Shown piece by piece: positions 1 through 64,000 of a stretch of DNA of 64,000 nucleotides. The translations under genes and the position numbers were made by a program. How positions within the stretch are numbered: the stretch's first letter is position 1; each line of letters begins with the position of its first letter. The notes below the pieces were generated by a model. That model saw only the letters and a program-made list of their open reading frames with translations, did not search any database and was not told the DNA's origin. Origin of the DNA: Ignavibacteria bacterium (GTDB taxonomy: Bacteria; Bacteroidota; Ignavibacteria; Kapaibacteriales; Kapaibacteriaceae); contig JACPPD010000006.1 in the NCBI GenBank assembly GCA_016191145.1, positions 1 to 64,000 on the forward strand, written 5' to 3'.

Positions 1-185
1 TCGCCATGTACCGATCGTTCTTCGCCACGTGTCATCGTAATTCTATCAATCCGTACAATTGGCTGCGATACGTTCTTACGCAGATTAATACCACTGCTCC
101 CGTCAACTATCAAACGTTATTACCGCATCGCATAGATACGTTGCTGCTCAGCTAACTTGTAAGATGTACTTGCTGGAGCGGATAC
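1..185 (+). mobile_element. IS66-family element, 3' end (left part outside window)
   Basis: Right end of an IS66 element whose remainder lies before the window. The last 25 bases carry the same terminal repeat (AGATGTACTTGCTGG followed by AGCGGATAC) that closes the fuller IS66 copy ending at 17801. This makes it a second, slightly diverged copy of the same element type. Confidence 0.85.
3..155 (+). CDS. tnpC: IS66 transposase (TnpC), C-terminal 50 residues
   Basis: Partial reading frame entering from the left edge and ending at a TAA. The visible 50 residues (starting AMYRSFFATC, ending DTLLLS) align almost residue for residue with the C-terminus of the TnpC at 16226-17771. This is the region after the catalytic core in IS66 DDE transposases. 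Whether the complete gene is intact cannot be seen from this window. Confidence 0.85.
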   Translation, partial: AMYRSFFATCHRNSINPYNWLRYVLTQINTTAPVNYQTLLPHRIDTLLLS

Positions 186-282
186 ATTGCAATTGAAAAT
201 CGTTAAAATCGAAGTTTCCAGCGGGTACTGATCAAGCTACACCATTAATTAGTGCGGAACGTCAACTAGGATTCTTTCAAGA

Positions 283-314
283 GAAAAATGCCGTTGGCAC
301 GAGCCAACGGCATT
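283..314 (-). terminator. Rho-independent terminator of the minus-strand secretion locus
   Basis: A perfect 12-bp stem (AATGCCGTTGGC / GCCAACGGCATT) with an ACGA loop. On the minus strand it is followed by a run of five T. It lies about 40 bases past the stop of the Cys-rich gene and closes the operon read leftwards from 11.4 kb. Confidence 0.85.
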
Positions 315-353
315 AAAAATAATGAGAGTTGTGCTTCAGCTCTGATGGTCAAA

Positions 354-935
354 CTACCACGAGCACTCACCTTCAAGACACACACCGGGACACTGGTCCT
401 GTCCGTATGGTGGGCACCCATTCAATCGTGGATACAATTCGGCCGGTGGAGGCGTAATAGTGTTCTTAACTAACCATTCGTAACCACCGGGGCTGGTATA
501 GCAGTATACAAGCTTAACTTCACAATAGCAATTGCTGGCGCAGGGAATAATACATGTTGAAGGATAATTCACCTCAATTGTATAACACATTGGAAACCGA
601 ATGATCACTTCATTGTTGCATGGCCATTCTCCCGGTGGGTAATTATTATTCCATTGATCACTATTTGGATCACAGATACCGAATGCATTCGTGAGGAGCA
701 ATTCTTTAGCAGCCAACTTGAAGAGTTCCCCAGGCTGCGATCCAATGGAAGCAGTAGTACACACTGTATCCATTTTAACAATATAGTGGTTCGAGTCTAT
801 GGTTGTGACACGTGCCACTGCAGAACCGAACGACACGTCATATTGATTGGGACCCTGCGCCTGCAAATTCTGTAAACCGAAAAAACCCAGCGCGGCAAAC
901 GCGGTGACGATAATGGAAACAAACTTTGTCGACAT
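354..935 (-). CDS. Small secreted cysteine-rich protein of unknown function
   Basis: 193 residues with a clear signal peptide (hydrophobic stretch from about residue 5, Ala-Gln-Ala cleavage region near 27) and roughly fifteen cysteines in the mature part, several in close pairs, suggesting a disulfide-stabilised extracellular protein. The start is fixed by a GAGGAG Shine-Dalgarno about 6 bases upstream. It is the last gene of the minus-strand secretion locus, downstream of the PKD/Ig-like T9SS protein. A similar protein (signal peptide, many cysteines, TPPPAEL versus VDPPTC-like tail region, the same ATGAGGA leader) is encoded at 35349, again beside T9SS genes. I do not recognise a named family. 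A partner of the large adhesin/protease-like products is only an inference from position. Confidence 0.7.
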   Translation of the reverse strand: MSTKFVSIIVTAFAALGFFGLQNLQAQGPNQYDVSFGSAVARVTTIDSNHYIVKMDTVCTTASIGSQPGELFKLAAKELLLTNAFGICDPNSDQWNNNYPPGEWPCNNEVIIRFPMCYTIEVNYPSTCIIPCASNCYCEVKLVYCYTSPGGYEWLVKNTITPPPAELYPRLNGCPPYGQDQCPGVCLEGECSW

Positions 936-1037
936 CTCTACTCCTCATATTTGTAATAAAAAAGAAAACAGGATTGACATTAAGATTTTCTTACATAAAC
1001 AAATTCCAAAGTTAATATGGTCGGACCAAGCAACTCT

Positions 1038-4000
1038 TTATTCTATCCAAAGAGGATAATCAATATATTGACTACCCGTCATCACCCTCAGCACATAGAA
1101 ACCTCTGTCCAGCAGTGATGATATTTCTGAAGCCGGCCATGAACTGTCTGTCTTGAAGGAAACGCACTGTCGACCCGTCAAATCAAAAACCACCACCTCA
1201 TACGCCTGGTCCCAAAGAATATTTCGCAATTTCAAACCGCATCCGGTAAGCCACAACTCACCTTCAACAAGGTGCAGCGAATCACAGGCCTGTTTCGGAT
1301 TTTTTACTTCCCCGGTAACTACTACTGACTGTATCGCTGAAAGGTACGTTTGCCATAATATCTCCGTTGAACCAACGGCATTCAATTTCATTTCAATGGG
1401 AGTGCCGTTCTGTCCGTTGGATAGTATCGAACCGTTATCAATCTCCAAAGGAATGGCTGCCGGCCACAGGGACTTGACCTGAATGGTTATTGGAAATGCA
1501 ATCTCATCACTGGCACTGAGAGAGACGGTTGATCTGACAGTATTACCAGCCTGCGCAATTGCTGAACCAAACGTCAGACTTACTTCTGATCCTGGTAATA
1601 CTTCAATCACAGCGGTATCGAGCGCAACACACCCAAATTCTGTTTGAACTTCAGAAATGTACTTCGTTGATCTTACCGCTTCAAAATTGAACGTCGGATC
1701 AGTTCCGACAACATTCCCTGCAGAATCGTACCACACAATCTTCTCAAAGCTGCCAACAGCGTTCAGACTCGCTGGACCCTTACAACCACTGTAATCGTTA
1801 ACAACGACACTTGGTTTGGATACGTGAATACGAACAGTCCCCGTGTCAGCACAGCCGAATGAAGTTTGAGACATCACAACAATACTGGTGTCTGCTTCGG
1901 GCATGTATGTAACTCCTGCGACCACTAATGTCGTACCAAAACATATCGTAGTATCAGCATCATCTACCTGTCGAGGGCGCTCCACCTCAACGGTTATACT
2001 TGCTGAATTCTCGCAGCCAGCATCTGTTGTTGCAACGACCCGGTATGTGGTTCGTGTAAGGGGACTAACCAACACTTCGTTGGTGTAGCTGATTGTATCT
2101 CGTACACCGGCAATCCATACAACGTTGTACTGGGAATCAGCCACAACATCTGCCGTCAACAATGTCGTGCTGCCAAAACATAGTGATGTATCACCACGCG
2201 TTCTCACTGAAGGCAGGGCTGATACAGACACGGTCACGGTTGCAGTATCCAGGCAATCTCCGGAACGTACTTCGACATTGTAGGTCGTTGTCTGTACAGG
2301 TCTGGCAACAACGATTCCGCTGTCGGTCCTCGAAAGACCGAGCGCAGGCCACCAGGTGAACACCGTGCCACCAGTAGCCTGTAGAATTGTAGATTCACCT
2401 TCGCAAATACGCACGTCTCGGGAAGCTTGTGCAATTAACTTATCTTGTGTTACTATTACTGTATCCCACGTAACGCAGCCATTGCTGTCAGTACCCTCCA
2501 CTGCATACACTGTTTTTGCGGCACTCGGTGATACCAACGTTGTTCCTGAATTTGGATTTTGTAATCCTGCCGATGGTTTCCATCGATACGACTTGGCTCC
2601 GCTTGCTGTAAGAATGCCCTTCTGACCAGGGCAAACCGTAATATCAGGACCTGCATCAACATTAGGGGGTTCGAGGACAAAACACTTGCGTTCTATAGTA
2701 TCGATTCCGATTGAATTCTGAACGATCAAACGCACACGATGCTCACCAGGGGTGGAATAGACGATGCATGGTGGGTTCTTTCCTTCAAATGTTGACGGCA
2801 TACCTCCTTCAAACTCCCAATTCCATTGATACACGTTCGCGTATGAGAGGTCGGTGATATGAGAGCAATTAAGAATGCATACAGTGTCTGTTTTAAAATC
2901 CGCTCTGGCCCATAAGCAGGATGTGGAATCAGCGCGGAGTGTTAACTGATTAACCAGGTCGGGCATGCCGCCGAAATCCGGTTGCCAGCTATAGGGCCAA
3001 CCACCGTCAAACATCCATTGCTTGGTTAAGGTGTCGACCTGCTCTCCTTTCTCATCAGGATGGTCGACCCGAAACACCTGATTAAACATTGAAAAGTAAA
3101 TCTTGCAATCCGGTGACAACGTATGTGGCACGTATCCATGCGGATTGTACCAAGCCAGCGTACCGAGCGAAAGAGTAGTAACCGGAACTAACGTGTCTGC
3201 CTGTATACTTAAGTCAAACTGATGGATCACATTCTCTGTATCCGACTGTTTTGTTATGCGATACCCGGGGACCCACGCGTATCGTCCGGAAGCACTGAAT
3301 GCAGGGTTGTTAGCCATGTTGGGCTGAGACAACGTCTTGTGTGTGCGAAATGTGCCGGAGTTTGGATCGAAAGCAAGAATCTGTCTTCCAATCGAAGCCA
3401 GTCTGCCATCAACACTGAATTCCATTTTCCCTTTGACATTGGCTTGGCATATAACCTCCGTCCTTACTGGTCGAGACAAAATGCTGTCTTCGAATTTGAA
3501 GGCATACAATACAACTGAGCTTGAAGTGAACCCCGCCCCCTTGAGAAACGGAAAGACAATCCAAATTCTATTCAAAGTTGCGAACGAAGCAATACCTACC
3601 ATTTCTGTCTGATGCTCCACACTTGTATCAATGCTTTGTAATGCGTTGAATGCAGAGTCAACCAATGAAACTTCTCTTCGGTCCAGATCAATTACAGACA
3701 AGGAGTAATCCTGATACCCACCCAGAGTAATCGGTTCTGATTTATTTATTGGTGTGATGAAATACAGAGTACGTGGGTTCGACAAACTCGGCACAAGACC
3801 AATCTGACTTGTCGACGACGTGAACATATCGTCGTTTCGGAAAGGTTCCGCTCTCTTTAATGACCCCTTCCAAAAAATTGTATCCATTCTGATATTGCCC
3901 CTCGCATCCTTGTAATCTGCAACACTTCGAACACCTGTTGCATCAACGAACAGGCCACTTGGTTCAAACGGTCCAATCCACTGGCATGAGAGACCCTCTC

Positions 4001-4184
4001 TGTATGTCATGTGTGGACCTTGACCAGGAAAGACATATTGCTTAGTTCCGGCTGAATTCCATTTCCTGATACTTCCGTCGCGATACACCCACCATCGATT
4101 CCAACCCGGATCTTGTGCATACAAGCTACCCATTGCCATAAAAACGGCAACTATGTGTAATAGCCTTTGGATGACCAATGACAT
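1038..4184 (-). CDS. Large secreted PKD/Ig-like protein with T9SS type A sorting domain
   Basis: About 1048 residues. The ATG at 4184 (MSLVIQRLL...) gives a clean signal peptide ending near LYAQ; a TTG four codons upstream is the alternative start. The N-terminal ~400 residues look like a beta-propeller-like repeat region. A PKD domain follows (YQWNWEFEGG, then PGEHRVRLIV), then at least five Ig-like modules each opening with a Cys-containing motif (TVCPGQ, RICEGE, SLCFGS, TICFGT, YSGCKG). The C-terminal ~70 residues (VVVFDLTGRQ, then RGFYVLRV) match the Por-secretion type A sorting domain that directs export across the outer membrane and surface anchoring. Probable cell-surface or released protein; ligand unknown. 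Third gene of the locus, 39 bases after its upstream neighbour. Confidence 0.75.
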   Translation of the reverse strand: MSLVIQRLLHIVAVFMAMGSLYAQDPGWNRWWVYRDGSIRKWNSAGTKQYVFPGQGPHMTYREGLSCQWIGPFEPSGLFVDATGVRSVADYKDARGNIRMDTIFWKGSLKRAEPFRNDDMFTSSTSQIGLVPSLSNPRTLYFITPINKSEPITLGGYQDYSLSVIDLDRREVSLVDSAFNALQSIDTSVEHQTEMVGIASFATLNRIWIVFPFLKGAGFTSSSVVLYAFKFEDSILSRPVRTEVICQANVKGKMEFSVDGRLASIGRQILAFDPNSGTFRTHKTLSQPNMANNPAFSASGRYAWVPGYRITKQSDTENVIHQFDLSIQADTLVPVTTLSLGTLAWYNPHGYVPHTLSPDCKIYFSMFNQVFRVDHPDEKGEQVDTLTKQWMFDGGWPYSWQPDFGGMPDLVNQLTLRADSTSCLWARADFKTDTVCILNCSHITDLSYANVYQWNWEFEGGMPSTFEGKNPPCIVYSTPGEHRVRLIVQNSIGIDTIERKCFVLEPPNVDAGPDITVCPGQKGILTASGAKSYRWKPSAGLQNPNSGTTLVSPSAAKTVYAVEGTDSNGCVTWDTVIVTQDKLIAQASRDVRICEGESTILQATGGTVFTWWPALGLSRTDSGIVVARPVQTTTYNVEVRSGDCLDTATVTVSVSALPSVRTRGDTSLCFGSTTLLTADVVADSQYNVVWIAGVRDTISYTNEVLVSPLTRTTYRVVATTDAGCENSASITVEVERPRQVDDADTTICFGTTLVVAGVTYMPEADTSIVVMSQTSFGCADTGTVRIHVSKPSVVVNDYSGCKGPASLNAVGSFEKIVWYDSAGNVVGTDPTFNFEAVRSTKYISEVQTEFGCVALDTAVIEVLPGSEVSLTFGSAIAQAGNTVRSTVSLSASDEIAFPITIQVKSLWPAAIPLEIDNGSILSNGQNGTPIEMKLNAVGSTEILWQTYLSAIQSVVVTGEVKNPKQACDSLHLVEGELWLTGCGLKLRNILWDQAYEVVVFDLTGRQCVSFKTDSSWPASEISSLLDRGFYVLRVMTGSQYIDYPLWIE

Positions 4185-4223
4185 ACGAGATTCCAATTCC
4201 AGAACAACTATCCCTGTCTGTCG

Positions 4224-6092
4224 TTACTGTACCAACACAATTCGTCTTTCCTGGTTTCCCGATGAATCGGTGAGTACCAAGGCGATAATTCCAGATAATT
4301 CGACCGTTGAAATCACGTTTTCGAATCCCATACGAGACATCTTCAGACTGACAGCATTACCAAGGAGGTCGTAAGCCAAAATCGAAACTGCTTCAGATTC
4401 TCGATTGCCACGAATTCTAATCTCATTTCCTTTGGTAATAACCTGAAACGCATCACCATCTGCCACACCATCGCTGAAAACATCAGTGATGCCCACGGAT
4501 ACTACCTGCGAGAACACATCGCAGCCATTGTTGTTTCGTCCCTTAACCATGTAGCGACCGGGCTTAGGCATCTGGATGACAGAATCACCATAAACTGTAC
4601 CGACGTAAGCACCGGGAAGCTGCCATGGAATGCCGTCCTTGTACCACATGTACGGACCGTCCTTATAACTGCACGTGATCTTGTACGGTATGTCATTGTC
4701 ATCCCACAGTCTGACGTCGGGTGTTCCTGAGATTGGAATCACAGAATCGACAAACCGCTGTTGTCCGAGTATAGGATCTTGTACAATGAAAGAGAAACGC
4801 ATTGGCAATGACGAGTCGACAGCATTCACTTCGACCGTTGCCAGCATGTTGTTTTGTGTGGTCGTGTAGGTGAGCGCCGCATTACTTGTCGTTGCATCTT
4901 CAAGCCAAATTGCTTCCAGTTGGCGGCCACCGATGACGAACTCGACGCCTCCGCAAACGTACATGCGATCAATGCGCGAGATAGGACGACTATCACCTGT
5001 AGAGATAACAACATCAGATCCGTTGGGGTGAACATTACCGGCAAGATCGTAGAACATTCCTTCCACCATTGCCTTCATCAGAGGCAACAGGCTGTCAGCA
5101 GGCTTTAAAGGTCGCGTTGAATCAGAGGCCCTCACAATTCGAACACAAGTGGAGTCACCTGATTTCAGTCGATAAAATCCATCTTCTTCCCAACCGTACC
5201 AGCTGTCAGCACTGTCTACCATCGCATCGAAAGTCCAGCATTCGCCTCGATACAGACCTTTTTGCCACTTCAGTTCACCACTGTTCCAGTACTCGGTATA
5301 GAACCGTGCTCTGCCCGGGCGCCATTTATACAAAAATTGACCCGCAACCACCGTATCTCGCACGATTGCCAAACCCGTTATGTCGAGACTGGAATCATAA
5401 TTCGAATACTCACGCCTCGCAACGAACCATGTTTTGCCATGATTCAGACTCATTTGAATCTCAGAAGGGTCTGTTCCGGCTTCAATCATCGTTGTAACCA
5501 TCAGACCATTGGGAGGCAAGACATAGTAATTTTCACGTGTAAAGGCTCCCATTATCGCCGCCCTGGATGCGCCGTTGTCTAAACTGTAGTACAGAATGCC
5601 CCCACCTAACCAAAACAGAATTCCTCTGTAGTCTCTGAATAGTTGGAAGGTTTCACCGCCAACATCATAGGCTGAGTTGAATATGGTGGAATCGAAGGTT
5701 GGTGTCCAGGATCTGCCAGCATCGGTACTTGTGATAAAACCACCAAACCATCGATTGTGAGGAGACAACAGATTCCCACCCCTGAGTCTCACCATTTTGG
5801 AATACGAAAAATCCGGTGCGTCGACATTTTCTATTGCCCACGTTACGCCTCCGTCCCAAGACCGACTTACAACTGGCTGTGAGCACTCATAAATGCCACG
5901 CCCGGGGGTCAAATTCCCGCAATTGATGTATGCTCCAATCAGTGAGCCATCCGTGCACGGCAGCCATCCGCGAGCACCCGTGACGTGAAGTAATGAATCC
6001 CGTACATGGAAAGGATTGTCGCTGGCGCAAAGCTGCGCCGGCAGCAAAATGCCGAAGAGTAGAACACTCATTCTGATAAGAGTCCAGATCAT
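4224..6092 (-). CDS. Secreted Asp-box (BNR) repeat protein with T9SS type A sorting domain
   Basis: 622 residues. A signal peptide (residues 1-24) is followed by repeated Asp-box motifs of the S-x-D-x-G-x-x-W kind (SWDGGVTW, STDAGRSW, SLNHGKTW), typical of sialidase/Vps10-like beta-propellers. No sialidase catalytic Arg triad is evident, so an enzymatic role should not be assumed. The C-terminal ~80 residues (ILAYDLLGNAV, then the ERRIVLVQ end) form a T9SS type A sorting signal. The start codon overlaps the stop of the upstream protease gene by four bases, so the two are almost certainly co-translated. Likely an exported surface protein. Confidence 0.75.
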   Translation of the reverse strand: MIWTLIRMSVLLFGILLPAQLCASDNPFHVRDSLLHVTGARGWLPCTDGSLIGAYINCGNLTPGRGIYECSQPVVSRSWDGGVTWAIENVDAPDFSYSKMVRLRGGNLLSPHNRWFGGFITSTDAGRSWTPTFDSTIFNSAYDVGGETFQLFRDYRGILFWLGGGILYYSLDNGASRAAIMGAFTRENYYVLPPNGLMVTTMIEAGTDPSEIQMSLNHGKTWFVARREYSNYDSSLDITGLAIVRDTVVAGQFLYKWRPGRARFYTEYWNSGELKWQKGLYRGECWTFDAMVDSADSWYGWEEDGFYRLKSGDSTCVRIVRASDSTRPLKPADSLLPLMKAMVEGMFYDLAGNVHPNGSDVVISTGDSRPISRIDRMYVCGGVEFVIGGRQLEAIWLEDATTSNAALTYTTTQNNMLATVEVNAVDSSLPMRFSFIVQDPILGQQRFVDSVIPISGTPDVRLWDDNDIPYKITCSYKDGPYMWYKDGIPWQLPGAYVGTVYGDSVIQMPKPGRYMVKGRNNNGCDVFSQVVSVGITDVFSDGVADGDAFQVITKGNEIRIRGNRESEAVSILAYDLLGNAVSLKMSRMGFENVISTVELSGIIALVLTDSSGNQERRIVLVQ

Positions 6093-9000
6093 TTCATCAT
6101 AGTAATGATACTGGCCTGCCTGCCAGTAAGACTTGTTAACTCAACTACATAAGTTCCATCTACTGAATGCAGATCCGGGAGAATAATTTCATCGTCAGTA
6201 GACAAACTGGCGAGCATCAAACTATATACAGTTGTCCCCAATAAGTCATAAACGGAGATTTTCACATCCTTCTGAGCTGTTCCGGAATAGCGTATCGTGA
6301 AAGACCCAGTGGATGGATTCGGATAAGAGACAAAAGTTGTGGATACCTCTGTTCTTTCACTCAATTGATCGTTCTGAAATGGCTGCTTTGAGAAGCCGTC
6401 CGGCCGTTTGGCGTGTTCTACTTCTAACGTCTTAAGGCTATTCAGCGTATCGCGCCTCTCAACAAAACCGATTGCAGTATCGCCCATTACGCCAAGCCAA
6501 TCGGAAAGCAAATTCACGTCGATGGAATCAAACCCGCCAAACACCGTAATTCTAGCTGTGTCCAACCAACCCTTTGCATTTATGTAGTCTTCGTTAAAGA
6601 CTAACAAATCGACTCTACCCAGAATGCCTTTCTCGCGCAGGCTCTTCGGTTGAGTAGTGTCCAGCCCAATAGACTTTAATGTGTCAGCTAGTTCGTCAAC
6701 AACTGAGTCTGCCTGTGGATGACCTTCGGCTGCAACAATTGCCACTGAAATAGAAGCTGAACGGCTGGCAACACTGATTCCACGATTACTCAATATGTAG
6801 AGTGCCGCCGGATATGCTCGTTTTGCAAACGCCGTGTCACCCTCCAATATATCTCCGGCAACGAATGACAATACGTCAAAGTTGGCTGGATTTATCGTGC
6901 TCAAGGCTCTGTTCGGATCAAAAGGGTTTCCATCTTCCACCGGAAGAGCAACGCACTCGAATTCAACTTCGAGTTCACGTGTCAACTCGGAACATTGTTC
7001 AGTACCGTACGGGTGTTGACCATCGCGAAGATCCACCACGTCTGGTGGTATGACGACAAGAGCATTCCTTCGAATAAGCTGAACCTGATCGTACGTCCAC
7101 TCATTAGTTGACACATCAATTGTGACGGGAGGCGTTTGATCCTCTTTTTGAAGCTGGAATCGCTGTAAGCTATTCCCTGCACTAAATACATTCTTACCAC
7201 ACTTTACATTCACCAATCCGGTAGGGCCCATGAACATGTCAGCATCCTCATTCCCTTTTCGATAAGGATTTGAAAGTCGGTTGGACCCCACGAACAGATT
7301 CCTACCGTTAACATAGGCATCACCCTGATTGGTTTGCATTGACGTCCGAAAAGCAAATTTATCACGAGCGTCGATGGTACCAGAATGTGCGTGCAAGCCG
7401 GTTCCATAGTACGACAGCTCGTTATTCCTACAAAATGCTAACACTTCTCCGTTAATGAACAATCCTGACCCAACCCACTTCACCTCGTTGCCTGAAGAAA
7501 TGAGAGAGTTAACTGACGAACCCATCTCAGCACCAATTCGATTGTCAAACACAAAGGAATAAGCATTGAATCTGCTGGTAATGGCATTAACACAGCCACT
7601 CAAGTCGTTATCACAAACTTTGGCACTCCTGACAATAATGCCATCGGCGAGCCCGCCCAATTTGTTTCCGCTCACAACAGAAGGTGGACCTTCAATATTC
7701 ACACCATAGAACAAAAAGGCGAACTTGTTCTCGATAACTTTATACGTACCTATTCCCGTGATACTCAGCCCGGCTACGGGATAATCATTGACTTCCCTCG
7801 TTAGAGATCGATAATTTAAAGAAGTAATAATCTTACCAGCAACGTCAGTGAATGAACAATTTGAAACCGTGAGATCTCGCACAAGACGCATCCCACTCAA
7901 GTAATTGAATAACGAGACTCCTCCAAATTCATCTCGTTGTTTACGAAATGGTTGTTTTAACCATTTTGACGAGAAAAATGTACCTTTTCTATAATCTTCT
8001 TTAATCTCATTTCCTGTGAAGACGTCCCGATTGGTTCTGAACTCACAGTTTGCAAGTTTACCTGCTACCAGCGTTGAGCCTTCGAGCGACAAGATCGGTG
8101 TGTTAAGAGTTGTTACGAACACATTCTCAAACTTGGTGTACTGAGCATACAGATAGAAATTCAGGCGCTGATCCAAAGGATCGGTTGTCGGTGCCCCGTT
8201 TGGGTATATCCACGCTTCGGGCAAAATGTTGAGGTTGGCAAAATCGACGTGATTAAGTGTCGAACAGTTTGCGTTTGGCTCAACAGCACTCTTCACCGTT
8301 ACTTTCATCGCCTCAGAAGAGCTCGTTCCGGCAATCACGAGTTTCCCATGAACGTTGTTCTCGCGGTCCAGAAACTGGAGTGTCGAACCGGGTGAAACTG
8401 TTAAGAGGCCATTAGCTCTTACGTTGAGTGCGCCAACTTTCAGTGTAGAAAACTGATCAACCATGACAGAACCACCGGCCTTTATCTCAACGGGCACATT
8501 CAGTTTGCAGGTTGTATTGGTAGGGATGCGTATTCCCTCACTTGCCTCGATGACCAACCCGGGAGCATTGCCGTCGAGTTTCTCAATAAAACTCTTATCG
8601 ACTGTAGAAATTTTGCCACCAGACTTAACAATGACTTTATACACTTTTACATTTGGGAATATTTCTGTCATCGCATCACCGACTTCGAGTTTTGCACCAT
8701 CATTAATGACCAGTTCTGCATCGATCACAACTTCTTCGGCTTTTGCATCAATAACCAATTTGCCGCCATTGACTGCACCTTGTTTCACATCCAATACAAT
8801 ACAGTCGTTCGCATTATTCGTTCTCATGTCAAGGATGCGTGATCCATGCATCATTCTCAAGGTAGCACCACGCTTGACAACAACTTTGGCACCGTCATAT
8901 AAATACATTGTTGATCCGGGCATCATGGTGACTGTCCCTGATTCGATGACGATAGTACTGTTACCACGTACCCACATCGCATCATGCAGCTCGCCATTCG

Positions 9001-11425
9001 TTTGTGATCCGCTTAAGGCTTTGTATACAATAACGTCGGCCTGTGATTCAGTTCGATTAACATATAAATCGAAGGTTTTTATGCAACCTTCCATCTTAAC
9101 GTTATGGAGATACCCTGTTGAAAGTATCTTACCGGTCTGTGCAGTAGATATTTTCTTATCCGACGTTGTGGAGGTTAAAATTCCATCAATGACAAGCACC
9201 TGAGCGTTACCCACAGAAAGATCATTGTCGACAATGGTTTTACCATTATTATTTTTATAATCGGGTTCATTATTATACTTAATGCCACCCTTTTCAAGAA
9301 CTAACTCTGTGGCATTTTTATATTTTCCAAGATGTAAATATGTTTTCCCATTCAGAGAATGACCTTTCAGCCAGTCCAGATTATCACTTGATGTGTATTG
9401 GTATTTTGTATTTGTCAGACCGAGTAAGTTTGAACCTGGAATTGAATGGGCAAGACATCTGAATGCATTAACACGACCAAACCCAACTCTAATAGCCCAG
9501 TAGCGCTTAAGTGGATCATTTGACATCTCTCGATAGTCGGTGTTAAGTAGCGTTTGATTGGCATTCAACAAATCAGGCTGGAGGTCAGCTGTGAGCGGAT
9601 TTGGTGGGTAAAACTTCCGAGTCGCTGTCCTTTGACTACATATGAGATCAGCTAATTCTGAAGCTTCAGGAACTGGGTCTTCAGCGGTAGTATGAGCAAC
9701 TTCATAAGGAACACCAGGATCTGCGATCTTGTCGGCTGTGAAGGTTACGATGTCATAAACTCTGCGGTGTACATTCTTACCGGTTAAGCCAAACTTATCT
9801 TGAACTGACATCATGAGTCCAATGATCCCGCTCACTTGCGGTACAGCGTATGAATTACCGGATTCACTCGAGCTTGATTGACGATAATATCGTGATTTGA
9901 TGTCGGCGTCATAATATCTCGCATATAATCGTGGATATGGCGCCACAACATCAATTGTGGCTCTGAACTTGTCGCCCGCTCTTTCTTGCTGAGAGGATGA
10001 AATCGAGAATTTATTCGCTCCAAAAGAGAAGTTTGTGGAATTTCTAAGAAATAGTACACCCCTGTCAGCGGTCTTGCAATCTGGTAATATCACATCTGAG
10101 TTGCTCCCAATGTCATACCCCTTGACACACAGTACTTTTATATCATCGTTTGGATCGCTTGAATACGTGTATACATTACCTGCCGGAAGAGTTATGCTCG
10201 GAAAACCCATTTCTGCAGATACATTGATTGGGTTGTCGCTTTCTGAACACTGCGCAATATTTTCGGGGCGTGGTTCCTGATATTCATTTCCTAGTTCATC
10301 GTACGCAGAATATGAGAGCGAATTTGTCAAAGCCGCGGCTACAACAACACCGTTTTCAATTGCCGCCTTATATATATCAGGATCAGGAATTCCTCCTTCG
10401 TATGAAATAGACATCACATGAGGTGTCTGAATTCCCGGATTCGGTGAAACATCAACCTTAGAATAATCTGTGCCTCTGGCAGTCCCAAACACTCTGACCT
10501 GGGGAGCAACGCCGATCAGCCCCTTGCCATTTTCCTGTGATGCTATGATATTTAAAATTATGAAACCATGTCCGCTTGTACCGTCTGATTGCTTATAATC
10601 CTGTAGCTTAACAATCTGATTTGGAGGTGTCGGATAAAAATAATTTCCGGCCGGGTTTGATGTAGTAAGGGAAAGATCTTGGTGCTCCTGATGCGGTCCT
10701 GTATAGCCCGCATCGAAATTATCATCGACACCTACATATACGTTCTGACTTCCCTTCGTTATTTCCCATGCCATTGGTAAATGAAGATCATACAGTGACT
10801 TCTGCATTCCCAACTCATTGTACCTTTCTTCTCCGTCATAATCATAAGTATAACTTATACCCATTGGCGCTGCAACTTCACTCAATTTCTTTAATGGCAA
10901 CATACCAGGTTCAGTCGGTTCACCGAGCAGTTTCATCTGTCGATTAACATATCTAATGCCTGCGCTGTCGACGATAGGAAATAGCGTACTTTTAATACTA
11001 TCGATATTTACATAATTATTGAAGCTAACATAATACATTTTTATATACAGACTTGATGAATCCGTACATGTTGGGCATGCCTTTGTCAATTTCAAACCAC
11101 CATTAGCCGTATTCAGGCTATCCCAAATATCATAATAATTAACTGTTGTATCAAAGTCATCAATTGTATAAACACCATTTGAGTCAGCGACAGCTCCAGA
11201 TGATAAAATACCATAGGATACAATTATTTCAAATCTTCCCTTAGCATACCAGCTACCGGGAGAATTACATGTATCAATCATGATACTGTCGGGATTAAAC
11301 TGAGAGGTCTGAGGATTATGTGGATACTTCAAATACAAACATTGCGCCGATGTTCTCACTTCTTGTGAAAGAAATAATGCAACAGAAACACCGAGCATAG
11401 CGAAAAAAAACGGATTTGTCTTCAC
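6089..11425 (-). CDS. Subtilisin-like (S8) serine protease with beta-helix region and T9SS sorting domain
   Basis: 1778 residues from a GTG start preceded by GAGGTGAGAAG. Signal peptide at 1-28. The S8 triad can be located at Asp235 (VGVDDNFD), His286 (DGTSGHGF) and Ser525 (SGNSYAVPQVSG, a variant of the usual GTSMAxPxVSG). Residues ~680-1450 are rich in short repetitive strands (VVKRGATLRM, NGLLTVSPGS and similar), as expected for right-handed parallel beta-helix repeats. The last ~85 residues (YPNPSTGSFTIRYSG, then VYDLLGTTVYS) are a T9SS type A sorting domain. First gene of the locus, overlapping the next by four bases. Probably a surface or secreted protease with a carbohydrate- or protein-binding stalk. 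The many substitutions around the triad leave some doubt about activity. Confidence 0.85.
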   Translation of the reverse strand: MKTNPFFFAMLGVSVALFLSQEVRTSAQCLYLKYPHNPQTSQFNPDSIMIDTCNSPGSWYAKGRFEIIVSYGILSSGAVADSNGVYTIDDFDTTVNYYDIWDSLNTANGGLKLTKACPTCTDSSSLYIKMYYVSFNNYVNIDSIKSTLFPIVDSAGIRYVNRQMKLLGEPTEPGMLPLKKLSEVAAPMGISYTYDYDGEERYNELGMQKSLYDLHLPMAWEITKGSQNVYVGVDDNFDAGYTGPHQEHQDLSLTTSNPAGNYFYPTPPNQIVKLQDYKQSDGTSGHGFIILNIIASQENGKGLIGVAPQVRVFGTARGTDYSKVDVSPNPGIQTPHVMSISYEGGIPDPDIYKAAIENGVVVAAALTNSLSYSAYDELGNEYQEPRPENIAQCSESDNPINVSAEMGFPSITLPAGNVYTYSSDPNDDIKVLCVKGYDIGSNSDVILPDCKTADRGVLFLRNSTNFSFGANKFSISSSQQERAGDKFRATIDVVAPYPRLYARYYDADIKSRYYRQSSSSESGNSYAVPQVSGIIGLMMSVQDKFGLTGKNVHRRVYDIVTFTADKIADPGVPYEVAHTTAEDPVPEASELADLICSQRTATRKFYPPNPLTADLQPDLLNANQTLLNTDYREMSNDPLKRYWAIRVGFGRVNAFRCLAHSIPGSNLLGLTNTKYQYTSSDNLDWLKGHSLNGKTYLHLGKYKNATELVLEKGGIKYNNEPDYKNNNGKTIVDNDLSVGNAQVLVIDGILTSTTSDKKISTAQTGKILSTGYLHNVKMEGCIKTFDLYVNRTESQADVIVYKALSGSQTNGELHDAMWVRGNSTIVIESGTVTMMPGSTMYLYDGAKVVVKRGATLRMMHGSRILDMRTNNANDCIVLDVKQGAVNGGKLVIDAKAEEVVIDAELVINDGAKLEVGDAMTEIFPNVKVYKVIVKSGGKISTVDKSFIEKLDGNAPGLVIEASEGIRIPTNTTCKLNVPVEIKAGGSVMVDQFSTLKVGALNVRANGLLTVSPGSTLQFLDRENNVHGKLVIAGTSSSEAMKVTVKSAVEPNANCSTLNHVDFANLNILPEAWIYPNGAPTTDPLDQRLNFYLYAQYTKFENVFVTTLNTPILSLEGSTLVAGKLANCEFRTNRDVFTGNEIKEDYRKGTFFSSKWLKQPFRKQRDEFGGVSLFNYLSGMRLVRDLTVSNCSFTDVAGKIITSLNYRSLTREVNDYPVAGLSITGIGTYKVIENKFAFLFYGVNIEGPPSVVSGNKLGGLADGIIVRSAKVCDNDLSGCVNAITSRFNAYSFVFDNRIGAEMGSSVNSLISSGNEVKWVGSGLFINGEVLAFCRNNELSYYGTGLHAHSGTIDARDKFAFRTSMQTNQGDAYVNGRNLFVGSNRLSNPYRKGNEDADMFMGPTGLVNVKCGKNVFSAGNSLQRFQLQKEDQTPPVTIDVSTNEWTYDQVQLIRRNALVVIPPDVVDLRDGQHPYGTEQCSELTRELEVEFECVALPVEDGNPFDPNRALSTINPANFDVLSFVAGDILEGDTAFAKRAYPAALYILSNRGISVASRSASISVAIVAAEGHPQADSVVDELADTLKSIGLDTTQPKSLREKGILGRVDLLVFNEDYINAKGWLDTARITVFGGFDSIDVNLLSDWLGVMGDTAIGFVERRDTLNSLKTLEVEHAKRPDGFSKQPFQNDQLSERTEVSTTFVSYPNPSTGSFTIRYSGTAQKDVKISVYDLLGTTVYSLMLASLSTDDEIILPDLHSVDGTYVVELTSLTGRQASIITMMK

Positions 11426-11655
11426 CTTCTCACCTCTAGAAAATTAGTGACGTCGCCAAGAATAATCTTACCGCATATTTCAGGTCAATTCAAATTACGA
11501 ATTCGTACTTGTCTGATTAACCCTCTCACTCCTGATTGGAATCACCTTCACAATTCTTGCATACCAGCACCGAATTACTAACAAGAAATCTGTGATCAAG
11601 TTACAATAATTAACGCCCACATGGCATCAAAAGATTCAAGCTGTCGACCATGCAA

Positions 11656-12053
11656 ATCCACAACATTTGAAAATATCTCATGTTTGTGCGAGTGAAAAGA
11701 GATTACGTGCCTCATTTGCTTCAGTTCATGGTGCAAAGAACCTCCTTAAAAGACTATTTGGAAAGCAGGGCAAAAGGGGTGACAATGAAGAACCTCAACT
11801 CAGAAATTCTGGAAGAAATGCCCGTCACTTTGCCAGCCTCCGACCTCCAGGAAAAATTCGTTCCCGTAATCAAATAAGTTGAATTTATAAAGAGCAGCCC
11901 GCGTATAGTATCGATGAGTTGAAGACTCTCTATTATGCAATGAGCCAGAAGACGTTCAGTGACGAGATGCATCTCTTGCAGGTTACTATGCCTGAAGTGA
12001 ACACTGAGAAAGTGATTGTTGATGTAGAGTATGAGGAGGGCATAGAGTACTAG
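11656..12053 (+). pseudogene. hsdS: Remnant of a type I restriction specificity subunit (HsdS), 3' end
   Basis: Decayed C-terminal third of an HsdS protein. One frame gives LMFVRVKRDYV followed by ESRAKGVTMKNLNSEIL and MPVTLPASDLQEKFV. This is the end of a target-recognition domain plus the conserved 'MKNLN..L...P.PLP...Q..F' element that starts the distal helix. It runs into a TAA, and the other frame then continues with IDELKTLYYAMSQKTF, the typical end of the spacer helix. A stop and a frameshift are therefore needed to read it through, and no TRD1, HsdM or HsdR is present. It lies just outside the left integrase module and probably marks older accessory DNA. Confidence 0.6.
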
Positions 12054-12105
12054 ATAGTATCATTAGATATGAATTGTCCAGATACCACACTATGATCAAC
12101 GATTG

Positions 12106-13140
12106 TCACTTCATGTCGAGATAGCGAGCAACGCTGTCGCGTGTAACCCTCACTGACGAACCAACATGCCGTACTTCTAACGCTCCTGTTTTCCGAAGTT
12201 CGAACAGGGCAGATCGTGAAATCTTCATGTAGCTCATTACTTCGCTCAGCGTCATGAGATCTGGGAGCTGTGCATCATTAGTGGCCCTTTTGTTTGCTTC
12301 AACTGCTTTCGACTTTGCAGTGTGTGCGCCGTCATTTTCCATGATCGCGGCAGGGGAAGCGGCTACAACCTCAAGTTCAGCTAAACGCTCGTTCACCAAC
12401 GCAATCATCACATTCGAGTAAATCTCGACTTGTGACTCACGAGTTGAGGATAGAAACTGTACAAGGACACTCGGACCAAGTCGACTAATAAGTATCATGA
12501 GCATGTCGGCAATCTCAACGTCCAACATGCGACCTCTCAGATATGCAACATCTCGCACATTCAATTCGCTGTAGTCGAGTTGTGAAACGTCGAACCTCTG
12601 CAACGCATTCGTAATCATCCCGACCGCTTGACGTTCCTTTTCAGACCTCAGCATGCGTTGATCGCCGAGTTTGACAAGCTCTGTTTGTACCGATGCGATT
12701 TCTTCTGAATCAAGTAAGGTCTCTAGAAACGGAAGGAAAACTCGCTTTAGCGTTTCTATAAATGCTTCGTCATACTCCAGTACTGCAATCGCACACTGGA
12801 CTGAAACTGCATCCAATCCATTGTTTTCTACTCCCATTGCCCGTTGGTGATTGCGAAGGCTGCGCAGTGTACCAGCAAAACCATACGATTGGAATCTGTC
12901 ATGCATTTCGTCCAACCCGTGAATTACGTCGTTGCGACTCAGTTCAGCAAAGACTGCATTCATCGAATCAACAAGCGTGATTTCTGATTGTCGAATGAGA
13001 CGCGAGCTTTCCTCTCGAAGGAATTCGATTCGTTGATCTTTGGATGCTCCTTGTTTGAGCATTTCGATTTCCTGATTGAGAATCGCTTGCGCATGCATCC
13101 AAGCCAAGGGGTGCATGTTGAAGAGGTTGGTTTGCTTCAT
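12106..13140 (-). CDS. Integrase-coupled protein with C-terminal excisionase-type HTH domain
   Basis: 344 residues from the ATG at 13140, which overlaps the integrase stop in an ATGA arrangement, so translation is coupled. Residues 1-270 are mainly helical with no family I recognise. The last ~55 residues (LMTLSEVMSYMKISRSALF, then RVTRDSVARYLDMK) are a HTH_17/MerR-like DNA-binding domain as found in Xis proteins and MerR-type regulators. A role in excision or in directing the recombinase is a reasonable inference from the coupling and the HTH. The recombinase module at 26-28 kb has an equally coupled but unrelated-looking partner. Confidence 0.6.
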   Translation of the reverse strand: MKQTNLFNMHPLAWMHAQAILNQEIEMLKQGASKDQRIEFLREESSRLIRQSEITLVDSMNAVFAELSRNDVIHGLDEMHDRFQSYGFAGTLRSLRNHQRAMGVENNGLDAVSVQCAIAVLEYDEAFIETLKRVFLPFLETLLDSEEIASVQTELVKLGDQRMLRSEKERQAVGMITNALQRFDVSQLDYSELNVRDVAYLRGRMLDVEIADMLMILISRLGPSVLVQFLSSTRESQVEIYSNVMIALVNERLAELEVVAASPAAIMENDGAHTAKSKAVEANKRATNDAQLPDLMTLSEVMSYMKISRSALFELRKTGALEVRHVGSSVRVTRDSVARYLDMK

Positions 13141-14402
13141 AGTCGCCCCCATGCATTGCAAACTAATTCGCAGATGGATTGTTCGTCCAAGCGGATGTAG
13201 TGTGATTGGAGGATTCCCTTTGGTGAATGTCCGGTAACGGCTGCAACAACAGCTTCCGGAACGCCAAAACGGATTGAAAGCGATGCAAACGTTCGACGTG
13301 CTACGTGTGTGGTAAGCAATTCACCACGGGACTTTACTTCCTCCACTCGCTTACCTGCACTGAACCGAATAATTGTGATTTGTTGTTTCATGTTAGCACG
13401 TTGTGCTAACTCCTTGAGATAGAGATTCTGCTTTACACTGGACGAAAATTCAAATAGTAGGGAAGGATACTTCTCAATGATCTCTTTCATTGGACGAGTA
13501 ATCGGAACAATGCAACACGTATCGTTCTTCTGTGTTGAATAGCGAATCACTCCCGATTGTAAATCAAAGTGATGTGGTTGCAGCAAAATCAAATCACCGT
13601 AACGCATGCCTGTATAGACCTGCAGCAGAAAATGATCGCGTGTGCGAGATAGCCGTGGTGAACCAGTTAGATCTAACTTCCCGATCGTTTTTAGCTCATC
13701 AAGTGTCAGTGCAATGGATTCACTGTTTCTGTTGTCGCGGTAGAACTCCTCGTATGCAGTTGTTTGATGATAGCCTTTGCGACGCGCCCACTTCATAAAA
13801 GTTTTTATCGTCTTGATATAATTTGCAACCGTAGCGTCGAATAAGTTTCTCGTTGTGCGTAGCCAATCGCAATAACTCTGATAGAAATGTTCTTCGATAA
13901 CTGCGTAGTCGAGCACAACGCGGTTCACTTTCGACCATGCACGCAAAGACTCAAGCGTTGCTCGATACCGAACAAGCGTCACATCGCTCGGACGTTTTGT
14001 TGTAACGAGACCCTTCGGCGATCGAATAGTGTACGTGTCGATAAACTCCTGGAACTGGTCAGCAAAAGTGGAAGCATTGAGTTTCGGCTTATCTGCGGAA
14101 AGAAACGACTCAATGCGAGCGCGGAACGCTTCGACGTCAGATTGACTGATCAACTTTGCTTTGTCCGAAAAACTTAGATCGTGGTAAGCTCGGTCTATCG
14201 CGTCGCGTATAGAATTGAGACGACGACGGTTCGTGTTCTGGTGTGGATCGGTTGATTTTGGTTCCTGCCTCTCGTCATTCCACTGTTTAGGGTCAGTGGA
14301 AATTCCTGTCGAGAATCTGAAGCGTTTGCTTCGGAACGAAACGTTGAGCATAACGATGCTCTGGAGTGCGGATGGACGGTCGAGATAAAATGAAACACGC
14401 AT
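13137..14402 (-). CDS. Tyrosine site-specific recombinase (integrase)
   Basis: 421 residues. The N-terminal arm-binding region and SAM-like core-binding domain (~105-215) are followed by the catalytic domain with Arg267 (TGMRYGD), His366-x-x-Arg369 (HVARRTF), His392 (GHSPKG) and nucleophile Tyr402 (QSHYIR). This is the Bacteroidetes phage/transposon integrase type. It is a clear paralogue of the integrase at 26728-27987, of nearly equal length and colinear throughout. The gene starts about 190 bases from a sequence resembling the 3' end of tRNA-Arg, the expected place for attP. Its stop overlaps the downstream HTH gene. All catalytic residues are present, so it may be active. Confidence 0.92.
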   Translation of the reverse strand: MRVSFYLDRPSALQSIVMLNVSFRSKRFRFSTGISTDPKQWNDERQEPKSTDPHQNTNRRRLNSIRDAIDRAYHDLSFSDKAKLISQSDVEAFRARIESFLSADKPKLNASTFADQFQEFIDTYTIRSPKGLVTTKRPSDVTLVRYRATLESLRAWSKVNRVVLDYAVIEEHFYQSYCDWLRTTRNLFDATVANYIKTIKTFMKWARRKGYHQTTAYEEFYRDNRNSESIALTLDELKTIGKLDLTGSPRLSRTRDHFLLQVYTGMRYGDLILLQPHHFDLQSGVIRYSTQKNDTCCIVPITRPMKEIIEKYPSLLFEFSSSVKQNLYLKELAQRANMKQQITIIRFSAGKRVEEVKSRGELLTTHVARRTFASLSIRFGVPEAVVAAVTGHSPKGILQSHYIRLDEQSICELVCNAWGRL

Positions 14403-14465
14403 AGCAAATTCGGTCAGTAGGGTTGCTGTCCAAAGGGGACTCGTAACTATTTGCTGACCAAATTA

Positions 14466-14611
14466 CTGACGAAAATTCGAAATATCCAAAAACATATGCG
14501 AACAGGACGGTCAGCAACTATCGCACTAAGTCTATGTAAATCAGGTAAATAATGTTCGCTGATGTTCGTACGTGTTCGCAGCTGTTCGGCTATCTGTGGC
14601 CTCGAGAAGAC
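14466..14611. other. Putative attachment region of left integrase module
   Basis: A 16-bp core GTGGCCTCGAGAAGAC (14596-14611) matches the tRNA-Arg 3' end at 28175-28190 in 15 of 16 bases. Two more blocks are shared with the other module at the same spacings: CTGACGAAAATT at 14466 (59 bases before the next block) and CTAAGTCTATG at 14525 (71 bases before the core). Four GTTCG pentamers at 14554, 14564, 14574 and 14584 repeat with an exact 10-bp period beside the core. This is compatible with arm-type or accessory-factor binding sites. Confidence 0.6.
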
Positions 14612-15070
14612 AAGGACGATCTCGAGTTCCGCATTGGGACCGAATTCAAGCTCAAACTAAATCTTGATGAGAATCAATCACTTGAAGAAAAGTTACGCGA
14701 CATAGCGTTCGCTATCATCGTTTGTGGCGAGATAAACTATCGGGACAGATTGATCGCTCAACATTGATGGTTTGCTAAAAAGAGGAAGCAAGAGATCGTA
14801 ACAGCTGAATTGAAACGGATTGCAGACGAAGAAAATAGAGTGAGGGAAGACAGGATTCGGAGAAATCAGGAGGTACTGGACGATTTGATCAATCAGTCGA
14901 ATAACCATAAGCAGGCCGCGGAAATTCGCAGCTGGGTCAAGACTGTGAGTGAATCGCCTGAGGTTGACACTGCTTCCGATACGTTTCGGAATTGGAGAGA
15001 TTGGGCTCTACGGCCGGCGGATAGTCTGGATCCTCTAACAACAACCGTCACCATGACCTATCCTGAATGA
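14552..15070 (+). pseudogene. Broken gene for a coiled-coil accessory protein (one in-frame stop)
   Basis: The same frame is open on both sides of a TGA at 14765. Before it is LWPREDKDDLEFR followed by DENQSLEEKLRDIAFAI; after it comes WFAKKRKQEIVTAELKRI, a charged helix, then AEIRSWVKTVSES and WALRPADSLDPL. The pattern (acidic start, long EER helix, a tail ending in W.WA...AD.LDP) is one I associate with C-termini of hypothetical proteins on mobile elements; I know no function for it. The N-terminus is missing: the recognisable part begins at the att-like core, so the gene seems to have been cut by integration at that site. No normal start is evident. Confidence 0.45.
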
Positions 15071-15241
15071 GCCTGATTGCAGATATAGATTGGGGTTCGG
15101 ATGTAAATTCCAGCGAGACTGAGCAATCAATTGAAAAATCCATTCAAAGTGAGCAACCTGAGCAACAAATTCAACAGCATGGTGAACAGACAATTTGTAA
15201 AGGGTCTGTTTTATACAGTTGATGTTCCCCCAATTCAGTTG

Positions 15242-15468
15242 TCAGTTAGGTCGATCAATTGATTGTGTTTGAAGTTGAGGTTCGAATTCAACGGGCGTCA
15301 TGTAGTTAATTCCTGAGTGTAGTCGTTGATGGTTGTAGAAGAGATGAAACCACCTGTAGATGACTGAACGTGCTTGACGAAGATCGTCAAAGAGTTGGTG
15401 ATTTTGAAGTTCTGCCTTCATTCGTGACCAGAACGATTCCATTGGAGCATTGTCGTAACAGTTTCCAA
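15242..15468 (-). pseudogene. IS3-family transposase, C-terminal fragment cut by IS66
   Basis: About 75 residues starting GNCYDNAPMESFWSRMK and ending with the LHSGINYMTPVEF block. This is the end of the IS3/IS150-type DDE domain, including the catalytic Glu of the ESFW motif. The rest of the gene and the IS left end are gone: the sequence switches to the IS66 terminal repeat exactly upstream of the GNCYDNA codons and does not resume on the far side of IS66. It is non-functional. Confidence 0.8.
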
Positions 15469-15547
15469 GTATCCGCCCCAGCAAGTACATCTGTTTTTCA
15501 ATAAAATGATGAAATATCTTCGTGCCACCATAAACGAAATTGGTATG

Positions 15548-15811
15548 ATGACAAAACAGGAAGAGAAATTCAAAATAATTGAAGCATGGAAACAGAGTGG
15601 TATCGGGATGCAGAAATATGCCGAACAGCATGGCATACCCTATGGTACGATGCAGTACTGGTATAAGCGATATCGGTTGGAGCAGCAGAGACCTGCAAAG
15701 CAAGCGAGTTTCGTTGCACTTGCTCTTCCACCGGTAGTGCGAGATGAAGAACCGACCGCATCCGGCCTTGTGATCGTGCTTCCGAGTGGCGTGCATATCG
15801 AAGTGCATTGA
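15548..15811 (+). CDS. tnpA: IS66 accessory protein TnpA
   Basis: 87 residues from MTKQEEKFKI. The helix-turn-helix segment (EEKFKIIEAWKQSGIGM, then YAEQHGIPYGTMQYWYKR) and the C-terminal VIVLPSGVHIEV strand are characteristic of the first IS66 ORF. A longer start at 15506 is possible, but the decayed copy at 19633 conserves the ATG-ACA-AAA-CAG start and diverges before it. The stop overlaps the tnpB start by one base (TGATG). TnpA is required with TnpB for transposition in studied IS66 elements, although its biochemical role is unclear. Confidence 0.85.
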   Translation: MTKQEEKFKIIEAWKQSGIGMQKYAEQHGIPYGTMQYWYKRYRLEQQRPAKQASFVALALPPVVRDEEPTASGLVIVLPSGVHIEVH

Positions 15812-16158
15812 TGCTGGGGTGGCCACAGCAGATCCGCTACTTCTTCTACACGGCACCGACGGACATGCGCAAAGGCTTCGATAGTTTGAGCGGGCTGGTG
15901 CGCACCACGTTATTGCGTGATCCGCTGACGGGTGACGTCTTCGTGTTCGTCAGCCGCATGCGCATGCCCATAAAACTACTCTACTGGGATGGCGACGGCT
16001 TTGTGCTGTATTACAAGCGTCTGGAGAAGGGCCGGTTTGATGTTCCGATTCATGACACAGCCGTGCGTGAGCTACAACGCGACGAGCTCGTGATGCTCCT
16101 GGAAGGTGTGCGCCTGTCAACGATGACACGCAAGACGAGGTATCGATTGCCGCAGTAA
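15811..16158 (+). CDS. tnpB: IS66 accessory protein TnpB (Orf2)
   Basis: 115 residues, full length for the family. It contains the family signature YTAPTDMRKGFDSLSGLV and the YWDGDGFVLYYKRLEKGRF block. Translation is probably coupled to tnpA through the TGATG overlap. In IS66 elements this gene is essential for transposition, although the protein has no recognised catalytic motif. The reading frame is intact. Confidence 0.92.
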   Translation: MLGWPQQIRYFFYTAPTDMRKGFDSLSGLVRTTLLRDPLTGDVFVFVSRMRMPIKLLYWDGDGFVLYYKRLEKGRFDVPIHDTAVRELQRDELVMLLEGVRLSTMTRKTRYRLPQ

Positions 16159-16225
16159 TATCGGGTATGCAAGATACGCAGATAATAAATAAGCATAGAG
16201 AAAAAGAACGTGCGATCGTTGTCCT

Positions 16226-17771
16226 GTGACAACGGCGCTGCACCATCTTTCTCAGAGTGCTCTCTTCGAGCTTGTTCTTGTGCAGCAACAAGAACTCATC
16301 GTAAAAGATGATAGCATTCGGCACCACGAAGCCCGCATCTTCGATCTTGAGTTTCAGATTAAAGAGCTGCAGAGACTTGTCTTCGGTGCCAAGCGCGAGC
16401 GCTTCATCTCGGAGATGAACGACACACAGCTTGCGCTGCACTTCGAACCTCACGACACCGAAGTTGCGGCAGCCGTTGCAGCAGAACTTGAGACCATCAC
16501 GTACGAACGCAGGAAACCACAGCAGAGGAAGCATGCTGGCCGCATGGCACTGCCCCAAGCATCTGCCTGTTGTTGAAACGGTGATCGAACCTCAGGAAGA
16601 CACCACCGGCATGACGTGCCTCGGCGAAGAAGGATCAGAAGAACTCGACATCACGCCGGCACGCATGCACATCAACAGAACGAAACGACCACAGTATGCC
16701 ACACCACTCATGGTAGACGGCTCCCAGCGCATCGTGATCGCACCGATGCCACAGCGGCCTATTGATAAATGCCTTGCCAGTGTGGACCTGCTGACGACGA
16801 TCACCATCGACAAACACGTTCACCACCTACCGGTCGACCGTCAGTTGAAACGCTTTTCTATGCTGGGTGTCGACATTCCGACATCAACGGTTGAATCCTG
16901 GCAGCGCTTGACGGCAGAACTCTTTCGCCCTCTGCATGCAGCGCTTCGCTCGGAAGTCCTGCAGTCGTGTTCTCTGCAGGTCGACGCAACGGGGCTGGCC
17001 GTGCAGGACAGAACCAAACAGGGCACCACACACAAAGGATTTCTCTGGGGTTATCATGCGCCGTGGCAGAAGCTCGTCTTCTTCGATGATCAGAAAGGAC
17101 GCGGTCAGATCTACTGCCGCGAGGTGTTGGATAACTACAGAGGGTATCTGCAGACCGATGACTATCAGGCCTACCACCAACACAAGGCACGCGATGGTGT
17201 GATTGGTCTTGCCTGTTGGGCACATACACGACGAAACTTCGAAAAGGCTCTCGACTACGACCGGGATCGTGCAGGCATCGCCATGAAACTCATACAGAAA
17301 CTCTACGACGTGGAGCGCGAAGCTCGTGATGGTACCCTCACACATGAGCAGCGTAAAGAACTGCGGCTGGAGAAGTCACTGCCTACAATCAACACAATAA
17401 GCGCATGGATGGTCAATCAATTACCGGATGTGCTTCCGAAGAGTCCTCTCGGAAAAGCGTTGCGGTATGCCATACGATTGTGGGACGAGCTTATGAACTA
17501 TCTCTGCGACGGTCGACTGGAGATCGATAACAATCTCATGGAGAATGCGATTCGCCCAATGGCATTGGGCAGAAAATACTGGCTCTTTGCCGGTGCACAC
17601 GAAGCAGCGCAGAACATTGCGATGTACCGCTCGTTCTTTGCAACATGCCACCTCAATCAAGTCAATCCGTACAACTGGATACGATACGTACTCAATACCA
17701 TTAATACCACCGCGCCGATCAACTATCAAAAGTTACTACCGCATCGAATAGATACATCTTTGCTCAGCTAA
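16226..17771 (+). pseudogene. tnpC: IS66 transposase TnpC, split by a one-base insertion
   Basis: The N-terminal part (GTG start; leucine-zipper-like LEFQIKELQRLVFGAKRERF) reads to GRMALP and then leaves frame. The continuation KHLPVVETVIEPQEDTTG, the zinc-finger region, the DDE core (VDATGL, DDYQAY, and the NLMENAIRP block with the catalytic Glu region) and the C-terminus are in the +1 frame. The switch is at a run of four C (16553-16556); removing one C restores a normal TnpC of about 514 residues. Either a real inactivating indel, an assembly error in a short homopolymer, or, less likely, a programmed +1 shift. Confidence 0.85.
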
Positions 17772-17801
17772 AGAGTAAGATGTACTTGCTGGGGCGGATA
17801 C

Positions 17802-18098
17802 GTTTCAACGTCGAAGTTTGTCAAATGTCTCTTAACTTATTGTACCTCGAAACAGGGTGGGTTCAGACCACCTAACACAGACTGGATCGAAAAACTCACC
17901 CTACTCACTATTCTGTCTAGATTATATTCGTCCATTTTAATTTATTTTGTCGGGATCAAACTATTTGACATATTGGGTTTAGTGAAATTGATGAGGAATA
18001 TACTGCCAAAACATGTGAGTTTTGGGTATAGAAGGTTTGAAAGGAGAATTCTACCTTGTTACTTCACGATTGGGATAGGTTTTTTTATCGCCCCTTGA
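17802..18098 (+). pseudogene. 5'-truncated membrane-protein-like reading frame next to IS66
   Basis: From the IS66 right boundary one frame stays open for 98 codons to a TGA, with a protein-like composition: KQGGFRPPNTDWIEKL, a hydrophobic stretch around SRLYSSILIYFVGIKLFDIL, a basic loop and a second hydrophobic end. There is no credible start codon, so it is probably the 3' end of a gene whose front was removed by IS66. I do not recognise the family. It could also be a chance open frame. Confidence 0.35.
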
Positions 18099-18183
18099 TT
18101 AACATATAGGAGGCTTATTTGATGTTCCTTATCCAACCGTGTTGTCTTTTTGTTAAATCAACTTTTATACAATGGAGGTGTTT

Positions 18184-18639
18184 GTGAGTATAGGTAGACA
18201 TTTCTACATCTTCACAATAGGGGCGTTTTTTCTGATCTTGAGCTTATTGTTCATTGGTGGGTGGTCTTCGCCGCCTAAACAGAACTATCAGTATTTCAGG
18301 TTTTCCTCTATGTGTACCTCAGGATTGACCATTGACATTTTTCAGTATACCGCCAATTATTATTGGCAAAGTTGGCCTAGTGGCATTAATCTTATTGGTC
18401 GTTCTCCTACAGATCAAGACATTAAACTGGTTCCTACCTCGTCAAGTGCTCGGCAGGCCATGAGAAAGTATAATCTGCTTGCTTACTATATAGTAGTGAA
18501 AAGGAATGGCCAGGTTTGCTACACGTTGAAATTGACACAGAGAGATTTGGATCTTTTAAATGCAGAATTTGAGCGTCAGCAACCGAACAACCCGGATTAT
18601 ATCGCAATAATCCAAATAAAGGGCGGCTGTTGTACCTGA
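18184..18639 (+). CDS. Hypothetical membrane-anchored protein
   Basis: 151 residues from a GTG preceded by GGAGG at five bases; an ATG four codons upstream overlaps that ribosome site and is less likely. A single N-terminal hydrophobic segment (FYIFTIGAFFLILSLLFI) followed by WSSPP suggests a signal anchor or signal peptide with the rest in the periplasm. The C-terminus ends with a Cys pair (IKGGCCT). No family recognised. A+T-rich compared with the core genes of the window, it sits as cargo between IS elements and ahead of a lipoprotein gene in the same direction. Confidence 0.6.
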   Translation: MSIGRHFYIFTIGAFFLILSLLFIGGWSSPPKQNYQYFRFSSMCTSGLTIDIFQYTANYYWQSWPSGINLIGRSPTDQDIKLVPTSSSARQAMRKYNLLAYYIVVKRNGQVCYTLKLTQRDLDLLNAEFERQQPNNPDYIAIIQIKGGCCT

Positions 18640-18722
18640 TGAGGTCTATAATTCATGTTAAGCTTCCGTTTTAGGAGCTTTGAACGTGTAAAATGAAACA
18701 AACACAAAACATTGGAGCAATC

Positions 18723-19532
18723 ATGAAAAATCTAATTTTGCTGGGGATATGCCTGTTCGTGCTAAGTTCATGCTCAGAACAAGGAAGCAGTCCTGATCAG
18801 AGCCAACTCGGAAAGGGATGGCTTGGTTCGATATTGGTTGTAAGCGACATGGATGAATTGATTGATGACGTGGATACAACTAACGTTAGGGGTCTGGTGA
18901 TACTCGAACAGGAGTATGCTGAAATTAGGGATTGGGATAGTTCGCGTAATGTCCCGGTTTGGACTGGTCACGAAGCGAGAGCATATTTCCATCCATCTAT
19001 TGATTCATCAGTTTCAATTGGCGACATTGAAGTTAATGGAGTGTCGCTTGACATTGGTGGATTTGGCTTCGCCTATGGATTAGACGGCATTGGTCTGCAA
19101 TCGTATTTCGATTTGGGGTCTTCAACGAATTCAATTAAAAAGGGAACTCCGGACGCAGCTTTAGGTATTCTGGACACGAGCGTATCATTTCAACAGAAGG
19201 TTCGGTTTGTTGGGCTCAGCAGGGGAGACCAGATTGACATATCCGCTGGCAAAACTTTTAGCTTTGTTGGTTATGGCGGATATATGCAACTCCTTATTAC
19301 AATTTCTAAACCAGATGACCCAAATGAATCTGGTGGTCACTCAATTTCTAAAATTTTTGATGGAGCTGGCAGCATTTCTCTGAATTCAGGAGACTTATCG
19401 AACATAGTCTCAGGCAAAGGAGATGTTACGGTTACAAAGTGGGAACCTAAGATTCTGAATACGACAAATGGGAAAAAGATTGCCTTTGTTGCAAAGACTA
19501 TGCACACCATTTCTGTAGAAATCGTCGATTAG
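18723..19532 (+). CDS. Hypothetical lipoprotein
   Basis: 269 residues from the ATG at 18723, which has GGAG six bases upstream and opens directly into a lipoprotein signal (MKNLILLGICLFVLSSC, lipobox LSSC). An ATG ten codons earlier lacks a better site. The mature part is rich in Asp, Gly and Ser with alternating strands (NGVSLDIGGFGFAYGLDG), suggesting a beta-rich envelope protein. No family recognised. It is 83 bases after the previous cargo gene and followed by a strong terminator, so the two could form a small cargo operon. Confidence 0.65.
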   Translation: MKNLILLGICLFVLSSCSEQGSSPDQSQLGKGWLGSILVVSDMDELIDDVDTTNVRGLVILEQEYAEIRDWDSSRNVPVWTGHEARAYFHPSIDSSVSIGDIEVNGVSLDIGGFGFAYGLDGIGLQSYFDLGSSTNSIKKGTPDAALGILDTSVSFQQKVRFVGLSRGDQIDISAGKTFSFVGYGGYMQLLITISKPDDPNESGGHSISKIFDGAGSISLNSGDLSNIVSGKGDVTVTKWEPKILNTTNGKKIAFVAKTMHTISVEIVD

Positions 19533-19560
19533 CTCAGGGGTGTTGTAGCAAGAATTGAAA

Positions 19561-19589
19561 CAGCGAGCGATTGCTCGCTGTTTTTTTTT
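19561..19589 (+). terminator. Rho-independent terminator after the lipoprotein gene
   Basis: Perfect 8-bp stem CAGCGAGC / GCTCGCTG with a GATT loop and a run of nine T. It is 28 bases past the stop codon. Confidence 0.9.
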
Positions 19590-19632
19590 GACAGAATACG
19601 ACCTTCCTGCTTTGCATTCAATTTGTAAGATG

Positions 19633-19723
19633 GTATCCACCCCAGCAAGTACATCTGTTTTTCAATAAAATGATGAAATATCTTCGCGCCACAACATACG
19701 GAAGTGGTGCGATGACAAAACAG
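19633..19723 (+). mobile_element. IS66 left-end remnant
   Basis: GTATCCACCCCAGCAAGTAC and the following bases match the first 90 bases of the IS66 copy at 15469, including the CAATAAAATGATGAAATATC block and the tnpA start (ATGACAAAACAG). Homology ends abruptly at an IS3 terminus (TGTACCGGACCCC) at 19724, so this copy was cut by an IS3-type element. Confidence 0.8.
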
Positions 19724-19878
19724 TGTACCGGACCCCTATTGTTAGGACTGATTTCTACCCGAATGTGAGTTAAAAAACTGTGGTGTAACGATGCGTTCAT
19801 ATGTTGGCTTGGGCACCTCAACGTGCAATGATTGAAGTTTTTCCACCGGTGTCATGTGACCGATCCCCGAATGCAAAT
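19724..19878 (-). mobile_element. IS3-family 3'-end remnant
   Basis: On the minus strand this encodes the last ~45 residues of an IS3 transposase (HLHSGIGHMTPVEKLQSLHV, stop at 19742) and then the terminus AGGGGTCCGGTACA. It is cut at 19878, where the left end of another IS3 element in opposite orientation begins. Same type of terminus as at 22073-22086. Confidence 0.75.
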
Positions 19879-19947
19879 GTGAACCAGACCCCTAAATAGT
19901 TGGACTGAGATTCTACCTTTGAAGTAAGACGAAAGGAGAAATCTCAG

Positions 19948-20256
19948 ATGAAGAAGCGACCACGGATTACAGATGAGCAGCGACTGGCGATTTTGAAGGA
20001 AGTCGAAGAGCATGGCCTTGCCGTCACGTTGCGCAAGCATGGTCTTTACGCCAAGTCGATTTACACATGGAGAGAGAAGCTGCAAGGTGTTGACCACACA
20101 CCTGCTACCCGCAAGAGATCTGTTGACGAGCAAGAGCTCCGTCGACTGCGGCAGGAGAATCAGCAGCTCAAAGAACTACTGGCTGAGAAGGAACTGGCAC
20201 TCCGTGTCAAGGACTCGCTGTTAAAAAAAACGACATCACGCGAGAGGACAGATTGA
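19948..20256 (+). CDS. IS3-family transposase OrfA
   Basis: 102 residues. An N-terminal helix-turn-helix (RITDEQRLAILKEVEEHGLA, then LYAKSIYTWREKL) is followed by a leucine-zipper-like helix (LRRLRQENQQLKELLAEKEL), the standard OrfA layout for DNA binding and multimerisation. GGAGAAATCTCAG precedes the ATG. An A8 run at 20223-20230 near the end, with the OrfB frame at -1, is the usual slippery site for making the OrfAB fusion transposase. Confidence 0.88.
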   Translation: MKKRPRITDEQRLAILKEVEEHGLAVTLRKHGLYAKSIYTWREKLQGVDHTPATRKRSVDEQELRRLRQENQQLKELLAEKELALRVKDSLLKKTTSRERTD

Positions 20257-20861
20257 TGGTGGCGCACGAGTTCATTGATCAAGGAGTTCCCGTCACTGTG
20301 GTGTTGCGTAACGTTGGTCTGAGCAAGAGTACATTCTACTATCGTGTACGTGATGGTAAGCGTGGCAGAAAAGCGAGTACACACACGTGGATAGTTACCG
20401 GCATGCTCGTTGACAACGCAGACGTGATCATCGCTATCATCTGGCTGCTCAGTCAAGAGTTCGTCGACTACGGCTATGTGAAGGTAACAATGTGGCTGCG
20501 ACGTCAAGGGTTGATCATCAACAAGAAGAAGGTGCTCAACCTTATGCGCACTCATAGGTTGGTGCTACCGAAGCAGAAGCGCATCGTCTCCGGCAAGACG
20601 TGGGTGAAGGATCTGCTGCCAAAGACAGAGCTTCCTTTTGATTATCTGGAATTCGATATCAAGTACATTCGCATTGACGGTGAACGCCGCAACGCCATGC
20701 TGCTGACTGTGATCGATGTACAGAGTCGGTACAACATGGGACATCTCTTGCAGTACTCGATCAAGAAGCAGGATGTGATCGAACTCTTCGATGATATCTT
20801 CAGAAGCGTTGCATTCCCGCAGCGAATCACCGTGCGGTTCACAAGCGGTTTATCAGTGTAA
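20256..20861 (+). pseudogene. IS3-family transposase OrfB, truncated in the DDE domain
   Basis: Starts at the ATG overlapping the OrfA stop. It contains the HTH_21-like N-terminus (YGYVKVTMWLRRQGLIINKK) and the first catalytic Asp region (YLEFDIKYIRIDG). The sequence leaves the family at QRITVRF, where the second Asp motif (DNGSQF in relatives) should follow, and runs into an IS110 gene. The second Asp, the Glu and the C-terminus are absent, so the protein cannot be catalytic. Confidence 0.8.
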
Positions 20862-21847
20862 CGATCTACAACAAACACAGTTATCACAGTAAGGCACATG
20901 TACCGACAGCTGAGCTTGCCGCCTACATTCAAGGACTGCAACAGAAGCATGCTGACTGTACGATTCTAGCAGCATATGAAGCCGGCTTCTGTGGCGTTAG
21001 TTTACACCGACATCTTCAAGAACTCCGAGTTCCGACAGTGGTGGTTAACCCGGCCGATATCCCCATAACAGACAAACAGCGCACTACAAAGAATGACCGT
21101 TCGGATAGTGCCAGGATCGCACAGGCACTCAGCGCCGATGCCCTACGAGGCATCTGGATCCCGAACGAAGAAGTTGAAGGTGATCGTGAATTGGTACGCT
21201 ACCGGTTGAAGATGCTGCGGGAACTCGGTGCTATCAAGAACGCACTCAAGATGCGTTTGCTCAAACATGGGATCGTGCTGCCAAAGCAATACGACAACTC
21301 GTCGTGGTCATCTGGTTTTCGGCAGTGGCTCAGAGAACAACGCTTACCGACACCATCATCACAAAGAGCATTCGAATTATTTCTTGATGAGTACGATCAC
21401 CGCAAGCAGCGTTATGCGGATCATCTTGTGGTTCTCAGTGAGCTGGCGGCAACTCCCCGTTACGCCTACAAGATGGTTCTGTTAACGAGTATCCCGGGCA
21501 TCGGCCGCTTAACAGCATTGAGTCTTCTGACCGAGCTCGGGCCGGTTGAACGCTTCAGCTCTGCCGATCAGTTGGCGAGCTACGTTGGTCTTGTGCCGAT
21601 GCAACACCAAAGTGGATCATCTGATCGCGCAATGCCGATGCAGCGTCGCGCTCAAACAGAGTTGCGTTCGATGTTGATCCAGTGCGCGTGGACGGCTATC
21701 CGCTGTGAGCAACACTTCACTGACCTCTACGAACGCAAACGCGCAAACAAACCAGGACAGAAGGCAATTGTGACTGTCGCTCGTCGGCTCCTCAACACAG
21801 TCCACGCAGTTCTTAAGAATCAAATTCAGTATCAACGGGCAACATAA
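20846..21847 (+). pseudogene. IS110-family transposase lacking its N-terminus
   Basis: Frame open from the IS3 junction, reading RFISVTIYNKHSYHS and on to ILAAYEAGFCG, VVNPADIPITDKQ and KNDRSDSARIAQAL (acidic residues of the DEDD/RuvC-like domain), then the C-terminal Transposase_20 helix-hairpin region (LTSIPGIGRLTALSLL, then YVGLVPMQHQSG with the conserved Ser region). About 10-20 N-terminal residues with the first catalytic Asp appear to be missing. An internal GTG at 21038 could start a shorter, inactive product. Confidence 0.75.
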
Positions 21848-21877
21848 ACATGAATCACACTGTCATCACGCTGTCTT

Positions 21878-21949
21878 AGGTGGGGATTTGCATCGGACCC
21901 CTTGCGGCCTGCTCGCAGTGATCGCTGACAACAGAGTGCGTCCCCACCT
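21878..21949 (+). other. Structured non-coding segment downstream of the IS110 transposase
   Basis: A 9-bp perfect inverted repeat (AGGTGGGGA at 21878-21886, TCCCCACCT at 21941-21949) encloses 54 bases. A related pair (CTTGCGGCCTGCTCGC and CTTGCGGCTGACTTCGC, each next to TCGGACC) lies in and after it. IS110-family elements encode guide (bridge) RNAs in their non-coding ends, so this could be such a relic. The assignment is speculative. Confidence 0.3.
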
Positions 21950-22086
21950 TCTAATGTGGACTTGCGGCTGACTTCGCGTCGGACCGCTCATAGAAGGATG
22001 AACAGCGCCACGACAAGAAGCAGACCATGAAAACCTACACTCTCAAATTCGAGGCTTGCCTTTTTACATAGAAGGGGTCCGGTACA

Positions 22087-22338
22087 ATGCACCGGCCCGG
22101 AATTGCAAGAGTTCAGGGTGATCGTATCGTATTGAATGGCACCACAATGGAAGAAGTTAAGATGTGCCATCGAAACACACTTATCCTTTGTGTAAAAGAA
22201 GTAAATCGATTAGTCGAGGAACACGGAAAGAGAGAACGAATTGCCGAACTTGAGTTGCAACGTCGAAGAGAAGAGCATGAAGCCAATGTATGCAACGTTA
22301 CAAACCGGATTAATTTCGATGGTGAGGAAGCCACGTAG
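22087..22338 (+). CDS. Small coiled-coil protein, possibly N-terminally truncated by IS3
   Basis: 83 residues. The core (GDRIVLNGTTMEEVKMCHRNTLILCVKE, split here as GDRIVLNGTTMEEV then CHRNTLILCV) followed by a charged helix (RIAELELQRRREEHEA) resembles small ORFs I have seen beside mobile genes; no function known to me. The ATG sits one base past the IS3 right end, and the conserved part starts within a few residues. The native start may therefore have been lost and this ATG recruited by chance. Confidence 0.45.
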   Translation: MHRPGIARVQGDRIVLNGTTMEEVKMCHRNTLILCVKEVNRLVEEHGKRERIAELELQRRREEHEANVCNVTNRINFDGEEAT

Positions 22339-22371
22339 GCATTGTTATAGTCTGAAGGTTGAATTACCGCT

Positions 22372-22623
22372 TTAGCACCAAGTCTGCTTCTCTCTTGCCT
22401 CAGCAATCATCTTTCTTGCAATGGGTAGTGCAGTTTCGAGCACTTCTTCTCCAAGGAAGAACCCTAAACTGTGCACATACCTAAGCGGAATTGGGAGATC
22501 CAGTCTCCAACACAGCCTGCTTATGTAAGCTTCGGAACGACCAGTGTACCGAGCGAAGGCGGCTTTACTGTATCCGCACACTTTTAGGATGACTCTGAGT
22601 TCGTATTTCGTTATGACGTGCAT
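22372..22623 (-). CDS. Small helix-turn-helix-like protein
   Basis: 83 residues. The segment CGYSKAAFARYTGRSEAYIS has the spacing of a Cro/XRE-type helix-turn-helix (first helix ending at FARYTG, recognition helix EAYISRLCW). No Shine-Dalgarno is visible. It lies downstream of the primase-helicase gene on the same strand, separated by 278 bases in which I see nothing else. Possible regulator of the element; assignment from pattern only. Confidence 0.45.
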   Translation of the reverse strand: MHVITKYELRVILKVCGYSKAAFARYTGRSEAYISRLCWRLDLPIPLRYVHSLGFFLGEEVLETALPIARKMIAEAREKQTWC

Positions 22624-22901
22624 GTTTGATGTCGGTTTTTGTTCGAAAATGTCGTCGGTGCAACAGGGTGATAGTGAATTCTACACTGAAGTAGGTGTTT
22701 TTCACTCGTTTGCAGATGCGTTTCACTCGCACGGTTAAGCTTTGTGAAGCTTTGTTGATGCTTACATTCTATATTGAGGTGCAAGTGAAGATTTTGTAGG
22801 TGAGAAAAATGTCGACCCCGTAGGATTGCCTTGTTTTGAACAGGATATTTCCATTCAGGACAAGTTCGGCGGCGCTGCACCGGTGTCGAAGTGGCGAACT
22901 G

Positions 22902-24827
22902 TCAGGTTGCCAGTTCGCCACGGGCACGTTTGGAGTACTGACCGACCGTGGTTCGTTCGAACAATCCCGACTTCGATAGTAAGCGGTCGATGGTTCTTCC
23001 CGACATGCCGTATTCTTCACCGATTGAAACAGCTTCACTACGTTCAAAGCGCGACGGTAGGGCTTCGTACCACTGAAGAGTATTAGGGTGCTCTCGTCCC
23101 GACAATTGCGGTGAGTCTCGTGGTAGGTAAGACTGAAGGTGCTGCGCTGTGTCCAGTGAATATTTGGCAATAGCGGCAGCTGTTTCGCAATCACGGTCAT
23201 CGACAATCAGGCTGCAACCGACCATACCGCCCAGACTGTCACGCTTAGGGTTGCAAGCGAGATCCGCTGTGTTGTGCGCAACCGAACGCATGACCGTTAG
23301 TATTGAAGCGATCCTCGCAATGAGTACGCTACTTCGTCGCATCGTAGCAGTCATGTAGTCACCTTCGTCTTCAAGCAATAGATCTACTGACTGGAGGTCA
23401 CTGTACAAGCGTTCGCGTTGCGCTTCGGTGAAGAGTATCTCAATGCCATCCATCATTGCTGACTGTACTTCGTTTACGCGTCGAGTAACTGATGCAAAAC
23501 GCAATCCAACGGTTGCGCTTTTCCATTGGCTGTTGTCCCACGGATTTCGGAAGGATGAGCGAGACGTTAGAACATGAAAGGTGAAGCGCGAGACAAGACC
23601 GTTTTCACTTTGACGAAAAAAGGGTACTACCTGACCTGGCGTGCCACTTAAGCACATAGACAACTTGGGTGTTCGAATATCAATGTTGTTGTCGAGCTTA
23701 ACACGTGCGTATGACACATGCTCGTGACTCCAACATTGTCGAATCACTCCACTAAGGTCGAAGTAGTCTGAGCGCAATAGTGTTGCCGATACATCCGCTT
23801 CGCTCTCGTGAATAAGCAAAGACTTGTTCGATGCAAGTAGGTCAAGAATGACGGGCCCAGTGCTGTTACCTGCGGCAAATAAAGCAAGGGTAGGGGGCTT
23901 GGGTGGCAACAGAATATTCTTTTGTTTCCTGTTAGACAGAGCGGCCACTTCTGCTTCATACAACGCGAACAATTGTTTGGACTCGTCTACGCGCGAACGG
24001 TGTACGTCACGAACGAGATCCCTTCCAACATTGGCAAGCCCCTTGCCAGTTGCAGGTGGACCAACGATCATCAAGTTGAAGTTTGGATAGAATCTGCGAC
24101 CTCCTACCACAGTAAATATGTTATCGAGAACGGAACCAAGTGCAACGAGACAACTCAACAAGACTGTCAGTTGGTCTTGAGGTTCAATCTCTTCTGCAAC
24201 AATTTCTGCGATTGGAAAGGGAAGCTGGTTTAAATCAATAGCGGGATACACCAGTTTACGTTCAGCGCCCGTGTTCCACTCAGTTGCGGCTTCGACAGCA
24301 GCAAGCAATGAATCAATGGATCCACCAAGTTCTAAGAAGTCTGTGATGTCGCCCTTGAGTGGAAGGGTAGGCATCAGAACGCATAGATCGATGACCTTGA
24401 GTGACTTCGGATTCGCGAACTCCGCTAATGACCGCGCAACCTGTTTGATGTGATCGCGGCCGGGTTTGTCGTTGTCGCCAACCAAAACGAACGTACCACC
24501 GTACAGCATTTCGCTGTACACGTCTTTCCACTTCGTTGCACCGCCTGTGTTTGTCGTGGCGGTGCAACCATGTCTAACAAGAGATTCGACGTCTTTCTCA
24601 CCTTCAACGACAAACAATGGTCTGCTCTCTTCAACCGATTGCAGTGCTTCGCGTAGTCGATAGGGGATTAGATGCACACCGTCCATGTTGTATATCCAGC
24701 CATCGTTTTTGCATTGTGCTTGCAACACACGTTTTTCCTTCGGATCGGATCGATCAACAATCACTTTGTAGGAAGGATCTCCGTTTGTATCGCGGTAGAT
24801 ATACTCGCTTGTAGTTGAAGTAGTCAT
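22902..24827 (-). CDS. TOPRIM/DUF3987-type primase-helicase of a mobile element
   Basis: 641 residues. The N-terminal part (YIYRDTNGDPSYKVIV, PYRLREAL) leads into a TOPRIM fold (LFVVEGEKDVESL with the Glu, then FVLVGDNDKPGRDH with the DxD) typical of element-encoded primases. Residues ~195-520 form a DUF3987 helicase-like ATPase with a Walker A (VGPPATGKG). The C-terminal ~60 residues contain a second HTH-like segment (GEEYGMSGRTIDRLLS). Predicted to act at the element's replication origin. The start overlaps the stop of the zinc-finger gene by four bases, and the zinc domain usually fused to such proteins is in that separate ORF. Confidence 0.8.
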   Translation of the reverse strand: MTTSTTSEYIYRDTNGDPSYKVIVDRSDPKEKRVLQAQCKNDGWIYNMDGVHLIPYRLREALQSVEESRPLFVVEGEKDVESLVRHGCTATTNTGGATKWKDVYSEMLYGGTFVLVGDNDKPGRDHIKQVARSLAEFANPKSLKVIDLCVLMPTLPLKGDITDFLELGGSIDSLLAAVEAATEWNTGAERKLVYPAIDLNQLPFPIAEIVAEEIEPQDQLTVLLSCLVALGSVLDNIFTVVGGRRFYPNFNLMIVGPPATGKGLANVGRDLVRDVHRSRVDESKQLFALYEAEVAALSNRKQKNILLPPKPPTLALFAAGNSTGPVILDLLASNKSLLIHESEADVSATLLRSDYFDLSGVIRQCWSHEHVSYARVKLDNNIDIRTPKLSMCLSGTPGQVVPFFRQSENGLVSRFTFHVLTSRSSFRNPWDNSQWKSATVGLRFASVTRRVNEVQSAMMDGIEILFTEAQRERLYSDLQSVDLLLEDEGDYMTATMRRSSVLIARIASILTVMRSVAHNTADLACNPKRDSLGGMVGCSLIVDDRDCETAAAIAKYSLDTAQHLQSYLPRDSPQLSGREHPNTLQWYEALPSRFERSEAVSIGEEYGMSGRTIDRLLSKSGLFERTTVGQYSKRARGELAT

Positions 24828-25042
24828 CGCGTCTCCTCCTGTTCCCCAAATGGTGTGCTGTCACATTGCTGTGGCTTGCTTTCCTTCCGTGATCCCGGTT
24901 GAAAGAAACGTTGTTTGCAATACGTATCGTGGCATTTTCCACCTGAGTTGTATTCAGCGAGACGACAAAAGTTTTTACTGTGTCCACAAGGGCATATTGT
25001 TTTCTTGGTTTCAAAGACATAGCCGCACTTGATCTTCTTCAT
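24824..25042 (-). CDS. Small zinc-finger protein, split-off N-terminal domain of the primase
   Basis: 72 residues from the ATG at 25042, which overlaps the stop of the excisionase-like gene (ATGA). Six cysteines and two histidines are arranged as CPCGHSKNFC then GKCHDTYCKQRFFQPG. This is how the zinc-binding DNA-recognition domain at the front of DUF6371/CHC2-type primases looks. It is followed, again with a four-base overlap, by the TOPRIM protein that lacks such a domain. The natural reading is a primase divided into two co-translated subunits; a sequencing frameshift is unlikely because both junctions have proper ATGA overlaps. Confidence 0.7.
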   Translation of the reverse strand: MKKIKCGYVFETKKTICPCGHSKNFCRLAEYNSGGKCHDTYCKQRFFQPGSRKESKPQQCDSTPFGEQEETR

Positions 25043-25347
25043 TTCGCACTCCCTTGGGAGTTGCCGTTGCATATGCCAATCCAAGCCTCAAGTGCTTGAT
25101 GCGTGAACAACACGCGCCTTCCAACGTAGTTGGGCACGAGTTGACCGGATTTGACGGCTCGGTGTAGCGTTGCAATTGAAATGCGAAGGAGGGACGCTGC
25201 CTCCGCACGAGTTAAAAGTTCAGGGGACCTACTTTGCGGGGTTGATTTATGATCAAGTAGTTCAATGATCAATTCTTCAACGGCAGCAGCAACTATGTAG
25301 CGTAGGTCTTCTGGTGTGACCTCGTGGACAAGAACTTGAGTATGCAT
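25039..25347 (-). CDS. Excisionase-type helix-turn-helix protein
   Basis: 102 residues from the ATG at 25347 (AAGGTG upstream); longer in-frame starts lack a ribosome site. After a helical N-terminus, residues ~45-95 are a HTH_17 domain (LLTRAEAASLLRISIATLHR, then GQLVPNYVGRRVLFTHQAL). This is the fold shared by Xis proteins and many element-encoded control proteins. First gene of a three-gene overlapping operon with the zinc-finger and primase-helicase genes, so it may double as operon regulator. No integrase overlap here, unlike the HTH gene at 12.1 kb. Confidence 0.75.
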   Translation of the reverse strand: MHTQVLVHEVTPEDLRYIVAAAVEELIIELLDHKSTPQSRSPELLTRAEAASLLRISIATLHRAVKSGQLVPNYVGRRVLFTHQALEAWIGICNGNSQGSAK

Positions 25348-25528
25348 GACGCACCTTGATAGTGAATGAGAATGGTGCGATGCTATTGAGTTGTCAATTA
25401 CAGAAAACGCCAGCAATTGACAGTAAAGTCATATCGATATATGAATGGAATACAAAGGGTTATTGGTGAAAATGTATGCTGCTGTCATTTGCTGTTAACA
25501 ACTGCACACGAAATATTGAGAGTGAGTC

Positions 25529-26728
25529 TCATGTGTATGCAAGTTCAATGGCAGAGATCATGCTCAGGAGTGTCTCCATCTGAACATTTCCAGATACCGT
25601 ACCTCGTTTAAGAGATCTCTTTCTGGACTCGTCGTTCACTTTCTTGCCGTGATTGATGAGCTTGATTTGAAAAGGGTCCACGCCGAGTTTGAACGCAATC
25701 GCCTCTGCGATCTTTGATGCCCAGTAATTTCCGCTTGGTGCCTTAAGGCTAAGCCTGAGTTCGGTTTTACTGCAAAGTTTGATCAAATCGATTTTTGAGT
25801 TTGCACCTACTCGACCATGCGTGTGCAATGCTTCATACAACCATTCTCCGAATTCGTCTACAGTTCGGAGATTCGATTCGGTGGTAGCAAAGTCAGGCTG
25901 TTCAATTTTGTTCGCACGAAAGGCGGCTTGTTGTAATGTGAGCAATCTGACGAAGTGTTGCGATACGATCTGGTAGAAACCAAATTTCTCTAAGATTGAA
26001 CCTACAATTGCAGAAGGTACGTTGCGCATGAATGTCAGGTCGCCCAATGTTAATTTCTCCAACACTATATCGCGGTTTTCTTTCCATTTGATTGGGTCGA
26101 AGCACGTCGAAATCTTCGAAGGATCCGTAGACATATCAAACAGCACATAAATCAGTGAGGGTGCAAAGTATTTGTGACGTGCATGTTGCCTCGGCCAATT
26201 TTCTATCAAAGAGTTTTCGCTTCCGACTTGGTTGATAGCGTATTCGTTAATCGTCGGCAATAGAGCTCGCAATTTTTCATTCGACTCTACGTATCCTGCT
26301 ACTCTGTCTAAAATCTCATTTCTTACACTGTCCTCGATCCATGTCTCGAATATTTGACAAAACAGAACTACGTCGGAGTATGTTTTCGCTGACGCTTGGT
26401 TTTGGGTAACAAGAGTGGAAACAAAGTCTTTGAGTGGACTATCAAGTTCAACGTAACCTCGCTTGTCGTTAAGGAGCACAAACAAATTGTTCCGCTCAGA
26501 TAGCCAGTAGGATATGGGCTTACCATAATGCATCTCTCTTGATAGCTCGCCTTTGAGTGAACAATCATCCATATCCGCTGTCAGGTTTGCTTGCGCGTCG
26601 AGCACTTCAACACTCAATTTGTAAGCAGCTTCTTCGCGTGAACTTGCCTGGCGCAACTCCCTGAGAACGCGCCAGGCCATGTTGTGCGTAATTGATTTAG
26701 CAGTTAGTGTAACTATGTCCTGTATCAT
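25529..26728 (-). CDS. Integrase-coupled protein of unknown function
   Basis: 399 residues from the ATG at 26728, whose A is shared with the integrase stop (TAATG); an upstream start would overlap the integrase. Almost entirely helical by composition, no signal peptide, no motif I recognise. The last ~100 residues contain a conserved-looking block (KAPSGNYWASKIAEAIAFK, then DPFQIKLINHGKK) resembling RteC-like regulators of Bacteroidetes conjugative transposons, but the similarity is weak. Position and coupling match the HTH protein beside the other integrase, which suggests a role in integration, excision or element control. Confidence 0.6.
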   Translation of the reverse strand: MIQDIVTLTAKSITHNMAWRVLRELRQASSREEAAYKLSVEVLDAQANLTADMDDCSLKGELSREMHYGKPISYWLSERNNLFVLLNDKRGYVELDSPLKDFVSTLVTQNQASAKTYSDVVLFCQIFETWIEDSVRNEILDRVAGYVESNEKLRALLPTINEYAINQVGSENSLIENWPRQHARHKYFAPSLIYVLFDMSTDPSKISTCFDPIKWKENRDIVLEKLTLGDLTFMRNVPSAIVGSILEKFGFYQIVSQHFVRLLTLQQAAFRANKIEQPDFATTESNLRTVDEFGEWLYEALHTHGRVGANSKIDLIKLCSKTELRLSLKAPSGNYWASKIAEAIAFKLGVDPFQIKLINHGKKVNDESRKRSLKRGTVSGNVQMETLLSMISAIELAYT

Positions 26729-27987
26729 TACAGCTTCCCCCATGCTTTATATACCATTTCTCCCACCATTTCAGGTGTGATCTTTACATAGTGATTGTCC
26801 ATCACGTCACTTGTTTTGTGTCCAGTCACTTTGCGAATGATGCTCTCGCTCAATCCAAACTCAAGGCTTATTGTAACAAACGAGCGACGAGCAACGTGAG
26901 TCGTTAACTGGGTGTACTTCGGAACTGTTTGATCGAACCTCTTGCCACCACGATACTCGCTAATCGTTACGGGCGACTTCAATCCGACACGCTTACCCAG
27001 CTCCTTGAGATACTTGTTTGCTTTCACGCCACTGTTGAATTCAAACATGAGCGACGGATATCGCTTCAAAACCTCGAGCAACGGCCGTATAATCGGAATA
27101 ACTGTTCGGACCTCAGTCTTCTTCGCCGGTAAAACAATGAATCCATTTTCGAAGTCAAAGTGTTTAGGTTCAAGCGTAATAAGGTCGCCATATCTAAGCG
27201 CCGTGAACGTTTGAATCAGGAAGTGATCGCGTACGCGTGAAAGTTTGGAGCTGTCGGTTAAATCAGCATCTCGCAGCAATCGCAATTCTTTTGCGGATAG
27301 TGCTATGGTGTCTGCAACTGGATTGGGCTTATGGAAGATCTCGTATGTTCTGTTGTTATGCATCTTCCGATCTTTTGCCCACTTCATAAAAGTCTTTAGC
27401 ACCTTGATGTAGTTGCCAACGGCGGCGTCAGTAATGCCGCGATCTGAAGTGAGCCAACCCACAAATCGTCTGTAAAACTCTTCGTCGATTGAATCGAATG
27501 TCAGTTGCGTGCGGAACTTGTTAGCGTATTCTTCGAGCGTGTTCTTTACAAGGCGATAACGCTTCAACGAATATTCGGAAGGACGCTCGTTGGTGATCTG
27601 TCCTCTGCCATGAGAAAGCGTATACTTGTCGATGAACTTTGCAAAGGCAGGTAGCACCATTCCCTTCGCGTCTGCACCGTCTTCAAGGAATTGTCTGATC
27701 CGCTCATCGAACTTCTTGAGTTCCGCCGCGCTGACAACGTTGCCGTCAGCACCAAAGGAAAGTCCGTGATACGCTTGGTTAAGCTCAGAACGAATTGCAC
27801 CGAGCCTTTTCATTATTGCAAGATGGGTTGGTTCGGAGTTGCGCACCTCCTGAACGTAGTGGTTCCAGTCTTTGGGAACCAAGCTTACACCAGAACTATA
27901 GCGGTAGCGCTTGCCAGCTACAGCCACATTGATCATGAGCGAGGAGATCGGAGCTTGCTTCCGATCGATGTAAAAGGTGACCCTCAT
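26728..27987 (-). CDS. Tyrosine site-specific recombinase (integrase) next to tRNA-Arg
   Basis: 419 residues, colinear with the integrase at 13137-14402. The catalytic residues are all present: Arg265 (TALRYGD), His364-x-x-Arg367 (HVARRSF), His390 (GHKTSD) and Tyr400 (DNHYVK). The gene starts 188 bases from the 3' end of the tRNA-Arg, the classic position of an integrase after tRNA-targeted insertion. Its stop codon overlaps the start of the downstream unknown gene. Predicted to recombine the tRNA 3' end with the element's attP. Confidence 0.93.
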   Translation of the reverse strand: MRVTFYIDRKQAPISSLMINVAVAGKRYRYSSGVSLVPKDWNHYVQEVRNSEPTHLAIMKRLGAIRSELNQAYHGLSFGADGNVVSAAELKKFDERIRQFLEDGADAKGMVLPAFAKFIDKYTLSHGRGQITNERPSEYSLKRYRLVKNTLEEYANKFRTQLTFDSIDEEFYRRFVGWLTSDRGITDAAVGNYIKVLKTFMKWAKDRKMHNNRTYEIFHKPNPVADTIALSAKELRLLRDADLTDSSKLSRVRDHFLIQTFTALRYGDLITLEPKHFDFENGFIVLPAKKTEVRTVIPIIRPLLEVLKRYPSLMFEFNSGVKANKYLKELGKRVGLKSPVTISEYRGGKRFDQTVPKYTQLTTHVARRSFVTISLEFGLSESIIRKVTGHKTSDVMDNHYVKITPEMVGEMVYKAWGKL

Positions 27988-28044
27988 AAACCGTCAGCAG
28001 TTGGGTGATGTTGAATCCGTCAAGCATTGCTGCTGACGGTACTG

Positions 28045-28190
28045 CTGACGAAATTAGTGCAAACTGCTGCAAACTCGTGAATTGCTCTGAGGGCTAATAT
28101 CTGTCTAAGTCTATGAAAAATATAGCGTAAGTAAGTTATACACAGACCAGGAAATTGCAGGGCTAATCAGCCGAGTGGCCTCGAGAGGAC
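28045..28190. other. Putative attachment region at the tRNA-Arg 3' end
   Basis: Core GTGGCCTCGAGAGGAC (28175-28190) is the 3' acceptor/T-stem part of the tRNA gene. It is preceded by CTAAGTCTATG at 28105 (70 bases from the core) and CTGACGAAATT at 28045, the same blocks at the same spacings as beside the other integrase. Short direct repeats (CTGCTGACG at 28030 and 28042; GCAAACT at 28059 and 28069, 10-bp period) lie between the integrase gene and the core and may be arm sites. Confidence 0.65.
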
Positions 28191-28249
28191 TCGAACCTCC
28201 GACCCACGCTTTAGGAAAGCGTCGCTCTTTCCAGCTGAGCTACGAGGCC
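28176..28249 (-). tRNA. tRNA-Arg, anticodon CCU
   Basis: 74-base cloverleaf on the minus strand. The acceptor stem GGCCTCG pairs with CGAGGCC, with discriminator A. The D arm has AGCTCAGCTGGAAAGAGC, the anticodon stem ACGCT / AGCGT holds the loop TTCCTAA (anticodon CCU, reads AGG), and the T arm contains GGTTCGAGTCC. The 3' CCA is not encoded. Its 3' end serves as the apparent integration target of the adjacent element. Confidence 0.93.
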
Positions 28250-28328
28250 ATGTGATGCGGCACGGATCTTTTTTGCTATGCAATGTAAGCCCCCTTCCCA
28301 AAAAAAGGGGAATATCCAGCGCTAAGGG

Positions 28329-28811
28329 TTAATTGATTGAGTCGGTGCCGCTGAGCAGGCTGCGGCTGCCGCTGAGTGGCAGGGGACCGCGGTGCATGAC
28401 GTATACGGCAACGAGGGTGCGGACTTCTGGAACGTCGACGATTGTTTCGTTCGCCATCATCATGGCGCGCTCGATGATTTGCTCGACGTCGTCGTTGGTG
28501 AGGAAACCGAGGTTGACGTAGGAAAGCAGCAGCCCCCATCCTTCGGGTGTGATGGTTTCGGCTTCGATGCCGTGCAGGATGCGAAACGAACCGATATTTC
28601 CCTGTCCCTGTGTCCCTCGCTCATTCTTGCCCGAAGAATCCTGAGCTTTCTCAAGGATCCACGATAACGCGGCGCTGATTTCGCTGTCGGTATAGCCCAA
28701 ACGGTGCAGCTCGCCCATGTCGACCTTTGTCAGTGGCGTCCCTTTACTCCCTACGCCAATAACGTAGGCGATAATTTCCATGATGCGTTCAACGGTGTAA
28801 CGATCGCTCAT
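28329..28811 (-). CDS. smg: Smg/DUF494 family protein
   Basis: 160 residues. The opening VERIMEIIAYVIGVGSKG, the middle LHRLGYTDSEISAALSWI and the C-terminal block RILHGIEAETITPEGWGLL, then ERAMMMANETIVDVPEVRTL, follow the DUF494 (Smg) pattern. This small helical family often sits near topA/dprA in proteobacteria and has no settled function. A 30-residue low-conservation tail rich in Ser/Leu follows. Next gene on the same strand is ybeY, 25 bases upstream, so they probably form an operon. Confidence 0.7.
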   Translation of the reverse strand: MSDRYTVERIMEIIAYVIGVGSKGTPLTKVDMGELHRLGYTDSEISAALSWILEKAQDSSGKNERGTQGQGNIGSFRILHGIEAETITPEGWGLLLSYVNLGFLTNDDVEQIIERAMMMANETIVDVPEVRTLVAVYVMHRGPLPLSGSRSLLSGTDSIN

Positions 28812-28836
28812 TCAAATTCCAATTATCAACTTCCAA

Positions 28837-29244
28837 TTAAATATAGCGGTTTTCAAGTTCATGCATGCGATGCTTTTCCTCGGCTGTGGCATCGGTGAAA
28901 CCGGCCAGGTGCAGGGCACCGTGGATGGCCAGACGGCAGAGTTCGTTGCGAACAGACACCTTATAAATTCCTGCCTGATACCTTGCTCGATGCAGGCTGA
29001 TATAGATCTCGGCAAGGATTGGTTCCTGCTCTTCGATTGGGAACGTAATCACGTCGGTCGCAGCGCCATCGTTAAACCACCGCTTGTGTAGTTTCTTGAT
29101 ATCGGCATCGGTTACGAGAATGATGTCGACCCTTCCATGACGCAGTTTATTTGACTTCAGTGCACGTTCAACGCCGTCGAGAACTGCCTTGCGTCCGGTG
29201 TAGCGGTGAGGAGTGGTGTTTGTTAATGTAACTTTTAAAGCCAT
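28837..29244 (-). CDS. ybeY: Endoribonuclease YbeY (rRNA maturation factor)
   Basis: 135 residues from the ATG at 29244 (MALKVTLTN); an ATG 13 codons earlier is possible. The central motif DVITFPIEEQ, then AEIYIS, and the metal-binding HGALHLAGFTD near residue 110 identify the YbeY family, which trims 16S rRNA 3' ends and supports ribosome quality control. The usual third histidine (HGxLHLxGYDH) is replaced by Asp, a variant I associate with Bacteroidetes-group members, so activity is not in question for that reason alone. It follows a 153-aa hypothetical gene in the same direction. Confidence 0.88.
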   Translation of the reverse strand: MALKVTLTNTTPHRYTGRKAVLDGVERALKSNKLRHGRVDIILVTDADIKKLHKRWFNDGAATDVITFPIEEQEPILAEIYISLHRARYQAGIYKVSVRNELCRLAIHGALHLAGFTDATAEEKHRMHELENRYI

Positions 29245-29304
29245 CCTGAAATATGATGCCAGGTATCTCTTGATACCCGGCATGGTGTTTGGTGTGTTGT
29301 GTTT

Positions 29305-29766
29305 TTAAGGCAGCGATTCGAGCAGCATCTCCGCCAACGACAACTGCATTGCCGCCATCAGCAACGTTGGATCTATCGCCGTCAGGTCTGCTTTAATAAT
29401 CGATGGGTTAATGTTCGAGAACTGGGAACATGTGCCGGACTGTCCAACTACCAGCGATGAAAATCTGTCGTCACGTTTGGCGATAAACATCACTTCGTCG
29501 GGTTCGATGCATAAGTAGGCCGTGACGTCGTGTAACTCCAGATATCCCTGCGATGTTTGCGCAGAGACCACTGTAAAAGACCGATCGGATGGTGCACTGC
29601 TGGCCCCATCTCCATCTGACAATTCAATTCCCCACGTTAGAGTAATTGCCAGTGTAATGTTGGCTTGAGAATCCCGAATCGTCCACAACAGTGTCCTACC
29701 GTCGGTGTGGGTAGCATCGCCAAGGACAGAAGAGATAACCTTGACGTCGTTGTCGGTTACAATCAT
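29305..29766 (-). CDS. Hypothetical protein
   Basis: 153 residues, no signal peptide, predicted mixed beta/alpha: an N-terminal strand-rich part (GRTLLWTIRDSQANITLAIT) and a C-terminal helix (PTLLMAAMQLSLAEMLLESL). No family recognised. It is the first gene of the minus-strand group with ybeY and smg and is divergent from the secreted protein at 29841, with only 74 bases for both promoters. Confidence 0.55.
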   Translation of the reverse strand: MIVTDNDVKVISSVLGDATHTDGRTLLWTIRDSQANITLAITLTWGIELSDGDGASSAPSDRSFTVVSAQTSQGYLELHDVTAYLCIEPDEVMFIAKRDDRFSSLVVGQSGTCSQFSNINPSIIKADLTAIDPTLLMAAMQLSLAEMLLESLP

Positions 29767-29840
29767 GTCACAAAATACGAATGAGGCTCATGCGTAGATT
29801 GCCGAACCCCCAGGAAGAAGAGAGTTTCAAGGAAGGAACG

Positions 29841-31118
29841 ATGTTTCATAAATGTCTCGTTGTTGGAGTGGCGCTCGCGATGCTGACGCTAGCTGGTATC
29901 CAGTCGGCAGTGGCGCAGAAAATGCTTATCCCGATGGATCTCACGCAGACCAACCACCTCAAGGCGTATGGCATTGCCTTTATGGTGCTGACAAAGGATA
30001 TGCCGGTAGACTGGCTGCTTAATTATCGTGGTGGGTCGTTTATGATGGACTACATAAAAGACATTGCCACTGAATGTAGGGTAAGGGGCGTGTTGTTCGA
30101 AGAAGTCGATGGCGCAACTGCGGCAACAATCTATTCGCAGGTTCAGGCAGAGGGTAGCAACACCGAAGTTGTCCGGTTGGAAAAAGCTCCGCGTATTGCC
30201 GTATACGCCCCGCCGGGGTTCAGACCATGGGACGATGCAGTGACGCTCGCAATGGAATATGCCGAAGTAAAGTACGACAAACTCTGGGATGAAGAAGTTT
30301 TACAAGGTAAACTTGCTGAATATGATTGGCTGCACCTTCATCACGAAGATTTTACGGGTCAGTACGGGAAATTTTATGCCTCGGCAGCCGGACAAACCTG
30401 GTATGTGCAACAGGTGGCATTATTGGAAAGCACGGCAAAAAAACTTGGCTATAAAAAAGTATCGGATCTTAAACACGCAGTAGTACAAAAAATTAGAGAA
30501 TACGTTATCAATGGCGGCTTCATGTTTGCAATGTGCAGCGCAACCGATACATACGACATTGCCCTTGCAACGGAGAACACGGACATTTGCGATGTTGTAT
30601 ATGATTACGATCCGGCAGATCAGGACGCCAATTCAAAACTCGATTTCTCCCAGACATTTGCGTTCGAGAATTTCACCGTGTCGCTTAATCCATTCGAATA
30701 TGAATACAGCGATATCGATATCGATGCAAACCTGCTTCTGGCTAACGAAAAAAGTGATTTCTTCACCCTCTTTGATTTCTCCGCCAAATATGATCCGGTA
30801 CCAACTATGCTTACTCAGTGCCACGTAAATGTTCTGCGCGGCTTCCTGGGGCAGACCACTGCCTTCAAAAAAAATCTCATCAAAAAGTCTGTCACAATAT
30901 TGGCAGAACGCGACGGCACAGATCAGGTCAGGTACATCCATGGTAATGTGGGAAGGGGCACGTTTACGTGGTATGGAGGCCACGATCCCGAAGATTACCG
31001 TCATGCCGTAGGCGATCCCCCCACCGACCTCACCCTACACCCCAATTCACCTGGATACCGCCTTATCCTCAACAATATTCTGTTCCCTGCTGCAAAAAAA
31101 AAGAAGCAGAAAACGTAA
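29841..31118 (+). CDS. Conserved secreted protein (family often labelled 'asparagine synthetase B')
   Basis: 425 residues from the ATG at 29841, preceded by AAGGAAGG. Signal peptide 1-25 (ending AVAQ). The sequence ILIPMDLTQTNHLKAYG-type opening, VDWLLNYRGGSFMMDY, IAVYAPPGFRPWDDAVTLA and YDWLHLHHEDFTGQYGKF is strongly conserved in a Bacteroidetes/Chlorobi family that databases often name asparagine synthetase B. I see neither an N-terminal nucleophile Cys glutaminase domain nor the synthetase P-loop, so that name looks wrong. The fold resembles periplasmic glutamine-amidotransferase-like proteins, but function is unknown. The C-terminus ends in a Lys-rich tail. Confidence 0.7.
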   Translation: MFHKCLVVGVALAMLTLAGIQSAVAQKMLIPMDLTQTNHLKAYGIAFMVLTKDMPVDWLLNYRGGSFMMDYIKDIATECRVRGVLFEEVDGATAATIYSQVQAEGSNTEVVRLEKAPRIAVYAPPGFRPWDDAVTLAMEYAEVKYDKLWDEEVLQGKLAEYDWLHLHHEDFTGQYGKFYASAAGQTWYVQQVALLESTAKKLGYKKVSDLKHAVVQKIREYVINGGFMFAMCSATDTYDIALATENTDICDVVYDYDPADQDANSKLDFSQTFAFENFTVSLNPFEYEYSDIDIDANLLLANEKSDFFTLFDFSAKYDPVPTMLTQCHVNVLRGFLGQTTAFKKNLIKKSVTILAERDGTDQVRYIHGNVGRGTFTWYGGHDPEDYRHAVGDPPTDLTLHPNSPGYRLILNNILFPAAKKKKQKT

Positions 31119-31135
31119 TCGTAGTGCCGGGGTAT

Positions 31136-31484
31136 TAGTTCATAGTTCATAGTTCATAGTTCATAGTTCATAGTTCATAGTTCATAGTTCATAGTTCAGG
31201 GTTCAGGGTTCAGGGTTCAGGGTTCAGGGTTCATAGTTCAGAGTTCAGGGTTCGGGGTTCAGGGTTCAGAGTTCAGAGTTCAGAGTTCAGAGTTCATAGT
31301 TCAGAGTTCAGAGTTCATAGTTCATAGTTCATAGTTCATAGTTCATAGTTCATAGTTCATAGTTCATAGTTCATAGTTCATAGTTCATAGTTCATAGTTC
31401 AGGGTTCAGGGTTCGGGGTTCAGAGTTCAGGGTTCGGGGTTCGGGGTTCGGGGTTCAGAGTTCAGGGTTCAGGGTTCATAGTTC
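31136..31484. repeat. Left heptanucleotide tandem array (GTTCATA / GTTCAGG / GTTCAGA)
   Basis: About 50 direct repeats of a 7-base unit GTTCANN, with blocks of GTTCATA, GTTCAGG, GTTCAGA and GTTCGGG. The phase is kept throughout. It is the inverse complement of the array at 31919-32121 on the other side of the S23-type gene. Confidence 0.97.
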
Positions 31485-31492
31485 CAAGTAAT

Positions 31493-31855
31493 CTAGATTT
31501 TATATTTTTTTGAAATTGATAATCCATATTTAACGATCATGGGTAAAAGTTCGGAGACTTCGCTCTTCAGGCTCTCATATTCATCGTCGGTAAGCAATTT
31601 TCGGTGAAAGGCTAGGTCGAGGTGAGTAGATACCTCCATTAGCGAAGCTCTAGCATACATGACAAATTTTCGATTTTCCGCACCTGAATATCTTCCATAT
31701 CCTTCCGCTAAGTTCGCTGGTACAGCATCCGCAGCCCTGATCAGTTGCTTGCCTAACGTATCAAGATCAAAAAATGACCAAGTTCGGATTATCGCATAAA
31801 TCCTTGTGGCGAATGCGATTGATAGTTGATGAATAGTAAGATCTTCTAGCCTCAT
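31493..31855 (-). CDS. Four-helix-bundle protein (S23/IVP family)
   Basis: 120 residues. The motif set LTIHQLSIAFATRIYAI, LGKQLIRAADAVPANLAEGY, ENRKFVMYARASLMEVSTHL and LLPMIVKYGLSISKK is that of the four helix bundle family first described as products of 23S rRNA intervening sequences; the same fold is used by the Avd accessory protein of diversity-generating retroelements. Here it is free-standing, not inside rRNA, and enclosed by two long inverted heptanucleotide arrays. The ATG has GGGGATAAG upstream. No reverse transcriptase lies nearby. Function unknown, possibly nucleic-acid binding. Confidence 0.85.
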   Translation of the reverse strand: MRLEDLTIHQLSIAFATRIYAIIRTWSFFDLDTLGKQLIRAADAVPANLAEGYGRYSGAENRKFVMYARASLMEVSTHLDLAFHRKLLTDDEYESLKSEVSELLPMIVKYGLSISKKYKI

Positions 31856-31918
31856 GAACTTATCCCCATCTACTCAATGCATGTGGCTCCTCCCTCCTCA
31901 ATCGTGACATCTGTAGGC

Positions 31919-32121
31919 GAACCCTGAACCCTGAACCCTGAACTATGAACCCTGAACCCTGAACTATGAACCCTGAACCCTGAACCCTGAACCCTGAACC
32001 CCGAACCCTGAACCCTGAACCCCGAACCCTGAACCCTGAACTATGAACCCTGAACCTTGAACCCTGAACCCCGAACTATGAACCCCGAACTATGAACTAT
32101 GGACCCCGAACCCTGAACCCC
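31919..32121. repeat. Right heptanucleotide tandem array (GAACCCT / GAACTAT / GAACCCC)
   Basis: About 29 direct repeats of the 7-base unit GAACNNN in the opposite orientation to the left array, so that the two could pair as long imperfect inverted repeats around the S23-type gene. Unit variants (CCT, TAT, CCC, CTT) mirror those on the left. Confidence 0.97.
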
Positions 32122-32189
32122 CAAACTGTGAATAATAAATAATTGCCCAGCTCTATTCTTTTACCGACATTTGCCGCCAATTACTGCCG

Positions 32190-33878
32190 ATGTCGAACAT
32201 GGCGAATGTCAATCGACGGTGTTCTTTGACAATTGCAGCGTTCTTACTTTTCTCGTGTCATGGCCAAAAGCCAGCGACACACGATAACTTAAACACGTTC
32301 ACGTACAACGAGCCGGACGGGCTTCTGAGCCTGGACCCGGCAGTGGCTACCTATCAGGCAGCTACGTGGACAACCCTGCACCTGTTTAATGGACTTGTCG
32401 AACTCGACTCTGCGCTTGGCATAGCCCCCTCCATAGCAAAATCCTGGAGTGTTGATGATAAGGGGCTTATATGGACCTTCCATCTGAGGCGCGACGTTTG
32501 GTTCCACGAGGACGATTGTTTCGGTTCAAAGCGTACGCGCCGTGTAACGGCAAACGATGTGCGCTTCAGTATCGAGCGGATTTGCGATGCCAGGACGAAA
32601 TCGACCGGACTATGGGCATTTCGTACGCGTATCGACGGCGCCGATGAATTCCATCAAAACACACGCAAGGGTATCAGCGGACATATTCGGGGAATCACTG
32701 TTGATGATGATTCCACTATAAGGATACGGCTGACAAAACCTTTTGCTCCCTTTCTGGCAGTTCTCACAATGCCATACGGTTCGATCATTCCAGTGGAAGC
32801 GATCCAAACGTATGAAGCCGACTTTGGACGACATCCCGTGGGTACGGGCCCGTTCGCCTTCGGATACTGGAAGCCAGATGTTGAGCTTCGTTTGTCCCGA
32901 AATCCCATGTATTGGAAAACGGATGACAGTGGTGGTTCTCTTCCTTATTTAAAGGAAATTAGGATCACGTTTCTCCGCGATTCTAAAAACGAATTCCTTG
33001 AATTTACCCGCAAGCGGTACGATATGGTGGCGTCGGTCGACGTAACCCTGTCATCTGCCGTTTTCAACCCCGATGGTACACTAAAAGCCCCCTACGATAA
33101 ATTTATTTCGTATCGGGCAGCATCGCACTCTGTGGAGTATTACGGCATTCTCATGTCGGGTATGGCAGAGTCGGTGCTCACTAAAGACAAGCGGATACGT
33201 CAGGCACTTAACTATGCCATCGATCGGCATCGGATTGTAGCCTACGTCCTCAATGGTAGAGGCATTCCAGCAACACACGGAGTGCTTCCGCCAACCCTTC
33301 CCGGTTTTTCGGAGTCTGTGCAAGGCTATCGGTTCGACTCCGATGAAGCGCGGCGTTTGCTGGCACAGGCAGGCTACCCGAATGGGAAGGGGCTTCCTAC
33401 ACTGATTTTACAAATGGGGAATAGTCCGCGCACGGCTAGTGTAGCCGAAGCCGTGCAGCAGATGTGGCGAGAGATAGGCGTTAGCGTTGAACTCCGTCAG
33501 GTTGATTTTCCCCAGCACCTTGCAATGGTTCGAGCCGGAGAACTGCCGATGTGGAGAACTTCGTGGATAGGCGATTATCCGGATCCAGAGAACTTCCTTG
33601 CATTGTTTATAACAGAAAATGTTTCGCCTCGGGGTCCGAACACCACACGGATCAGTAGGGCAGACCTCGACTCTTTGTACGAGAAGGCGCTGGATCCGCG
33701 CCTTCCATTTGCCGACAGAGCTTCCTTGTACAATGCTATGGAGCGCATCATACTCGACGAAGCTCCGTGGATTTTCCTCTACCACGATGTACTGGTCAGA
33801 CTCGTTCAGCCAAATGTAAAAGGATTTACTATCGATGGATCGGGGAGACTGATGCTGGAACGCGTGTGGAAAGAGTGA
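32190..33878 (+). CDS. Peptide/nickel-type ABC transporter substrate-binding lipoprotein
   Basis: 562 residues. Signal II with lipobox LLFSC near residue 20, then the SBP_bac_5 (OppA/DppA) fold. Markers are GLLSLDPAVATYQAATWTTL with HLFNGLVELD, APSIAKSWSVDDKGLIWTF, FHLRRDVWFHE, TANDVRFSIER, the HPVGTGPFAFGYW block and KRIRQALNYAIDRHRIV. It would bind oligopeptides or a similar solute in the periplasm and deliver it to an inner-membrane permease. No permease or ATPase gene is adjacent, so it either works with a transporter encoded elsewhere or has another role. Confidence 0.9.
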   Translation: MSNMANVNRRCSLTIAAFLLFSCHGQKPATHDNLNTFTYNEPDGLLSLDPAVATYQAATWTTLHLFNGLVELDSALGIAPSIAKSWSVDDKGLIWTFHLRRDVWFHEDDCFGSKRTRRVTANDVRFSIERICDARTKSTGLWAFRTRIDGADEFHQNTRKGISGHIRGITVDDDSTIRIRLTKPFAPFLAVLTMPYGSIIPVEAIQTYEADFGRHPVGTGPFAFGYWKPDVELRLSRNPMYWKTDDSGGSLPYLKEIRITFLRDSKNEFLEFTRKRYDMVASVDVTLSSAVFNPDGTLKAPYDKFISYRAASHSVEYYGILMSGMAESVLTKDKRIRQALNYAIDRHRIVAYVLNGRGIPATHGVLPPTLPGFSESVQGYRFDSDEARRLLAQAGYPNGKGLPTLILQMGNSPRTASVAEAVQQMWREIGVSVELRQVDFPQHLAMVRAGELPMWRTSWIGDYPDPENFLALFITENVSPRGPNTTRISRADLDSLYEKALDPRLPFADRASLYNAMERIILDEAPWIFLYHDVLVRLVQPNVKGFTIDGSGRLMLERVWKE

Positions 33879-33879
33879 A

Positions 33880-34036
33880 ATCCACAAATCCACAAATCCA
33901 GAAAACAGGAAATCCAGAAGTCAGGAAATCCAGAAATACAGAAGCACCATAACATCCATCGAAACTCAGCACAATCACTCAGCACAATCACTCAGCACAA
34001 GCACTCAACACAAGCACTTAGCACAATCACTCAACA
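33880..34036. repeat. Two short degenerate tandem repeats between genes
   Basis: 33880-33940 is a degenerate 9-10-base repeat around AAATCCAGA; 33961-34036 repeats ACTCAGCACAATC-like units of 12-13 bases about six times. They fill the space between the binding protein and the NlpC/P60 gene. No hairpin or gene is seen in them. Confidence 0.75.
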
Positions 34037-34054
34037 CATTTTGAAAGGTTTGTA

Positions 34055-34972
34055 TTGATTACTTCCTCAATTCTGCGAGTGATCGGCGCAGCTCTGATTT
34101 TCTTTTTCGCACTCTCGACGTTCACGCCTACCGATGCCTCTGGCGCTGTAAGCAAGAACACAGTGAGCAAGACAACCACGGTAAAAAGTGGTGTCAAGAA
34201 AAAGAACAGACACCACCGTAGCTCCCACAACACCCAGGCATCCCGCGCACAGGGTAAACTTCAGGCATTAACCCTGGTGAGAACACAAAGTCAGGACCTA
34301 TGCAAACTGACGGGACTCGAATATGTGAATACGTCCGAAGCGCTGGCTGAAACGCGTCAGCAAATCGAATCGGATGGAGAAGAAGGCACTGCCGTAGACC
34401 AAGGTACGGCTGCATTTCACAGCGAAGATGAAGGTGAAGACTTAGTTGAACTCGAAGCTGAAGACGACGTTCCGATCGACATTGATACGTTCCGGTCGCT
34501 CTGGCTGAGCTACGTCGACGGTGGTACATCCAATGCTACCGATGCCGGGATTGATTATCAGGCAATGGTAGACGTCATCATGGATTGGCTGGGGACGCGC
34601 TATCACTTTGGAGGCACAACGCGCAGCGGCATAGACTGCTCTGCCTTTACCGGAATGGTGTTTAGGACGGCAGGCAACATCGAATTGCCGCGAACGGCAA
34701 CCGGGCAAAGCGGTGTGGGCACACGCATTCGTAAGCGTGAAGATCTCAAGTTCGGCGATTTGATTTTCTTCCATACACGTCGGCATGCGCGTGTTTCGCA
34801 CGTTGGCATCTACCTTGGCGACAACTTATTTGCCCACAGTTCGAGCCGTTACGGTGTAACGATTTCATCGCTCGAGAGCACGTATTATAGCAAGCGGTTT
34901 ATAGGGGCCAGTAGAATCGACGAATCTGTTCTTGCTTCGAGCGCATCGTCTGGGATGACGTCGGTCGACTAA
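34055..34972 (+). CDS. NlpC/P60 family cell-wall endopeptidase
   Basis: 305 residues from a TTG start with GAAAGG upstream. Signal peptide 1-29. A Ser/Lys- and Asp/Glu-rich linker leads to the NlpC/P60 domain (~residues 170-290): VDVIMDWLGTRYHFGGTT, catalytic Cys in DCSAFTGMVF, catalytic His in VSHVGIYLG, and a third polar residue in LFAHSSS. Family members cut peptidoglycan stem peptides (D-Glu-mDAP bonds) in the periplasm. No obvious SH3 or LysM domain. It stands alone between repeats and an IS66 remnant. Confidence 0.88.
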   Translation: MITSSILRVIGAALIFFFALSTFTPTDASGAVSKNTVSKTTTVKSGVKKKNRHHRSSHNTQASRAQGKLQALTLVRTQSQDLCKLTGLEYVNTSEALAETRQQIESDGEEGTAVDQGTAAFHSEDEGEDLVELEAEDDVPIDIDTFRSLWLSYVDGGTSNATDAGIDYQAMVDVIMDWLGTRYHFGGTTRSGIDCSAFTGMVFRTAGNIELPRTATGQSGVGTRIRKREDLKFGDLIFFHTRRHARVSHVGIYLGDNLFAHSSSRYGVTISSLESTYYSKRFIGASRIDESVLASSASSGMTSVD

Positions 34973-35086
34973 CTAAAGCGTTTTGTTGGACTTCGTTTTG
35001 TTGGCGAACCTGCTTCCACGCCTTCGCCGCACTGAACATTATTTCCTGCTTGGGCACGGCATCTATTCGCATGTTGTGGAGCGAAG

Positions 35087-35134
35087 TTATTTCATCATTT
35101 TATTGAAAAACAGATTTACTGGCTGGGGCGGATA
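35087..35134 (-). mobile_element. Solo IS66 left-end remnant
   Basis: TTATTTCATCATTTTATTG to GGGGCGGATAC is the reverse complement of the first ~48 bases of the IS66 at 15469, with minor changes. No transposase sequence is attached, so it is a leftover end or a recombination scar. Confidence 0.8.
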
Positions 35135-35348
35135 CAATCTATTGCTTAGTTTTTACTCGTGTAAGTCCTACTTGATCTGAAGCAGTTCAATACATATGGA
35201 TCATAAATATAGAGATTTCAGTCAGATCTGTATATATTTAGATGAGGTTTGCACGCAATTTCAGATTTTCTTCATAAACTGAAATGGAGCAAGCGATCGT
35301 GATATTTCAACTAAGAATTGTGCACTGCCTTATAAAATGAGGACAGGT

Positions 35349-36083
35349 ATGATTAGATTCATTTGCATTTCGTTTCTGGTTGTATTTTCAACAGTTTTCT
35401 TTTCAACTAACCATCTGAATGCACAGGAAGAATGCGAATGCATGGACGTATGTCCAAATGGAGTGGAGTATACGGCGTGTTTTGAAGAATTTAATGGCCA
35501 CCATGCAGAAACTTTTGATATTTGGATTCCTCTCTTATTTAAGAGCTGTTCGATTGAAATTCATTGGTGTTGTAGAATACGACGAGTTGGTGATCCGTCT
35601 TGCCAGCAATTTGTGACTGGGGCACTTGGTGCATCATGTGAAACTGCTATAACGTGCATTAAGATTCCAAAGCCTTGCGTTGCAGATTATGTTGGATTCG
35701 GTCAACCAATCAATGATGCTAATCTTAGAAAATCCATCTATCAAGCAGTTTTGAAATACATAATTTGTCGTAATCCTTGTCAACATGGGCTGCCAATTGG
35801 CACCGAAGCCCCTTACGAATGGGTGTTTTCAATGCCAGCGTGCTTGGAGTATGTAAAAACTGGTGATCCTTTATCTGCTTTTTGTTTGGAATCGTGTGGA
35901 ACAAAGACATGTGTCTACGCTTTTAAGATGGCTCGCACTCAATATGACAACCCCAGGGTGCTTGAAAAGGTTATTACAGAGTGGTCACCTGTTGATCCCC
36001 CCACTTGTGATGCCAATCCCAATTGTAAATATAATGCATGTGATGAAGAATTCGATCCATCGTGTGCTGAATGGGGAATTTAA
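35349..36083 (+). CDS. Secreted cysteine-rich protein, paralogue of the 354-935 product
   Basis: 244 residues from the ATG at 35349; its leader ATGAGGACAGGT-ATG parallels ATGAGGAGTAGAG-ATG before the gene at 935, which supports this start. Signal peptide to about residue 25 (LNAQ). The mature part has more than 20 cysteines (ECECMDVC, HWCCRIRR, SCGTKTC, NCKYNACDEEFD), implying an extracellular disulfide-rich fold. Unknown family. It is immediately followed, after 5 bases, by an Asp-box T9SS protein, repeating the association seen in the first locus. Confidence 0.7.
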   Translation: MIRFICISFLVVFSTVFFSTNHLNAQEECECMDVCPNGVEYTACFEEFNGHHAETFDIWIPLLFKSCSIEIHWCCRIRRVGDPSCQQFVTGALGASCETAITCIKIPKPCVADYVGFGQPINDANLRKSIYQAVLKYIICRNPCQHGLPIGTEAPYEWVFSMPACLEYVKTGDPLSAFCLESCGTKTCVYAFKMARTQYDNPRVLEKVITEWSPVDPPTCDANPNCKYNACDEEFDPSCAEWGI

Positions 36084-36088
36084 ACATA

Positions 36089-38335
36089 ATGATCTTATTT
36101 AAATTCATCTGGATTACTTCTTCTGTCTGTTTTGGACTTCAATCTGCGCTTGCATCAGAAATTAACGTTGATCTACCCTCATCGTTTCGACTGTATTCAA
36201 CGGGAGGCGGAACTAGGGTTTTTGCTGGTCTTCGTTCAATACATGCATCATGGCAGCCTGAAGAGCAATTCAAATCCATTCCGCTTCCAATCAGTTTGCA
36301 AGTTACCTTTGGCGATGTAAAGATTGGAGCCATTGCAGTATCACCCGATGGTAATTCAATTGTTATTGGAGTAAATGGTGCTGGAGGATTGTACCGATAT
36401 ACAAAAACGACTTCTTCGTGGGACATTATTCTTCCACTGGATGCTTCACGTGCAGTAAGTGCAATTACGTTCAGTCCATCCGGTGATCTATATATTGGCT
36501 GTGGTGGGTACTTTGAAAGTACTCTCAATGAAGCAAGAGGTATTTTTAAATCGATGGATAATGGGAATTCGTGGAGTCGTCTGGATTTCAATGGCCCCGG
36601 TCCGAATGTTGTTCCTGGTATCATCGATATTAGTATGAGTGATGATGGTACCATTGCAGTAGCTGCCAAAGAAGTGCCGGGTTCGTCTCAATCGGGTGTC
36701 TATGTAAAAATAGCGTCTTCGAAGTGGAGGCTATTAGCTCGAGTTCTTGCATCGCGGGTTTTGGTTGGAACGTCTTCAATATATTTTCTAACACTAGGAA
36801 TCGTTGAAGTATTTAACAAAGACAAGTTTCAAGACAGTCTTTCACGGCCAACACCTATTCCGAATTCTTATGGATGCATTAATATCGACCTATTGAATGG
36901 CGATTCAATTCTCGTTCAAACAAGAACTGCTAAAGAGTTCGATAATATCATACAAATATTGAAGGACACTGTTATTGATCCGTGGCCTGTTACATTACCC
37001 ATAGGCGACAGCTATGAACCATCTGTGGTAAAATGTTCTACAAAGGGATCAATGGACCTAATCGTGTTTGGAGGTGGAGCAAACTTTATAATTAAGAATG
37101 GTTCAAGCGAACGTAAAGATCTACGTGTTGATCGTGAGCTTCCGTTTGTGACCTCGCAGATATGGTGCCGTAAGTTCTCACTTTTATATGTATACAGACA
37201 TGGGTGGTTTAAAATTGATACATTTGGGAATGTGGATTTACTCTCGCTTGAAAAACAGAAGACAATAGTTAAAGTTAATCAAGATGTTTATTCGATTCAC
37301 GATGATTATATATTAAGCAATATTGGATCAATAATCATCAAAATTACGGATCGTGATATTGACACACTCTTCACTACCGAGCCTTCGGCGTATATTGTTC
37401 AATCTTGTTCGATTGGAGACAGTGAGTATCTCGTTGCCACTTTATCTAATATAAAAAGATACGATAATAGCGGTCAAGCGTTGGATACATTAACATTGAT
37501 CGGGTGGCCTAAATATGATTATAACTCCGATTCAGTCAGTCTTAATATTGGTGGAGTTTTTAGAAGAAACAATATTATTTATGCATGGGCAGACGGGAAT
37601 AATTCACCACGGGATTATTTCACAAAAGGAGGCCTATTTAAATATGAGAACGGTGAATGGATTCGGGCCGACGGCAATTTATTTGGCAGGAATTCAGCGC
37701 TCAGAGGGGCACAATCTGATGGCAACAGATGTTTGTTTAAGGGGTATGAGGTTATTGGTGGCGGGCAATCACCACCACCGGTGATAGGTGGTTCGATGAA
37801 TCCACTGGAAAATATAGTTAAACTTAATGATGATCTGTCGACAATTCCCGATATTATCAGTATAGCACTATACAATGATCGTTGGTTATGGTGCACATCA
37901 TTTGGAGTATTGTGGAATGTTGATACAGCATTATATAGAAGTAGCAGTACCACATATGGTCGTATTTATCAAATGAGCTGGCTAGGACAGAAGTTACTGA
38001 TAGCAACAGAAACGATGGGGGTAAAATTAATTGATCTTAGTGATTTGGCGACTCACGTGGAAAGTGATGACCAATTGCCTGCATTGGATGCATTGTATGT
38101 TATACCAAATCCGTCTGCAGCGGGTTCAGAAGTATCATTGCTTATTAAAGAGTGCGACAATCTTCATGCTTATGTATCCACGTATGATGTTCTGGGGAAT
38201 ATAGTGAGTCGAGAGCAATTGAACTTCTCTGGGAATGTGACAAAATACGTAATATCAAAAAATAGGGGAATGTATTTAGTTACAGTTTCCGGGCATGGGA
38301 AATGTTTTCATTCAGTAATAGTCATAGTCGAGTAA
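36089..38335 (+). CDS. Secreted beta-propeller-like protein with T9SS type A sorting domain
   Basis: 748 residues from the ATG at 36089, five bases after the previous stop; the signal peptide ends near SALAS. The N-terminal half has Asp-box/WD-like repeats (AVSPDGNSIVIG, FSPSGDLYIGCG, SMDNGNSWSRL). The C-terminal ~80 residues (YVIPNPSAAGSEVSL, then VSTYDVLGNIVS and NRGMYLVTVSG) are a type A sorting domain for T9SS export. No catalytic motif seen. Probably co-transcribed with the upstream Cys-rich gene and displayed on or released from the cell surface. A+T-rich relative to neighbours. Confidence 0.75.
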   Translation: MILFKFIWITSSVCFGLQSALASEINVDLPSSFRLYSTGGGTRVFAGLRSIHASWQPEEQFKSIPLPISLQVTFGDVKIGAIAVSPDGNSIVIGVNGAGGLYRYTKTTSSWDIILPLDASRAVSAITFSPSGDLYIGCGGYFESTLNEARGIFKSMDNGNSWSRLDFNGPGPNVVPGIIDISMSDDGTIAVAAKEVPGSSQSGVYVKIASSKWRLLARVLASRVLVGTSSIYFLTLGIVEVFNKDKFQDSLSRPTPIPNSYGCINIDLLNGDSILVQTRTAKEFDNIIQILKDTVIDPWPVTLPIGDSYEPSVVKCSTKGSMDLIVFGGGANFIIKNGSSERKDLRVDRELPFVTSQIWCRKFSLLYVYRHGWFKIDTFGNVDLLSLEKQKTIVKVNQDVYSIHDDYILSNIGSIIIKITDRDIDTLFTTEPSAYIVQSCSIGDSEYLVATLSNIKRYDNSGQALDTLTLIGWPKYDYNSDSVSLNIGGVFRRNNIIYAWADGNNSPRDYFTKGGLFKYENGEWIRADGNLFGRNSALRGAQSDGNRCLFKGYEVIGGGQSPPPVIGGSMNPLENIVKLNDDLSTIPDIISIALYNDRWLWCTSFGVLWNVDTALYRSSSTTYGRIYQMSWLGQKLLIATETMGVKLIDLSDLATHVESDDQLPALDALYVIPNPSAAGSEVSLLIKECDNLHAYVSTYDVLGNIVSREQLNFSGNVTKYVISKNRGMYLVTVSGHGKCFHSVIVIVE

Positions 38336-38449
38336 TTTAGAACAGTGTATGATAATAAATGTTATTCCGATTGTATCATTTTATTGTGTTGGACAATGCT
38401 ATGTACTAATGTCTTTTTGTGGTTACCGAATTGGATATGAATACCAGCT

Positions 38450-39460
38450 ATGTGTGAATATCTAAACATTGCATCATCATTTCTTTTAGATTCATTAGCT
38501 GCATTCTGTATTACTGTAAATCCTCATGTCCAGGGTCAGATATGGTGGTCGAATTGGAACGCGGTAATTCAAGTCACGAATATTGAAAACACTACAAACC
38601 GAAAGGTAATTACTGTTGACTCAAACGCTAAAGGCGGTAGGATTACCAATATTGTTTTTCATCCGGCCGAGGCAGCAATTATTTTCGTTGCTGGTTTAAA
38701 TATGCAAGGAATTTATCGAAGCATAAACGGCGGTAGGACATGGAAAGTTATTTTGCAAAAGAAGAATAGATTGTTATGGTATTCTGGAGAATCCCTAATT
38801 ATACGTGAAGTTTATGGGCAACACGTACTCATAGCGTCGGATATTACAACCGGATCCGTGGAATGGTCCTATGACAATGGGGATACATGGAGATCATACG
38901 AAACAAAGGTAACATCGTCGATTTGTGCCATCGAGTTGATGAATAAGGCACCTTTGGAAATCCTTGCATCCAGTCGGTCTGGGATGATCATGAAAATTAA
39001 TTTAGAAGAGCAAAGAAGCAGAATTGTGTGGAAAGCAAACGACGAAATCTATGTTGAGATTCCCCGTATTAATCGATCGATTGCGAATTCATCGGATGTG
39101 TTTTGTATCACGGCAGGATTTGATTCGACAAAAACAGTGAGTGGACTTATGATATCGAATGACGGTGGTCAAAAATGGAGTTCTGGGTTCCTACCAGGCA
39201 TTAGTATTTGGGCTATGGAACAGTGTGGTTGTGGTCATCATATCATTCTCGGGGGATTTTCTGAGTTCAGTTTTGTAAAGGGTGCCGGTTTCCTCGCAGT
39301 TCTATGTTTAGATAATTTGGCAACGCTTAATATTAATAGTATTTTGAAGAGTGGAAGAATCGTATCGTCAATTTGGGATATTTCGAATATTCATGATAGC
39401 AAAGGAAATATTGTAGCAGTGGCATTATCAGGTGAAGGTGGCGTTTATTTACTGAAATGA
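38450..39460 (+). CDS. Asp-box repeat protein without T9SS domain
   Basis: 336 residues. Asp-box motifs SINGGRTWKV, SYDNGDTWRS and SNDGGQKWSS lie at roughly even spacing in a beta-propeller-like sequence. The N-terminus is hydrophobic (SSFLLDSLAAFCITVNPHVQGQ split by a few polar residues) and could be a weak signal peptide. No sorting domain is present at the C-terminus (GEGGVYLLK). It may be a shortened paralogue of the preceding gene, derived from its N-terminal propeller. Last gene of this plus-strand secretion locus. Confidence 0.65.
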   Translation: MCEYLNIASSFLLDSLAAFCITVNPHVQGQIWWSNWNAVIQVTNIENTTNRKVITVDSNAKGGRITNIVFHPAEAAIIFVAGLNMQGIYRSINGGRTWKVILQKKNRLLWYSGESLIIREVYGQHVLIASDITTGSVEWSYDNGDTWRSYETKVTSSICAIELMNKAPLEILASSRSGMIMKINLEEQRSRIVWKANDEIYVEIPRINRSIANSSDVFCITAGFDSTKTVSGLMISNDGGQKWSSGFLPGISIWAMEQCGCGHHIILGGFSEFSFVKGAGFLAVLCLDNLATLNINSILKSGRIVSSIWDISNIHDSKGNIVAVALSGEGGVYLLK

Positions 39461-39560
39461 GTATGAAAGTTATGTAAAGGTATGATAAGTATTCGCTTCG
39501 GCTAGCATGTTATATGTACATCAATATTATAAATATTATTTACGTAACGACGTTTGAACA

Positions 39561-39632
39561 GTATCGCCCCCGGAAAGCACATCTGTTGTACATCAGTTAG
39601 TTGAATAACAGGTGTACTTGCCGGCATTGCTA
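39561..39632. repeat. 72-bp MITE-like element with IS66-type ends; possible bidirectional terminator
   Basis: GTATCGCCCCCGGAAAGCAC at one end and the GTGTACTTGCCGG...GCTAC side at the other resemble the terminal inverted repeats of the local IS66 elements. The inner arms CCGGAAAGCACATCTGTT and AACAGGTGTACTTGCCGG pair in 15 of 18 positions. It sits between convergent genes, so the hairpin may also act as a terminator. Confidence 0.5.
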
Positions 39633-39681
39633 CTCGGCGGGCTTCATCCTAAAAACTATTACTAAATGGTTGCAATGCGCC

Positions 39682-41817
39682 TCATTCGACGTTTAGCGCC
39701 AGATCGATCATCCTCCGCTCAACATTGGCTTTCACAATCTGTGCCTTAATGCGCGTGCCGAATTGGATGATTCGTTTCTTTCGCTTTCCGATGAGACGAT
39801 ACGTGCGCTCATCAAAGATGTAGTAATCGTCGGCCAGATCGCGGATGTGCAGCAGTCCCTCGCACATAACGGAATCCAGCAGGAGGAACACACCAAATGC
39901 AGTAACACCGGTCACGGTGCCTTCGAACGTCTCGCCCATGTGCTCGCGTGCAAGTATTACCTGGGCAAGTTTCGACGATGCACGCTCAGCATCAATGGCC
40001 TGCCGCTCCATGAGCGATGAATGATCGGCGACTTCCGAAGCTCTCGACAACATATCCTTCCATCGGCTTTCTCTGGGTTGCCCCTTAGCATATTCTTTCA
40101 AAGCACGATGCACGAACAGATCGGGATACCGACGAATTGGCGAGGTGAAGTGCGTATATGCGTGAAAGCCAAGTCCGTAGTGCCCAACGTTGTGCTCTGC
40201 ATATGCAGCCTTTGCCATACTGCGCAACAGCATTTGATGCACCATAGGTTTCTGCGGCAGATTACTTGCCTGCTTTAGAATGTTGTTGATTTGCGCGGGA
40301 TTGAGTTTGCCCGACGGAGCATCGATACCTATTGCACGAATTACCGAAAGTGCATCGGTAAGCTTGCTTTGATCCGGGTCCTCGTGGATTCGATAGACTA
40401 TTGGAGGGGGCTCTTTAACGCGCCATAATTTTTTGAGCGCTTCGAAATGTTCTGCAACAGCGCGATTAGCTGCCAACATACACTCTTCTACAAGCGATGT
40501 TGCCAATGTTGCAGCCTTTACAAGCGCCTGAACTGGCATCTTGTTTTCATCCAGAATAAACTTGATCTCTTGCGTTTCAAAACTGATTCCGCCGTGACGC
40601 ATGCGCTCTGCCTGCAGTGCGCGCGCAAGCGTATGCAGGTTTAGAATTAGTTCTGCATGATCGCCCTTGTTGGTGTCGATAATGGTTTGAACTTCGTCGT
40701 AGGTAAACCTCCGCTTGCTTCTGATAACGGTCTCTTCGATGCGATACGATTTTCTGCCCCCGCGCTTTGTGAACTCCATAAATACAGAAAACGTGAGACG
40801 AATTTCGTTTGGTACGAGAGAACAAATGTTGTTGGAAAGCCGCTCAGGTAACATAGGCACAACTCCATCAACGAGATATGTGCTGTTTGCCCGCTTCAGA
40901 GCCTCCTTGTCTAATGCGCTTCCTTCGGTGACGTAGTGAGAAACATCGGCAATGTGTACACCAAGTTCCCAATTGCCATTGCTAAGTAATTTTAATGAAA
41001 GCGCATCGTCAAAATCTTTAGCATCGTCTGGGTCGATAGTAACAACTACGTCGTCAACAAGAGACACTCTTCCAGGCTCCATGGCACCTGGCACCTGGCA
41101 CATGGTACTTTCATCAACAACTTCCTGCGGAAACGCCTTCGGCAATCTGAATTCTTTGTAGATGGCGGCAAATTCAACTACAGGCCGCCCGCTGCGTCCC
41201 AGCACCTCTTCGATTACGGCTTCCGGCGACGCATTTGCCTGTTCCCACCGCAGAAGGCGACCTATAACTTTATCGCTGTGTTTAGCCCCCTTCAGGTTTT
41301 TGCTGTTTACCAGAAAATCGACGTAATACTTTGGATCGTCCGGTATCAGGAAGAAAAAGCTGCCGTCGAAATGAAGAGTTCCCGTGACGATGTGCGTTGT
41401 GCGTTCCACAACCTTTACAACTTCGCCACGAAGTTTATGTCCTGCACGTACTGCATGCGGCTGTACGAGAACAGTATCGCCATCAAATGCAGTATGCAAG
41501 TGCTCCCGACGTATGTGAATGATAGTTGCACTGGCGTCGGCACTGCGCACTGTGGCAGAATCGTGGTACATTTTCAGAATACCAACATGACCGCTAAACT
41601 GATTTTCTGCCAGCGCAAATCTTCTTCGCGGCAGTTTGACCAGCAACCCTTCGTTGGTCAGTTTATCCAGTATCTGCCTAAGATGCTCGTATTCATCGGA
41701 GTCAGACCGTATACCTAAACGTTTTGATATATCCAGGATGAGCAGTGATAAGGGGCTGGCACGAAAAATTTCAAGTACTTCTTCGCGTAGGTTTCGTATG
41801 TGATGTATTCTTGGCAT
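39682..41817 (-). CDS. rnr: Ribonuclease R
   Basis: 711 residues from the ATG at 41817, sharing one base with the stop of the regulator gene (TAATG). An N-terminal winged-helix (HTH_12) region is followed by a cold-shock OB domain, then the RNB catalytic domain (VVTIDPDDAKDFDDALSLK with the metal-binding Asp cluster; AHYNVGHYGLGF-like and YTHFTSPIRRYPDLFVHR blocks), then a C-terminal S1 domain (GETFEGTVTGVTAFGVFLLL) ending RMIDLALNVE. A processive 3'-5' exonuclease for structured RNA. Placed at the end of the metal-transport cluster, with translation coupled to the DtxR-type regulator. Confidence 0.95.
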   Translation of the reverse strand: MPRIHHIRNLREEVLEIFRASPLSLLILDISKRLGIRSDSDEYEHLRQILDKLTNEGLLVKLPRRRFALAENQFSGHVGILKMYHDSATVRSADASATIIHIRREHLHTAFDGDTVLVQPHAVRAGHKLRGEVVKVVERTTHIVTGTLHFDGSFFFLIPDDPKYYVDFLVNSKNLKGAKHSDKVIGRLLRWEQANASPEAVIEEVLGRSGRPVVEFAAIYKEFRLPKAFPQEVVDESTMCQVPGAMEPGRVSLVDDVVVTIDPDDAKDFDDALSLKLLSNGNWELGVHIADVSHYVTEGSALDKEALKRANSTYLVDGVVPMLPERLSNNICSLVPNEIRLTFSVFMEFTKRGGRKSYRIEETVIRSKRRFTYDEVQTIIDTNKGDHAELILNLHTLARALQAERMRHGGISFETQEIKFILDENKMPVQALVKAATLATSLVEECMLAANRAVAEHFEALKKLWRVKEPPPIVYRIHEDPDQSKLTDALSVIRAIGIDAPSGKLNPAQINNILKQASNLPQKPMVHQMLLRSMAKAAYAEHNVGHYGLGFHAYTHFTSPIRRYPDLFVHRALKEYAKGQPRESRWKDMLSRASEVADHSSLMERQAIDAERASSKLAQVILAREHMGETFEGTVTGVTAFGVFLLLDSVMCEGLLHIRDLADDYYIFDERTYRLIGKRKKRIIQFGTRIKAQIVKANVERRMIDLALNVE

Positions 41818-42473
41818 TAAGATCGTTGAATAAAAATGTTTTCGCACCAACTGAATTTTAGTTCAATTGGTGCACGCCCAACTTTGACAGTAAGAATTTT
41901 TTCGTTCTCATTACGCAGCACTACTTTCATTTGAGTCCCCAGAGTTATGCCTTGTTCGGAAAGCCGACGCAACAGCTCACTATCGTGAGAGGCAACTCTG
42001 CGAACGATTACAGTGTCGTTAACGTCGGCGTCGGAGAGGCGGTCAGATACATCGGGAGGCATTTTTCCTTCTTTCGACGGAATAGGATCGCCATGAGGAT
42101 CGTACATCGGGTCTCCCAGGACCTTTGCAATTCTATCTTCAAAGTCTTCACTGATGTGATGTTCAAGGCGTTCTGCTTCTTCGTGAACCTGGTCCCATCC
42201 ATAACCAAGCGCCTCTGCAAGATAGGTTTCAATGAGACGGTGATGTCGAATGATTTCCAATGCCACCTTCCTGCCTGCATGTGTGAGCGTAACGCCCTTG
42301 TACGATTCGTAACGGACGAGGCCGGCGTCATCGAGCTTCTTAAGCATTCCGGTTACGGAAGCAGGGCTGACGTCGAGCTGTGAAGCGATGTCGCTTGTCG
42401 ATGCAGCCTCTGCACGCGTCAGCAAATAAATTGCTTTTAAGTAATCCTCAATATTGTGAGAAAGTGCTTTCAT
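41817..42473 (-). CDS. DtxR/MntR-family metal-dependent transcriptional repressor
   Basis: 218 residues. N-terminal winged helix (YLKAIYLLTRAEAASTSDIA, LDVSPASVTGMLKKL), the dimerisation/metal-binding domain (HHRLIETYLAEALGYGWDQV, EAERLEHHISEDF with the His/Glu ligands) and a C-terminal SH3-like FeoA domain (~145-215). The direct neighbour of a NRAMP manganese transporter gene, so an MntR-like Mn(II)- or Fe(II)-sensing repressor of this cluster is the likely role. 51 bases separate it from mntH; it overlaps rnr by one base. Confidence 0.9.
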   Translation of the reverse strand: MKALSHNIEDYLKAIYLLTRAEAASTSDIASQLDVSPASVTGMLKKLDDAGLVRYESYKGVTLTHAGRKVALEIIRHHRLIETYLAEALGYGWDQVHEEAERLEHHISEDFEDRIAKVLGDPMYDPHGDPIPSKEGKMPPDVSDRLSDADVNDTVIVRRVASHDSELLRRLSEQGITLGTQMKVVLRNENEKILTVKVGRAPIELKFSWCENIFIQRS

Positions 42474-42524
42474 ACTAGGAATTCCACCGTGCCGCAGAGA
42501 GAGCCATAGAGTTGAATGTATTAC

Positions 42525-44411
42525 TCACGTGCCTGGTGGAATGATAAGGACGGGAATCGAAACATTATGCCTGACGCGGTCAATCGTAGCACCGCGAATA
42601 AGATCGCCTATCACGCGGTGTCCGTGAGAAGCCATTACCAGCATGTCGATGTTAAGCTCCTTAACCGCATCAACAATGGCTTTGTTAGGAGTGCCGGGAC
42701 GCAGGTGCGCTTCGCACATAACACCTTGCGAAGAGATCTGTGAAACGTAGGTATCGAGTCGTGTACTGTCGGTAAGCGTTTCCGCATCATCAACCGACCT
42801 GCCAAAAATGCGTGCCGTTGTTGTTTCGATTACGTGAATGATAACGAGTGTTGCGCCGCTTCTGGCAATATTCATCGCAGTTGAAATTGCTCTGCTATCT
42901 GCCCTGGAGAAATCCACAGTCACTCCAATTCGCTGCGTTTGCAATGCTGAACCAATTTCGATTACAGATGGTGCTGCATGCGTATCGGCCTCTGCCTCTG
43001 TGCCGCCGCGGATCGGGGCAAACGTGATGTATAAGAGCGTACCGCCCAGGATAAAGACAAGTGAAGAAACAGCTGCAACTATGATAGACGGTGCACTCCC
43101 CGACGATGCCCACGACGTAAGTTCTTCGTAAATAAGGTTAACGTTTAAACCAACAATGATCATCGCAACGGTCCACGCTAAAATCTTTAGCCACAGATTA
43201 ATTGCAAAAACACCCATTCGACGTTTGTCGCTTACAAATCGTATGAGCGGGACAATGGCAAATCCAAGTTGTAAGCTTAAAATCACCTGGGACAGCACCA
43301 GCAGCTTGCCAACGGCTCCATCGCCGACAAGGACGATAACAACAACTGCAGGGATTATGGCCAGTGCACGGGTAATGATTCTTCGCACCCAGGGACGCAA
43401 CCGCAGACCCAGGTATCCTTCCATTACCACCTGGCCTGCCAGCGTACCGGTAACGGTAGAGCTTTGTCCGGCGGCGATCAACGCAATTGCAAATAAAATT
43501 GGCGCCAATGCAGATCCAAGTAAGGGGGCAAGTAATCTGTGCGCATCGGTGATGTCGGTTACTTCCCGAAAGCCGTGGACATTAAATGTAGATGCTGCGA
43601 GAATGAGAATGGCTGCATTGACAAATAAAGCAAGATTAAGCGCAATTGAACTATCAATAACATTAAACTTTATTGCATCACGTATTCCATGTTCGGTACG
43701 CGACGTCGATCGGGTTTGCACGAGTGCGCTGTGCAAATAGAGATTGTGCGGCATAACTGTAGCGCCAATGATTCCAATAGCAATGTACAGTGCGCCTGAG
43801 TCGGGGAGGTGTGGAAACAAGCCACCTGCAATTCCAACAACATCGGGTTTAGCAAGAATGATTTGCACAAGGAAGGCAACTCCGATGATGCTAATTAATG
43901 TTAGTATCACTGCTTCCATCCTGCGAACTCCTTTGCCGAGCAGCCAGAATAATAGGATGGTGTCGAAGAACGTAATCAGCACGCCCCATAACAGCGGAAG
44001 ATCGAAAAGCAGATACAATCCCACAGCCATGCCAAGTATTTCTGCCAGGTCGGTAGCAGTGATGGCAATTTCTGCCAAACTATACAGCACAAGGTTAACT
44101 GCTCGCGGGTACTCGATGCGCGATGCCTGAGCAAGGTCGAGGCGCCGCACAATTCCGAGCCGCGCACACAGACTCTGCAGAAGGATTGCCGAGAGGTTCG
44201 ACAGTACAAGAACCCAGATAAGTGTGTAGCCATATTTGCTCCCACCCGCTAAGTCGGTAGCCCAGTTGCCCGGATCCATGTAGCCGACGCTAATCAGATA
44301 TGCCGGACCCATAAAGCTGAACAAACGCTTCCACCACGTTGTGTGCACGGTAGTGTCGATGGTTCCGTGGATTTCGTCGAGCGACTTTTGTGTTGGCGCA
44401 GTCTTATACAT
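42525..44411 (-). CDS. mntH: NRAMP manganese/divalent metal transporter fused to a universal stress (Usp) domain
   Basis: 628 residues from the ATG at 44411, overlapping the porin stop by one base. Residues ~30-460 carry the NRAMP transporter with eleven or so membrane segments, the metal-binding DPGN motif at 46-49 and the MPH motif at 220-222. After a short linker (AEADTHAAP) residues ~485-628 form a UspA domain (GVTVDFSRADSRAISTAMNI, VIIHVIETTTAR, LNIDMLVMASHGH, and the VRHNVSIPVLII end) with its ATP-binding glycine motif altered. The proton-coupled Mn/Fe importer would thus have a cytosolic nucleotide-sensing tail. A paired regulator gene lies downstream. Confidence 0.92.
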   Translation of the reverse strand: MYKTAPTQKSLDEIHGTIDTTVHTTWWKRLFSFMGPAYLISVGYMDPGNWATDLAGGSKYGYTLIWVLVLSNLSAILLQSLCARLGIVRRLDLAQASRIEYPRAVNLVLYSLAEIAITATDLAEILGMAVGLYLLFDLPLLWGVLITFFDTILLFWLLGKGVRRMEAVILTLISIIGVAFLVQIILAKPDVVGIAGGLFPHLPDSGALYIAIGIIGATVMPHNLYLHSALVQTRSTSRTEHGIRDAIKFNVIDSSIALNLALFVNAAILILAASTFNVHGFREVTDITDAHRLLAPLLGSALAPILFAIALIAAGQSSTVTGTLAGQVVMEGYLGLRLRPWVRRIITRALAIIPAVVVIVLVGDGAVGKLLVLSQVILSLQLGFAIVPLIRFVSDKRRMGVFAINLWLKILAWTVAMIIVGLNVNLIYEELTSWASSGSAPSIIVAAVSSLVFILGGTLLYITFAPIRGGTEAEADTHAAPSVIEIGSALQTQRIGVTVDFSRADSRAISTAMNIARSGATLVIIHVIETTTARIFGRSVDDAETLTDSTRLDTYVSQISSQGVMCEAHLRPGTPNKAIVDAVKELNIDMLVMASHGHRVIGDLIRGATIDRVRHNVSIPVLIIPPGT

Positions 44412-45727
44412 TAGAAATACGTTGTTATTCCGAACTGGACTGCTGCCTGTCGGATTGGTATGTTTCCAAGGACATCCGTAATCCACGTAGTTCGATAATT
44501 AGCCCTGACAATTGTACCCGCTGAGGGATGAAAGGCAAGCCCCAGTGTCCCCGACCAAGTTTCATCGCCTGATGCGCTTTCATCGGTGCTGGAGGGATCA
44601 ACGTGAAAGTCAGCGTACTCTAGCCGCAGGGCAACAAACACGGACGATTTCGCAAAGCCAAACGCTGCGCCGCGCCAAACGTTATAATTGAAGTCTGCAT
44701 ACCCTCCAACCTGCAGCTTTCCGTACACTGGTTCGATGGAAGTAGGGAGATCAACGCTTGCGAGGTTCAATTCAGCGCGAGAATAAAAAGTTTTATCAAA
44801 CGAACCAATGGAATAGTCCGCCGCAACGGCATGCATCCAGAGAGCAGGACCCGTGTTGAGACCATCGACAGACGTCTGCGAATACACGCCCCCTGCATAA
44901 GAAAGCCCCAGTTCGCCAAGCACGGGAGTACTAACGGCAGTACGCGCGCTTATCATCATGCGTCCGTTGAACGAATTTCCAAACCTGCCTGGATCGGATT
45001 TTGCTGAAGGCAGCGATGTACGGCGCAGTTCATTGGAAATAATTGACTCGTTGAGGCCATTTGTTAAATATGTTTCGTAACTGATGGCAATACCCTTCAG
45101 AAAGATTTTTCCGAGAACCCCAATTCCGGGGGCGCTCCACGTGGACGGCAGAATTTGCGTTGCGCTTATGGGCCGATCGATAAAATTCCATCGCGGTCCA
45201 TCGTGATTTTGATTGAATGCTCCAATCGGTATCAGAACGATGCCTCCGCGGATGGTAAAGGCACGTGAAAATGCAAGATCGAGTGAAGCGAATTCAATAT
45301 TGATTTCTTCAGTACCGTTTTCGAATTCAATTTCAGTAAGGAATTTAAGGCGATTGGCCGGAGTAGCGGAGAGGAATAAGGTCAGTCTTCGCGCTTGAAA
45401 AGAAATTCCCTCGTTTACGCCGTTGTCATTTAGGCTTTGCATGTTGGCCTCGAGATAACCTCCGATACCTACGTCGGAATCAACTCCCATTAGAAACGGA
45501 CGGGAGTATATGGCATCGACGTTCATCTTAGCCGTATCGGCAGGTTCAGTCGAGCCTACGGGAGAGACATGGCCTTGTGTTGAATCATTCGCAGGCCCTG
45601 TCTTCACTGAGTCGGCTGTTTGAGATTGTAAGCACGATGAGGGAATACCGACAACTGAAACACATGTAAATATTGTTAGCGATAATCGGATAGATTTCAT
45701 TATTGTAACGTCGTGGTTAAAATTCAT
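44411..45727 (-). CDS. Outer-membrane porin, probably phosphate-selective porin (OprO/P)-like
   Basis: 438 residues (an ATG at 45700 is an alternative start giving a cleaner signal peptide, MKSIRLSLTIFTCVSVVG). After a Ser/Thr-rich linker the rest is a long series of alternating strands ending in Phe (VQFGITTYF), the C-terminal signature for BAM-dependent insertion. The segment RRLTLFLSATPANRLKFLTEIEFE, in parts, and IRGGIVLIPIGAFNQNHDGPR-like strand pattern match the porin_O_P group. Its coupling to mntH suggests passage of metal ions or their complexes, which is an inference. Confidence 0.75.
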   Translation of the reverse strand: MNFNHDVTIMKSIRLSLTIFTCVSVVGIPSSCLQSQTADSVKTGPANDSTQGHVSPVGSTEPADTAKMNVDAIYSRPFLMGVDSDVGIGGYLEANMQSLNDNGVNEGISFQARRLTLFLSATPANRLKFLTEIEFENGTEEINIEFASLDLAFSRAFTIRGGIVLIPIGAFNQNHDGPRWNFIDRPISATQILPSTWSAPGIGVLGKIFLKGIAISYETYLTNGLNESIISNELRRTSLPSAKSDPGRFGNSFNGRMMISARTAVSTPVLGELGLSYAGGVYSQTSVDGLNTGPALWMHAVAADYSIGSFDKTFYSRAELNLASVDLPTSIEPVYGKLQVGGYADFNYNVWRGAAFGFAKSSVFVALRLEYADFHVDPSSTDESASGDETWSGTLGLAFHPSAGTIVRANYRTTWITDVLGNIPIRQAAVQFGITTYF

Positions 45728-45736
45728 TTGTCGGCA

Positions 45737-46180
45737 TTACATGACAGAGAGCGGAATCAAATAATCCGGTCCTCTCGAATCCACGGCTATGGGAGTCAGG
45801 TTCTCTACGGCCGGTCCGGTGACAACGCGACCATTAACATTGAACGAGCTTCCATGACATGGGCATGAAAATCCATTTGGTTCGGCTTCGAGTGTACATC
45901 CTTTGTGGGTACATCGCATAACAAAACATTGGACGCCTCCGTTGCCATCGGACACAAGTGCTAGGGGCCGGCTTTTACCAGGTATCGTTATGATAACGAT
46001 ATTTATAGAATCATCGTCGGCGTCGAATACACTCTTTGGAACTGCTGCTACCAATCCCGAAACTGCGGCCGTATACTGTGGAATAGTACTGCATCCGCTG
46101 AGAATTGCAGTTAGACCGGCAGCTGAGAACGCACCGATAGCAAGAGTCCGCGAAGATTCTAAAAACGACCGTCTGTCCAT
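45737..46180 (-). CDS. Rieske [2Fe-2S] protein
   Basis: 147 residues. The twin-arginine-like start (MDRRSFLESS) leads to a hydrophobic segment with a lipobox-like LSGC, so it is either Tat-exported or a lipoprotein. The cluster is bound by C90-T-H92 and C106-P-C-H109 (CTHKGC, CPCHGSSF); C95 and C108 are placed for the disulfide of bc1-type Rieske proteins. No cytochrome b gene is adjacent. The gene overlaps the di-heme oxidoreductase stop by one base (TAATG), suggesting an electron path to or from that protein in the periplasm. Confidence 0.93.
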   Translation of the reverse strand: MDRRSFLESSRTLAIGAFSAAGLTAILSGCSTIPQYTAAVSGLVAAVPKSVFDADDDSINIVIITIPGKSRPLALVSDGNGGVQCFVMRCTHKGCTLEAEPNGFSCPCHGSSFNVNGRVVTGPAVENLTPIAVDSRGPDYLIPLSVM

Positions 46181-47379
46181 TACAGACTCTCAAGGAATTT
46201 GAGCAATGCCTGTTTTTCTGAATCGGACAAAGCGCGATAGCCTGCGCGTGATGTCGCCCCCTCACCACCATGAAAATCAATGGCAGCCTGTATGGAACGC
46301 GCTCGTCCGTCGTGGAGCAAGAACATGTTACCACCCTGAGAGCGTGCCGACAAGCCTAGTCCCCACAACGGTGTTGTGCGCCATTCACTGCTCAATGCGC
46401 TTCCTTCGGTATAGCCATCGTCGAGCTCCTGACCCATGTCGTGCAGAAGCAAGTCCGAATACGGATGAATTGTCTTGTTGGACAGATACGGAAGGACTGA
46501 CTCGCCTGTTTGAATTTCTGCGATGTGGCACGAAGCGCATCCGATAGTGTTGAACAATTGTTCACCTTGTTTAACAACTGGATCGCTGGCATTTCTCCGT
46601 TCCGGCACTCGCAGTGTTCGAAGGTAGAACACAACATCGCGCACAGTTGTTGCCAAAATTTCAGGATCAATTTCTCGCTGCACATACACATCAATGGGTT
46701 CAAACACCGATGCGATTCCAATATCCTGGTTGTATGCATTTGCAGTTTGATGGATAAGGCTCACGGCTCCAGCTTTTCTTCCAAACCGACCTAGCTGGGG
46801 GCTCAGGCGTGCTTGCAGCGGCAGGTCACCAATTGCATAACCTGGTGCATTGACTCTGCTTGTAACGCCGCTGACGCCGTCACCATTTGCATCGGCTCTG
46901 TCTTCCAGCGCAACAATTGTTGATTCTGCGATTGCTTCGATAAAACCAAGACCAGTTACAGCAGGCGCAAGCAAGGTTGAATGCACAGCGTCTGACGGCA
47001 GTTGTTCAGGCATATATCCAACAATTGCACGCTGCTGCAATTGCGGTCCTCCTCTGCCAATCCATGGATTACCACCGGGATCGGTTTGACCGAACCGTAT
47101 CAATGCTGTAGATGGATGCCCCCTTCCATCACCAGCGTGACAAGATCCGCATGAACTTGCAACGAATACAGGTCCAAGTCCGGTTGATGGTGTAAACACA
47201 ACGTCGTTGAACGCAGCGTCGCCGGCAAGATGGCGCCTATGGTCCTGGCTTGAAAGACCAGGTATTGGACCATCGAGAATGTCCGAAGAAGCCGGCAGGT
47301 CGGGCACGATGGGGGAGCATCCGCAAATGAAAATCTGTGCCGACGCAAATATTAGGAGACACAAATAGTATTTAGTCAT
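46180..47379 (-). CDS. Di-heme c-type oxidoreductase (DUF1111/'di-haem oxidoredictase' family), lipoprotein
   Basis: 399 residues from the ATG at 47379 (MTKYYLCLLIF...CGC, a lipoprotein signal). Reading can be extended upstream, but only into a 12-bp repeat translated as NDRVIDR repeats, so that is not coding. Two heme-c sites are visible: SSCGSCHAGDGRGHP and IGCASCHIAEIQTG. The segments LIRFGQTDPGGNPWIGRGGP and LLHDMGQELDDGYTEG, with TTPLWGLGLS and FLLHDGRA, match the MauG/peroxidase-related family. Likely a periplasmic electron-transfer protein or peroxidase; the substrate is unknown. First gene of the metal-transport cluster, divergent from pntAA. Confidence 0.85.
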   Translation of the reverse strand: MTKYYLCLLIFASAQIFICGCSPIVPDLPASSDILDGPIPGLSSQDHRRHLAGDAAFNDVVFTPSTGLGPVFVASSCGSCHAGDGRGHPSTALIRFGQTDPGGNPWIGRGGPQLQQRAIVGYMPEQLPSDAVHSTLLAPAVTGLGFIEAIAESTIVALEDRADANGDGVSGVTSRVNAPGYAIGDLPLQARLSPQLGRFGRKAGAVSLIHQTANAYNQDIGIASVFEPIDVYVQREIDPEILATTVRDVVFYLRTLRVPERRNASDPVVKQGEQLFNTIGCASCHIAEIQTGESVLPYLSNKTIHPYSDLLLHDMGQELDDGYTEGSALSSEWRTTPLWGLGLSARSQGGNMFLLHDGRARSIQAAIDFHGGEGATSRAGYRALSDSEKQALLKFLESL

Positions 47380-47429
47380 TCCTAAATTTACGACATAGGT
47401 ATTGTTCTTCGCAAGTTCCGGAAGTAATG

Positions 47430-47520
47430 CCCGGTCAATCACCCGGTCAATCACCCGGTCATTCACCCGGTCATTCACCCGGTCAATCACCCGGTCATTC
47501 ACCGGGTGATTGACCGGGTG
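47430..47520. repeat. 12-bp tandem repeat ACCGGGTGAWTG, with orientation switch
   Basis: Six units of CCCGGTCAATCA/CCCGGTCATTCA followed by about two units in the opposite orientation (CCGGGTGATTGA), so the array can fold on itself. It fills the gap between the divergent cytochrome and pntAA genes. The same unit recurs at 52880-52927. Confidence 0.95.
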
Positions 47521-47555
47521 AAGTTAGAAGGAATGCACATACTTAGTTTTGCAAA

Positions 47556-48656
47556 ATGATTTTTGGAGTTGTTGCAGAAACACGCAGGGGCGAGCGCCGC
47601 GTAGCACTCGTCCCTTCTGCTGTTAAAACCCTTATTGAAAAGGGTCACAGCGTCTTGATTGAGGAAGGGGCTGGCATTCGTTCGGGTTTCGACGATGCAG
47701 CGTACAGCAGTGCTGGCGCAAGAGTGGCGTCGCGAAGCGAAGTCATCTCGGCTGCCGAATCGGTGCTCCGCGTTGGTGTGCCAATGCCCGAAGAGATTTC
47801 GGAAATGCGTAAGGGACAGACGTTTGTTGGATATGTCTATCCCAAACGTCACCCCGAACTTCTTACATCGATTGCATCGCGTGGACTGAATGCATTTGCA
47901 ATGGATGCAATGCCGCGGTCTACGCGTGCGCAGTCCATGGATGTACTGAGTTCGCAAAACAATCTTGCCGGATACAAGGCAGTGATTGTTGGAGCCAATG
48001 CGCTGAATAAAATCTTCCCGTTAATGATGACTGCCGGCGGCACGGTAAGGCCTACGCGTGTGCTCATCTACGGAGCTGGCGTTGCAGGCTTGCAGGCAAT
48101 TGCTACAGCCCGACGTTTGGGCGCAATTGTGGAAGTGAGCGATATACGGCCCGAGACGAAGGAAGAGGTGCAATCCCTCGGCGCTAAGTTTATTTCCGTC
48201 GAAGGCCTCGAATCTGTGAACGTGCAGGGTGGGTATGTGGCTGCCGTGACAGACGAAGTGCTTGCCAAACAGAAGGAAGCTGTAGAAAAGTCCCTGTTTT
48301 CCGCAGACTTAGTGATTACAACTGCATTGGTGGCAGGGGGCAGGGCACCACGCCTGATCACTGCAGAACAGGTGTGGAAAATGAAGCGGGGATCGGTAAT
48401 CGTAGACCTTGCAACGGAAGCTGGCGGTAATTGCGAACTGTCGCAATCCGATCAGACGGTAGAAGTAAACGGAGTTACAATCATCGGCTGCGACAATCTT
48501 GCCGCAACAGTACCTGCTCATGCAAGTGAGCTGTATGCAAAGAATATGGTAACGTTTCTAAACCATGCCGCAAAGATTGAGGGATTCGCGTTTGATATGG
48601 CGGATGAGATTACGTCGGCAACATTAGTAGTTCACAACGGAGAGGTGCGCGTTTAA
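47556..48656 (+). CDS. pntAA: NAD(P) transhydrogenase subunit alpha part 1
   Basis: 366 residues, the NAD(H)-binding domain I. The opening FGVVAETRRGERRVALVPSA is the alanine dehydrogenase/PNT N-domain signature. A Rossmann segment (RVLIYGAGVAGLQAIATARRLGA) and the GSVIVDLATEAGGNCELS loop follow. It ends before any membrane segment, as in the three-gene (split) transhydrogenases. With pntAB and pntB it couples the proton gradient to hydride transfer from NADH to NADP. The stop overlaps the pntAB start. Confidence 0.96.
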   Translation: MIFGVVAETRRGERRVALVPSAVKTLIEKGHSVLIEEGAGIRSGFDDAAYSSAGARVASRSEVISAAESVLRVGVPMPEEISEMRKGQTFVGYVYPKRHPELLTSIASRGLNAFAMDAMPRSTRAQSMDVLSSQNNLAGYKAVIVGANALNKIFPLMMTAGGTVRPTRVLIYGAGVAGLQAIATARRLGAIVEVSDIRPETKEEVQSLGAKFISVEGLESVNVQGGYVAAVTDEVLAKQKEAVEKSLFSADLVITTALVAGGRAPRLITAEQVWKMKRGSVIVDLATEAGGNCELSQSDQTVEVNGVTIIGCDNLAATVPAHASELYAKNMVTFLNHAAKIEGFAFDMADEITSATLVVHNGEVRV

Positions 48657-48940
48657 TGGATACCACGACAATTCAGCTATTGTACCTTGTAATTTTAATG
48701 ATTTTTCTTGGCGTGGAGCTGATACATCACGTACCGTCGGTTCTGCATACGCCTCTGATGAGCGGAGCAAATGCAATACACGGAGTGGTAATCATTGGTT
48801 CAATCATCGTAATGGGAATGGCCGATGATACACTATCAATGATCCTTGGCTTTCTTGCAGTCCTCCTTGGCACACTGAACGTAGTTGGCGGCTTCGTAGT
48901 CACCAACCGCATGCTCGAAATGTTCAGGAGAAAATCGTGA
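48656..48940 (+). CDS. pntAB: NAD(P) transhydrogenase subunit alpha part 2
   Basis: 94 residues with three to four membrane helices (LLYLVILMIFLGVELI, HGVVIIGSIIVMGMA, MILGFLAVLLGTLNVVGGFVV). The conserved PLMSGANAIHG loop is typical of the PntA membrane part. Together with the pntB helices it forms the proton channel of domain II. Both ends overlap neighbouring genes, so stoichiometric translation is likely. Confidence 0.95.
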   Translation: MDTTTIQLLYLVILMIFLGVELIHHVPSVLHTPLMSGANAIHGVVIIGSIIVMGMADDTLSMILGFLAVLLGTLNVVGGFVVTNRMLEMFRRKS

Positions 48941-50334
48941 TGGATGCAACTCTGCCAATTTTATATCTCGTCGCCTCGGTAACCTTCATTATTGGTCTCA
49001 AGATGCTTGGCTCGCCCAAGACGGCGCGGCCCGGAAACCTCATTGCAGCCGTAGGCATGGGTATTGCAATTGCTGGTACGATTTTTTTGTACAAGGGTCA
49101 TACGGGCGAGCATCTTCACAACCTGGGATGGATTTTTGGAGCATTAGTAATTGGGTCTGTTATAGGCTGGCTGATGGCGATGCGGGTGAAGATGACTGCA
49201 ATGCCACAGATGGTAAGTTTTTTTAATGGCATGGGCGGGGCATGTGCCGCGCTGATATCGCTACTCGAATACAAAGCAGTTGGCGGCGAGGCATTGGGTA
49301 TTGGAAATGGATTAGCCACGGTTGCCGGCTTGCTCATTGGCAGCGTAAGCTTCAGCGGGTCGATGATTGCCTTTGGAAAGCTTGAAGAAAAAATTGGCGA
49401 CATTCGTTTTAGCGGACAGCAAATCGTCAACAATGCAATCTTGTTGGCGGCCATCGTTCTGGCAGGGTTAATAGCTACCGGAAACATTACCGATTTCAGC
49501 GCCATCATCCTTCTTGCAGGTGTAGCTCTTGTATTCGGAGTGCTGTTTGTATTTCCAATCGGCGGCGCCGATATGCCTGTTGTTATCTCGTTATTAAATT
49601 CATTTACTGGTGTTGCGGCTGCGTGTGGCGGTTTTATTTACCACAACATGGTAATGCTGATAGGGGGCATCCTTGTGGGGAGCGCAGGTTCCATTCTCAC
49701 CATTGTGATGTGTAGAAGCATGAACCGCTCTTTGACCAACGTGCTGTTCTCGAATTTCGGAGGCACTACTGCTGTTGCTGCAACAGGCGAGAAATCCCAG
49801 GGGTCGGTTAGAGAAGTAACATGCAGCGATGCTGCCGTTATGATGTCGTATGCCAAGCAAGTTGTAATTGTACCCGGATATGGGCTTGCCGTTGCACAGG
49901 CGCAGCATGCATGCCATCAGTTGGAAATGGAGCTCGAGGCAAAGGGCGTTACCGTTAAGTATGCCGTTCACCCGGTTGCAGGCCGCATGCCCGGCCACAT
50001 GAATGTGCTGCTTGCAGAGGCAGATGTGGACTACGATAAACTTGTAGAAATGGACGAAATCAATCCGGAGTTTCCACAGACGGATGTAGCGCTGGTAGTG
50101 GGCGCCAACGATGTAGTGAATCCGGCTGCAAAAACGGATCCGTCGTCGCCGATATATGGAATGCCGATACTCGACGTCGAAAACGCCCGACAGGTAATTG
50201 TAATGAAGCGTTCAATGCGTGCAGGGTATGCAGGTATCGAAAACGAACTGTTCTTCCGTCCAAACACGGCAATGTTGTTCGGCGATGCAAAGAGCAGCAT
50301 GACGAACCTCGTTACTGAAGTCAAGGCATTGTAA
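48940..50334 (+). CDS. pntB: NAD(P) transhydrogenase subunit beta
   Basis: 464 residues from the ATG at 48940, preceded by AGGAG and overlapping the pntAB stop (TGATG). An N-terminal membrane domain with about eight helices is followed by the NADP(H)-binding domain III (VIVPGYGLAVAQAQHACHQL, VKYAVHPVAGRMPGHMNVLL, GANDVVNPAA, MPILDVENA and VMKRSMRAGYAGIEN). All hallmark motifs are present. A short TGCC-TTCG-GGCA hairpin with a T-rich tail follows the stop at 50337 and may be a weak terminator. Confidence 0.96.
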   Translation: MDATLPILYLVASVTFIIGLKMLGSPKTARPGNLIAAVGMGIAIAGTIFLYKGHTGEHLHNLGWIFGALVIGSVIGWLMAMRVKMTAMPQMVSFFNGMGGACAALISLLEYKAVGGEALGIGNGLATVAGLLIGSVSFSGSMIAFGKLEEKIGDIRFSGQQIVNNAILLAAIVLAGLIATGNITDFSAIILLAGVALVFGVLFVFPIGGADMPVVISLLNSFTGVAAACGGFIYHNMVMLIGGILVGSAGSILTIVMCRSMNRSLTNVLFSNFGGTTAVAATGEKSQGSVREVTCSDAAVMMSYAKQVVIVPGYGLAVAQAQHACHQLEMELEAKGVTVKYAVHPVAGRMPGHMNVLLAEADVDYDKLVEMDEINPEFPQTDVALVVGANDVVNPAAKTDPSSPIYGMPILDVENARQVIVMKRSMRAGYAGIENELFFRPNTAMLFGDAKSSMTNLVTEVKAL

Positions 50335-50420
50335 TCTGCCTTCGGGCATCTTTTCTTTGGCAAATTCTCCTCGGTTAGTCATACGGCGTGAGTCGGGAGA
50401 AACTATTAACAATATTTAGT

Positions 50421-51608
50421 ATGCATCGAGACTCTGAAACAAAGGTCGTCCGCACACAGATGGGGCGGACGGGTGAGAAGGAACACACGTCGCCTGTATT
50501 CCTGACGTCGAGCTTTATCTTCGACGATGCCGAACACATGCGCGCATCGTTTGCCGATGAAATCGAAGGCAATATTTATACACGTTTTACAAATCCTAAC
50601 AATAGTGAATTTGTAAGAAAAATGTGTGTTCTCGAGGGAGCCGAAGCAGGTGTTGCAACATCGTCGGGCATGGCAGCGGGATTCGCATCCGTCATGGGAT
50701 TGCTCAGAAGCGGCGACCACATTGTTTCGTCGCGCGCACTGTTTGGCGGAACTCACGGTATGCTAACAAATTTTCTTCCACGCTGGGGCATCACGAGTAC
50801 ACTCGTTGATATCGCCGATGAAGATCAGTGGATTGGCGCTATTACGCCATCAACACGGATGTTGTTGGTGGAAACTCCATCGAACCCGGGCTTAGACCTT
50901 GCTGACCTGGAATTTCTCGGCGCTCTGGCGCGAGAGCGAAATCTTATTCTCAACGTCGACAACACGTTTGGCACGCCCCTTATCCAACAACCAATAATGT
51001 ACGGTGCAGACCTTGTTTGGCACTCGGCAACAAAATGGATAGATGGGCAGGGTAGGGGCTTGGGAGGCGTAGTTCTTGGTCGGGCAGATTTGATCGGCGA
51101 TATCGGCGCATTTTGCAGGAATACCGGTCCATCGATGTCGCCCATGCATTCATGGCTGTTCAGTAAAAGTTTGGAGACGCTTCCTGTGCGGATGGATAGG
51201 CATAGTGCAAATGCTTTGTTGGTTGCCGAATTTCTTGAAGGGCATCAGCAGATAGAACGCGTAAAGTATCCATGGTTACAATCGCATCCTCAGTATAAAC
51301 TGGCGCGCAAACAAATGACGTCGGGCGGAGGCGTTGTTGCATTCTGCATCAAACATGACGGAAGCAATGAGAGTGCTCTCAGACGAGCCACGAAGTTTAT
51401 TGATAGTGTTCGTATGTGTTCAATCACAGCCAACCTTGGCGATACGAGAACGATAGTTGTGCATCCCACAACGTCGACGCATTCAAAACTTACCGAAGAG
51501 GCTCGTCGGGAAGTTGGAATAACACCGAATATGATTCGCATCAGCGTTGGTTTGGAGAGTATTGCCGACATCATAGAAGATCTGGATCAGGCGCTGAACG
51601 GCGGTTAA
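50421..51608 (+). CDS. metZ: O-succinyl/acetylhomoserine sulfhydrylase
   Basis: 395 residues from the ATG at 50421; a GTG 11 codons earlier is possible, but family members start near here. PLP fold type I of the Cys/Met metabolism group: SPVFLTSSFIFDDAEHM, YTRFTNPNNSEF, SSGMAAGFASVM, VETPSNPG, VDNTFGTPL, and the PLP lysine in HSATKWIDGQGRGLGG. It converts activated homoserine plus sulfide to homocysteine. metX and hom follow on the same strand. The choice between the succinyl and acetyl substrate cannot be made from sequence by eye; the metX neighbour supplies the acylated homoserine. Confidence 0.92.
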   Translation: MHRDSETKVVRTQMGRTGEKEHTSPVFLTSSFIFDDAEHMRASFADEIEGNIYTRFTNPNNSEFVRKMCVLEGAEAGVATSSGMAAGFASVMGLLRSGDHIVSSRALFGGTHGMLTNFLPRWGITSTLVDIADEDQWIGAITPSTRMLLVETPSNPGLDLADLEFLGALARERNLILNVDNTFGTPLIQQPIMYGADLVWHSATKWIDGQGRGLGGVVLGRADLIGDIGAFCRNTGPSMSPMHSWLFSKSLETLPVRMDRHSANALLVAEFLEGHQQIERVKYPWLQSHPQYKLARKQMTSGGGVVAFCIKHDGSNESALRRATKFIDSVRMCSITANLGDTRTIVVHPTTSTHSKLTEEARREVGITPNMIRISVGLESIADIIEDLDQALNGG

Positions 51609-51661
51609 CTGTCAATACACTCGTTTGTCCACTCGCCCCCTTACTGTTTATATTTGCATCA

Positions 51662-51763
51662 ATGTTTCAATCTGTCAGCCATACTCCGATAATGTGCACC
51701 ATGCAAATGCAGGCTTTGCCCATGGCCATGCCTACAGCACGTGTACAGAGACCGGTTGACTAA
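51662..51763 (+). CDS. Methionine-rich leader peptide upstream of metX
   Basis: 33 codons with six Met. Five of these fall in residues 11-23 (MCTMQMQALPMAM), followed by a short tail and TAA. A start at 51662 or at the ATG at 51692 is possible; neither has a good Shine-Dalgarno. The frame ends 23 bases before a rho-independent terminator that precedes metX, the layout of a ribosome-mediated transcription attenuator. Starvation for methionyl-tRNA would stall the ribosome in the Met cluster and prevent termination. I did not find a convincing antiterminator hairpin by eye. Confidence 0.6.
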   Translation: MFQSVSHTPIMCTMQMQALPMAMPTARVQRPVD

Positions 51764-51786
51764 ACTCACCATAAGAGCCAATAACG

Positions 51787-51820
51787 GCGCCGTTCTCTGC
51801 AAAAGGGGACGGCGCTTTTT
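51787..51820 (+). terminator. Attenuator terminator before metX
   Basis: Stem GCGCCGTTCTC / GGGGACGGCGC (11 pairs, two of them G-T) with loop TGCAAAA and a TTTTT tail. It lies 23 bases after the Met-rich leader stop and 27 bases before the metX start. Since metX is on the same strand, the terminator must be read through for metX and probably hom expression. Confidence 0.85.
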
Positions 51821-51847
51821 GCATTTGGGCACAAGGAACCATGCATC

Positions 51848-52861
51848 GTGAATTTTTTTAGATACAAGCATCAACTCGAACTCGAATTCGGCAGCGTTCT
51901 CAGCAACGTTACTGTTGCCTATCAGGTATGGGGCGAGCTAAACAAACAGCGCAATAATGTTGTGTGGGTACTGCATGCAATTACTGGTAGCAGCGACGTT
52001 GTGCAATGGTGGCCGGAAGTTGTTGGTAATGGGAAGCTGTTCGATCCCAACAAACACTTCATCATTTGTGCGAACATGATTGGATCGTGCTACGGAAGTA
52101 CATTCGATACACCACAACCTTCCGGACGTGATAGCTCAACGGATTATGCAGCGTCTGATGTGCTGATTACAACGCGCGACGTAGTGAAAGTCTTTTCACT
52201 GCTGGCAGATGAACTTGGGATTGATACAATTCATGCAGTCATCGGTGGGTCGATGGGCGGACAGCAAGCTCTCGAATGGGCAGTACAACAGCCTGAACGC
52301 ATCCGCGCCACAATATCTATTGCCGCAAACGCAAAGCACTCGGCGTGGGGCATTGCATTCAATGCAGCGCAGCGCATGGCAATCGAGGCAGATGCAACGT
52401 TCGATTCACAACAAACCAATGGCGGCGCCGCTGGCTTGGCGGCGGCAAGAGCCATAGGCATGTTATCGTACAGAACGCCTCTTGATTACCATCATAAACG
52501 AAATGATGATGCAGAAAAGCTGGAGGGATTTGCCGCTGAATCGTATCAACGGTATCAGGGCATGAAACTCGTCAAGCGTTTTAATGCCCGATCGTACCAT
52601 AGGCTAACGCGGACTATGGACAGTCACGACGTGGGCCGCGGCCGGGGCGGTCTGGTGCGAGCCTTGAATTCGATTCGCTCACAGACAATTGTGGTTGGTA
52701 TCGACTCCGACATCCTCTTTCCGACATTCGAGCAAAAATTCATTGTACAGCATGTGCCAGGAGCACAATACGTTGAATTATCAAGCATCGTTGGCCACGA
52801 CGCCTTTCTTGCTGATCAGCGTGCTCTGGCAGAGCTTCTCCGAACTGTGCTTAATCAATGA
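51848..52861 (+). CDS. metX: Homoserine O-acyltransferase
   Basis: 337 residues from a GTG; an AAGGAA lies about nine bases upstream. Alpha/beta hydrolase of the MetX family: VTVAYQVWGELN, HAITGSSDV, ANMIGSCYGST, the nucleophile in IGGSMGGQQALEW, the catalytic Asp in GIDSDILFP and His in VGHDAFL. It transfers an acyl group from CoA to homoserine, giving the substrate for MetZ. The arginine-rich GRGRGG region is typical. An ATG at 51841 better spaced to the ribosome site encodes only six residues and overlaps this start. Confidence 0.93.
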   Translation: MNFFRYKHQLELEFGSVLSNVTVAYQVWGELNKQRNNVVWVLHAITGSSDVVQWWPEVVGNGKLFDPNKHFIICANMIGSCYGSTFDTPQPSGRDSSTDYAASDVLITTRDVVKVFSLLADELGIDTIHAVIGGSMGGQQALEWAVQQPERIRATISIAANAKHSAWGIAFNAAQRMAIEADATFDSQQTNGGAAGLAAARAIGMLSYRTPLDYHHKRNDDAEKLEGFAAESYQRYQGMKLVKRFNARSYHRLTRTMDSHDVGRGRGGLVRALNSIRSQTIVVGIDSDILFPTFEQKFIVQHVPGAQYVELSSIVGHDAFLADQRALAELLRTVLNQ

Positions 52862-52879
52862 AGCAATTGGTTCAGATTC

Positions 52880-52927
52880 ACCCGGTGAATGACCGGGTGA
52901 ATGACCGGGTGATTGACCGGGTGATTG
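52880..52927. repeat. 12-bp tandem repeat ACCGGGTGAWTG, second locus
   Basis: Four units (ACCCGGTGAATG, ACCGGGTGAATG, then two ACCGGGTGATTG) just after the metX stop. Same unit as the array at 47430-47520, about 5.4 kb away. Confidence 0.95.
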
Positions 52928-53068
52928 TAGCTCCTACGTTCAAAACTTGGGGAAACCTGCCGGGAGGCATATGCTGACGGGGAAGGTTAAACGCAAGCCG
53001 TTAAACTCTTTACATATCAATACGTTGGCTTTTCTCTTACAGCATACTCTAAAACAAGGTATTAATTA

Positions 53069-54235
53069 ATGCTTACTATCGGACTCTTCGGCTTCGGATG
53101 TGTTGGACAAGGTCTTTGGGACGTAATTCACAGAACACATGGATTGCGTTCGCAGATTGCGCGTATCTGCGTTAAAGACAAACACAAGTCGCGCCCCCTG
53201 CCTCGAAATGCATTTACGTTTGACCGTGACGACATTCTAAACGACGATACAATAAACGTTGTTGTAGAACTCATCGACGATGCCGAAGCTGCATTTGAAA
53301 TCGTCAGTGCGGCTATGAGAAAGGGTAAGGCAGTTGTTACTGCAAACAAGAAGATGGTGGCTACTCGGTTCCGCGAGTTGCTTGAGATCCAGCAAGAAAC
53401 GCAGCAGCCACTCCTCTACGAGGCATCTACGGGCGGCAGTATTCCAATTATTCGGAACCTGGAAGAATACTACGATAACGATCTGTTAAGCGGCGTAGAA
53501 GGAATCGTTAACGGAACCACAAATTACATTCTGTCTAAACTCTCAGCGAACATCGAAGCCAGATATCACGATGTGCTGCGTGAAGCACAGCAACTTGGCT
53601 TTGCTGAATCCGATCCGTCGCTCGATGTGGACGCATGGGACGCTGCGTACAAGACCGTTGTGATTTCGGCACACGCTTTTGGTGCAGTGATACATCCGGA
53701 TAGTGTTATACGAAGGGGAATTGCAACCATTACGCCGTTCGATGTAGCTGCTGCACGCAGCCATGGCTGCGATATCAAGCTATTGAGCAGGTCTTCGTTG
53801 CACAACAACCAACTGATTGCGTGGGCTCTTCCAACATTCGTGCCCCTCACGGATATGCTGTCGCGCGTCGTAAATGAAACAAACGCCATTCGACTGCATG
53901 GAGCCTTTTCTGACGATCAATTATTGATTGGCAAGGGGGCTGGGGCACATCCAACGGCATCGGCAGTGCTTTCCGATATCGCGGCATTGAAGTACAGCTA
54001 CCGCTATGAATACAAAAAATTGCTCTTGAATGATATTCCACAGTTTAGCACCGACATATCCACACGTGTGTATATCAGAGGCAATGACAATCAACTGAAT
54101 TCCATCGAGTTTTCGGATGTTGAAATCGACCACAAGGCCAATAACAATAGGTATCTCATAGGTGAAACATCTATTCGTGCATTAGTGGAATCCGAACCTT
54201 TCAATTCGTCGGAATGCTTCATTGCAATTGCCTGA
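53069..54235 (+). CDS. hom: Homoserine dehydrogenase
   Basis: 388 residues. The NAD(P)-binding opening TIGLFGFGCVGQGLWDVI, the VVTANKKMVA loop, EASTGGSIPIIRNL, VEGIVNGTTNYILSKL and the catalytic region FAESDPSLDVDAWDAAYK are diagnostic for homoserine dehydrogenase. A C-terminal ~70 residues after GKGAGAHPTASAVLSDI lacks a clear ACT domain. It reduces aspartate semialdehyde to homoserine, the branch point to threonine and methionine, and here follows metZ and metX. The 207 bases upstream hold the 12-bp repeat and no recognisable riboswitch. Confidence 0.95.
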   Translation: MLTIGLFGFGCVGQGLWDVIHRTHGLRSQIARICVKDKHKSRPLPRNAFTFDRDDILNDDTINVVVELIDDAEAAFEIVSAAMRKGKAVVTANKKMVATRFRELLEIQQETQQPLLYEASTGGSIPIIRNLEEYYDNDLLSGVEGIVNGTTNYILSKLSANIEARYHDVLREAQQLGFAESDPSLDVDAWDAAYKTVVISAHAFGAVIHPDSVIRRGIATITPFDVAAARSHGCDIKLLSRSSLHNNQLIAWALPTFVPLTDMLSRVVNETNAIRLHGAFSDDQLLIGKGAGAHPTASAVLSDIAALKYSYRYEYKKLLLNDIPQFSTDISTRVYIRGNDNQLNSIEFSDVEIDHKANNNRYLIGETSIRALVESEPFNSSECFIAIA

Positions 54236-54418
54236 TATAACGAAACACGCATTTAACATCTGGTTAACCTGCGGATGAAGGGAACACAATATGTTGGTAT
54301 GAGTCGAACCCGCTGAAATGTATTCAGGAACATCTATGGCTTGTCCGTACGTCGTAGGGTTGACAACCTTCGGCAGAGGCACACAGTAATCACTAACCAT
54401 ATTTATTATGGAGGTCAG

Positions 54419-54664
54419 ATGTCAATCCAACCTGAGATGCTGGAAAGAGCGCAAAGCGATGCTTCCGGCTTATTCGATATTGTTCTCACCTTCACCGGCG
54501 ATTCCGTGCCGTCGTCTCTCGAATCCAAACTCACGGAAATTCTTGGTTTCACGAACATGTACTCTGGCAGACTTTCGGGCAAGGAAGTAGTAGATCTTTC
54601 GGAGAATCCTCTCGTCGGCAGTATCCAAGAAGACACGGAGCAATTTCTAATGGACGATGAATGA
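54419..54664 (+). CDS. Small inhibitor-I9-like protein
   Basis: 81 residues from an ATG with GGAGGT five bases upstream. The pattern FDIVLTFTGD...LGFTNMYSGRLSGKEVVDL, then NPLVGSIQEDTEQF, resembles the ferredoxin-like I9 propeptide/inhibitor fold of subtilisins, including the 'V..I..D' C-terminal strand that occupies the protease cleft. No signal peptide. Could be a free-standing intracellular subtilisin inhibitor or chaperone. The link is by pattern only; no protease gene is adjacent. Followed by a hairpin terminator at 54685. Confidence 0.55.
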   Translation: MSIQPEMLERAQSDASGLFDIVLTFTGDSVPSSLESKLTEILGFTNMYSGRLSGKEVVDLSENPLVGSIQEDTEQFLMDDE

Positions 54665-54684
54665 TAGGTTGAATAGTATGAGGG

Positions 54685-54708
54685 AGGGGGCGACCACCAC
54701 CGCCCCCT
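54685..54708. terminator. Bidirectional hairpin terminator between convergent genes
   Basis: AGGGGGCG / CGCCCCCT 8-bp stem with an ACCACCAC loop, between the small I9-like gene and the convergent exonuclease-ligase gene. The T-run is short (TTTG), so efficiency is uncertain. Confidence 0.6.
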
Positions 54709-54711
54709 TTG

Positions 54712-56325
54712 TTATTTCTGCACTACCGAAATAACATGTTCCAATGTTGCCGCATCTAACGGTTGTCCATCAGTAACATAATTTACTATTTTCACACTGG
54801 TAAAAGATATTCCACTCTTTCTTCGAGGTGCCGGTTTTGCTCCACGAACAGCTACATCGAATACAAATCTTGGTTCAATGGTGCGAACAGGTCCGCTGCT
54901 GGCTATGGTGGAGTGCCTGACGTGTTCTGCAATCTCTTTGAGCACATCGGGATTTGAAGGCGGAATAACGTGGACGAGTGGAATCAGCACACCGTCGGAC
55001 CACACGCCCATGGTCAATTTTTCAAATCCACGGCGTCCGCCTGTACGCAAATGAACATGCATGACAACTGTTCTGAATGTATGAGCAACATCGGTTACTG
55101 GTGCGGCGCGCTCGTGCACAATTTGTCGGACGGGTTCCAGATCGGGTGTTTTGTACTTCAGGATTTTTTTAATCATGTTCTTTCCCAAGTGAGCAGGGAG
55201 AGCAGTTGCGTCGGGCACAAGCAGAGCAACAGTTTCCGCAATGCTACCAACGTGACGCACACACTCTTCTATGAGCCGCTGATCGAAACCCGTATGCTCT
55301 TCAAGGAATGTATGAAGCTTGCCCACGGGATTCTCTTCAGTCGAGCCAATGGCATCGGAATGCTGGTGTTCCATCACTTCCGCCTGAAGGCCGTTGCCTG
55401 AAAGGTGATGGGCCAATTGTCGAGAAAATCCATGATTGACGAAGACGCGTTCGCATTCCGTTTCTCGAACAGTGTCTACTAAGGCATGCCAATCAGCGTG
55501 GTCACTCAGAATGAATCCCGTTTCGGATGGCTCTCGTCTGCCTGCCGTCCGCACAGCCAGCCACCCCGATGCACGCCCCCTTGCAACTGCTCCATCTTCC
55601 TGCATCCAGTCGGGTCCAATGCCAATTGACGGAGTAATAATCAATGATCGCTCAGCTTCCTCCTTTGTAGTAAAATTAGTTAGTAATGCAGTGTTGGGTA
55701 TGTTGTGTCCGGCTGCCGACATTGCGTTATTCATGGTCATCACAGAAGGGTGGACATATACAGGTCCAATCGATAAGTCAATCGATCCAAGAATGTGTTG
55801 AGCCTTCCCAAGGGAATATGCGTTAATTACACTTGGAAGATGGGCATCTGCATTAGACCTCCACCACGAATTAATTTTTTGAATCGTTGCATTCTGTTGC
55901 GGCCAACGATATACCGGTAACCCAAACGTAGACTCAGTAATAAACGTATGGCAACGCACAGGTTCAAACGCTTGGGCATAAGGATCGGCATCGCGTTTGT
56001 AATCGCCCGAAGCAACCCAAACCTCGCCCTTGTATTCCACACGCACCTGAGCAGAACCGGCTATGTGTCCTGCGGGATGAAGCGAAACACGCACACCGTT
56101 GATCGTCACAGGTTCGTTATACCCAACATCGCTAATGTGAAGGTTGCCACCCAAACGTGCGTGCAAAAGCGGCGTTGTTTCACGATGACATAAGTAAGCC
56201 TCCATGCCCCTTCTTGCATGATCGCTGTGTGCATGTGTGATGATTGCTCTCGATACAGAACGGAGAGGATCGATATAAAAATCTCCCTCCGGACAATACA
56301 ATCCACAATTGGTGTTGATGAGCAT
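54712..56325 (-). CDS. MBL-fold DNA exonuclease fused to ATP-dependent DNA ligase fragments, no adenylation domain
   Basis: 537 residues. Residues 1-325 match 'ligase-associated DNA exonuclease' proteins: GLYCPEGDFYIDP, the metal site H31-A-H33-S-D35-H36, PAGHIAGSAQVRV, SGDYKRD, ITESTFGLPVYRWP and ILSDHADW (274-279). Residues ~336-373 (KLHTFLEEHTGFDQRLIEE, then HVGSIAETVALLVP) match the end of the ligase N-terminal domain. Residues ~417-530 (GGRRGFEKLTMGVWSDGVL, SSGPVRTIEPRFVFDVAV, RRKSGISF) match the ligase C-terminal OB domain. The ~200-residue nucleotidyltransferase domain with the KxDG lysine is absent, so it should not ligate alone. Exonuclease role in end repair is inferred from the family. 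Confidence 0.8.
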   Translation of the reverse strand: MLINTNCGLYCPEGDFYIDPLRSVSRAIITHAHSDHARRGMEAYLCHRETTPLLHARLGGNLHISDVGYNEPVTINGVRVSLHPAGHIAGSAQVRVEYKGEVWVASGDYKRDADPYAQAFEPVRCHTFITESTFGLPVYRWPQQNATIQKINSWWRSNADAHLPSVINAYSLGKAQHILGSIDLSIGPVYVHPSVMTMNNAMSAAGHNIPNTALLTNFTTKEEAERSLIITPSIGIGPDWMQEDGAVARGRASGWLAVRTAGRREPSETGFILSDHADWHALVDTVRETECERVFVNHGFSRQLAHHLSGNGLQAEVMEHQHSDAIGSTEENPVGKLHTFLEEHTGFDQRLIEECVRHVGSIAETVALLVPDATALPAHLGKNMIKKILKYKTPDLEPVRQIVHERAAPVTDVAHTFRTVVMHVHLRTGGRRGFEKLTMGVWSDGVLIPLVHVIPPSNPDVLKEIAEHVRHSTIASSGPVRTIEPRFVFDVAVRGAKPAPRRKSGISFTSVKIVNYVTDGQPLDAATLEHVISVVQK

Positions 56326-56358
56326 TAGTAGTTTTGAAGAACGCCAACAGTTAGCAAT

Positions 56359-58452
56359 ATGTTTTTTTCGTTATGCCTTTTCGTTTCAAGTCTGTTCATA
56401 TCAGTAACAGCATTTGCTCAAATTCATGCCCTCGTGCGACTCAATCAGCCTGTTGCAGACATGATACTGCTCGACGCGGGAACAGTGCGAATGTTTACAC
56501 AGGATCTCGATGTTTGGGAAGCAGTTCCTACAACAAAGCTTTGGAAGCATGTGCCTCCAAAAATTAATGTTGCGCCCGGTTCTTATGCGGTTCGCAGAGT
56601 TTCCCAGTTTACACAAGTCGGCCCAGTACTGCTTGGGTCTGGCCACATTGTCCTTGACGTTGGTTCAGCCGAAATCTCATCCATTCTCAGATCAACAGAT
56701 TACGGCAAGTCGTTTGACTTGATTGCAGTTGGTACCGACACACTGGCATCGGCCGACATCATTCGAAAAACAGATGACGGCGTGGTGTACTTTCTCGACC
56801 GTGTTGGACGCGTGTGGAAATCTGCTGATACCGGAAGAACGTGGACAAATATCAGGCTGCCAAATCAGATTCCTATCGGTGGTGCCCGCGAGCTTGACAT
56901 GGTAACAAGCTCCATGGGTGTCTGCATTGATCTTCAGCGAAATATTCACTTTACTACAAATGGCTGGAGCTCAGTTCTTACGCCAATGACGTCTAAGCGT
57001 CAGATTCTGCGAACGCAGCCAACATTTCTTGAGTACTTCAATTGGAACAGACACCTCGTTATGACGAATTCAATGCTGTATCTCATTGAAGGTCCAGACA
57101 TCTATAGGACAGCAACTAACGATTTGCTCTGGGAGCGGTGGGATACGGTAAATACGTTCAATGCATCGGACGACAGAAAAACATTAGCATGGTCTGACGT
57201 TAAAGGACGGCTGTGGATGACAAGTTCCGCAGCCGTCAACCCAATTCTTTTGGACGAGCATGTGCTTCCTCCATCATTAATCCGCGTTTATGCATCGGCA
57301 GTGGTTACCTATCGTGAGGACACCGGACCAGTTGTCTATTCTCATGGGTCAGCCACGGCTATCTATCCGCGGAATGCCGATCAGGACTACGTCCGTCCGT
57401 ACATTACGGCGGTCGGTAAATCGGGTGAATGGGGCATCGATGCTATCGACCATCGATCCATCCATTTCGAACTGCTGCATCGCGACGGTAAATCTGGCCG
57501 CTGGATTACCGATACCACTCTCACCATTGGTCCTGTGCACGAATTAAAGCTCCTTTCATCGGATTCAGTGGTCTTTGGAACTGCGTATAATAGATATGTT
57601 TACAATGCAAAATCCCGTCTGTGCTCTGGTTATTCTGTTCGCAATCCATTGTCGGCATTTTTATCTTCACCCGTGTCCAGATTCCGTGCATTAGTTGCCG
57701 CCGATGAACTTGATTCGACGCATGTGAAATGGTGTGAGTACAGACTTCAGGGAGATGTGTTCGTTTGTGGTGAAGTAGTAGACAGTTCACGATTCGGCGT
57801 CGAATCCCAGCCTGCAAACATTTCGATCCCCGCCGCAGAAATTGCAGCGCTGCTAAGGCGCGTCAATGCTCGCGGCGACGAGCTTCTTACCGTCGGTGAG
57901 ATCGGGATAACCTCCGCTGATGTGAAATCGTTCGAAGCTATGCTGGATACTATATTTATTTACGATTCATATTTCGACATACTCGATCTATATCGGCCGC
58001 CCCCTGCCCCGGAAGTACAGATTGAAAACAGCCATACGAGGTTCAGAGAGATTTCTTCATCCATCTCCGATGTGTCGCCTGAGATGATCACACAGGCAAT
58101 TCTTGCATGGAGGAACATACCAATGGATGACTTCAGCCGATACCAAATAGAATTTGAAAACAGGTCGGGAAATTTTGCGCGGTTCAATGTTGAGCGATCC
58201 GATAATGCGCACCCGCCCTTGCTGCTGCCGTGGACAGGGCATTTCGGTGGCTGGCGTTGGCATTCGTGGGATAGGGGGCTGACGGAGCTGTTCATCAGGG
58301 CTATGCCTGAACAATCGGTCCCAAAGCAGTTCCTGGATATGTCCCGGACACCCTGGCTGCTTGCTGCTGTCGCGTCTTATGTAGATGGCAGGGAATATGG
58401 GCGACGGCATGTCTGGTCTGCCGGACAGATAACACCAAGCGCCCGAAAGTAA
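56359..58452 (+). CDS. Secreted Asp-box repeat protein of unknown function
   Basis: 697 residues with a signal peptide ending near VTAFAQ. Asp-box motifs STDYGKSFDL and SADTGRTWTN lie in the first third, within a propeller-like region; the rest has no recognised motif, and there is no T9SS sorting domain at the C-terminus. Divergent from the exonuclease-ligase gene with only 33 bases between starts, so they share a promoter region. The MscS gene follows after 42 bases and may be co-transcribed. Confidence 0.65.
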   Translation: MFFSLCLFVSSLFISVTAFAQIHALVRLNQPVADMILLDAGTVRMFTQDLDVWEAVPTTKLWKHVPPKINVAPGSYAVRRVSQFTQVGPVLLGSGHIVLDVGSAEISSILRSTDYGKSFDLIAVGTDTLASADIIRKTDDGVVYFLDRVGRVWKSADTGRTWTNIRLPNQIPIGGARELDMVTSSMGVCIDLQRNIHFTTNGWSSVLTPMTSKRQILRTQPTFLEYFNWNRHLVMTNSMLYLIEGPDIYRTATNDLLWERWDTVNTFNASDDRKTLAWSDVKGRLWMTSSAAVNPILLDEHVLPPSLIRVYASAVVTYREDTGPVVYSHGSATAIYPRNADQDYVRPYITAVGKSGEWGIDAIDHRSIHFELLHRDGKSGRWITDTTLTIGPVHELKLLSSDSVVFGTAYNRYVYNAKSRLCSGYSVRNPLSAFLSSPVSRFRALVAADELDSTHVKWCEYRLQGDVFVCGEVVDSSRFGVESQPANISIPAAEIAALLRRVNARGDELLTVGEIGITSADVKSFEAMLDTIFIYDSYFDILDLYRPPPAPEVQIENSHTRFREISSSISDVSPEMITQAILAWRNIPMDDFSRYQIEFENRSGNFARFNVERSDNAHPPLLLPWTGHFGGWRWHSWDRGLTELFIRAMPEQSVPKQFLDMSRTPWLLAAVASYVDGREYGRRHVWSAGQITPSARK

Positions 58453-58494
58453 TGTTAGATTTGACGTTTCTATTCTCCTCGGGGTGAGGACTAA

Positions 58495-60198
58495 ATGAAT
58501 TATGTAGTATTCCTATGTCTGTTGTTGATAACAACAGAGGCAAGGGCGCAGGATGCAAGCGGCGTAAGCGATTATGTTACTCTGGCTTCACAACCTGCAG
58601 ATGTTGTGGTCGATGGTCGGTTTGTTGTACGTTACTATGCAACACTGATTGGCTCTCCTCCATCTCAGCGTGCTGAGGCAACGACGAGGCGAATCGACTA
58701 TGCGCTGGAACACATGTCGGATGGCAAGATCGGTGTGTCGAAGTCCGACGTTGGTTACGCAATCATGCTCGATGAAAGCCCGACGGTATTTGTCACAGCA
58801 TTGGATAAGGATCCTCTATCTCCCGAACCGATAGAAAAGGTTGTCGAGCAGTCGCGTAGAGCCATTGAATCGGTTTCGAAAGAATATCGGGAAGCGAGAT
58901 CGTTGCCCGATATCATGCGCGGCATAGCGGTAACAATTATCGCCACGGCTCTGCTTTACGTCTTGCTGCGATTGCTGTTATATGGCCGCAGGAAAATTCT
59001 GAATGTAGTTGTTAAATATGTTGAGAATTTTATTCAGCAGACAAAACTGAGAAGCCTCGCAATTAGTTCCCGCCTTATCAATGTTATTCTGTTTAGGACG
59101 ATATCAATTATCGCGATTACATGTATCGCCATAGCATGCTTTTTCTATCTTTCAGTTGTCTTTGAACAATTTCCCATAACAAGAAGTTATGGCGAACATA
59201 TGCTGAGTATTGTAAGCGACAGCGCCTACGTTGTTATGAGATCGGTTATACAATCAGTACCCGGATTGTTAATGGTGGCGATAATTCTCGTCGTTGCCAT
59301 GTACGTTAATCGGGGCATAAACGCAATCCTTGATCGGATAGAAACCGGTGCTGTTCGCGTTGCTGTACTCGACCAGGATGTAGCGGCTCCAACTCGGCGG
59401 ATTGCATCAATCCTCGTTTGGGTTTTTGCATTAGCACTCGCATATCCATTCATTCCCGGTTCATCAACCGATGCGTTCAAGGGAGTGAGCGTTGTAGTTG
59501 GACTTATGCTCTCACTCGGTGCTGCGGGCGCCGTTGGACAGGTAGCCTCTGGTCTCATGATAATGTATTCAAGGAAGATCAAGGTTGGCGATTGGGTCAC
59601 CATTGGCGAACATACAGGGAAGATTGAAAGCATTGGATTTGCAGCCACTCGCCTGGCGACGTCGTTTATGGAAGAAATTCTAATTCCAAACGGAACAGTA
59701 ATGACGACTACCGTTGTCAACCATACCCGTCTTGCAGAGTCCGGCACAATGTACAGCACTAGCGTCACCATCGGGTACGATGCTCCCTGGAGACTCATAA
59801 GAAAAATGATGATTGCGGCTGCCGCTAAGACAAAAGGAATATCAGTAGAGCCTGCCCCGTACGTTACTCAGGTAACTCTCAGTGACTTTTTTGTTGAATA
59901 TCGTCTGACGGTTAACATGGTGGATCCCAATCTGCATCGGGAAGTAGTTGACGAATTGCATGCAACAATTCAAGATATGTTTAATGAAAATGGCGTGCAG
60001 ATCATGAGCCCGCATTACCACATCGACTCCGAAAAACCAAAAATTATTGATAAAAAAATGTGGGATCCGCCCCTTATATCGGATCAGCCTTTAATCGGGC
60101 ATCAGAGCCATCCCCGCAGGCTTGAGCGTGTGCAGAGAGTGAGAAAAGATGAGAAGACCGAGGAAGCAGGAAATGGTATATCTGCTCCAAGTACGTAG
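58495..60198 (+). CDS. Mechanosensitive ion channel (MscS family) with periplasmic N-terminus
   Basis: 567 residues. Signal peptide (ends TEARAQ), then a ~125-residue periplasmic part, and about five membrane segments from residue ~140. The pore helix TM3 region has GVSVVVGLMLSLGAAGAVGQVASGLMIMYSRKIKVGD-like features (Gly/Ala-rich packing, then VGDWVTIGEHTGKIESIGF beta domain, then EEILIPNGTVMTTTVVNHTR). The C-terminal alpha/beta domain ends near HYHIDSE, followed by a charged tail. Predicted inner-membrane channel opened by membrane tension in osmotic downshock; closest to the larger YnaI/MscM-type architectures. Confidence 0.9.
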   Translation: MNYVVFLCLLLITTEARAQDASGVSDYVTLASQPADVVVDGRFVVRYYATLIGSPPSQRAEATTRRIDYALEHMSDGKIGVSKSDVGYAIMLDESPTVFVTALDKDPLSPEPIEKVVEQSRRAIESVSKEYREARSLPDIMRGIAVTIIATALLYVLLRLLLYGRRKILNVVVKYVENFIQQTKLRSLAISSRLINVILFRTISIIAITCIAIACFFYLSVVFEQFPITRSYGEHMLSIVSDSAYVVMRSVIQSVPGLLMVAIILVVAMYVNRGINAILDRIETGAVRVAVLDQDVAAPTRRIASILVWVFALALAYPFIPGSSTDAFKGVSVVVGLMLSLGAAGAVGQVASGLMIMYSRKIKVGDWVTIGEHTGKIESIGFAATRLATSFMEEILIPNGTVMTTTVVNHTRLAESGTMYSTSVTIGYDAPWRLIRKMMIAAAAKTKGISVEPAPYVTQVTLSDFFVEYRLTVNMVDPNLHREVVDELHATIQDMFNENGVQIMSPHYHIDSEKPKIIDKKMWDPPLISDQPLIGHQSHPRRLERVQRVRKDEKTEEAGNGISAPST

Positions 60199-60297
60199 AA
60201 ATACGTAATTTTTCTTGCTAATGTGATTTTCATGTATTAGATTGTCTCCGCAATTGAGGGGTTAGCACACATATTCCCTAAAGGGGGAGGCAAAGCT

Positions 60298-60822
60298 ATG
60301 ATTTACAAGGTACTTGCGACGATTCTTTCCGTCGCCGCAATTCTCGTTGGGTGTTCCAGCTCCACGAATTCGATAGAACCAAACCAGTCACAAGTGAGTT
60401 CCGGGAAGGATGGTTCTGTTCAGGGTGGCAACGGAGCCGTCAAAACCGAAAAGGTTCTGACAACAAACGTCAAAAACCGATGTACCAATCAGTCTGTGAG
60501 GATGACTCTCGAGTTTAAGATAATTGAGACTTCCAATGATCAGAACGACAGAGTGCACGACGGCCGACATGTTGTGATGAGCGGCTACGGAGTGATGCTC
60601 GATGGCACTGAATGGTACATTCACACAACTTCGAACACAATCGTGAATTCTGACGGAGACGGATATCCGTATACAGAGAATATGATTACAAACTCGCGGC
60701 TTAAAATTAAAAATGGTGAAGGTGTTGAGTATAAGTTGAGTGTGAAATACCACATCACTTACAACGCCAACGGTGACGTGACCATCGAGATCGACGAAAC
60801 AGATCTCGACTGCGACGCTTGA
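60298..60822 (+). CDS. Hypothetical lipoprotein
   Basis: 174 residues with a lipoprotein signal (MIYKVLATILSVAAILVGC) and a Ser/Gly-rich linker, followed by a compact strand-rich domain with two cysteines (KNRCTNQS near the start and DLDCDA at the end), possibly disulfide-linked. GGGAGG lies eight bases upstream of the ATG. No family recognised. Monocistronic by appearance, closed by the terminator at 60853. Confidence 0.65.
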   Translation: MIYKVLATILSVAAILVGCSSSTNSIEPNQSQVSSGKDGSVQGGNGAVKTEKVLTTNVKNRCTNQSVRMTLEFKIIETSNDQNDRVHDGRHVVMSGYGVMLDGTEWYIHTTSNTIVNSDGDGYPYTENMITNSRLKIKNGEGVEYKLSVKYHITYNANGDVTIEIDETDLDCDA

Positions 60823-60852
60823 CCTCAGAGTACGTTTTCGTACTCACATCCC

Positions 60853-60890
60853 AGACCCTTGTCACCCCCTCGGCAAGGGTCTATTGTTTT
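60853..60890 (+). terminator. Rho-independent terminator
   Basis: Perfect 9-bp stem AGACCCTTG / CAAGGGTCT with a 12-base loop and an ATTGTTTTTT tail, 31 bases after the lipoprotein stop. It separates that gene from the histidine kinase operon. Confidence 0.9.
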
Positions 60891-60978
60891 TTATGGCTCC
60901 GAAGAGTGCATTTCCAAAGCGCACCCAGGAAGTCTTTGTATTGCTTGTAGATTGAACGTCATATTTTTAACGACCGAC

Positions 60979-62658
60979 GTGGATAATGACGTAACCAAAT
61001 CTCTGCAGGATCTCGCGCTGTTTCCAGAGATGAATCCTGGCCCAGTGTGCAGGATGGATCTCGCTGGAAAAATTTTGCTTGCAAATAGAGCAGCGCGCGA
61101 ACTGTTTAACGCTGAAGACATTGTCGGTAAATCATGGCTGGATATCTGTCCTGGTATGACGTTGTCGCTCTGGAAAGGTATCGTCCGTGGTGGAGAACGA
61201 GTTTTGCACGAGGCAGAGCTAACCCAACGTCACGTCCTTTTCACACATCTCTTTCCCGAATCACATCAAACAATTTTTGTTTATGGGGCTGATGTAACTG
61301 AATTGCGTAAAGCGGAACGTCAGCTTTCAGAAATCGCACGTTTCCCGGAGATGAACCCTGGTCCGGTATTGCGATTAGACCACGAAGGTTCTGTTCTGTT
61401 AGCAAACCAATCTGCCCGGAAAATATTTGGAGACGATGTTATTGGCAAGGCATGGTTTGATCTTTGTATCGATGTTGATAAAATATTTTGGAATTCCGTA
61501 CTTGCCACTGAAAGCCCCCTACGTATTGAGTCTGAAGTTGATGGCTGCGTGTACAGTTTTTCGCACCGGTACGATCCGAATTCGAATCTGGTTTTTGTCT
61601 TTGGCGCCGACATCACTCAACACAAGCTCACAGAGAAAGCGCTACGCCAAAGCGAAAAAATGGCGACGCTTGGCACGCTGGCTGCAGGCGTAGCACATGA
61701 GCTGAACAATCCTGCCGGAGCTGCGAAGCGCGCAGCCGAGCAGCTTGTTGAAGCCATGGAGAAACATGAACGAGCATTGCTAAATTTTGATACATCTACG
61801 CTGAACGAACATCAGCGTCAGGTGATATTCCATCTCGACTCTCGGTTGAAACAATCAGCACGGGAACTGATTGCCATGAAGCCGCTCGAACGATCGGACC
61901 TGGAAGCGCAAATGGAAGAATGGCTTGAAGAAAATGGTGCAGACGATGCGTGGAGCCTAGCGCCGGGTTTGGTAGCCCAGGGCATTACAGTTGCAGAGCT
62001 CCACCGACTCATGGATTTATTTCCGGGCAAACTATTGGAGAACGTTATCCAATGGGCTGCACATACCTATCCCGTATACAAGCTGCTGCACGAAATAAGC
62101 CAGGGTTCATCGCGGATATCCGAAATCGTTTCAGCCATGAAGGGGTATTCGTATGTAGGACTAGCACCAGTACGGATGATTGACGTCCATGAGGGAATCG
62201 ACAATACTTTGGTAATCCTCCAGCACAAACTCAAGGGCAACATCGCTGTGATACGCGACTATGACGATGCACTGCCGAATATTTGTGCCTATGGGGGAGA
62301 GTTGAATCAGGTGTGGACGAATTTGATTGATAACGCGGCCGACTCAATTGCTGCAAGCGATTCAGGAAGCGGTGAAATAACAATTACTACGCGGCTGCAG
62401 GGTGTTTGGGCGCTCGTTGTAATCAGCGATAACGGCCCGGGCATTCCTAAAAAAATATTGAATCACGTTTTTGATCCGTTCTTTACTACAAAGGAGCCCG
62501 GCAAGGGTACGGGCTTGGGATTGTCGACAACCTATTCGATAGTCACCGACACTCATGGGGGCGAAATTGATGTTGAGTCAGAACCCGGAAAGACGACGTT
62601 CAGAGTCAGACTGCCGATTGAAAATGAACGACTTTTACTCGAACGAGCGAAGACGTAA
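60979..62658 (+). CDS. PAS-domain sensor histidine kinase
   Basis: About 559 residues from a GTG at 60979; the frame is open back to 60859, but that stretch overlaps the terminator. Two repeated PAS-like domains each start with FPEMNPGPV and LLANxAAR. The histidine box is VAHELNNPAGAAKRAAEQL (phospho-His in HELNNP), followed by a long helical insert that is unusual for the class, then the HATPase domain (LIDNAADS, DNGPGIP, GTGLGLST). No membrane segments, so cytosolic. Fourteen bases separate it from a receiver/thioredoxin-reductase-like gene, which is presumably its partner. The start codon is uncertain. Confidence 0.85.
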   Translation: MDNDVTKSLQDLALFPEMNPGPVCRMDLAGKILLANRAARELFNAEDIVGKSWLDICPGMTLSLWKGIVRGGERVLHEAELTQRHVLFTHLFPESHQTIFVYGADVTELRKAERQLSEIARFPEMNPGPVLRLDHEGSVLLANQSARKIFGDDVIGKAWFDLCIDVDKIFWNSVLATESPLRIESEVDGCVYSFSHRYDPNSNLVFVFGADITQHKLTEKALRQSEKMATLGTLAAGVAHELNNPAGAAKRAAEQLVEAMEKHERALLNFDTSTLNEHQRQVIFHLDSRLKQSARELIAMKPLERSDLEAQMEEWLEENGADDAWSLAPGLVAQGITVAELHRLMDLFPGKLLENVIQWAAHTYPVYKLLHEISQGSSRISEIVSAMKGYSYVGLAPVRMIDVHEGIDNTLVILQHKLKGNIAVIRDYDDALPNICAYGGELNQVWTNLIDNAADSIAASDSGSGEITITTRLQGVWALVVISDNGPGIPKKILNHVFDPFFTTKEPGKGTGLGLSTTYSIVTDTHGGEIDVESEPGKTTFRVRLPIENERLLLERAKT

Positions 62659-62672
62659 AGGAGAGTTGATTA

Positions 62673-64000
62673 ATGGCAAAGCCTGTTATTATGAGTGTTG
62701 ACGACGATCCTGAAGTGCTGGGAGCAATTGAGCGCGACTTACGAAGCCACTACAAAAACGATTACAGGATTGTTAAAGCCGCATCGCCAACGGAAGCGCT
62801 GAGTGCGGCGGTGCAATTGAAACAACGGGGAACTATAATTGCAATGTTCCTTGTAGATCAGCGCATGCAGGAAATGAATGGCACGGAATTACTAAAAATA
62901 GTTAAAAAGATACATCCCGATTCCATTAAGGTGCTGCTCACGGCATACGCCGACACCGATGCGGCAATACAGAGCATTAACGAAATTGATCTCGATCACT
63001 ACCTGCTGAAGCCATGGGATCCGCCCGTAGAGCGCTTGTACCCTGTGCTCGACGATCTGCTGTCGAAATGGTCGACGCGCGTTCGTCTTCCCTTCGACGG
63101 AATTCGTGTTGTTGGCGCTCGATGGTCGGCTGCGAGTTTCACTGTTAAAGAATTTTTGTCGAGAAATCAGGTGCCGTATCTGTGGATCGACATCGACGCA
63201 GACCCCGCGATGTTCGAACTAGTGCGGCAAATCACAGGCGATATTCACTCATTGCCGATTGTGCTTTTCCCAGATGGCTCCTACCTTACTGCGCCCGATA
63301 ACACGCTGCTTGCCGAGAAAGTTGGTCTTCACGTTCGAGCACAATCTCCGTTCTATGACTTGATTGTAGTAGGGGGCGGTCCAGCTGGCCTTGCTGTAGC
63401 TCTTTACGGCGGTTCGGAAGGCCTAAAGGTTCTGCTTATTGAACAGCAGGCGCCGGGAGGTCAGGCTGGCACAAGTTCAAGAATTGAAAATTATTTAGGA
63501 TTCCCTTCCGGCATAACCGGAGAAGATCTGGCGCAGCGTGCAGTAGCGCAGGCAAAGAGGTTTGGAGTGGAAATTTTAACGGCGTCGGAAGTTGTAGCGT
63601 TGGAACGGCGAGATCCATACAGAATCATCAAACTGCACGATGGAACAGAGATCTCTGGCTATTCAGTGATTTTTACAACAGGCATGAAGGTTAGAAAGCT
63701 CGACGTCCCTGGTGTCGATGGTCTGCAGGGTATTGGTGTTTACTATGGTGCTGCAATGACGGAGGGGGCAACGTATCGCGGCCGCGATGTGTGTATCATC
63801 GGAGGTGCTAATTCAGCTGGCCAAGGCGCATTGTTTTTTTCGCGATATGCGCGCTCAGTAACGATGCTTATACACGCCAACGATTTGAGTCCTTCGATGT
63901 CTCAGTATCTCGTCGATCGTATTCGTGCAACCGCCAACATCTCAGTTATCACATCGTGCGAAGTTGTCGAGGTAGTAGGTGAAGATCATTTAAGATCAAT
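62673..64000 (+). CDS. Receiver domain fused to thioredoxin-reductase-like flavoprotein, 3' end outside window
   Basis: Open from an ATG with AGGAG nine bases upstream to the window end (442 codons seen). Residues 1-125 are a response-regulator receiver (MSVDDDPEVLGAI, phospho-Asp in FLVDQRM, LLTAYAD, LKPWDPP). Residues ~145-215 look like a glutaredoxin/thioredoxin-like insert (LSRNQVPYLWIDIDAD) without a CxxC. Then a FAD-binding domain (YDLIVVGGGPAGLAVALYGG, PGGQAGTSSRIENYLGFP) and NAD(P) domain (CIIGGANSAGQGAL). The redox CxxC of classical thioredoxin reductases is absent in the visible part. Likely an effector of the upstream kinase. Confidence 0.85.
   Translation, partial: MAKPVIMSVDDDPEVLGAIERDLRSHYKNDYRIVKAASPTEALSAAVQLKQRGTIIAMFLVDQRMQEMNGTELLKIVKKIHPDSIKVLLTAYADTDAAIQSINEIDLDHYLLKPWDPPVERLYPVLDDLLSKWSTRVRLPFDGIRVVGARWSAASFTVKEFLSRNQVPYLWIDIDADPAMFELVRQITGDIHSLPIVLFPDGSYLTAPDNTLLAEKVGLHVRAQSPFYDLIVVGGGPAGLAVALYGGSEGLKVLLIEQQAPGGQAGTSSRIENYLGFPSGITGEDLAQRAVAQAKRFGVEILTASEVVALERRDPYRIIKLHDGTEISGYSVIFTTGMKVRKLDVPGVDGLQGIGVYYGAAMTEGATYRGRDVCIIGGANSAGQGALFFSRYARSVTMLIHANDLSPSMSQYLVDRIRATANISVITSCEVVEVVGEDHLRS

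Follow-up and report, generated by a model that had tools for sequence, protein, structure and literature searches.

S23 genes between hairpin arms outside rRNA: probable elements of the intervening-sequence type in several phyla

Introduction

We know of no function for S23 proteins or for their rRNA intervening sequences (IVS). In REP/RAYT systems and non-autonomous hairpin repeats, a small protein gene between inverted repeats is accompanied by dispersed non-coding copies with common ends.

In Coxiella burnetii, an S23 open reading frame (ORF) lies in a 28-bp stem in helix 45 of the 23S rRNA, and the IVS is 428 nt long in total (PMC4990558, in excerpt). Two or three tandem GACAGAT heptamers, whose number varies among strains, precede the S23 start codon, and the IVS is cleaved by RNase III in vitro. 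In the excerpted text, the authors regard the function and origin of the element as unclear and hold that no S23 protein is made.

Short tandem heptamers are also found in other settings. The TAACTGA heptamers of the Beggiatoaceae are tandem, intergenic and near start codons, and they occur in some Bacteroidetes and Cyanobacteria as well (PMC4679880); a term search of the main text of that paper found no mention of S23. MacGregor (2015, in excerpt), citing a survey, reports that heptanucleotide repeats are the commonest class in most genomes, with polymerase slippage as the proposed source. Our literature search, in which few subscription journals were covered, returned no account of inverted heptad arms at S23 genes outside rRNA. 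Here we describe such a locus and compare it with other S23 genes.

Results

An S23 gene between inverted heptad arrays

The window is a stretch of 64,000 nucleotides at the start of contig JACPPD010000006.1 (assembly GCA_016191145.1), from an Ignavibacteria bacterium in the family Kapaibacteriaceae. The unit and its neighbours are as follows, in window coordinates:

29781..31118, plus strand: flanking host gene without a Pfam family; 20 of the 23 genomes of the GTDB family have a match to it
31126..31137, plus strand: host sequence GCCGGGGTATTA, right after which the left array begins (by eye)
31138-32120, about 983 bp: the whole unit (arms and S23 gene)
31138..31484, plus strand: left arm, a tandem array of about 50 GTTC(A/G)NN heptads (TRF, unit counts)
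31493..31855, minus strand: S23-family gene, 120 aa, four-helix bundle (PF05635, TIGR02436, AlphaFold)
31903..31909, minus strand: TGTCACG, just inside the upstream arm
31919..32120, minus strand: right arm, a tandem array of 28-29 heptads in inverted orientation to the left arm (TRF, unit counts, pairing, fold)
32190..33878, plus strand: host neighbour on the other side, of solute-binding protein family 5 (PF00496)

On the sense strand of the S23 gene, which is the minus strand, the right arm is the upstream, G-rich arm and the left arm is the downstream, C-rich arm. TRF places period-7 repeats at 31137-31484 (49.7 copies) and 31919-32120 (28.9 copies), and direct counting gives 50 copies of GTTC in the left arm and 28 of GAAC in the right. 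An earlier note, made from the letters of this DNA, had described inverted heptad arrays around an S23-type gene and had called them unlike the rest of the window. The counts and the PF05635 match of the gene between the arrays bear out the first statement; as for the second, elsewhere in the window neither GTTC nor GAAC recurs in phase every 7 nt for more than two units.

The note's proposal that the arms could pair also holds. The best alignment between the left and right arms covers 237 bp, and the minus-strand RNA of the unit has a predicted folding energy of -448.7 kcal/mol, versus -272.6 kcal/mol (standard deviation 6.6) in 20 shuffles. The unit variants are GTTCATA, GTTCAGG, GTTCAGA and GTTCGGG. 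Most types are present in both arms, so the claim that the variants match on both sides stands for the kinds of unit; it fails for their order, as 130 of 300 shuffles reached the observed token score. Neither arm is therefore a block copy of the other, and we ruled out that relationship.

Like the 23S rRNA IVS as excerpted, the unit has an S23 ORF within stem-forming inverted repeats, heptamers near the S23 start and a sporadic distribution. Unlike the IVS, it lies between protein-coding ORFs and not inside a 23S rRNA gene, and its arms are 200-350 bp long instead of a 28-bp stem with 2-3 heptamers. An Rfam scan of the fetched stretch around the unit found no rRNA. Like the TAACTGA repeats, the arms are tandem heptamers in an intergenic region; unlike the arms, the TAACTGA repeats are direct repeats of 2-6 copies of one fixed word (main text of PMC4679880). 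Classical insertion sequences and MITEs have a target-site duplication beside their inverted ends, and we found none at the window's unit: the longest word common to both flanks is 5 nt. Unlike REP/RAYT systems, the unit has no Y1 transposase domain, and its ends are tandem arrays whose word varies by locus.

The same host site was compared in other genomes. In G002, the two host neighbours adjoin, with neither array nor S23 gene. In G008 and G001, arrays of other words begin just past a GCCGGGGTATTA-like sequence, downstream of the same host gene (by eye), with no S23 gene in the part read. In G021, the same host gene is followed by a different S23 gene, whose word is 10 nt long.

Other features of the window are recorded here as observations in their own right. 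Tandem arrays of the 8-nt GAAATCCA and the 13-nt ACTCAGCACAATC occupy 33877-34038, at the end of the solute-binding protein gene and immediately beyond it. At 47430-47530, an array of the 12-nt word CCCGGTCAWTCA directly adjoins mirrored copies of itself and forms an S23-less hairpin; a single inverted array of CCCGGTCAWTCA lies 5.3 kb away, at 52875-52927. Toprim/primase-type, small helix-turn-helix and tyrosine recombinase-like ORFs are clustered at 22902-27987 (by eye), which is perhaps an integrated island.

The S23 protein

The S23 protein of the window matches PF05635 (E = 1.3e-27; 96.5 bits, with a curated cut-off of 33.8) and TIGR02436 (E = 2.9e-26; 91.8 bits, with a cut-off of 24). 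PF05635 was the only Pfam match of the gene: it has no recognisable catalytic domain and no Y1 (HUH) transposase domain. The AlphaFold model is a four-helix bundle (pLDDT 97), and its best matches among solved structures are the S23 proteins 2gsc and 2rld (TM 0.91 and rmsd 1.0 for 2gsc_B). A weaker match is Avd of the diversity-generating retroelements (DGRs), 4dwl, with Foldseek probability 1.00, TM 0.78 and 9% identity; since its E-value is 0.03, we regard it as a match in fold only. The model also matches the DGR reverse-transcriptase complexes 8ub7 and 8ube.

Across 15 close pairs of S23 genes, dN/dS is 0.00-0.10, so the S23 protein is kept by purifying selection. This differs from the Coxiella IVS, for which its authors hold that no protein is made (PMC4990558, in excerpt). 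In a tree of S23 proteins, insertion sites are clustered (14 changes versus a shuffled mean of 32.5); the tree is poorly resolved, with 67 of 142 inner branches open, and we do not use it to argue that insertion was repeated. S23 ORFs shorter than 90 aa, along with duplicate loci, were left out of the tree, the neighbour-orientation and mismatch counts, and the wider polarity and motif counts below.

GTTCA arrays without S23

The window's genome (G000) has a single PF05635 match. GTTCANN arrays occur at five further places in it (C3, C5, C8 and twice in C7), all without S23. At four of these (C3, C8 and both places in C7), the arrays accompany copies of a single non-coding repeat, the core, which is about 335 bp long: three core copies have arms on both sides, and the fourth has a GTTCA array on the right only. 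C5 has a single array without the core. Among the 23 genomes of the GTDB family, the core is found in this genome only. We ruled out that it is a decayed S23 gene (best E = 0.34 to S23), and it matches no Rfam family. The correspondence in unit order between the arms of the non-coding copies is weak at most, with the observed value reached by 25 of 300 shuffles at C3, 58 at the first C7 copy and 19 at C8. Short GTGCCA/TGGCAC-like words are seen at the ends of the core (L010, L012 and L072, on C3, C7 and C8). Separately, L012 has a TPP riboswitch above the gathering score at 9834-9931, on the minus strand.

Arrays of at least five GTTCA units were found in 15 of 296 sampled genomes. We examined all 22 loci listed for the 14 genomes besides the window's own; some of these genomes have more. 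None of the 22 listed loci has an S23 gene nearby within the fetched stretches, and an inverted partner lies within 600 bp at 5 of them, while 17 are single. Heptad arrays are therefore common on their own. What accompanies S23 is the mirrored pair of arrays, and not the heptad array as such. The earlier note had expected GTTCAGG/GAACCCT arrays to go with S23 genes, and that link to a particular word did not survive: words differ between S23 loci, and the GTTCA arrays elsewhere lack S23, which rules out GTTCAGG as a generally recognised word.

Complementary arms at other S23 genes

PF05635 was found in 14 of the 23 genomes of the window's GTDB family, with more than 50 matches, of which 30 loci were surveyed for arms. 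When the upstream flank was compared with the reverse complement of the downstream flank of the same gene, 24 of the 30 loci scored at least 36, and at 19 of 30 the gene's own arms were the best in the row. The periods include 7, 8, 10, 11, 12, 16 and 18, along with others, and the words differ at most loci. The remaining six (L013, L016, L024, L025, L027 and L030) scored below 36, yet L016 has a 12-nt array by TRF.

In the sample of the phylum, 234 of 296 genomes have PF05635, often in several copies. Among the 29 top-scoring loci added to the survey from this sample, arms are shorter and more degenerate, and 9 scored at least 36. We then compared S23 genes with other genes across 20 stretches, each 19.9 kb long. 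An arm score of at least 30 was reached at 11 of 18 S23 ORFs and at 7 of 308 other ORFs. With a score based on shuffling (z > 3), the counts were 11 of 18 and 16 of 271, the latter being ORFs more than 900 bp from any S23 gene. Inverted complementary arms are thus about ten times as frequent at S23 genes as at other ORFs.

For named genomes, we took one genome per species and the best 80 S23 loci, four of which were dropped for short flanks. Of the remaining 76, 53 had z > 3 and 23 had z of 3 or less; at 45 loci, no shuffle of 200 reached the observed value. High values outside Bacteroidota include L169 and L179 (Chloroflexota), L186 and L212 (Acidobacteria), L187 (Thiobacillus), L190 (Desulfosarcina) and L202 (Clostridiales), and L175, L189 and L203 show none. 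Since many of the named records are bins from metagenomes, individual phylum labels may be in error. Rfam gave zero matches in the fetched stretches of the 80 loci; none of them therefore shows a 23S rRNA. The results point to hairpin-armed S23 elements, probably of the IVS type and outside rRNA, in several phyla.

The earlier note had suggested that arrays might flank S23 genes more often than chance, and the comparison with other ORFs and the named loci agree with that for inverted arrays in general. It had also said what would speak against it, namely arrays and S23 genes that occur apart with no co-occurrence. Arrays without S23 do exist; the conclusion that the two do not co-occur fails.

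Pairing, period and polarity of the arms

At 68 non-redundant S23 loci, RNA duplexes between a gene's own arms average -83.8 kcal/mol, versus -53.9 for mispaired arms, and 0 of 20,000 permutations reach this, in a test that leaves base composition within genomes uncontrolled; the shuffle tests, and the swap of arms at one site described below, are better in that respect. The mean for 426 control ORFs is -50.3, and 17 of the 68 S23 loci lie beyond the 5% point of the controls. Period 7 stands at 0.496 in S23 arms versus 0.391 in controls, with an echo at 14 and little at other periods. Mismatch counts within the arms, with 79 G-U (53.6 expected) and 66 A-C (53.1 expected), do not tell pairing in RNA from pairing in DNA.

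The arms have a fixed polarity relative to the gene. On the sense strand of S23, 61 of the 68 loci have a G-rich upstream arm and 60 a C-rich downstream arm. In a wider set, the corresponding counts are 23 and 25 of 28 for the window's family, and 99 of 121 and 96 of 119 for other families.

Orientation relative to the host genes was counted on a single locus from each site cluster. Of the 71 clusters outside the window's family, 62 could be called: S23 shares the direction of both neighbours in 52, has mixed neighbours in 8 and opposes both in 2. Within the window's family, the 24 clusters comprise 3 in which it shares the direction of both (++), 10 with mixed neighbours (8 +- and 2 -+) and 7 in which it opposes both (--), with 4 that have no call. 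The S23 gene of the window itself, on the minus strand, is opposed to both of its plus-strand neighbours. Because S23 is not co-directional with its neighbours in this family, an argument from co-transcription is weaker for the window's copy.

In the window's GTDB family, 21 of 28 S23 genes, which encode strongly diverged proteins, have GTCAC(G/A) just inside the upstream arm. None of 121 S23 loci from other families has TGTCAC(G/A). TGTCACG occurs 4 times in the window, versus 10.8 expected, and so it is no general promoter there; it may be a special one.

Presence, absence and movement

A gene that resembles acetyl-CoA acetyltransferase (named from its sequence) is matched in 88 of 92 genomes of one family, and we read the junction upstream of it at the best 30 loci. 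Twelve have an S23 gene (at one, L123, the reading frame is split in two pieces), eight have a period-7 hairpin without S23, and ten have neither. Two of the S23-less hairpins are weak: 3 of 60 shuffles reach the value of L129, and 2 of 60 that of L136. Both states are found within a single genus (g88). At ten of the S23-bearing loci, a gene's own arms pair at -27.2 versus -19.6 when swapped among loci, and 4 of 20,000 permutations reach this. The word therefore varies among relatives while the pairing is kept.

The opposite case, in which the word is constant and the site changes, is seen at L142, L143 and L144, from two Flavobacterium records and one Flavobacteriales bin. Their S23 proteins are 86-91% identical and their arms have the same word. 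The flanks have no detectable similarity in the comparisons that were possible (the downstream flank of L142 is too short). Near-identical S23 genes with one word at three unrelated sites imply that the gene and its arms travel together. The suggestion of the earlier note that the unit is a cassette agrees with both results: presence or absence at one site within a genus, and the same gene and word at three sites.

Some observations concern the sites. At the thiolase site, the host start codon may have been copied into the far arm at a few loci (by eye). At a junction of the fadB-fadA type (names from sequence), 21 loci that carry S23 genes cluster by the homology of their flanks, and their arm words vary; this junction is a hot spot. 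Examples are L143, from Flavobacterium fluvii DSM 19978, and L184, L206 and L094. A plasmid route to empty sites gave distant matches only, and we dropped it.

Discussion

Two properties of these loci are observed directly. First, an S23 gene and its arms behave as a unit, which recurs at different sites with an unchanged word and which orthologous sites may have or lack. Second, each pair of arms keeps its complementarity as the word changes between loci; what is conserved is mostly the period of 7, and not the sequence. We give a probability of roughly 55% to the following reading, including its proposed working: 31138-32120 is a small S23 hairpin element, mobile or formerly mobile, with the S23 gene in the loop of a stem whose two arms repeat one short word in opposite directions; it has the architecture of an IVS but lies between protein genes, outside rRNA.

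The working that we propose is modelled in part on the rRNA IVS. The arms would grow and shrink by slippage, and a requirement for pairing would hold both sides to one word. Once transcribed, the stem may fold, and the insert would then be either bridged or excised by RNase III in the manner of the rRNA IVS. Bridging or excision would make an insertion tolerable between co-transcribed genes. The S23 protein may bind this stem, as such or as RNA, and could thereby protect the element or spread it; its four-helix fold is common to pentameric members of the family and to Avd, which is bound to RNA and reverse transcriptase in DGRs. Arrays without S23 that have the same word in the same genome would be satellites.

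A more sweeping version of this reading is tentative. In it, S23 genes would mark a large and so far unnoticed group of mobile hairpin elements. Form, and not sequence, would define their ends: any short word would serve if tandemly repeated and mirrored, and an S23 oligomer would read the periodic stem. The ribosomal IVS, the inserts at operon junctions, the S23-less hairpins and the non-coding cores of the window's genome would all be members, and such elements would rewrite their own ends in place.

We think it unlikely that the unit works at the level of DNA, as an inverted-repeat element in which S23 recognises double-stranded or cruciform arm ends and moves both the element and S23-less satellites in trans, much like RAYT and REP. 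In its favour, the sole S23 gene of the window's genome has the GTTCA word in common with five S23-less array loci, four of which surround one core of about 335 bp, three with both arms. Also, S23-less periodic hairpins in two other stretches carry the word of the local S23 gene (by eye), and the direction of S23 genes in the window's family does not follow that of their neighbours. Against this stand the lack of a recognisable catalytic domain in S23 (PF05635 only) and the lack of a target-site duplication at the window's unit, together with the strong co-direction with operons outside the window's family. In addition, three S23 genes in one genome (L019, L028 and L039 in G012) each have a different word, so there is no genome-wide rule of action in trans.

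Less probable still is that these are ordinary slippage heptads and chance hairpins, with S23 genes that tolerate or prefer such places and with arms and pairing that have no function. Such arrays do arise on their own, as the 15 of 296 genomes with GTTCA arrays and the 22 listed loci without S23 (17 without an inverted partner) attest, and the survey cited by MacGregor (2015, in excerpt) ranks heptanucleotide repeats as the commonest class in most genomes. S23-less hairpins and arrays also occur at the same sites as S23 genes. But chance would not explain why inverted complementary arms are about ten times commoner at S23 genes than at other ORFs, why they follow the gene to new sites, why complementarity is kept at one site while the word changes, or why the polarity of the arms is fixed relative to S23.

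Finally, it is very improbable that S23 works like Avd, with a reverse transcriptase in trans and arm arrays made by its slippage: the fold matches to Avd and to the complexes 8ub7 and 8ube favour this, but the window's genome, unlike a DGR, has no reverse transcriptase by our search (no match to RVT_1, PF00078, which was matched in 3 of 14 control genomes), and this weakens the route.

If S23 genes mark hairpin elements outside rRNA, then the binding target of S23, the cutting of the stem and the tolerance of the insert all become testable. Several named species with S23 loci were found in the culturable genera Flavobacterium, Chryseobacterium and Pedobacter. Pairing that is kept while the word changes would also represent a novel form of concerted change in sequence.

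Follow-up and report, generated by a model that had tools for sequence, protein, structure and literature searches.

A methionine-rich leader ORF and covarying terminator ahead of metX in Kapaibacteria: a predicted ribosome-mediated transcription attenuator

Genomic context of metX

The window considered here is a 64,000-nt stretch (positions 1 to 64,000 of contig JACPPD010000006.1, assembly GCA_016191145.1) from an Ignavibacteria bacterium of the family Kapaibacteriaceae, and the leader, its promoter and terminator, metX, metZ and hom lie on its forward strand. It harbors a metX gene (51848–52861, 337 aa) of the homoserine O-acetyltransferase family, which is the putative controlled gene, with NCBIfam TIGR01392 as best match (338.9 bits, short of its curated cut-off of 500), alongside a Pfam Abhydrolase_1 match. 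A metZ-like sulfhydrylase gene (50421–51608; best NCBIfam match O-succinylhomoserine sulfhydrylase, Pfam Cys_Met_Meta_PP) is located upstream of the leader, and not downstream of the switch. The homoserine dehydrogenase gene hom (53069–54235; Pfam Homoserine_dh, NCBIfam NF004976) is possibly co-transcribed with metX: the initial annotation, made without database searches, had suggested that hom might share the control of metX, and this remains plausible since the family genomes examined have hom next to metX, on its downstream side, although in the window a 207-bp gap separates the two.

Several repeats were also observed in the window. The same 12-bp tandem repeat (CCCGGTCATTCA) occurs at 47430–47519 and 52875–52927, in opposite orientations, flanking the transhydrogenase-metZ-metX block, the second copy lying in the metX-hom gap. 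Long heptanucleotide tandem arrays are found at 31137–31484 and 31919–32120 (AGTTCAG x50, GAACCCT x29).

The leader ORF, its promoter and its terminator

Between metZ and metX lies a leader peptide ORF of 33 codons (51662–51763, from ATG 51662 to TAA 51761–51763; MFQSVSHTPIMCTMQMQALPMAMPTARVQRPVD), and a Met-rich ORF is kept at the same place in relatives. Its internal Met codons start at 51692, 51701, 51707, 51722 and 51728, that is five within codons 11–23, and together with one Cys codon they form the control region (51692–51730), as read from the sequence. Among the 1296 ORFs of 15–60 aa in the whole window, this is the only one that reaches at least five internal Met per 13 codons.

The ORF is followed, 22 nt past its stop codon, by a terminator hairpin of 13 bp including G-U pairs (51786–51798 with 51804–51816, −23.6 kcal/mol by RNAfold), closed by a TTTTT run at 51816–51820 that ends about 28 nt before the GTG start of metX (51848). 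The 5' arm (51786–51798, supported by folding and by covariation) is referred to as region 3, and the 3' arm together with the T-run (51804–51820, supported by folding) as region 4. A scan of the 64-kb window returned six terminator-like sites. The initial annotation had described a 33-codon frame with five Met in thirteen codons and a hairpin with a T-run before metX, all of which held, positions included; its 11-bp stem is only partly confirmed, the fold giving 13 bp, and the distance from frame to stem, which it put at 23 bases, is 22 nt.

Upstream of the ORF, a putative Bacteroidota-type promoter can be recognized, with a −33 element (TTTG, 51624–51627) placed 21 nt before a −7 element (TATATTTG, fitting TAnnTTTG, 51649–51656), itself 5 nt before the leader ATG; this promoter type, and the usual spacing used to place the transcription start, are general background on Bacteroidota. 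All nine leaders of the window's family for which upstream sequence was examined have a TAnnTT(T/C)G box 5–10 nt ahead of an in-frame ATG, and in other families the gap from box to ATG is mostly longer (16–34 nt). Given the 5–10-nt gap and the usual promoter spacing, transcription would start at or beside the ATG, and the mRNA of the leader ORF in the window's family is likely to be leaderless or nearly so, although the transcription start is inferred from promoter spacing only.

Alternative pairing between leader and terminator

The initial annotation had left the antiterminator unidentified. A candidate is now found at the end of the leader ORF, where the strand CAGAGACCGG (51746–51755) is complementary to CCGTTCTCTG (51790–51799) in the 5' arm of the terminator, so that this part of region 3 doubles as the antiterminator target. 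The strand belongs to region 2 (51746–51760), which is supported by duplex energy, by the minimum free energy (MFE) structure and by equivalents in most of 60 leaders of the class. The region 2:3 duplex of the window amounts to −15.2 kcal/mol, and is the MFE fold of 51737–51803, the RNA present before the 3' arm of the terminator exists; taken alone, this duplex has a p value of about 0.07–0.08. The other part of region 2, GGTTGAC (51754–51760), pairs with region 1 (GTCAGCC, 51674–51680) in the untranslated leader, according to both MFE and centroid structures. When the full untranslated leader is folded, the 1:2 pairing and the terminator both form (MFE; window only).

A ribosome is generally taken to cover about 15 nt on either side. 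A stall at any of the five Met codons would therefore leave 51746–51755 free, while a ribosome at the stop codon (51761) would cover it; region 2 is located at about −16 to −5 relative to the leader stop. Three criteria of an attenuator, a short leader ORF with cognate codons, a terminator before the first gene and an antiterminator that a ribosome can cover, are fulfilled in the window, the third by a duplex that is weak when taken alone. The leader thus has the sequence parts, pairing potential and geometry of classical ribosome-mediated attenuation, as in the trp and his attenuators.

The same arrangement was sought in 60 non-redundant leaders of the class, by comparing the last 33 nt of each ORF plus six nt with the 5' arm of its terminator. 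Complementarity was significant (p<0.05, mononucleotide shuffles) in 41 of the 60, and in 38 when only codons were shuffled. The combined p values are 5e-42 and 1e-31, but they treat as independent leaders that are in fact related. Relative to the stop, region 2 spans about −14 to −4 and the Met codons about −57 to −27 across the set, a near-constant placement that answers in the affirmative the search for an antiterminator in relatives suggested by the initial annotation. The 2:3 duplex is poor in some leaders (L157, L212, L221, L174 and L190). A cross-table of 18 shows a tendency for stronger pairing when leader end and terminator come from one family than when they come from two.

Conservation and replacement in the order

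In the order Kapaibacteria, 28 of the 31 genomes carrying metX have a Met-rich or Met/Cys-rich leader and a covarying terminator heading the metX operon. A covariance model of the element recovered 27 of these genomes at E<=1e-7, all with metX, the 28th (G029) being reached via weaker matches; weak matches, below about 40 bits and spread over many genomes, were left uncounted, being mostly plain terminators. The window copy (51 bits) is among the weaker members of the element. These leaders come from six families of the order, with ORF-terminator spacings of about 22–42 nt, and stand at the head of the operon whatever its first gene (metX, metY-metX, OsmC-metZ-metX or a YeeE-like gene).

Within the window's own family, metX is present in 13 of 23 genomes. 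A Met-rich leader and a GC-rich terminator precede metX in G008 and G019, metY(-metX) in G009, G011, G012, G013, G014, G015, G020 and G022, and a YeeE-like gene and metX in G017, with leader peptides such as MNTTRQNSVNMSTSMHSCMMMCMYMSHMEWRG and MMSGMMCCAMSMCMCMHHRENGRSERD. The contig of G001 breaks before the place. The congeners G002–G005 have no metX match, while the window species keeps metX-hom. The same device occurs in families f3, f7, f8, f9 and f10 of the order (for example MSTTQFNIAIPAAKPVMMQMCMMMCCCMQWRENVLNQS). A SAM-I/IV riboswitch holds the place of the leader before metY-metX in G006, of the window's family, and a SAM-I riboswitch is at the place in G044; G043 has metX, with neither leader nor SAM riboswitch found near it.

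Among 18 aligned elements, 6 of the 12 pairs of the terminator helix have changed on both sides (27 cells), 94% of cells are paired, and the covariation score was reached by none of 500 shuffles. Since leader and terminator are conserved in tens of relatives, coincidence is excluded as the origin of the Met-rich ORF and terminator. A chance Met cluster is likewise rejected, the ORF being alone of its kind among the 1296 of the window and conserved in relatives. The comparison recommended by the initial annotation, namely whether Met codons and hairpin persist in the spacer of related genomes, has therefore come out in its favor, the terminator moreover covarying.

In most relatives the leader combines Met and Cys codons; that of the window has a single Cys. 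Selection on the leaders probably acts on amino acids, because 458 of 497 internal ATGs are in frame (a biased figure, as leaders were chosen for Met) and Cys codons are split between TGT (107) and TGC (99).

Leaders and SAM riboswitches in a second order

A class-wide search returned strong matches to the element in another order, where 65 distinct metY operon heads could be compared. A Met/Cys leader, or leaders, without SAM riboswitch is found in 17 of them, a leader followed in tandem by a SAM-I riboswitch in 22, and a SAM-I or SAM-I/IV riboswitch alone in 26; none has neither leader nor SAM riboswitch. The SAM-only count includes L330, whose leader contains GGAAGGAC and whose matching hairpin lacks a T-run. 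Eleven of the 17 leader-only operons have a pair of leaders, with one terminator for each.

Tandem arrangements of two Met-rich leader-terminator units, ahead of metY, were observed at L278–L284, L289, L293, L329, L351 and L235 (G029). A Met/Cys leader directly before a SAM-I riboswitch, ahead of metY, was observed at L288, L296–L299, L301–L303, L306, L307, L318, L319, L322, L324, L325, L327, L328, L331, L332, L338, L339 and L341. It is conceivable that the latter tandems represent two stacked sensors, providing two-input control.

When the same rule was applied to 59 metX loci of other Bacteroidota, no convincing leader was found, the two matches being ends of long frames; of the 11 such loci examined for it, nine have a SAM-I riboswitch. 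Also rejected as leaders were the Met-rich ORFs of L123, L134, L143 and L260, which are ends of long coding frames.

Leaders ahead of other operons

Similar leaders precede other genes, whose names result here from reading the sequences (only metX, metZ, hom and metY were scanned by profile). Met/Cys leaders are found before a sulfate-binding protein gene and a CysT/CysW/CysA-like ABC operon (L263), before cysH-cysD-cysN (L272), and before a cobA-like gene and a cysJ-like (sulfite reductase) gene, in this case without a clear terminator (L256). In f7 genomes (L222, L224–L227, L229), a Met/Cys leader and terminator precede a peroxiredoxin-DUF4395-rhodanese operon, and in L223 and L268 Met/Cys leaders are located before TonB-receptor or secreted-protein genes. 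Because most leaders mix both codons and similar leaders precede sulfate-assimilation genes, the sensed signal is likely to be the charging of Met plus Cys tRNAs.

His-rich leaders with GGGCCGTTCTC-type terminators were also found before hisG in two members of the window's family, G011 and G013 (L228, L230). These are in all likelihood classical his attenuators, and act as an internal control in which codons match the pathway: their presence in two family members indicates that the lineage uses attenuation with matching codons.

Proposed mechanism

The element of the window is very likely (a probability of about 0.9) a ribosome-mediated transcription attenuator sensing the charging of elongator tRNA-Met, and of tRNA-Cys too in most relatives. 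In the absence of expression data, the point at which transcription starts is inferred, as are the translation of the ORF, the stalling, and both termination and read-through. The proposal of the initial annotation, that metX is controlled by ribosome stalling at Met codons, is thus supported by the relatives, without experimental demonstration of the mechanism. In the predicted sequence of events, RNA polymerase would start at the promoter just before the leader ORF, with a ribosome following closely. When Met-tRNA is scarce, the ribosome would stall on the Met codons at 51692–51730, upstream of region 2 and over or past region 1; region 2 would then pair with region 3, blocking the terminator, and metX (probably with hom) would be transcribed. 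In the absence of translation, the 1:2 and 3:4 pairings would form together and transcription would stop.

One objection is specific to methionine. Met starvation should also lower the initiator tRNA, resulting in blocked leader translation and favoring termination, and this counts against a Met attenuator. Leaderless initiation, a requirement for only few initiations, or a partner SAM riboswitch could conceivably bear on this puzzle.

Alternative explanations

The alternative that survives best, itself very unlikely, is that ribosome arrest comes from the nascent leader peptide as it senses a ligand, be it SAM, methionine or copper held by Met/Cys/His residues, and not from codon starvation, with the same RNA logic downstream. 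Runs of Met, Cys and His, for instance MCMCMCMH, could be able to bind copper(I), some of the leaders stand before genes for TonB receptors and peroxiredoxins, and plant CGS1 illustrates that genes of the Met pathway can use nascent-peptide arrest. Against this, the leader peptides share Met/Cys enrichment without a conserved motif at a fixed distance from the stall site, the targets are mainly sulfur amino-acid genes, and the His leaders of the same lineage precede his genes.

The three other alternatives are all but excluded. The hairpin could merely be the metZ terminator, the Met-rich ORF being due to chance or encoding an unrelated small protein: located 178 nt past the metZ stop codon, the hairpin could indeed end metZ transcripts. 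However, the leader-terminator pair of relatives precedes metX, metY, OsmC or YeeE genes without metZ upstream, the Met-rich ORF is unique in the window, the terminator covaries, and regions 2 and 3 are complementary. A SAM- or methionine-binding riboswitch or a T-box could instead fill the leader, as SAM riboswitches hold this position in other Bacteroidota and in some class members; but no SAM riboswitch (RF00162, RF01725) or T-box match was found in the window at the Rfam gathering threshold, 51580–51880 has no Rfam family match even at E<=5, barring two spurious low-score matches, and 22 operons have SAM riboswitch and leader as two distinct, adjacent elements. Finally, the leader could act via translation coupling or via termination by Rho, a mode put forward for the polycysteine leaders of mycobacteria (Cys-rich leaders without intrinsic terminators; PMC1262725); this is countered here by a conserved strong intrinsic terminator with its matching antiterminator.

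Relation to known systems

The mechanism proposed here resembles what is known for the trp, his, leu, thr, ilv and phe attenuators of E. coli, Salmonella and others, with a short ORF of cognate codons, an antiterminator at or after the end of the ORF, an intrinsic terminator before the structural genes, and alternative 1:2, 2:3 and 3:4 pairing. The classical systems respond to His, Trp, Leu, Thr, Phe, Ile or Val (see PMC1183508). In contrast, the leader considered here would sense Met (with Cys), which is also the first residue of every protein, its ORF is probably leaderless or nearly so, and it belongs to a class of Bacteroidota.

Another point of comparison is given by the attenuators of mycobacterial cys genes, which are built on leaderless polycysteine sORFs (Canestrari et al. 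2020, as cited in PMC9031893; predicted in PMC1262725). They share with the present element a short ORF that carries sulfur amino-acid codons and precedes genes of sulfur metabolism; this ORF is leaderless in mycobacteria, and probably so here. Unlike the window element, they contain Cys runs only, have no conserved intrinsic terminator hairpin, and come from a different phylum; the window leader, with one Cys, fails the polycysteine-leader criterion (a run of Cys codons near the stop).

Elsewhere, Met genes are under S-box control (PMC1262725). SAM-I (S-box, RF00162) and SAM-I/IV (RF01725) riboswitches likewise head metY/metX operons, at the position of the leader and with an output of the same kind, but bind SAM directly without a translated ORF, and are here replaced by the Met leader or stacked behind it. 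The background given in the initial annotation, that Met genes are usually under SAM riboswitches or other non-leader controls, fits this picture, SAM riboswitches being found at the same place in relatives without leader. Met-specific T-boxes of Firmicutes also sense the charging of tRNA-Met, but there the RNA binds the tRNA directly, without leader ORF, and the window has no Rfam T-box match.

No report of a Met-sensing leader peptide was found in the open-access literature searched, which included Seliverstov 2005 (PMC1262725) and Naville 2010 (PMC2965389), both checked for methionine; a report in a subscription journal could have been missed. Ribosome-mediated attenuation is already known, and what is apparently unreported, most likely and as far as the open-access literature goes, is methionine as the sensed amino acid.

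Significance

Methionine does not usually figure among the amino acids said to be subject to leader-peptide attenuation, though other RNA devices control Met genes. It represents a hard case: how could the leader respond when Met shortage should also mean a shortage of initiator fMet-tRNA, silencing the leader itself? A working Met attenuator would make this question testable.

In a bolder, inferred reading that we consider likely, a class-wide family of attenuators sensing Met and Cys charging would control a sulfur regulon (metX, metYX, sulfate uptake, cysHDN and sulfite reductase), often as tandem leaders or stacked before a SAM-I riboswitch, a combination that would read SAM as well as tRNA charging, and would replace the SAM riboswitch in the window's lineage. 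The same operon offers a natural series, with a lone SAM riboswitch, a leader joined to a SAM riboswitch, a pair of leaders, or a single leader, which suggests how one RNA sensor can stack on, and then replace, another. The leaders also offer a regulon-level signature of sulfur metabolism for a group that is known largely through metagenomes.

Follow-up and report, generated by a model that had tools for sequence, protein, structure and literature searches.

The window (the whole stretch of 64,000 nucleotides that was analysed) carries on its reverse strand an open reading frame of 537 amino acids in which a β-CASP/MBL exonuclease is joined to the remnant of a DNA ligase that lacks its nucleotidyltransferase (NTase, or adenylation) domain. 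The parts of this gene are listed below; the window's own genome is referred to as G000, and related genomes are numbered likewise.

54712–56325, (-) strand: whole open reading frame (537 amino acids), exonuclease plus NTase-less ligase remnant; same architecture in G001, G002, G003 and G005
55357–56325, (-) strand: β-CASP/MBL exonuclease domain, residues 1–323; 411.4 bits to TIGR04122; dN/dS 0.144 against G001
56218–56235, (-) strand: metal motif H31-x-H33-x-D35-H36; invariant in all ten rows of alignment A6
55186–55314, (-) strand: segment of the ligase N-terminal (DNA-binding) domain, residues 338–380, RLIEECVRHVGSIAETVALL; 26.2 bits to the N-domain HMM
55051–55185, (-) strand: variable linker at the former place of the NTase, residues 381–425; no NTase score
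54715–55050, (-) strand: ligase OB domain, residues 426–537; 58.3 bits to the OB HMM; VIA Z 14.5 to 3gde
54883–54894, (-) strand: GPVR motif of the OB domain, residues 478–481; invariant in alignment A2
54811–54825, (-) strand: R-x-K-S-G motif of the OB domain, residues 501–505; R-x-K kept in ligase-derived sequences

The neighboring gene at 56359–58452 is divergent from the fusion gene and encodes a protein of 697 residues that matches Sortilin-Vps10 weakly (27.6 bits against a cut-off of 33); a homologue stands beside the fusion or the corresponding locus in G005 and G006. It is followed by a gene for an MscS-type channel (58495–60198).

An earlier note on this DNA had proposed a ligase-associated exonuclease with a complete metal site, and this part of the protein is well defined: residues 2–323 score 411.4 bits against the NCBIfam model TIGR04122 (ligase-associated DNA damage response exonuclease), whose curated cut-off is 325 bits, and all metal residues are present. 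The H-x-H-x-D-H motif occurs in all 26 exonucleases compared, and H87, D108, D275-H276 and H298 are, like the motif itself, invariant in the ten rows of alignment A6. Judged by its sequence, the metal site is complete, and nuclease activity is predicted. None of the PADLOC defence models matched at E ≤ 0.01, an absence from the library that is compatible with a defence role.

Pfam reported no ligase domain in either the whole protein or the tail alone, and PF04679 had no match in the window's genome; the ligase origin is therefore visible only with family-specific models. Against domain HMMs built from eight intact ligases (those of G029 and G011, and six from named-record loci), the tail scored 26.2 bits for the N-terminal domain, 58.3 bits for the OB domain and -4.9 bits for the NTase, compared with 7.3, 6.6 and 5.4 bits, respectively, for the best of 1250 shuffled sequences. 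Both ligase segments named in the earlier note are thus present, and the adenylation domain that it had reported missing is absent; the NTase motif I, KxDG, is likewise not found in the tail. The last ~110 residues (about 427–536) also gave partial matches to the C-termini of two NCBIfam ligase models, PRK09247 (E = 4e-17) and TIGR04120 (E = 4e-15), although the score against the latter, a LigB-type ligase model, was 55.8 bits and so below its curated cut-off of 400 bits. The N-terminal domain is incomplete, since a stretch of ~70 residues alone matches, and this segment is weaker in relatives (11.8 bits in G003; 4.0 bits, which is not significant, in G005). Because MAFFT set the N-segment against the NTase in alignment A2, it is the HMM test, together with the intermediates described below, that supports its assignment. 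Alignments A1, A2, A3 and A5 misplaced ligase fragments and were left out of folding.

Motif VI (RFPR...DK), which follows R-x-K-S-G in intact ligases, is lost from the tail, where the window has FTSVKIVNYVTDG instead; the RFP loop of the OB domain is also lost from the fused remnant. Motif VI is required, with ATP, for adenylation, and its loss fits a loss of that activity. Motif VI and the RFP loop also touch DNA at the nick, so DNA binding by the fused remnant may be altered. Together, the results confirm that the tail derives from a LigB-type ATP-dependent DNA ligase, of which it keeps part of the N-terminal domain and the OB domain but not the NTase.

A predicted structure of residues 326–537, computed from a 13-row alignment, contains helices and an OB fold (pLDDT 71.7, pTM 0.50). 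The PDB entries that it resembles most are ATP-dependent DNA ligases (3rr5 by Foldseek, E = 3.4e-6; 3gde by VIA, Z 14.5, rmsd 2.7 over 124 residues), matches that cover essentially the OB domain; this outcome supports the ligase derivation claimed for the tail. The full-length model (pLDDT 64.9) is unreliable over residues 407–523 and does not place the tail confidently, which makes it uninformative on docking.

Selection on each part was estimated from G000 and G001, the two closest genomes; comparisons with G002, G003 and G005 were saturated or nearly so at synonymous sites. Using a Nei-Gojobori style calculation with 1000 codon bootstraps (978 usable for residues 338–380), dN/dS was 0.144 (0.102–0.208) for the exonuclease, 0.078 (0.019–0.215) for the N-segment, 0.256 (0.135–0.467) for the OB domain and 0.72 (0.30–1.82) for the linker at residues 381–425, which is 53% identical between the two genomes and carries an insertion in G001. 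Both ligase pieces are under purifying selection, whereas the linker is not clearly so: between these genomes, the place of the missing NTase drifts while the ligase pieces are kept.

We compared the locus across a relatives set of 60 genomes that includes the window's own. An exonuclease over cut-off was present in 14 of them, and a ligase-model match in the identical 14, namely 13 of the 23 genomes of the family and one other member of the order (G029); the remaining ten family genomes have neither homologue. Among the 13 family ligase homologues, the NTase is intact in one (G011), degenerate in two (motif I reads HTYDG in G013 and LVEG in G008) and absent in ten. In five of these ten the NTase-less ligase has a gene of its own (G006, G009, G010, G017, G019), and in five it is fused to the exonuclease (G000, G001, G002, G003, G005, all of the window's genus and on different contigs). 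The earlier note had described a joining of genes that are usually neighbors, and this is what the comparison reveals: separate, usually adjacent genes in relatives, one open reading frame here. The architecture is not unique to the window with intact two-gene versions around it; it recurs in four further genomes of the genus, and five family genomes carry the gapped ligase unfused. The exonuclease tree does not unite the fused genomes in one group (three changes), a topology still compatible with a single origin of the fusion, and it fits at least two losses of the NTase within the family, with moderate support.

Beyond the family, no NTase-less ligase was found in the order (123 genomes). 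In a phylum sample of 392 genomes, which did not include G001 and G003, an exonuclease over cut-off occurred in 74, and among these only members of the window's genus (G000, G002 and G005) had open frames longer than 480 amino acids. Lists compared by hand indicate that 73 of the 74 also have a ligase-model match, the exception being G311. Several genomes of this sample encode, besides the full exonuclease, a second exonuclease-like protein of ~250–290 bits, below the TIGR04122 cut-off. A search of the contig database genome_contigs with the fusion protein returned only distant relatives, ten in all: in nine, the match between the ligase beside the exonuclease and the intact G029 ligase extended along most of its length or as far as the contig reached; in the tenth (L065) only a stretch of ligase matched, cut by the contig end. 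The same query had no match in viral_contigs.

A search for a separate ligase, suggested by the earlier note, gave no match to PF01068 (NTase) in the window's genome, which is 99.96% complete. Within the relatives set, PF01068 was found in five of the 60 genomes (over cut-off in G008, G011, G013 and G029; weakly in G044). The window's genome also has neither the Lhr-Core helicase nor MPE over cut-off. Lhr-Core exceeds its cut-off in G003, G005, G009, G011 and G029, and in G002 is split between two contig pieces; MPE is over cut-off in the same six, in a search that took in 30 genomes and left out G018–G022. Complete exonuclease-ligase-Lhr-MPE operons are found in G011, of the family, and G029, of the order. 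The fused exonuclease/gapped ligase occurs together with Lhr and MPE in G002, G003 and G005; in G003 the order is fused exonuclease-ligase, Lhr, MPE, with short overlaps. In G009 (L050, 5437–17660), the exonuclease lies ~10 kb from the gapped ligase with other genes between, and Lhr and MPE follow the ligase.

Two further genes of the window tie these arrangements together. The gene at 48937–50334 has homologues beside the locus in G008, G017, G019, G003 and G006, and that at 50388–51608 in G008, G017, G019 and the intact G011. Flanking genes are thus conserved across intact (G011), degenerate (G008), gapped (G006, G017, G019) and fused (G003, G000) loci, and the fusion therefore most likely descends from an intact operon at one chromosomal place. 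The flanking gene held in common with the G011 operon agrees with an origin by deletion in an exonuclease-ligase operon, as had been proposed. Exonuclease and ligase genes frequently overlap by 4 bases (in G017, G019 and G029, for example), so their fusion is a small step.

NTase-less ligases recur in three further families, and ruined catalytic motifs in several more. In one family (f61; the class search covering it comprised 391 genomes), four genomes (G482, G487, G491, G496) encode proteins of 286–298 amino acids with an N-terminal domain (84–99 bits) and an OB domain (98–106 bits) but no NTase, and no exonuclease is present in the locus stretches examined. In three of them the ligase gene adjoins a DUF2851-type gene on the same strand; PF11013 was identified by HMM in the G482 gene, and the genes of G487 and G496 are alike by eye. 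The pairs lie as follows.

L095 (G482), 7941–10319, same strand: NTase-less ligase plus DUF2851-type gene; PF11013 match
L096, 3533–5873, same strand: NTase-less ligase plus DUF2851-type gene
L098, 2213–4359, same strand: NTase-less ligase plus DUF2851-type gene

In this conserved pairing, with a DUF2851-type neighbor and no exonuclease nearby, docking to the exonuclease is not the sole context of such ligases. Three unsaturated pairs from this family gave dN/dS values of 0.12–0.19. In the second family (f17), G641 has an N-part and an OB domain but no NTase, on a piece cut short by the contig edge; in the third (f59), G465 has the same two domains beside an exonuclease, again without NTase, and family member G475 retains an intact motif I.

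Elsewhere the NTase is retained and its motif I is ruined, as in G133 and G138 (KPSG, KLSG), in G397, G128 and G332 (K to N) and in G576 (K to S). The last of these, which also has E changed to V in motif III, is apparently a dead ligase within an otherwise intact exonuclease-ligase-Lhr-MPE operon (L101, 2165–7884). G370 and G470, with an intact motif I and no recognizable motif V, were not counted as dead. The OB motifs persist throughout: among 40 ligase-derived sequences, active and dead (33 and 7 from two alignments), R-x-K is found in 40 and GP in 39, counts from which no frequency can be derived because the rows were chosen partly for their degenerate look. Between G133 and G138 the degenerate NTase is no more relaxed than the other domains (dN/dS 0.25, 0.25 and 0.24, with dS near saturation), which counts against the simple reading that only the N-terminal and OB domains are selected there. 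Ligase catalysis was probably lost before the fusion arose, and such losses have occurred repeatedly elsewhere. That the same kind of excision happened several times in related bacteria suggests a task for this ligase other than the sealing of DNA.

We consider it probable that the protein is a DNA-repair exonuclease whose ligase-derived tail, a non-catalytic leftover of the partner enzyme, would serve as a module for binding DNA or for docking. The exonuclease would trim DNA at lesions or ends, and the OB and N-terminal pieces would hold it on DNA, offer docking sites to partners (in genomes that have them, the Lhr helicase and MPE nuclease), or both. Ligase catalysis would have been lost before the NTase, and the NTase before the genes fused, with sealing left to another ligase, presumably an NAD+ ligase; once sealing was dispensable, the remnant would have become a fixed part of the nuclease. 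Counting against this reading are the loss of exonuclease and ligase alike from ten family genomes, the G311 exonuclease that has no ligase beside its name, and the faint N-segments of G003 and G005. A broader proposal, which we advance more tentatively and with slightly less than even confidence, is that the LigB-type ligase may serve its exonuclease as a non-catalytic DNA-binding adaptor, a role kept once sealing is dispensed with, and that it has repeatedly become a pseudo-ligase, through ruin of motif I or clean excision of the NTase, and in one genus was welded onto the nuclease.

Among other explanations, the nearest is that the exonuclease requires the remnant, folded against it, for stability or assembly, not for binding DNA. 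In its favor, exonuclease and ligase homologue occur together almost without exception (in all 13 family genomes that have the exonuclease, and in 73 of 74 of the phylum sample), regardless of whether the catalytic motifs are sound, and GP and R-x-K are retained in dead ligases. However, no ligase model is matched in G311 despite its over-cut-off exonuclease, the two genes lie far apart or on separate contigs in G397 and in G133, G138 and G128, and the position of the tail in the full-length model is of low confidence; we regard this explanation as unlikely. It is still less probable that the fusion is a decaying relic, a ligase on its way to loss that has no function of its own. Such decay would fit the gradual erosion of motifs, domains, helicase and MPE, and the disappearance of both genes from 10 of 23 family genomes, but dN/dS on the kept pieces is 0.078 and 0.256, with upper bootstrap limits of 0.215 and 0.467, the unsaturated f61 pairs are similarly constrained, and the same pieces were retained after separate losses.

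Both outer ligase domains are kept at least in part, as they would be in a split ligase completed by an adenylation domain supplied in trans. We consider this highly improbable: PF01068 has no match in the window's genome or in any family member with an NTase-less ligase, and motif VI, itself needed for adenylation, is lost too. With most of these assemblies broken into many contigs, an assembly or gene-call artefact might be suspected, but five genomes of the genus carry the same fusion on different contigs, the tail is under selection, five family genomes are gapped, and one intact operon has a flanking gene in common with them. We therefore give an artefact practically no weight.

Several features of this arrangement have precedents. 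The cluster of a LigB-type ATP-dependent ligase, MBL exonuclease, Lhr-Core helicase and MPE was described by Ejaz and Shuman in 2018, as cited in passages of PMC10140301 and PMC8301817. Exonuclease and ligase here are orthologues of those of the cluster, which is complete in G011 and G029; the differences are that the NTase is gone, the two genes are fused, and Lhr and MPE are absent from the window's genome. Exonuclease-LigB fusions are reported from Opitutus terrae and an Antarctic Dry Valley metagenome in the portion of PMC10140301 consulted; there, too, the exonuclease is joined to the ligase N-terminus, but the ligase is whole, whereas here it lacks the NTase. According to the same portion, it is not known what the repair cluster does, or what the nuclease does as a domain fused to the ligase. 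Measured against these parts of the two papers, the four-gene cluster and the fusion to a whole ligase are already known, and the conserved NTase-less form is new; searches of open PubMed Central yielded no NTase-less or pseudo-enzyme bacterial DNA ligase. Natural ligases kept by selection without a catalytic domain separate the structural role of a ligase from sealing, and they point to two directly testable surfaces, the N-segment and the GPVR/RxKSG face of the OB domain. They also call for caution, as dead ligases may pass for active ones when annotation relies on a ligase model. The best-known parallel is human Artemis (the SNM1C nuclease), which, according to the part of PMC3664939 consulted, binds the DNA-binding domain of DNA ligase IV. 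In both cases a β-CASP/MBL nuclease is held by a non-catalytic domain of an ATP-dependent ligase, a likeness that we offer as an analogy only; there a short Artemis peptide meets an intact ligase, and here, in what may be its bacterial counterpart, the nuclease is covalently fused to a gutted one.
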